From assembly GCF_003144195.1 (NCBI RefSeq), contig NW_020290153.1, forward strand, positions 1-23,998: 23,998 nucleotides of DNA. Reading direction: 5' to 3'. The position numbers were made by a program, and so were the translations under genes. Each line of letters opens with the position of its first letter. The stretch's first letter is position 1. This document shows, in pieces, positions 1 through 23,998 of this stretch. The stretch comes from Ceraceosorus guamensis (lineage: Eukaryota; Basidiomycota; Exobasidiomycetes; Ceraceosorales; Ceraceosoraceae). The notes under the pieces are model-generated. The model ran no database searches, was not told the origin of the DNA, and saw only the letters and a list, made by a program, of their open reading frames with translations.

Positions 1-95
1 TAACCCTAACCCTAACCCTAACCCTAACCCTAACCCTAACCCTAACCCTAACCCTAACCCTAACCCTAACCCTAACCCTAACCCTAACCCTAACC
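1..95. repeat. Terminal telomere repeat array (TAACCC)n
   Basis: About 15.8 uninterrupted copies of the six-base unit TAACCC start at base 1 and stop at base 95, where the sequence changes to unique DNA. The C-rich strand reads 5' to 3' into the chromosome, as expected for a left chromosome end with TTAGGG-type telomeres. This fixes the window as subtelomeric. Confidence 0.98.
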
Positions 96-673
96 AGACC
101 ATCTTGAGGTTAGATGGACCTCATGCTGTCAAACCTGTAGGGTTTTTGGCGCTGCTTTAACAAATGGCTCTCCTTGAGCTCCTCTAGATGCCTATAACAC
201 AAACTCCAAAAACCCTATTCCACACCCCCTTGTAACCCTAACCTAAAGATCAAGCGCGTATCACATGATAGGTATTTGTTGTTAAATCTTCGGAAGCTGC
301 GCGTCGCGCGCTTTAATGCAATCGACCGTCACCTCACATGACTTGCAAGCGTGAGTCGCTTGATTCTCACCCCAGCACACAAGTACGTTACTAGGTATGC
401 AAGTCATCTCCATCGGCTTTCACTCGCACCTCGCTCGCCCTCGGGTGTTCTGCGCGCGCTCAGCCGCCGCGCGTCTCGTGCTGCATGCACAGCCACATGC
501 GATGCGCACCGCGTGGAATTGAAGCACGTTCCTGGGAGCGAAGCCGCGCGGTGCACCCTTCCTTCCTCAGAGCGAGGCCCACGCTGCACCCTTCCTCCTC
601 GCAACCATCTTAATCCCGCCCCCCTGCGACTCCTCGCGCCTTGACCTCGAGACTTTCACGCAAACACGCCAAC
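96..673. other. Telomere-adjacent DNA without a recognisable gene
   Basis: I see no supportable coding region here. A short degenerate telomere-like stretch (TAACCCTAACCTA) sits at 233-245, about 140 bp inside the array. The part from about 420 to 640 is C/G rich and open in several frames, but the translations are arginine- and serine-rich without pattern, so I treat them as chance. The last 30-100 bp should carry the promoter and leader of the gene at 674. No helicase or other telomere-linked gene is present. Confidence 0.6.
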
Positions 674-1306
674 ATGACCATCGCCGCGCCGTTTCGAGAC
701 CTCACCGCGACGCCCAACCAGCCGCTCTCGCGAGTCGTCTTTACATCCGGCACCCGCGTTCGCATTGCCGCTCCCAGAGAGGTGGTTTGGCGGGTGATTA
801 CCGCGCTGGACGAGTATGCCGAGTGGAACAGCACGATGCGGAGCTTTGAGCTGGATGGCGCCGAAGCGGCACCTCTGCGAGAAGGCGCCAAAGGCAAGAT
901 GAAATGGGATGATGGCAGTGGAAAGCCGATGGAGGTGCCTGAACTCGTGAGTGGTGGTCAGCCCGCTTGGTGGCGCATTGTTGCCGCTGCTGACGCGATC
1001 GCGATCGCGATGGGACAGATCACCAAGCTCGCGGACGACGCGATCCAGTCGACGCTAGCCTGGCAAGGTCTGCTGTTGCCAAGCTGGCTGGGCATTGCGG
1101 AGCGAGTGCAGACGGTGTCGACGCTTCCAGAAGAGGGAGCAGCGGCGTGCATGGTCACAAACTGGGAATCCATGTCTGGGCCATTCGCATGGATCGGCTA
1201 CTACCTGTTGGGTCTGCAGAGCAAGCTCGATCAAGGCAACGCCACGTACTGTCATGACCTCAAGAGCAGGTGCGAGGAGGTTTGGGGGCGCGAGAGAGTA
1301 GTATAG
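674..1306 (+). CDS. SRPBCC/START-fold family protein
   Basis: I place the start at the ATG at 674 and propose two exons, 674-946 and 1019-1306, giving 186 residues. The intron has a GTGAGT donor and a GGACAG acceptor. It is 72 nt and stop-free, so reading through it would give a 210-residue variant. Removing it joins the beta-strand regions smoothly (MEVPEL to ITKLADDAIQ), as in fungal SRPBCC proteins. Seen: an N-terminal strand with VRIAAPREVVWRVITALDEY and EWNSTM, then a later LAWQG...LPSWLGIAERVQ segment and a final helix, DLKSRCEEVW. This order is typical of the helix-grip lipid- or ligand-binding fold (polyketide cyclase/START superfamily). Ligand and pathway are unknown. It is the gene nearest the telomere and is convergent with the secreted-protein gene ending at 1453. 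Confidence 0.7.
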   Translation: MTIAAPFRDLTATPNQPLSRVVFTSGTRVRIAAPREVVWRVITALDEYAEWNSTMRSFELDGAEAAPLREGAKGKMKWDDGSGKPMEVPELVSGGQPAWWRIVAAADAIAIAMGQITKLADDAIQSTLAWQGLLLPSWLGIAERVQTVSTLPEEGAAACMVTNWESMSGPFAWIGYYLLGLQSKLDQGNATYCHDLKSRCEEVWGRERVV

Positions 1307-1452
1307 CGTGCACGCGTCACGCGCGACCAAGTCAAGGATGCATTCGTGCGAGCAGGGCGAGACAGTAGCGTGCGACGTCGCCAAGGCACATGCAAAGAAC
1401 GCTCAGAGGAACCACGAGATACCAGCTCTCCGCTCATTCATCTCGCCACTTG

Positions 1453-1952
1453 TCAGGATCCGATCGGCGAGGTTCCTACTTGCGGCGTCGCCAGTTCCCA
1501 TCCACCGTCAAACGAGTTGAACACCACACAACCCAGGTCTTCGCCAGCGCTGCGAGCGGAAAAGGGCAAAGCAAAATCAGCAAGCTAGCGGGGCGTGAAG
1601 CGTCTCGTTGATCGCACGCACGCGCCCACGCATGCAACCAGTGGAGGCGTTCCGGCAAAAGCAGGAATCGTATTGCCGCTGCTGTTGGCGGCGTCGCCCA
1701 GCGCCTTGCATCGCTGAAACCAAGCTTGTTGCGCCTCGGCGTACGTCCCGGGATACTTGGTAGCCGCTGCGTGCGCGAGAGGGAGCACGTCAATCGTCAA
1801 GCTCTGCGCTGTTGACGGACGGGACAGCACTCACTGCGCGCATTGTGCTTGGCTGCTGGGCAGGCTGGTGCCTGGGCGTGGGCTGCATTTTGAGCCGACG
1901 TCAGACTAGCAAGCAGCGCAACGCACTTGAGAGCGATAGAAATGCGAGACAT
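1453..1952 (-). CDS. Small secreted four-cysteine protein, family member 1 (SSP1)
   Basis: Three exons on the minus strand: 1952-1835, 1766-1622 and 1549-1453, encoding 119 residues. Exon 1 begins with a signal peptide (MSRISIALKCVALLASLTSA) and ends with a CPAAK motif. A phase-1 intron of 68 nt (GTGAGT...GCAG) leads to exon 2 with KYPGTYAEAQQAWFQRCKAL and a C-terminal ACVG. A phase-2 intron of 72 nt leads to exon 3 with DLGCVVF and GGWELATP. Four mature-region cysteines match those of the other members. The exon 2 donor (GTGCGT) is the least certain boundary. I do not recognise the family; secretion outside the cell, with two disulfides, is inferred. It is the most telomere-proximal of three like-oriented copies and converges on the SRPBCC gene, 146 bp away. 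An internal acceptor at about 1804 would leave a 26-nt intron and was rejected. Confidence 0.75.
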
Positions 1953-2035
1953 GGTAGCAGCACACTTGATGAATAGGATGGTGACGCAACGTTGATGGAC
2001 TGGTGCGAGTGTGGGAGGTGTGGGGTGGGGCGTCA

Positions 2036-2052
2036 GAAAGGTCGCGCTTTAT
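2036..2052 (-). promoter_or_regulatory. TATA-like box plus GCGAC element upstream of SSP1
   Basis: On the coding strand the sequence is ATAAAGCGCGACCTTTC, 84 bp upstream of the SSP1 start codon. A TATA-like core is followed directly by GCGAC and a short pyrimidine run. The same arrangement lies upstream of the other copies, which is why I call it a core promoter element rather than chance. Confidence 0.5.
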
Positions 2053-3212
2053 GTTCGAGTCCTCGATAGCCTCGACGAAGCACAGAGGCGGGCAGCAAGA
2101 TCACATCCAGTGTGCAGCTCGACGCTCCACGGCTTGGCGACACGCGCCAAGCGTTACATGAAGCGTCTTGTCTACCCGACACGGCCCGTCAGCAACGCCC
2201 TCTGTCGGCGGGACATTGTGCCTGCTCACCACGGGCCGACAACAACGCCATTCGTCGGCCGACCACCAGCAGCCCCTCTTATTCGAGGGACACTTTGCGA
2301 CGTCAAGCCAGCTGACCGAACGGAAAGGCATGCTTTCGTCTGCGCCTCGCCTTGTCTACCCACTAGGAACCGCCCGCTTACCTCTTCCAAAACACGCCAA
2401 GGTACGATTCGGCAATCGTGCACGTCTGCCCAGCCCAAAGCTATCCGCCACGACGCGCCGCAATGCTCTTCTTCTGCGCACGTCCAGAGGCTGCGGGAAG
2501 AGCGAGGGCCTGACAAGAGTTGGATTGTTGTACTTTGTCGCAGCTACATCATCACAGATGTAGTCGCGACGCCTCGGGTAGGCACCGCTTGCACGTTGTC
2601 AGCTCCGCAGCATGGTGTTTCGAGTGTTGATGGATGCGCAGACGCTGGGAGCGCTAAAGCGTGAAAAATGACGCAAATGGCGCAGACCCCAAGATTCGGA
2701 CCGGCTGGAACCTCGGTTAGCTGGTGTTGCGACCCACGTCAGGCGTAGAGTCGATCGAATAGCAAGTCGGAGAGCAGTGTCTTGCCTTTTCGTGGGCCCA
2801 GCTCAGCCTGCGCTCGTTGGCGGACCTGACTCAATGAAGCGATTGATGACCCCGCTCACGTTCATTCATAAGCACGTGTGTACCTACAACCCGTACTGTG
2901 TCGTATTTACCGCGAGCGTCTACAAACACGAATGCGTGGGAGTCGGCCCAGTCACGTGTGCGTACGTCTTGATCATGGCTACAAGTGCGATGCGCGCACG
3001 GTGGTGTTCACATGATGCTTTTCTTTTGCAAACGAGTCTCGCGATGTGTGCGTGATTCACTTCAAAGTCACGCGTGCGTGGGTCGCGCACAGGCTCTTCA
3101 CGCGGCACACCCACGAATCTTTTGGAAACACAATAGAGCGATTGATACGGTGCAGCGCGGCAGACATCTCATCAAAGTACGCATCTACTATGGCATCGGT
3201 GTCCACCCTGCG
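2053..3212. other. Intergenic DNA between SSP1 and SSP2, partly duplicated
   Basis: No gene supported. The plus strand is open from 2011 to 2664, but the translation has no domain, no clear start context and random-looking composition. At 2349-2402 there is a segment (TTGTCTACCC...CTCTTCCAAA...CACGCCAAGG) that recurs at 4131-4194 with about a ten-base length difference, so this intergenic DNA was duplicated together with the SSP genes. A short degenerate repeat containing GTCGGC lies at about 2175-2265. From 2700 to 3212 I see nothing beyond AC/GT-rich unique DNA. Confidence 0.5.
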
Positions 3213-3703
3213 TCACGGACCTGAGGACGACCCGCCGCTTGTTTGTTTGGCGACGTAATCCGTCGGCGGGGTTGCCAGCTCCCAACCGCTGCCTAGCTTC
3301 TCGAGGACGGTGCATCCATAGTCAGTCCCCGCGCTGTCCACAAAAGCGAGATCAGCGACAGACCTGCTCGACAATGTCTTGCACCATGACCACACTTACC
3401 CAATGTTGTTGCATGCAGCCTGATCTCCCTCAAAGTAAGCACCAATCGTATTCTGATCGCCGTCCAGTCCTTGACAGGTCAGTATCCAATGTAATCTCGC
3501 TTTGGTGTGATCTCCAGGGAATTTTTTGACGACTGCGTGCGCGAAGCGAGGGCATCAGCAGAGTCCTACGTGTCGCCGTCAGCCCACTCACTACGAAGAC
3601 CTCTGACAGAGTCTGGGCATTTTGTCTTTGTCTCGATCGCTGCCGCGACCGCTTGACCAGCAAGCACAGCGAGACATAGGAGAGCGATGGGCAGGCGAGC
3701 CAT
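3213..3703 (-). CDS. Small secreted four-cysteine protein, family member 2 (SSP2)
   Basis: Three exons on the minus strand: 3703-3592, 3532-3400 and 3333-3213, encoding 121 residues. The signal peptide is MARLPIALLCLAVLAGQAVA. Exon 1 ends in CPDSVRGLR with a phase-1 donor (A|GTGAGT). Exon 2 carries VKKFPGDHTKARLHWILTC and ends CNNI before a GTAAGT donor in phase 2. Exon 3 contains GTDYGCTVLEKLGSGWELAT, then a Ser/Gly-rich tail ending SSSGP. Introns are 59 and 66 nt. It is closest to SSP3: exon 3 is nearly the same over the YGC(T/Q)VLEKLGSGWELATP segment, but the C-terminal tails differ completely. Role unknown; extracellular location is inferred from the signal peptide and absence of other membrane segments. 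Confidence 0.8.
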
Positions 3704-3845
3704 TGTTGTACAAGGGGAAGCTTCGTCGGTCTTGGAGTATGTTGATCGGGCTGTGTGGCACGCGTCCTCTGCACGAATGCTGTGGAGCTTTGGTCAGCTT
3801 GAAAGAGCCTGAGATTCGTGGTGAAAGCAATGGAACGACTTTGTT

Positions 3846-3862
3846 GAACGTCGCTCTTTAAA
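3846..3862 (-). promoter_or_regulatory. TATA-like box plus GCGAC element upstream of SSP2
   Basis: The coding strand reads TTTAAAGAGCGACGTTC, 143 bp before the SSP2 start codon. The order (TATA-like core, GCGAC, then TTC) matches the element upstream of SSP1 and SSP3. Confidence 0.5.
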
Positions 3863-4648
3863 CTTTTGCCCTGCTACTCTCGGTGAGTACCACAGAAAAC
3901 GTCGGGTAAGCCTGTAGAGCAACGTGCAGGCTATATGCTCACCGCACACGAGATCTGGCCCAGTAGTCAGATAGCTGTGTTGTCTGCGCCGGTCAAGGCG
4001 TGAGCACCGCCTTTCCACGGACGCCAAAGCGCGGAAAGACGCATCTCTACGCGAAGGCGCCAGCGTGCGAGGCGAGAAGGGAGCTTGATTGTTCACGTTG
4101 CGCCCCCAGCGGCGCTACCAACACCTTTGCGCCATTGTCTACCCACCGGGGACCGCCATCAACTCCCGTTTACCTCTTCCAAATCACGCCAAGGCACACA
4201 GCTTGCACTCGCGTCAGCCTGCAGAAGCCTCAAGAAACCACGATCTGGAAGCGGTCGGGCAGTTCATGCTCTGCAAATATGCACATGGCCCAAGTGCTAC
4301 GGAGAGAAAAAGCGCGAGCCACCATGCCAGTCTCGCACGCCTCTCAGCAAACACTTCGCACAATTGTCGACCCGTATGGTGAGCGAAACAAAAGCCAATC
4401 TGTTTTTGCAGTCATGGTTGCGCTTGGGCTAGCTCAATCGCATGTCTGCAAAGCGTGGCCACTAATACTCCTCACAATCGCTGCACGCATCAAGGGGAGC
4501 CCACTGGATGCAGATCGTGTGAATGCCTTTGCCCCCAATGGCGCGTGGGGCAGTGTGCGCATCTTGTACACGGGCAGATTGTTGAGGGAGCGTCAAGGAT
4601 GGGCAACGGTAGCCAAGCAACATATCCTAGGATAAAGACTTTCTTCAA
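3863..4648. other. Intergenic DNA between SSP2 and SSP3
   Basis: No gene supported. The segment at 4131-4194 is the second copy of the one at 2349-2402. A weaker echo (CACAATTGTCGACCCGTATGG) lies at about 4361-4380. Open frames on the plus strand between 4000 and 4635 have no motif, and they change frame preference every hundred bases or so. I read this as the spacer of a tandem duplication, now diverged. Confidence 0.5.
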
Positions 4649-4755
4649 TTCGCTCTACACGACATTTCGAGTGACGAGATTGTGCCAACTGCATTGAAAC
4701 CGCGAGCATTTCGCTCTACACGGCATTTCGAGTGACGAGATTGTGCCAACTACAT
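4649..4755. repeat. Two-copy direct repeat just 3' of SSP3
   Basis: A 46-bp unit beginning TTCGCTCTACAC and ending GTGCCAACTGCAT occurs at 4649-4694 and again at 4710-4755, a period of 61 bp, with only about two differences. The second copy abuts the SSP3 stop codon, so both units lie in its 3' untranslated or terminator region. The near identity implies a recent local duplication. Confidence 0.9.
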
Positions 4756-5260
4756 CTAAATCTTCTCACGGCCAATGATGACCACTTCCCCGTGCTGTGC
4801 ACCGAACTCGGGTAAAGTGGACTTGCCGGACGGCGTCGCCAGCTCCCATCCGCTACCTAGCTTCTCGAGTACTTGACATCCATAATCCACGCCCTCACTG
4901 TGGTAGCGAACGCGCCACGTCAACACTGTCGCGCCCACGAGTGTCGTGTCGTTTGTCGCGAGACTCACTCCGTATTGCATCCTGCTTCTGTGGGCGTTCC
5001 TTCGTAGTAAGGAAAGAGGGTCACCCCACTATGGGGGAGCGCCTTGCAAGTCTGGATCCAAGCCTGCTTTGCCACGTAAAAGTCGCCAGGATACTTCTTG
5101 ACGACTGTGCGCGCGGGTCCATCAGACGTGCCTACAACCTTTGCGCAGCGCGTTTGTACTCACTCCGTACCTGATCTTTGGCGGCCGGGCAGGTCGCGGC
5201 CGTCACAGCTTGACTAGCAAGCAGAGCTAGGCACAGGAGGGCGATGTAGAGGCGTACCAT
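4756..5260 (-). CDS. Small secreted four-cysteine protein, family member 3 (SSP3)
   Basis: Three exons on the minus strand: 5260-5164, 5104-4969 and 4897-4756, encoding 124 residues. The signal peptide is MVRLYIALLCLALLASQAVT, followed by AATCPAAKDQVR and a phase-1 donor. Exon 2 has IVKKYPGDFYVAKQAWIQTC, then EGTPTEAGCNT and a phase-2 GTGAGT donor. Exon 3 has GVDYGCQVLEKLGSGWELAT and a tail with GEVVIIGREKI. Introns are 59 and 71 nt. Four conserved cysteines lie at CP, TC, GC and YGC. SSP2 and SSP3 are the most similar pair in the cluster. A small secreted role (effector-like or surface protein) is inference only; I know of no named family that it matches. Confidence 0.8.
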
Positions 5261-5373
5261 GTCGCAGTGGATTAGACTTGTGCGTGCGTAGGATTGTGCT
5301 TTGGACCGTGGTCTTTTGGTGCGGAGCCGAGTGTTTCTGAAGGTGCAGCGTGGCGAGTCAAGCGATAGACTAC

Positions 5374-5392
5374 GAAATGTCGCCCTCTTAAG
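5374..5392 (-). promoter_or_regulatory. TATA-like box plus GCGAC element upstream of SSP3
   Basis: The coding strand reads CTTAAGAGGGCGACATTTC, 114 bp before the SSP3 start codon. It matches the SSP1 and SSP2 elements in order and spacing: TTAA core, then GCGAC, then TTTC. Confidence 0.5.
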
Positions 5393-5458
5393 CTGCTTCC
5401 TTGCTGGCGCGAGCGCAGGGCGTCGCACAATGCCTGTCCGCGACTGTTCGAGGAGATT

Positions 5459-5776
5459 TTGGGGGGAGAGTGCCAAAAGGCGGCTTGTCTTCGTCAAGTG
5501 GAGCGTCCCGAGGACTTTATTGTTCGAGTTCAGGGCGCGCCAAGGGCCGTGCTCGCGCTCTCGCTGGGCGCGCCGCTCCCAAAGGAGCCAGCCGACTCGA
5601 AACATGCGCAGCCTCTTGTCCGTGCAATCGAACGCACACTTGTCTCCAAAACACCAAAGAATTGTATCGACCTCGGAGAAGACGGGGAGGGAGCCTGGTG
5701 TTGCGCCGAGATACGCGAGGTTCCGCGCGTCTACTTCCACGCCGACTCGGTGCCAGACGAATCCGTCGCAAAGTGA
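5459..5776 (+). other. Unrecognised coding-like open frame (possible exon or gene relic)
   Basis: This plus-strand frame has fungal-looking codon use (C/G third positions) and a balanced composition, for example IERTLVSKTPKNCIDLGEDG and WCCAEIREVPRVYFHADSVP, and ends in a stop after DESVAK. It has no in-frame ATG, so it could only be an internal or last exon, or a relic. The minus strand over the same bases is also open (about 5300-5875), so chance is possible in a GC-rich region. I cannot assign a family. Confidence 0.2.
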
Positions 5777-6267
5777 TAGATAGCATGCGCAAGATGAACG
5801 TTCACAACAGACGCGAGAAGCGCTGCGCGGAGGATCAACAGGGTCAAGACGAATGCGACGCGGGCGTGCAGACATTTGCTGGAGCAGAGTTGACTTGCCG
5901 TGTCAGCAATCCTCTGCGCAGATCAAAACACCATGCCGGTCCTTCCGACGGGGCTGCGGAGCGTCCGCGGAGTGTGCTCGAGCTAGACGGGCGCTCCTGC
6001 TAGGATTGGCGCTGGACGCGCACACGAGCCGTGATTAGCGCGACCGCGGATCGACGTGGTGCGTTGAATCGGATTTCGTCACGCGCGCACCACGGGCCTG
6101 TTGGAGAGCCGTGAGATGAGTGATCTTGTTGACCGTTTGAAAGGTGCTGACACGAAGCATGAGCATCTGCCGCTCCCGAGTAGAGCGTATTTTGATGTTT
6201 GCGAGTGTGTTGTTGCGCGTCGCGCAGAGCATGGGCCTTCGGGCATTTCGCGGAGACCACTCGTGGA
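5777..6267. other. Spacer between SSP3 and SSP4
   Basis: The left part (5777-6000) is open on the minus strand and encodes a hydrophobic stretch without an in-frame ATG, so I do not call a gene. The right part holds the SSP4 promoter. No repeat, RNA gene or mobile-element signature was seen. Confidence 0.4.
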
Positions 6268-6283
6268 TATATAAGACGACCCC
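6268..6283 (+). promoter_or_regulatory. TATA box plus GACGAC element upstream of SSP4
   Basis: TATATAAGACGACCCC lies 63 bp before the SSP4 start codon. It is a canonical TATA box in fungal spacing, followed by ACGACC, which resembles the GCGAC element after the TATA-like core of SSP1-SSP3. Confidence 0.6.
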
Positions 6284-6345
6284 AGCGTTCGTGCCCCTCA
6301 CTGCAATAGGAAGCACCCATCTCGAATCTTGAACTACAAACCAAC

Positions 6346-6819
6346 ATGTTGCGACTTGCTCATTTCCTCCTCTTCTTGACCGCCTTCTCCGCCTTTGCAT
6401 TGGTGCTGGCCGCCGACTGTCCAGATGCCGACGACGGAGGCTGGCGCGGTGAGAATGAGGACATGGGCGCCGGCGCATCGTGCCGTCTCTGCTCCGTGGC
6501 GGCTCAAGCTGATGATTGCGACTACCTCTCCCTAGAACTTTTCAAGTATCCCGGCAACGTCCAGTCGGCTTTCGGAACTTGGAGTTCAGAGTGCAAGAGC
6601 GTCGCGAATGGTAAACCCGAGACTAGAGGGGACAGCGTGTATGCAGAGGTAGCTTGTCGAGGCCCGTGCGTATGCAGGAGATCATCATTGTGCTCACGAG
6701 CGCTCGACTGACGACAGATTCCTCCGACTCCACGCAGCACCGGTCTGGATCTGGGATGCACAGTCTACTCCTCTCTGGATGCGAAGAATCCCTCTGCGTG
6801 GATCCTGACCACCCCCTGA
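6346..6819 (+). CDS. Small secreted four-cysteine protein, family member 4 (SSP4)
   Basis: Three exons, 6346-6448, 6536-6665 and 6738-6819, encode 104 residues. The signal peptide is MLRLAHFLLFLTAFSAFALV, then AADCPDADDGGWR and a phase-1 intron of 87 nt. Exon 2 has LFKYPGNVQSAFGTWSSECK and ends EVACRG; exon 3 has GLDLGCTVYSSLDAKNPSAW and ILTTP. Both intron phases, the KYPG motif, the W..(x)C spacing, and the GC and (W)xLxTP pattern match SSP1. Intron 1 is a multiple of three and has no stop, so its retention would insert 29 residues, four of them cysteines. The SSP1-like alignment argues for splicing. It is transcribed away from SSP3 and converges on the kinesin fragment. Confidence 0.72.
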
Positions 6820-6907
6820 CACGCATCACACGCGTGAGCAGACTCGAAACCACATCGAATCCTTTCAAGACGACGCGTGTCCCCACGCCTCGCTGTGCTC
6901 TCCGCCG

Positions 6908-7753
6908 TCACCCTGCTACGACACCAACAAGACTGCCAAATTGAAGCGTATTGACGGTCGCTGTGAGCTGCGCAGAAGCTTCCGCCACGTTCAAAATCAT
7001 AAAGGACGTGTCTTGAGGTGCAAGCTCATGCTCAAAGTGCTCTTTCAGCACCATGGTCAAGGGCGAGTTGCGGTACGGGATGCGTGATTGCCTCGAAGCT
7101 CTTGCGCGAATGACCTCTTTGAGGGCGAGCAGGTCCGTATTGATCTGTCGACCTTCCTGACGTTCCAGAGATGTTTGCGGTGCTGCAGCGACGCTCCCAG
7201 TTCCAGTGGTGCTCCCGGTAGTGCTGTATTCTGCCCCAGCTAGATCCACAAAGACAAGCCTGGTACCCGCTACCGGCGCACCGACCGATTGCGCTCGCAT
7301 CTTTGCATTCCCGAGGAGATCCTCGACCGCTCGCTTTGCTGCATCCAGTCTATCCTCGCACCCTGCTTTCTCCGCCTCGGCCACATCGATTCGCTCCTGA
7401 TCAATGGTGTACGCTGGGTTAGGCTTGTAGCCCTTGCCATCCTCGTCGACGATCATTCCACGCATCTGCTCCTCGATGTAGACATCCGTAGCGCGTTTGC
7501 CCACGGGAACCAGTTCGGACTCGCGCTGAATCACGAGCTCCCTCGCAGCGATGAGATCGCGATGCACAATCTCAAATTCCAGAAATGTAACTTGAATTGA
7601 TTCTCCTTTTATTGTTGTGTGCGCGCAGGCAAAGGCCAGTACGGCTGCATATGACGTATAAGTGCCATTTTTGAAATACGGCTCATTTGGCCTGACCACC
7701 AAATTGGGGTACGTCCATATATGCCGTTGTCTCCGAATATCATATGCACTCAT
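6908..7753 (-). pseudogene. Kinesin motor-domain fragment lacking the P-loop
   Basis: An uninterrupted 281-codon frame. Residues 52-67 (SIQVTFLEFEIVHRDL) resemble the kinesin strand FLEIYNExxxDLL. Residues 165-176 (RLVFVDLAGAEY) are switch II. Residues 204-240 (INTDLLALKEVI, IPYRNSPLTMVLKEHF) and 251-274 (FMILNVAEAS, TLQFGSL) are the conserved end of the motor. The ATP-binding GQTGSGKT loop and the N-terminal third are absent, and the switch I NxxSSRSH segment is replaced by a helical, charged insert (about residues 85-160). No neck, stalk or tail follows. It cannot be a working ATPase motor alone. Either it is a host kinesin piece left in the subtelomere, or a divergent derived protein kept open by selection. 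The 288 bp upstream to SSP5 show no missing exons. Confidence 0.7.
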
Positions 7754-7777
7754 CTCCGAATAGAATGCGCCAATTTT

Positions 7778-7827
7778 GAATCACGAATCGTGAATCATGT
7801 GAATCACGTGAATGTGAATCAAGATTT
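7778..7827. repeat. Dispersed GAATC/GTGAAT-rich repeat, copy 1
   Basis: The 19-mer GAATCACGAATCGTGAATC is followed by GAATCACGTGAATGTGAATC. The same 19-mer recurs exactly at 9573-9591 and a related piece lies near 17546. It lies between the kinesin fragment and SSP5 and is not coding. Confidence 0.8.
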
Positions 7828-8041
7828 CACTCAAGATTGAGGAGGAACAGACTCAAGACTCTTGCTGCGGTAAGCACAGCTCACAGGCGGTCCCCGAAGC
7901 AGCGATGGTCACGATCGGGCTGTCGACAGCGGAGATTTGGAGGCTAACAAAAATCTCGAAGAATATGACATTGCGACGGGGGAAGGGGGAGGGGCCAGCA
8001 CGACAAGAGTCGTGAGTGCGCTCTCGCTCGCCTTCACCAGC

Positions 8042-8630
8042 TCAGTAGACTGGGTGAGGAGGCGGCTTGGAGATGCCGTCATGCTGCTGCGGCTCTTCGA
8101 ACGTGGTCATGACCCAGACTGGCTGACCGTTCGCCACGTTTTCGTTGAGCTTAGCGAAAGCCTTGCAAGTGAAATCTCGATCGCTTCTGTGATGGGACAA
8201 AGGGCTTCATAAGAGGGCGTGCCGAAGCGTCTCCGCCCCCAATCAATAGAGGTCACGCACCTGTCTAGACACTTCCAAAAGGGATACACGATGGGCTGCG
8301 CATCCTTATCGCCCATGTCGTGAGGTACCATGGCGCCGCCGGCATCGTAGCAAGCTGTCAAGAGGGTCTGTTCAGAAGCGAAAATGTCCACTCCTGATGG
8401 TCCTTGAACAATGTCTGCGGACGAGGTAGATGCGAATGCGCGCGGTCAGCTTCTTCATTTGACCCCGTGCCCCTCTAAGACTCACTTCTGAAGCCTTGGT
8501 ATCCGGCAGAAGGGCACTGCGGAAGCTCGCCCTTGAGACCCTTTCGCTGCAGTTGAGCTTTCACCTGGTGCGTAGCTGCAAAGCAGGACAGCAAAGCAAT
8601 GAGAGCTGGGAGCTTGCAATGCGCAATCAT
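8042..8630 (-). CDS. Small secreted four-cysteine protein, divergent member 5 (SSP5)
   Basis: Three exons on the minus strand: 8630-8486, 8414-8261 and 8186-8042, encoding 147 residues. The N-terminus MIAHCKLPALIALLSCFAAT is a signal peptide. Exon 1 ends ELPQCPSAGYQGFR with a phase-1 A|GTGAGT donor, as in SSP1-3. Exon 2 contains LLTACYDAGG and ends FWKCLD before a phase-2 GTGCGT donor. Exon 3 has DRDFTCKAFAKLNENVANGQ and VWVMTTFEEP, then a Pro/His-rich tail. Cysteines fall at the four family positions, and the final FTC...VWxxTT echoes SSP4's LGC...AWILTT. KYPG is lost. Introns are 71 and 74 nt. Membership rests on gene structure and cysteine spacing more than on sequence identity. Function unknown; secretion inferred. 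Confidence 0.65.
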
Positions 8631-8717
8631 TGTTTGACGGTAAGAGTGCGGTTGCTGGATGAGAGAAAAATGGGGGGGGGCGGGGATGCGGGGGCGCGTT
8701 TGGACGGGGAGAGCGCT

Positions 8718-8733
8718 GCTGCGCTATTTAACG
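8718..8733 (-). promoter_or_regulatory. TATA-like box upstream of SSP5
   Basis: The coding strand reads CGTTAAATAGCGCAGC, 88 bp upstream of the start codon. TTAAATA followed by GCGCA fits the TATA-like core plus GCG arrangement of the other copies, though the GAC part is not kept. Confidence 0.4.
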
Positions 8734-9570
8734 TCGTCGATGGAGCGCGGTGCAGGTGCACTCACTCGAAACTGTGACTCTGACTGGTCTCTTGATACGT
8801 CCGTCATCGGTACGCTCGTTTACGCTCGACGCTGATCAATTTGTTAATCGCTGCTAATGACGAATGGACGCCAAAATACAAATAAGCGCGCCACTGATGG
8901 AAAGCAGACACGCAATCAACACACCGGGCGCAGACACCCGTTTGAATGGGCGCAAGCTATAGTGAGCGCAACACACGCGCCATGCGCAGGTCGGCTCGTG
9001 CCTCTTTGCATGCCATCTGAAGCTCCACTACTCAAGACTGTGCCAGGTCCGAGCAAATGCAATCTACAGTTGTGAGTCAGAGTGCGACAGTCAGCGCAGA
9101 GATGAAGCACATCGAGTGCATCACATGACCAACACAAAGGTGAGTGGTGATCTGCGAATCGCGCGCGCTCGCGGAGCCGCAGTGCATGCCTGACGCGCTT
9201 AGTTTGGATCCGCGAATTAAAGTCACGCCTGGATTTGTATTTGGACCGAGCAAGTCCAAAAGCGGCATCCCGGTGGACAGATTTGGCGCTCGAATAGCCC
9301 GAATCCGATTCCCAAATCACCGCAATCAGGTGCGACGAAGTGGGGATTGCGCGTCGATCACACCTTGCAATTGCGCCTCAACCAGCAGCCAGCACCGCGT
9401 GCTCGGATCGAGAAGATGAGTGCGTGCGCGTGCGCGTGCTGAATCCCGAGACTTTGCCTCGCTATACCCGACATGCGCGCAGCACCTCATTCGCGGAATT
9501 TGGCGGCCACGAACAGATCCGCTGTCATCTTCACTCCCCATGAACCATCGCGCATCGTCAGCGCAGAGTC
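8734..9570. other. Gene-free stretch between SSP5 and the second GAATC repeat
   Basis: Open frames occur on both strands (for instance 8916-9320 minus) but have no start context, motif or conserved pattern. I see no RNA gene or mobile-element sign. Composition is more AT-balanced than in the gene-rich right half. Confidence 0.5.
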
Positions 9571-9625
9571 TGTGAATCACGAATCGTGAATCGTGAATGT
9601 TGAATCATGCATGTGAATGTGAATG
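9571..9625. repeat. Dispersed GAATC/GTGAAT-rich repeat, copy 2
   Basis: This contains the exact 19-mer GAATCACGAATCGTGAATC also found at 7778, then GTGAATGTTGAATCATGCATG and two GTGAATGT units. A weaker related piece (TGAATCACAATCTGAATGTG) follows at about 9761-9780. Copies 1 and 2 are in the same orientation and bracket the SSP5 gene at a distance of about 1.8 kb. Confidence 0.8.
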
Positions 9626-9844
9626 TTCCGCGAGAGTCAAGTCCGTTGGTGGGGGTGAGTCACGAGTCTGCATGCATGGGTGTCGCGCGCGCGCGCAGCT
9701 TGTGCGCGTCACGTGCACAGTTTGCATGGATGCAGAACTTGGCCCAATTCACGCCAAATGTGAATCACAATCTGAATGTGAAATCTTGATCATGAGTTTG
9801 TGTAAACCAGCTATCGCGCGCTCGGCGCTCGCTCCCTTTAGCTC

Positions 9845-9847
<3 letters not shown>

Positions 9848-9889
<42 letters not shown>

Positions 9890-9926
9890 TTGTCCTCCCT
9901 CACCCCCACCCCCACCCCCACCCCCA
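9848..9926. repeat. Poly(C) tract of 42 followed by (CCCCCA) units
   Basis: An unbroken run of 42 C occupies 9848-9889, and four CCCCCA-like units follow at about 9899-9926. It ends 8 bp before the MTR3 start codon, so it would lie in the 5' leader or core promoter. Length should be treated with caution because sequencers miscount such runs. Confidence 0.9.
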
Positions 9927-9934
9927 TCCGCAGC

Positions 9935-11141
9935 ATGGCCGCATCGCTCGATCGTAGGCGTGCCAACGGACCAGAGACGTACGCTCCCCGCTACGTCTCT
10001 TCCTCTCATTTCGACTCTCTGCCCGACTCCTCGGGCGGCGCATCGAGCGGCGCATCAACCTCGACGGCACCCGCTGTCGCGCGCGCATCACCACCGCAGC
10101 AGCAGCAGCAACCATTCTACATCGCCTTGGGCACCTCACCGCAAGCATCGGGATCGAGCTACGTCGAGGCGGACTGTTTGAGGCTTGTATGCGCAGTGTA
10201 CGGACCCAGGCAATCCAAAGGTCGCGCTTACAATGCCAAAGCCGAGCTGAACGTAGAGGCTCGTTATGCACCCTTTGCGTGCGCCTCGGCTGCTGCTGCT
10301 GCTGCTGCTGCTGCTTCTTCTTCGGGATCATCCAGTCATCGTCGCCGCAAGCCGGGAAAGGATGTGGAAGCAGCAGCATTGAGCGCAGCGCTGCAGTCCG
10401 CGCTTCTGCCTAGCATTCGCGTAGAGCTGCTTCCCAAAGCGACGATCGACGTGCACGTCACCGTCATCCAGAGTCCAGCGGCGGCAGGAGGAGGAGGTCA
10501 GAGGTGGGACGATGCGCTTTGTCTACCTTGGGCTAGCATAGCAGCCAGTGCAGCCATAGCGCATGCGGGCATCGAAATGTGGGCATTGGTGGTGGGCTGT
10601 TGCGCAGTGAGTTGCGAGTTGCGAGTTGCGAGTCGCGGGAGCACGAATGTCTGTGTGTCACAGTGTCCCGCGATGGGCATCTCTGACAGGCTCGCCCCTC
10701 CAACCGCGCCAGTCCATTCCTCGCAATCCAGACGTGCCAATCGAGGTGCACCCGCATGGTGACGCGTGTTCACCTCGACAATCCAAAGCCATCGTGACGC
10801 TTAGCACCATGCCGAGTCTTGGAAGCGTGACGGCGATGGAGATTAGCGCCTTGGGAGGAGGTCAAGCGGCCAGCTTGGAAGAGGTGGACAAGGTGAGCGA
10901 GTGGTTGCGAGAGTGCGAGAGTGCGAGAGTGCGAGGGTGCGAGGGTGCGAGAGTGCGAGAGTGCGAGGGTCCGAGGGTCCGAGAGTGCGCCTGCGCGCGC
11001 GAGATGGTCCATCGCTGAGAGGCCCGCACACGCACACATTCGCAGGCCATCGCCATCCTCACAACGACAAACGAGTCGCTACATTTTACAGTCGCGCGGG
11101 CGCTTCAAGAATCGCACTCGGCCAGAGAGGCAGCGCGATAG
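9935..11141 (+). CDS. MTR3: Exosome complex component MTR3 (RNase PH-fold ring subunit)
   Basis: Three exons, 9935-10606, 10713-10892 and 11046-11141, encode 315 residues; all junctions are phase 0. The ATG at 9935 was chosen because sequence before it is poly(C). Residues about 76-110 hold the RNase PH-fold signature GSSYVEAD...VCAVYGPRQS, then LNVEARYAPFA. Later come LLPSIRVELLPKATIDVHVT and ASIAASAAIAHAGIEMWALV, which match the Mtr3/EXOSC6 pattern. Exon 2 gives VTLSTMPSLGSVTAMEI and exon 3 ends with LHFTVARALQE. Mtr3 is one of six RNase PH-like proteins in the catalytically inactive exosome ring, which threads RNA to Rrp44 and Rrp6 in nucleus and cytoplasm. Oddities: poly-Ala and Ser inserts at about 116-140 and a Gly-rich loop. 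The intron 1 acceptor (GCGCCAG) is the weakest boundary. Confidence 0.85.
10905..10988. repeat. Octanucleotide minisatellite in MTR3 intron 2
   Basis: About ten copies of an 8-bp unit, GTGCGAGA or GTGCGAGG (the last two GTCCGAGG/GTCCGAGA), fill most of the 153-nt intron. A 7-bp array (GAGTTGC) also starts intron 1 at about 10610-10632. The repeats carry no spacers, so this is not a CRISPR array. Confidence 0.9.
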
Positions 11142-11206
11142 ACGTCACAAAGTCCCAATTTGAATGTCATCTTCATTGCACGCTGCCAAGCCGCGCCCGC
11201 GCGCAT

Positions 11207-14200
11207 TCAAACGGAATTTCTTCGCGCGCCGACGCCGCGCTTGCGATTGTGATTGTCGGCAGCTTCGGCTTCGAGTGACATGCCGGTGGGGAGAGATCCT
11301 TCCTTTGCCCAGCCGGCCAATGCTGCTCTGCTAGCCTCGTATCCGATTTGTTGCACCTCGTTGAACTGCAATGCGGGCGCGCGTTAGCAAGTCCGTACCA
11401 AGGGTGATCAATTCGCGACCACTTACTCGACCGAATTCCATCTGGACGCGCGCAGAGAGAGCGCATACGTGTCAGCCGCGGTCGTCGCGACGTCGCCACC
11501 GTCGCCACCGCCGCTACTCACCGTTCCGAAACCTTCCACAGGCATGCGTAGGTAGAAGCAACCCGGCGTGCTCTTTGCCTCGTCCAGCGTCTTGACCGAA
11601 GAAACGCTGTCGGGGCGTCGGCGTGAGCATACTCGGTCGCGCCACCGCGAGCATACTTTAGGCACAGTCGCGAATGCCGCACTCACTAGGTCAATCGACC
11701 CTCTGCTCGCACGTAGAGCTCCATTCAGCGCGATCATCGCATCTCGCCATGACACACCACAACTCACGAATATCCGTAATGCTGGGAATATTTCGCGCAT
11801 CGCTCCACGGGTTCCACTTGTTGAGCAGCACCCACCAGCCCGAAAGTGTGTCGCCATAACTGCGCGGCGAAGTATCGTCCTGTCACGCGCGCGCGCGCGC
11901 GGGCGTCAAGTCGTGCACGCCGCACTCGCAGCCCTCTCGGTCACTCACAATGCTTCCAACGTCGACGGCAAACACATCGTGCGCTCCCATGGCCATCATG
12001 ACGCTGACGGGTAGATTGTCCATGTATCCACCATCGACGAGCATGTGTCCATCATCTACCAGCGGCGGAATGAGACCTGCCAAAGTCATGCTTCCTCGAA
12101 TATACCTCCAAGCGTATCCCGTCGTGTGCACCTCCATCCTGCTCCAAGTGATGTTGGTGGTGTTGCAAAAGAAGGGCAGCCACATGTCTTCGATGTGCGT
12201 GTCGGATAGCGCCTCTGTGGTGCGCGCGCGCGTGCGTGCAAGCGTGCGTGCGTGCGTCAGTCAGCTCGTGCAATGCTCTACGCGCACGCACGCACACTCA
12301 CTAAAGACTCCGCGATTGAACTCGTGCCCCGTAGTGTAGCTGACGACGGGATACGTCAAGTCGCTAGCGAAGCGCCACAAGCTAGCCATTCTGCCAGCAA
12401 ACTTCTTGACGCGGCCAAACGTGGTGACCATTTCGGCCTCCTTGGCGTACAGACCGCCCACGAGGCTGCCTATGCTGGTGCCGCCGACCATGTCGATGGG
12501 GATGCCCCTCTCTTCCAGCGCCCTCAAGAAACCTACATGAGCGCACCCTCGTGCACCTCCTCCGCCCAGCACCAAACCTATGCTCTTGCCGCACAATCTT
12601 CGCGCTAGCCGCGCAAAGTCGGAAAAGTGATGAGGACGACCTGGAATAGCGCCGCGAGATTTGCCGCTGTACCGATGCAGGCTCGTCTCGAGTTTCGCCT
12701 TGAGCGTGCGCAGCGCCTTGACAGCTCGCGGATCGCTCGCGGCGCCACTAGCAGTCGAGCCGCCGGCGGAGCGCGTAATGCCTGGCAGCTCGACGTGATG
12801 ATGCGCATGAATCCACGGTCGAGACTGTGGTGGGTGTCGGCGCGAAAACCGTTAGCGCGCGCACACACGCACACACGCGCGCGCTCTCCACTCACCTTGA
12901 GCCACGCTCGCGTAGCGCCTGGCGGGACGCTCCTCTCGGGATGCAACAGCACCAGCTCCTTTCTCGCCGTCGTCTTGATGCCCAGCAAAAGCCTCTCGTA
13001 CTCTCCCATGCTAGGATCGTCTCCAAAGCCGACAAGGAGCACGCAGTCTGCCTGCCTGATGCTGGTCTGAGCCCAAGGAGAGCTGACGGCCGTATCGACG
13101 ACGTACAGCACCAACCTGTACCGCTGTTCCTGCTCGGCCAGCCAACCGGCCAATTTCAGCTTGCCCATGCGGTTGAACGCGTGTCGACCCAGCACGCCCA
13201 TCACGCTGCTCTGATTCAAAAACGCCGTGGGACCTCCAATCGTATCTTCGAAGGCGGCCTGAAGTCGGTTGGCAAAGTTGGTGATGGGCACTTCGCGCGT
13301 GACAGGAACGATGGCGACCGTCTTGAGGTTGAGATTGTTGCGTCCCAAATCGGGCAAGCCGGGAACGGGCGGGGCCGTATGCAGAGCGCCTCGTCCGCCG
13401 CGTTCTCGTTGACTCGAATTCAGCTCTTCGCGCACACGACGCGCAATGATGCGAGACATTTGAATCGTAATCGTCGGATGTCTCATCGAGATGGCATTGA
13501 AAAGCGTCTTGCGTGTGGTGCAAAAAGGTCAGCTGCTATGCAGCGCACGTGCCACGCACGCACGCACGCGCGAACGCACGCATCACGAGGAACCCACTCA
13601 CCATGGGCATTCTTGCCAGCTCGGAATCTCGAATCGCGTGCAACGTCTTGCGTCGCACAGACCGCGTCACGACGTCTAGCTCTCCCACGCTATCTCCCTG
13701 ACCATACTCGCTGATCGAGTCCACTCCCGCTCCACCGCCCCGCTCCGTAATGGCTCTCAATCGACCATTGATGACGACGTAAAAAGAGTCTGACGCTTCG
13801 CCCTCGCGGTAAATCACCTGACCCGCATTGACAGACTCCCATTCTAGTGCCGAGTCGATCTGCAAGACTGTGTGGAGCGCGTGCGAGGGAGAAAGCGCGC
13901 GCAAATGTCAAAAGCGCGTGCGGGGAGTGTCGTCGAGCGAGCGCGAGCGCGAGCGGCGCGCGCGACTCACTTAGCGGACTCAACAAGCTCAAGAGCCGCT
14001 TGCATAGAGTGAGCAGCACGATGGGTCGGCGCTCCATGACCCTACCAAGCGCCTTGGCAGGAAGAACGCCCACGTACGTGTCCGTCTTGGCGCGTATATC
14101 CACGTAGCTTGGCGCACCCAGCAAGCTCGAAAGGTAGCCCGCAATGCCTCCTCTTCCCACGCTAAAGATGGCCCGCTGATCCTTTGGTTTGTCTTCAGGT

Positions 14201-17200
14201 AGACGTACGTGATCCGTCTGCTGCTGCTGCTGCTGCTGCTGCTGGTACTGCTGCTGCTGCTGCGCAGATCGAGCGCGCGCACGTGCACGTGCACCAGATG
14301 CCGTTCCGTCCAGCGCGTTTCCAATGCGATCGGACTGCGCAGGTGCTCCTCGTCCAGCATCTCCCGAGCGCGAGGGTGCAGCTGTCGCCCTAGACGCCGA
14401 CGTGGCGCCGCTTCTCTGCCCATTCAAAGGCGCTGCTCTTCCCGGGAGCTTGGGCTTGGGACCTTGCTGCTTGTTGTCCTGCACACCTTGCGTATCCGCG
14501 TCGTCCGGCGGCACCACGACGTCGAGAAAACCATCAATGACGTAGAACAATCCAGCAGCGGCATCTCCAGCACTGGCGAGCACGCTTCCAGCTGGAAAGA
14601 ACCTCACCTCCACCTCATTCTCCAGCTCGACGTGATGAGGACCCAAAGCGCTGCTGCTCGCGCCCGTCACGCTGCTCTCCTCATCATAAGCCATGGCCGC
14701 ATCGAGCATGCTCAGACTGCTAAAGGCGCTCCTAAAGACGCTCCTCTGAAGCGTGTCTGCCGGATTGATAAACGGACTAGCAGAGAGCGATTGACCTGGA
14801 CTTTCCGTGCCGGGACTCTGTTGCTGCATGAGTCCAATCGATCTAGCAATGCATCCCATCACTGCGTCTTTCAGATTGAAATCCGCCAGCGCGCCAGGCC
14901 CGAAACCACCGGCAAAGGAGCCCGAGTCGCTTCCAGCACTCTCTGCACCCACCGGACTCGCGAGGCGCGCATCCGACAAGGAGCTCAAAGAGAGCATATC
15001 CAAAGTCGTCGCATCCGAGCCTTTGATGGCCGTGCCGCGCGAAGCTGCTCGAGGGCGCGCACTCGTCGAGACGAGGTAGGATAGAGGACTGCCAGGTCTT
15101 CCGCCAACTGTGCCCCCTCCTCCGCCTCCTCCGCCTCCCCCAGCGCCATCCTCGGTGCCTGTCATGCTTAGCAGATCGCCAGGTCCGACGCTGGTTCGAC
15201 TGGTGGGCGTGCGCAGAGGCGGATCGGGATGTCCCCAGGGCGTGCGAGCAGGATCGACCCTTGCCACAGTATTCCTCTTTGGCGTCTTGGCCTTTTCCGT
15301 GCTTTCGCTCGCTCCGCGCCTCCAAGCCGAGCCGCGAAAGTAATCTCCTTCCTCGTCGTGCGGATCATCGCCAGGTGGCGTTGCAGACTCGCCGCCGCTC
15401 GGCATCCTCGCCTGCGCATCGTGCTTTTGAGGCTCGGGTAGGAAGCGCTGTCGAAGACGCTCCATACCTCCTTGCTCGTAAAAGGCGGCAGGCAGCGTAA
15501 AGCACGCGAGCTCATTGATGTGTTTCTCCGTCCTCATCACTTCCCTTGTCAAGCCCAGATACTTGTGAGCCGTGTGGAACGTAACTCGCGAGAGGCGCGT
15601 GAGAATGACTGTGAAGCAAGCGGCCGCCCGTCCGCCCGCGCGCGTCAGTGGACGTGCCCCATTCTACACACGCAAGAAGCTCGCTCGCGCTCACCCTGAA
15701 CAATGTGAGCTGCTGCGTTGGGATACTTTTTGGTCAGTCGCTTGAACGCGTCGGCAGGTATGACTGCCAGAGTCGTATCCGTCACCGCTCTAGCCACCGT
15801 TCCCACGCCTTCGTGATGCATGTAATGGCTCGGCTTTGCGCCCTTTGATTCGAAGCCGCTCAGGATGCTTCCAGGCGTGTGAGGACCATTGCTCGCTTCA
15901 GCAAAGGTGGAATTGGTAGCCGTAGAGTGCGCTCGACCTCGGTCTGCTAATAGTGGTGGCGAAAAGCTGGAAGCGACGCTTGCTCTAGCCTGCGCTCGAG
16001 CAAAATGTGGAAAGGGAGCAGAGGCCTGAGCAGGAGGTAGTAGATCCTGTCCACCCGGCACATCATCGTGAACCGTGCTCGTCTCTTCGTCTTCGTCTCC
16101 TTGCACCACGGTAGCATCATCCGTCCCGCTGCTAGTCTTTCCTCGCCTCTGCCTCGGACTAGCGCGAAGCGCATCGATGCCGTCTAGACGCTCCACGGCC
16201 ACGGACGAGCTCATGGCAGACGGCACGTTGCGCAGCGCTGCAGCGTTGAGCTGCAATTGGTCGCCACTCGGTCGCAAGGGCGGTGCAGCTTCGTCTGACG
16301 GGTGAGATCGATGAGCATTGGTGCGCCTTCGCGGACTATCCGTCGCATGACCCGTGGAATGCGCGCTGGAAGCGTAAGAGCCGGGTGCGCCACCGGCACG
16401 CTGCGTGCCAGCAACATTTACGTCCTCCCCTTCGCCCGTGCCGAAGCCCACCTTGACATCCTCTGTGAACAAGCTGAGAATGGTAAAGAGCGAGCTGAGG
16501 GTGCCTCCATTGGTGACCTCGTTGAGCAGATGATATCCATTGCCCTCATCCTCATCCTCATCCTCCGACCATCCGTTTGCTGCTCTGCGAGACTCGCGGG
16601 CGGGCGGGGTGGGCGCATACACTTGCACCCTGCCGTCGATGACAATGTAAAAGGAAAAGTCCGAGTCGAGGGAGAGCGTATCGCCGGCGATGAGTCTGCG
16701 AGTTTGGAGATGACGCGCCAACTCGTGAAACACCTGGATGAAATTGGCGCGCTCAGAGAGGGACTGGACTGTCTCCGCGCGCAAATCCGACGCCCGCGCT
16801 CCTCCTCCTCCTTCCACCACTCACTGGCTTTTCGAGGAAACCAAATATGCGAATGGCTTGCAAGAACTCGTCGAGATAGTTGCTGAATCCATTTCCCCTA
16901 CCATCATCATCGTCATTGGCTCCCACGTCCGGGTGAAGGTTGAAACCTTCATCCTTTGCGAGCGGCACTTCTCTCAACCTCTCGTACCTATTGAGATGTC
17001 TATACCTCAGCCAGACGAATGCGGCGACAAGACAAGCGAGAAAGAGCAGAGCGAGGCTTGGAAAGTTGAGCTGAAGCGTGAGACTGTAGTGCAGCACGCT
17101 GTAGATGGCGCTGGGAAGGGTGACGGATGCGAAGCGGACAGTGGCGGCTGTGAGGTGAAGCGAAGCTACCAGCACTTGACGCATGCCGTCCAATAGCGCT

Positions 17201-17343
17201 GCGAGGGGATTCAGCGTTGTCGTGGTGGTGTGATGTGTGTGCGAATGTGGTGATGGAGTGGAAGCGTAGGCCGTGCCCAGACAGCAACAACAGCATACAA
17301 GCAACCCCACGGCCGCCATCAGCGTGCGACTCGACCTGCTCAT
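11207..17343 (-). CDS. NTE1: Lysophospholipase NTE1 (patatin-like, cyclic-nucleotide-binding domains)
   Basis: Twelve exons on the minus strand: 17343-16825, 16733-15695, 15608-13971, 13867-13602, 13507-12896, 12824-12302, 12214-11949, 11879-11768, 11702-11687, 11606-11522, 11441-11427 and 11365-11207, in phase throughout; 1749 residues against about 1500 in most fungi. Membrane segments lie at about 9-27 and 93-113. Three cNMP-binding-like domains lie at about 174-215, 850-890 and 1075-1150, split by disordered Ser, Gln and Gly-rich inserts that explain the extra length. The patatin domain has GGGGARG, then GGTSIGS with catalytic Ser near 1475 and DGGYMDNL with Asp near 1593. Nte1 deacylates phosphatidylcholine to glycerophosphocholine at the ER. 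Exons 9 and 11 are only 16 and 15 nt. Its stop lies 65 bp from that of MTR3. Confidence 0.95.
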
Positions 17344-17961
17344 CGTTGGCCGTGGCCCTTGCCCTTGCCCGTGCCCGTGCCCGTGCCCGTGCGATGCTGT
17401 CGGCTCTATCGCGAGTTCGGGGGGCGGGCGGGAAGCTGTATTTGGCAGCCGTGCGTGACGCAAAGCTGGAGATGACCGCCGTTCTTCACACGCCGCCGCA
17501 GCCCGATAGCTCGTGGTGGTCTCGACACGAGTGTGGGGTGACAATCATGAATCGTGAATCTTACACGCGGGGGCCGTGTCGAGCCCATGGCATGGCATGC
17601 ACCATACCGACGCGCGTTTTGCGGTCACGTGCGCGCGCGCCAGTCATCAATGAGAATGAGTCCCGCGATCTGATCTTTGAAGCAAAGATGAGCCGCGGCA
17701 GTCGAGTCGTGGCGATGCATGGCAGCAGGCGCGCGCGCGTGCTGCGTGCGTACTCACGACTGTATGTATAAACTGGGGGCATGCTGCACACGAGCGAGTC
17801 GCGCGCGCGCGTGCCCCTTGGCATCCAGCAGCAGCAGCGGCAGCAGCAGCATCCACGCAAGCAGCATCCAGCATCCACGCAGCATCCACGCAGCATCTTC
17901 CATCCCTCACACTCGCCACACCAACATCAACACCAACACCTCTTCCAACACTCACATCACC
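17344..17961. promoter_or_regulatory. Shared divergent promoter region of NTE1 and the NAT9-like gene
   Basis: The two start codons are 618 bp apart on opposite strands. On the NTE1 side a hexanucleotide array (GCCCGT/GCCCTT, about 17361-17393) lies within 50 bp of the start codon. On the NAT9 side TATAAA is at 17767-17772, 190 bp before the start, followed by CAGCAG and CATCCACGCAG repeats in the presumed leader. A piece of the dispersed repeat (AATCATGAATCGTGAATC) lies at about 17547-17564. Confidence 0.5.
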
Positions 17962-18080
17962 ATGCGACTGAACGAGAGCACCATCATAGTGGGCGATGGA
18001 GTGCTACTGGTGCCGTACAGAAAGGAGCACGTGCACAAGGCGAGTCTCGCGAGTTCCGAATCGCTTTGCTTCCCTCTCTC

Positions 18081-18157
<77 letters not shown>

Positions 18158-18396
18158 CGCGCGCGCTGATGCTGCTGCTTGCTGATCGATCGCGTGCGCA
18201 CAACATCAGTAGTATCACGAGTGGATGCAGGATGAAGAGATGCGCGAGCAAACAGCGTCGGAAGCTTTGAGTTTGGAGGAAGAGTACGCCATGCAGCGTT
18301 CCTGGCACTTGGACGACGATAGTGAGCGCCGAACCGGCCCGCTTCCCCCACTCTTTTGCTCCACACGCAACCCGCCCTTCTCCCCTGACAATATCG

Positions 18397-18439
<43 letters not shown>

Positions 18440-19162
18440 AAAACCCGCCCCCCCCCCCCCCCCCCCTTCCCTTCCCGGGACGTAGAATTGACATTCATCG
18501 TGCTGAGACGACGAGCTGGCGCGTCCATCTCTTCGGCGCGAGAGGCGCTACACGAAGCTGAGATGGTGGGAGATGTCAATCTCTTCCTTTCGCTAGACGA
18601 CGACGAGGGTGCGGCAGATGGTGCGGGTGCGGGTGCGGGTGCGGGTGCGGGTGCGGGTGCGGGTGCGGGTGCGGGTGCGGGTGCGGGTGCGGGAGAGGCG
18701 TGCTTGGCAGAAGTGGAAATCATGATAGCGGGTGAGGCAGCCCACGGCGCGCGCGCTTATACCCTCCCCCTCGTCATCCTTGCTTTTGGCAGGCAGGCAG
18801 GCAAGCAGGCTGACTCGCAAGCACCGCGCTGCCTTCTTTCAGAACCTCGAGCCAGACGACAAGGCTTGGCCTTCGAGTCGCTCTGCCTCTTGCTGCGCTA
18901 CGCCACCACCACCGCCTCCGCCTCCACCTCCGCCTCCAACAGCTCATCCCTCTTGCCCCTCGCTCCCAGCGCATTCAGAGCCAAAATCGGGCTGAGCAAC
19001 GCCAAGAGCAGAGCTTTGTTTGCCAAGTTGGGTTTCGAGGAGCACAAGGTGGTGAAGGTGTTCGAAGAGGTGGAGCTCAGGTGGACAGGCTTCAAACATC
19101 ACAGCGGCGCTACAGAAACGCTGCGATTGCTGCATTGGCCGCGAGAGGAGCACGACGAGTAG
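17962..19162 (+). CDS. NAT9-like GNAT-family N-acetyltransferase
   Basis: Four exons, 17962-18039, 18213-18321, 18486-18731 and 18843-19162, encode 250 residues. Exon 1 begins MRLNESTIIVGDGVLLVPYR, the hallmark start of NAT9 proteins; exon 2 has YHEWMQDEEMREQTASEALS and YAMQRSW; exon 3 has KLTFIVL and MVGDVNLFL; exon 4 has ARRQGLAFESLCLLLRYA, the acetyl-CoA-binding (R/Q)xxG(x)A region, and FRAKIGLSNAKSRALFAKLG. NAT9 proteins are poorly studied GNAT acetyltransferases; in animals one acts on tubulin or signalling, but the fungal substrate is not known. Exon 1 ends AAG|GCGAGT, so intron 1 appears to be GC-AG; no GT donor keeps the frame. A (GGTGCG)12 array in exon 3 adds an Ala-Gly run. Its stop is 39 bp from that of the next gene. 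Confidence 0.85.
18073..18154. repeat. CT microsatellite in NAT9-like intron 1
   Basis: About 40 CT dinucleotides, with one A interruption near 18086, make up nearly half of the 173-nt intron. It doubles as an extreme polypyrimidine tract, though it ends about 58 bp before the acceptor. Confidence 0.95.
18400..18466. repeat. Double poly(C) tract in NAT9-like intron 2
   Basis: A run of 38 C (18400-18437), six A, CCCG, then 19 C (18448-18466) occupy about 40 percent of the 164-nt intron and end some 20 bp before the TAG acceptor. Confidence 0.9.
18620..18691. repeat. Coding hexanucleotide array (GGTGCG)12
   Basis: Twelve perfect units inside exon 3 of the NAT9-like gene encode an alternating Ala-Gly stretch between the VNLFLSL and VEIMIA strands. 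Because the unit is six bases, length changes keep the frame. Confidence 0.95.
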
Positions 19163-19201
19163 CAGCACGACGAACAGGGAGGGAGCTACAAAGACGCGCG
19201 G

Positions 19202-20213
19202 CTACTCTACGATTCCCAGACTCGCCACGCTGCCGCTCAGACTATGATTGCCCTCCTCCCCCTCCTCCTCCTCCTCCCCCTCGTCCAGATCAGCCGCCCA
19301 CTCTTCGTCCCCCTCCTCTTCCTCCTGCAAGGGTATCAGCGTCTCATCCGCATCTCGCGTTCCTTGCTCTGCCCCAACGTGCTGCTGCTGCCGCTCCACC
19401 ATCTTTTCCTCCCCCTCCTCCATCTCGTCCACCTCGCTCTCCGCCAAACTCTCCGTCTCCGCCTCCGTCGCGCTGTCCATGTCCGTGCCCATGTCCGTCG
19501 TCGGAGGCGTGTCCAGCCCTGCCGCCGCTGCTGCCGCCCTGCCGCTCCCAGCAGCAAGTCCACGCAGCGCAGGTGCATTGCCGAAGCGAGACTGTCTTCT
19601 AGGACGAGCTGCGGGGCGCGGATGCAAAATCCAAGTCTCTCTACGCGGCATGAACGCAGATGGGCTGCTGCTGCTGCTGCTGCTGCTCCACTCTTCCTTG
19701 GAGAAGGAGGGACATCCATGCACGCGAGCCAGCTAAAGTTGCGCAGGCGTAACCCGCGCAGCGGCGTAAGGAATCGGCCGTCACAGGCGTCAGCGGGGGG
19801 TGCGCTCCCGTGTCTCGTGCGTGCGTGCGTACGGGCTCACGTAAGACTCACGCAGTGCAGGACGAGTCGGAGGAAGGGATCGGGACAGATCCAGACGAGG
19901 GCGTGGGGCGCTCTCGACTTTTCCAGCAGCAATGCGGGCGCGGGCGCGGGCGAGGGCGAATCCGATTTTTGCCCCGACTGCTCTCGTCGCACCGCTGTGC
20001 TCTGCTCTGCAGCACCGATCAGCGTCCTGGCAGATGCGGGCGCCGCATCTTTTCGACAAATGTGCACATCTTGATGCAACCATTCTTGTAGATGCTCCGA
20101 CGCCACCAGAGCGAACGCTTGCGCTGGTCCTACATCCCTCGACGAGTCCGACGCAACCGTATCAAACGCTTGCGTTGGTCCTACATTCCTCGACGAGTCC
20201 TCCGTCGGCACCA

Positions 20214-20246
<33 letters not shown>

Positions 20247-20757
20247 GCCGCTCATCGTCTCGACGATTGTCGCTCTCCACAAGCGTCATGCGCGCACCCA
20301 AGCCCAATTTCTCTCGAAGGAAATACTTTGCCTCTCTGATGGAAAGCGTGTACTGACCAGCTTTGGCATCTTCCAAAGCTTGAGAGATTTGCCTCGAATC
20401 GGGACCAAGGTCAGGCGGTCCATCAGGTCTGCGTCGTGATGATGACGATGATGATGATGCCGCAGTAGCCGACTTTGACGTCTTGCTCGTGTGCGGATTG
20501 AGAGAGGAGGGAAGAGGATGGTGGGATGGACGAACGGGATTGGGATGAGGCAGATTATAGTCTGATGGACGGGGCGCTGCGATGTGCGGATTGCCGCCCA
20601 GACGAGCTGGCGTGTGCGTGTGCGTGTGCGTGTGCGGGGGGGTGCGCAAGGGGGGCAACGTGGGAGATGAGGGGTTGGGGAGTGCGGCAGGGCTCACGAG
20701 TCAGTCTGCGTGCATGGCCGCGTCTCCTTGTCGCTGCGACATTCACAACCTCTTTCC

Positions 20758-20806
<49 letters not shown>

Positions 20807-21226
20807 AAGCACCAATCTTGACGCGGCCCCCACCCACAACAACTCACCATTCTCCGCCCTCCTCGTCTTTCGCTTGCCCACGCTTCTCTTTCCTTGTGCT
20901 GCGCCCATGCTCGCGCCCGCGCCGCCCGTCGATCTGCTGCTGCTAGTCAAACCTGCGCCGCTGGCCGAAAGATTGAGGTTGCGCAGTCGAGGATTGATGA
21001 GCAGAGCAGGCATGGACATCGCTACTGGACCGTCTCTGGACGACGACGTCGACGTCGACGAGTCGAGATGATCGGAGGTGGTAGTAGCAGCGGTACCATG
21101 CACGCTCTGACCCGTCGAGGTCGAGGTCGAGGTCGAGGTCGAAGCTGCGCCTTTGCTCGCCTCCTGCTTCATCTTCATCAGCACATCCTCCATCCAAGCC
21201 TCCTCATCCTTTCCCAAAACGCTCAT
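19202..21226 (-). CDS. Uncharacterised protein with probable R3H motif
   Basis: Three exons on the minus strand: 21226-20848, 20606-19852 and 19732-19202, encoding 554 residues. The N-terminus is MSVLGKDEEAWMEDVLMKMK, then long Ser/Thr-rich disorder. A conserved-looking block near residues 225-260 reads QISQALEDAK and REAKYFLREKLGLG. A ten-Gln run and a 17-residue tandem duplication (SSRNVGPTQAF / SSRDVGPAQAF) follow. At the exon 2/3 junction DPFLRLVLHC joins LARVHGCPSFSK, giving R-x3-H followed by a helix and a Ser-rich end, then ETWILHP: the pattern of the single-strand nucleic-acid-binding R3H domain. The C-terminus is acidic (EEEEEGEE). Function unknown; RNA or ssDNA binding is inferred. 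Upstream in-frame codons exist, but the ATG at 21226 is preferred for its conserved-looking start. Confidence 0.65.
20095..20197. repeat. 51-bp tandem duplication inside the R3H-motif gene
   Basis: Two adjacent units of 51 bp (20095-20146 and 20147-20197), with a handful of differences, encode the 17-residue duplication. A CTG run coding for the poly-Gln follows at about 20216-20245. Confidence 0.85.
20759..20803. repeat. Poly(C) tract of 45 in intron 1 of the R3H-motif gene
   Basis: A run of 45 C on the plus strand, thus G on the transcribed sense strand, lies 45 bp inside the donor of the 241-nt intron 1. The acceptor side of the same intron carries four to five GTGTGC units (20610-20634). 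Confidence 0.9.
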
Positions 21227-21680
21227 CTTCAAAAATGCGCCGGACGTAATTCGTATAGGTGCGGATGGATGATCGAGGGTGCGGTGCTTCGGAAAGAAAG
21301 TCGATGATGGGCGTTCAAGCATGCATGCAGTCATGAGCGTAAAACATTCGCGCCGCGGCCGCGCACCACCCCCGGCCAACTGTGGAGGAAATGCGCGAGA
21401 CCCCCATTCACGATTTTGAGGTCTACATGCAATCACGCGCGCTCGAACGGATCTTCTCGGCCGAGTCATGCGCGATTACTCGAGGCGATGCATGCGTGTA
21501 TACAGCTCCAGAAATGCGGGGACCCCCACGCTGGCGCGCACAATCAAGAATCAACGCTTGCTCAATCCACACGCTCATCGCTCCACTTCCAAGAAAAACG
21601 CTTCCACAATGCAAAGAAAAAGGAAAAGAATGTGCGTGCGAGAAATGTACATGAAAGGTGGAGAGGGGGGGAGGCGAGGC

Positions 21681-21682
<2 letters not shown>
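21227..21682. other. Intergenic promoter region of the R3H-motif gene
   Basis: About 450 bp without a supportable gene. The first 120 bp upstream of 21226 are moderately AT-rich and should hold the promoter. A NotI-like GC palindrome (GCGGCCGCGC) is at about 21355. The remainder is unique. Confidence 0.4.

Positions 21683-21739
<57 letters not shown>
21683..21739. repeat. Hexanucleotide array (GACAAC)n
   Basis: Nine to ten perfect ACGACA/GACAAC units end 12 bp from the stop codon of the membrane-protein gene, so they should lie in its 3' untranslated region (GTTGTC on the sense strand). Confidence 0.95.
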
Positions 21740-21740
<1 letters not shown>

Positions 21741-21750
21741 GGGGAGTCGA

Positions 21751-23899
21751 TCACCGCGCAAACCCAACAAAGATGGCCAAGGCAGCAGCGAGAAGGCTGG
21801 TGACGAATCCGAGCACAGTTGGCCAAAGGAGCACCTGAAACCTGACGCTGATACCGTCGAGGGGTGTGCTTCCTCTATACTGCGCCTTGAAGCTGTGCAA
21901 AGCCGCATAGCTCCTATTCCTCTGATTTTCCGGCTCCGAAACGCGATAGGGAAGGGTGACGTGGTAGGCTTCGTCGGCGTACGTTTTAAAGATCTGCGCA
22001 GTCACGTTGGACAGGTACTCTTCCAACGTGGCCAGGGTGTTTTGTCCGCGCGCCAAGGTGCCAAACTCTCCCACCGTCACATCTTGATTCGCTTGAAGCA
22101 GCTTGGTAGCGTCGAACGCGAGTGCTCGTCGACTGGCAGCCCAGAAATGCCCACGATTCGCAAAGAAAAAAATGTTAGCGTCATCCCGTTTCATGAGCGC
22201 ATTGGTTGCGCGCGCGCGCCCGCGCTCTGGCCTCACATGTTGCTCTCCATGAGCGTATCCGCATGGCACGTGCTTCCATTGCGAGCCATGCAATCTCTAA
22301 AAGGTCTTCCAGCAACGCTCGAAGCGTACCAACTCAAACTCAGATCGAAAGCCTGACTCCAGCTATCCAGCGGTGTGGGCCAAGAGGAGAAGTTTTGCAA
22401 GGCTGGCGCCCAGCCCGCGCTCGTGCCTTGATGCCACTCTCGCGTGCTGTAGCGCGACGAGCGATCGGCACGGGAAGATGGAAGCAGAGCGGCAGTGTTC
22501 ATGTCCACTTCCAAATCTGTCAAAGGTACGCTGCGCAGCGTGCATCCGAAAGCTTGCTGTGGGAAATACACAATCGGGGGGCGTATGGGCACTCGGTGCG
22601 TTTTGTGAGCATTCGATCCGCGAACCCCGCGCACGCGCTGGCACTCACGACGTTCCAATTGGTGTTTGCCACATCGCTCTGGTTGAAAGCGCTAAGGTCC
22701 ACGCGCAACAATTCTCCCGTATTGCCCCTCGCATCGTAGATCGGCGCGCAAAAGGGATTTCTCTCGTCGGAAATGTGATAGAACCAAGCGGTGCGGGGCA
22801 AGTTTGCGAAAAAGGTGCCGTTCCAGTGGTTCAGGATGCGCGTGTGCGCATTGGTCGCGGTCTGGCAGGATTGGAAAAAGACGTCGTCGGTGAATTGAAA
22901 GGTGACGTCTTGAGGTGTGGAAGGTAGTGATCCTGCCGAGGGGATGGGCACTGCACGACTCGTCATCGTAAAGTTGAGCCGAAGCGAGGGGCTGCACGGA
23001 AGGGGGTGTGCGGAGCGCCCGCGTCAGCTGCGACGATGCACAACTGCATCCACGACTCATCCCCGCCCTGTCGACGGACGCGACGCACCCCTGATCTGTG
23101 TCGGGAAGCAAGCCGACCAGATTGGTCACCGTCATGTTGACGTCGTCTGCCATGCCGCAATCCACGACGACGTCGAATCCAGCCACCTTGGCAATCCCTT
23201 CGAAGCGATCGCTTTCGATGGGCGCATCGTGCAATCGATAACCCGTCAAACCCATTTGCGGCTCGTCGGGCGTCGCAAAGTTGTTCGCTCCCCATCCAGC
23301 GCTGCGACGAGGAAAGAAGAGGGGAGACTATCAGCATGGCAGGCCTTTGCTGGTGCGGTTCGGAGTCTCACACTCACACTGCTGCAGGAAAGCTGCTTAG
23401 GAGGCTCGGAGCTGGCGCATTCAGCCGCGGCCCATCGACGAGAGCTGTAGAGATGTTGGCGTACGGGTAAAAAGTCGCATCGGCTACGACTCCGGTGGCT
23501 TGCGTAGTGCTCCTTTTGGCCAAATCTGCGCCCGTCGCAGCATTCTGCAGCGAGAAGCTGAGAGCTGATCCAAAGCAGAGGGCAGCGACGACGCTGAGAA
23601 GGAGGTAGAGCGGGATCAAGATCTGCGTGTGGGGGTGGGGGCGGAGTAGGCAGAGGGGGTTGAGTGGGGAACGATGCTGATGCATTTGAAAGCGCATGCC
23701 CGCCAAACCCAACTTACGCGAAACACCACGGATCGCCTCTCCATCACATGACTGTGAATGGCCGAGCGAACGTTGGCGGGCACGCGCTGCAGCCACGCAG
23801 CTTCGAGCCTGAAGGCGCTTGCGTTGGATCCCAGCACGACTCGCTTGTCCAGATCCACCGAGCGGGTAAACGTCCAAGCCGCAGCGCCGATCAAGAGGG
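21751..23899 (-). CDS. Multi-pass glycosylated membrane protein, 5' end beyond the window
   Basis: Six exons are readable on the minus strand: 23899-23718, 23622-23378, 23301-23089, 22991-22649, 22556-22237 and 22132-21751, about 560 residues, in phase at every junction; the start lies outside. Near the left of the protein is a soluble segment (RLEAAWLQRVPANVRSAIHS), then a membrane segment ILIPLYLLLSVVAALCFGSA. A long region with many N-glycosylation sequons (NIS, NMT, NFT, NGT, NQS, NFS, NGS, NVT) and several cysteines follows, for example FDVVVDCGMADDVNMTVTNL and TAWFYHISDERNPFCAPIYD. The end is a second membrane segment, LLWPTVLGFVTSLLAAALAI, and FVGFAR. Seen topology: a large lumenal or extracellular domain held between membrane helices. 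I do not recognise a named family; it resembles conserved uncharacterised fungal membrane proteins. The exon 3 donor (GG|GTGCGT) is least certain. Confidence 0.7.
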
Positions 23900-23990
23900 C
23901 TTTGAGTGCAGCGCAAGCGAACAGTCACAGTCACAGTCACGCACGCGCGCGTCAGTCTCGCACGGCACCATGCAAGCACGCTCCACGACG

Positions 23991-23998
23991 CCCCCCCC
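23991..23998. repeat. Start of a further poly(C) tract at the window edge
   Basis: The window ends in eight C. Given the three longer tracts, this may be the left edge of another one, in an intron of the membrane-protein gene. Its full length cannot be seen. Confidence 0.4.

What the first reader, a model, noticed from the sequence alone, without database searches (positions are those of the whole stretch)
1453..8630. Subtelomeric cluster of five small secreted proteins with one shared gene architecture
Five genes (1453-1952, 3213-3703, 4756-5260, 6346-6819, 8042-8630) on two strands each encode a signal peptide and a mature protein of roughly 80-125 residues. All have three exons with a phase-1 then a phase-2 intron and four cysteines at matching places: CP at the end of exon 1, xC and a C near the end of exon 2, and GC or TC early in exon 3. 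SSP1-4 also share KYPG/KFPG and a (G)WxLxTP-like end. I recognise no known family. Telomere-adjacent expansion of short secreted Cys proteins is typical of fungal effector or surface-protein families, so this is the window's best candidate for an undescribed system.
Basis: partly seen in the sequence, partly recalled or inferred. Interest (0 to 1): 0.85.

Follow-up and report, generated by a model that had tools for sequence, protein, structure and literature searches.

The report
Tandem array of five secreted proteins
Next to a chromosome end of the leaf fungus Ceraceosorus guamensis sit five related genes for small, probably secreted proteins with two likely disulfide bonds; they look like one old tandem array of a family seen so far only in this genus, whose job on the leaf is still unknown.

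Summary
The five genes splice cleanly with the phases described; three of five models equal deposited proteins letter for letter. Intron 1 follows an Arg and intron 2 lies 7 residues before the fourth mature Cys in 5 of 5. Deposited names identify the fungus as Ceraceosorus guamensis, so far known only as an asymptomatic leaf epiphyte. C. bombacis, a leaf pathogen, has orthologs of all five with locus tags in the same order, so the array predates that split. Two profile searches returned only this genus; genome searches with all five proteins found no copy outside the window at E below 0.2, though divergent copies could be missed. SSP1-4 are clear homologs; SSP5 is a distant, faster-evolving member. 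AlphaFold2 gives SSP3, and less securely SSP5, a beta-alpha-beta-beta-alpha-beta plait. No structural match is significant; the first VIA rows for SSP3 are HMA-type domains, a resemblance one paper also reports for KP6-like SIX effectors. Best reading: a genus-specific, disulfide-stabilised secreted plait family, KP6-like by analogy, acting outside the cell on leaves. Function is inferred. A new family of a familiar kind; modest interest.

The parts
1..95 (.). telomere repeat (TAACCC)n, chromosome end
   Evidence: 15.8 copies, 100% matches; window is contig C158 1-23998
1453..1952 (-). SSP1, 119 aa; exons 1952-1835, 1766-1622, 1549-1453
   Evidence: identical to deposited P0003; ortholog P0006 (CBOM_06621) 87%
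3213..3703 (-). SSP2, 121 aa; exons 3703-3592, 3532-3400, 3333-3213 (second intron 66 nt)
   Evidence: ortholog P0002 (CBOM_06620) 88%; deposited P0008 is a different model
4756..5260 (-). SSP3, 124 aa; exons 5260-5164, 5104-4969, 4897-4756
   Evidence: identical to deposited P0001; ortholog P0004 (CBOM_06619) 82%; fold model
6346..6819 (+). SSP4, 104 aa; exons 6346-6448, 6536-6665, 6738-6819; ends directly after the WxLxTP motif
   Evidence: ortholog P0007 (CBOM_06618) 93%; deposited P0009 keeps the 87-nt intron 1
8042..8630 (-). SSP5, 147 aa; exons 8630-8486, 8414-8261, 8186-8042; distant, faster-evolving member
   Evidence: identical to deposited P0005; ortholog P0010 (CBOM_06616) 62%
2348..2405 (.). 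duplicated DNA upstream of SSP1 (similar to 4130-4197)
   Evidence: 76% over 68 columns, E 1.5e-7; its core 2382-2402 was found only twice in the genome, with up to 2 mismatches
4130..4197 (.). duplicated DNA upstream of SSP2 (similar to 2348-2405)
   Evidence: trace of tandem duplication beyond the coding part

Best explanation
The five genes are one old tandem array, known so far only from the genus Ceraceosorus. It encodes small secreted proteins: a signal peptide, then a mature domain of about 80-125 residues with four conserved cysteines (two disulfides expected), folding as a four-stranded, two-helix beta-alpha-beta-beta-alpha-beta plait. I propose that it works like KP6-like/SIX5-like fungal secreted proteins: a stable non-enzymatic scaffold that binds partner molecules outside the cell at the leaf surface or in the apoplast, with paralogs specialised for different targets. 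Shown: gene structure, homology, array, orthologs, no sequence relatives found at this sensitivity. Predicted: secretion, fold. Inferred: disulfide pairing, place of action, binding role.
Confidence: 0.5

Rival explanations
1. Antagonists of other microbes: the proteins act on competing fungi or bacteria on the leaf, as the KP6 killer protein does, rather than on the plant.
For: Kept in both a pathogen and an asymptomatic epiphyte; KP6 is antifungal and KP6-like folds may serve antagonism (PMC9632046, passages); fold order compatible.
Against: Mature proteins of C. guamensis are not basic (K+R against D+E: 5:6, 10:11, 10:12, 7:11, 11:14 in SSP1-5; C. bombacis SSP1 is, at 7:4); no structural match to KP6 in the rows shown; no immunity gene recognised in the array.
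Confidence: 0.2
2. Classical host-specific effector family under arms-race selection against plant targets.
For: Small, probably secreted Cys proteins in a telomere-adjacent tandem array; SSP5's mature part is 57% identical between species (70 of 122) against 84% (21 of 25) for its signal peptide.
Against: SSP1-4 orthologs are 82-93% identical, near or modestly below the 92% of the START-like neighbour (one yardstick gene); present in a species without known disease. No DNA of C. bombacis was available for dN/dS.
Confidence: 0.15
3. Secreted protease inhibitors resembling I9 propeptides (POIA1 kind): plait domain with a C-terminal tail that enters the active site of a subtilisin-like protease. 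The conserved WxLxTP end, with which SSP4 terminates, would be the tail.
Against: Scores are weak (Foldseek E 0.68) and tied with unrelated plaits; SSP1-3 carry tails after the motif and SSP5 keeps only the W and part of it; no Pfam I9 match.
Confidence: 0.1
4. Cell-wall or surface coat proteins without a specific partner.
For: Probably secreted, conserved, small.
Against: No second strongly hydrophobic stretch for an anchor; one compact predicted domain rather than low-complexity sequence.
Confidence: 0.05

Closest known systems
KP6-like fungal secreted proteins (KP6, Zt-KP6-1, AvrLm6-like, SIX5/SIX14)
   Same: Small, secreted, two helices plus a beta sheet, two to four disulfides; SIX5/SIX14 reported to resemble HMA domains, as the SSP3 model does (papers seen as passages; model)
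   Different: No sequence match found; no KP6 structure in the rows returned; seen only in Ceraceosorus so far
I9 propeptide-type inhibitors (POIA1)
   Same: Ferredoxin-like plait; first Foldseek row for SSP3
   Different: Weak score (E 0.68); no Pfam match; SSPs have conserved Cys (that I9 inhibitors usually lack them is recalled, not tested)
Smut effector gene clusters (Ustilago maydis)
   Same: Clusters of small secreted proteins in a smut-lineage fungus (recalled; only a reference title was seen)
   Different: No sequence relatives found outside Ceraceosorus

Membership tests
KP6-like fold family | KP6-type fold, direct structural match to KP6 or Zt-KP6-1 | tested here: inconclusive
   Two helices and a sheet, but no KP6 entry in the rows shown; a missing row does not exclude it
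KP6-like fold family | two to four disulfide bridges | tested here: inconclusive
   Four conserved mature Cys in 10 of 10 proteins; pairing not observable here
KP6-like fold family | small protein with an N-terminal signal-like segment | tested here: met
   104-147 aa with hydrophobic N-terminus; SignalP not run, so secretion itself is a prediction
I9 propeptide inhibitors | Pfam I9 profile match | tested here: not met
   no I9 row for the SSPs scanned
I9 propeptide inhibitors | inhibition of subtilisin-like proteases | not testable with these tools
   needs a bench assay
Plant effector | expression during, and requirement for, plant colonisation | not testable with these tools
   no transcripts or mutants at hand
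Subtelomeric multigene family | members at several chromosome ends | tested here: inconclusive
   No copy outside the window below E 0.2 with all five proteins and the C. bombacis SSP5 as queries; but SSP1-3 do not find SSP4 or SSP5, so members that divergent would be missed

The most novel reading that the evidence does not exclude
A previously unnamed, Ceraceosorus-specific lineage of KP6-type plait proteins, kept as a five-gene array in pathogen and epiphyte alike, whose main role is antagonism or signalling towards other leaf microbes, with SSP5 diverging as the arms-race member.
Probability: 0.15. Interest if true: 0.55.

Novelty: new member of a known kind. Interest (0 to 1): 0.35.

Why it matters
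It gives an intact five-gene array of secreted orphans conserved between two close species, one a leaf pathogen and one known only as an asymptomatic epiphyte. That is a handle on whether such families serve disease or ordinary life on leaves. It also suggests corrections to two deposited gene models (SSP2, SSP4).

Tried and rejected
Sequence families: the weak rows for SSPs are all below their curated cut-offs: Peptidase_C39_2 for SSP5 (E 0.011), DUF5346 for P0002 (0.031), Trp_oprn_chp for P0006 (0.034), and STY0301 (NCBIfam) for P0002 and SSP2 (0.11 and 0.14, 12 bits against a cut-off of 22), which covers residues 1-42, mostly the signal peptide. PDB by sequence: best E 1, chance level.

Viral or bacterial origin: pattern scans with SSP1-4 matched 5 and 8 stretches, none confirmed; the best viral model row has E 1.1. 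KP6 entries do not appear in the fold rows shown (50 per search), which does not exclude them.

A second cluster in the genome: the only rows outside the window were on C135 (E 0.37) and C93 (E 0.20), inside open frames of 651 and 401 aa, judged chance. Limits: SSP1-3 find one another but not SSP4 or SSP5, and SSP4 and SSP5 find only themselves. The second protein search missed P0003 and P0006, which one search had found, so the protein searches also have limited recall.

First SSP2 splice with a 36-nt intron: rejected.

Papers: a search for six identifiers (five of C. bombacis, one of C. guamensis) found 0 papers in the held library. Two papers looked for by DOI are not held. PMC11687029: abstract, outline and two sections read. 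PMC9632046, PMC10462633, PMC9816061, PMC12503489, PMC10942635: passages only. Other papers were seen as search listings only.

Full report
What is there. The window is contig C158 (23,998 bases) of a 23.8 Mb genome in 199 contigs and begins with 15.8 telomere repeats. Deposited proteins encoded here carry Ceraceosorus guamensis names; the genus belongs to the Exobasidiomycetes, Ustilaginomycotina. C. guamensis is so far known only as an asymptomatic leaf epiphyte, whereas C. bombacis is a leaf pathogen of Bombax (PMC11687029, two sections read).

Gene models. All five genes splice with intron phases 1 and 2, introns of 59-87 nt and one terminal stop. SSP1, SSP3 and SSP5 equal deposited proteins. 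For SSP2 the second intron is 66 nt. The deposited SSP2 and SSP4 are different models, while the deposited C. bombacis proteins agree with mine; none of this is transcript evidence. In 5 of 5 genes intron 1 comes directly after the codon of an Arg, and intron 2 splits a codon 7 residues before the fourth mature Cys. Cys1-Cys2 spacing is 28, 28, 28, 29, 31 and Cys3-Cys4 10, 11, 10, 10, 10 for SSP1-5 (from the positions).

One family. Identity to SSP3 is 47% (SSP1), 53% (SSP2), 39% (SSP4) and 21% (SSP5). SSP4's link to SSP1 is plain (E 1e-13 between P0007 and P0003). SSP5 is the doubtful one by sequence: profile comparison gives E 0.0022 but only 13% probability. Shuffles of its mature part reach the real score in 6 of 3000 (C. 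guamensis, 6.1 bits) and 0 of 3000 (C. bombacis, 11.4 bits); with Cys held in place 12 and 1 of 3000 (4-9% of shuffles gave no score line and count as below). Together with both intron positions I take it as a member.

History. C. bombacis has CBOM_06621, 06620, 06619, 06618 and 06616, matching SSP1, 2, 3, 4 and 5, on a contig of the same stated length as that of the START-like ortholog (903,324 bases). That tags follow gene order is an assumption. Ortholog identities are 87, 88, 82, 93 and 62%, far above those between different SSPs. In the tree of ten proteins the pairs of SSP1, SSP2 and SSP5 are resolved; those of SSP3 and SSP4 are drawn at open forks, and the tool warns about long branches (7 inner branches, 3 starred, 3 open). 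The START-like neighbour (674-1306) gives 92%, 169 of 183, after taking out a 72-nt intron that I chose by best fit to the ortholog; unspliced the tool gives 81%. This is one yardstick gene only. DNA upstream of SSP1 and SSP2 shares a stretch whose core was found only twice in the genome, a trace of tandem duplication.

Spread. Protein searches of the own genome with all five SSPs and with C. bombacis SSP5 found nothing outside the window below E 0.2. The method has a clear limit: SSP1-3 find one another but not SSP4 or SSP5, which find only themselves. Two profile searches of 5.77 billion proteins returned only the two Ceraceosorus species (10 rows at E up to 1; 8 rows at E up to 10). The second search missed the SSP1 pair that the first had found, so recall is limited and distant relatives may exist. 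Telomere repeats occur on at least 14 other contigs in the capped list (346 overlapping matches in all); no copy of this family was detected there.

How it most likely works. Secretion (predicted), oxidation of the four cysteines (inferred), a compact plait with a variable stretch between Cys2 and Cys3 and a conserved WxLxTP end in SSP1-4 (alignments), and binding of a partner outside the cell (inferred). Retention in pathogen and epiphyte and the fair conservation of SSP1-4 favour a general role in leaf life over a host-specific arms race; SSP5's mature part (57% against 84% for its signal peptide) is the exception.

Verdict. A real, well-formed, old tandem array of a secreted family seen only in this genus: an unnamed family of a familiar kind.

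Noticed in passing
6908-7753 (-): Kinesin-like open frame between SSP4 and SSP5 holding only the last third of the motor domain (Pfam 222-323 of 327), so a truncated copy; CBOM_06617 falls at the same place in tag order, identity unknown.
   Followed up: partly
7585-7773: Start of that frame overlaps a repeat found on contigs C96 and C23 in both orientations (75-95% identical stretches), resembling the end of an inverted-repeat element.
   Followed up: partly
674-1306 (+): START-like (PF10604) gene nearest the telomere; likely 72-nt intron 947-1018; only one protein, from C. bombacis, found at E <= 1e-5.
   Followed up: yes
4646-4760: Tandem duplication with a 61-nt spacing at the 3' end of SSP3.
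   Followed up: no
11886-16820 (-): Patatin phospholipase pieces and cyclic-nucleotide-binding domains; looks like one NTE1-type gene (name recalled).
   Followed up: no
9890-10759 (+): RNase PH domain protein, probably an exosome subunit (inference).
   Followed up: no
3213-3703 and 6346-6819: Deposited C. guamensis models P0008 and P0009 for SSP2 and SSP4 look mis-spliced compared with C. bombacis.
   Followed up: yes
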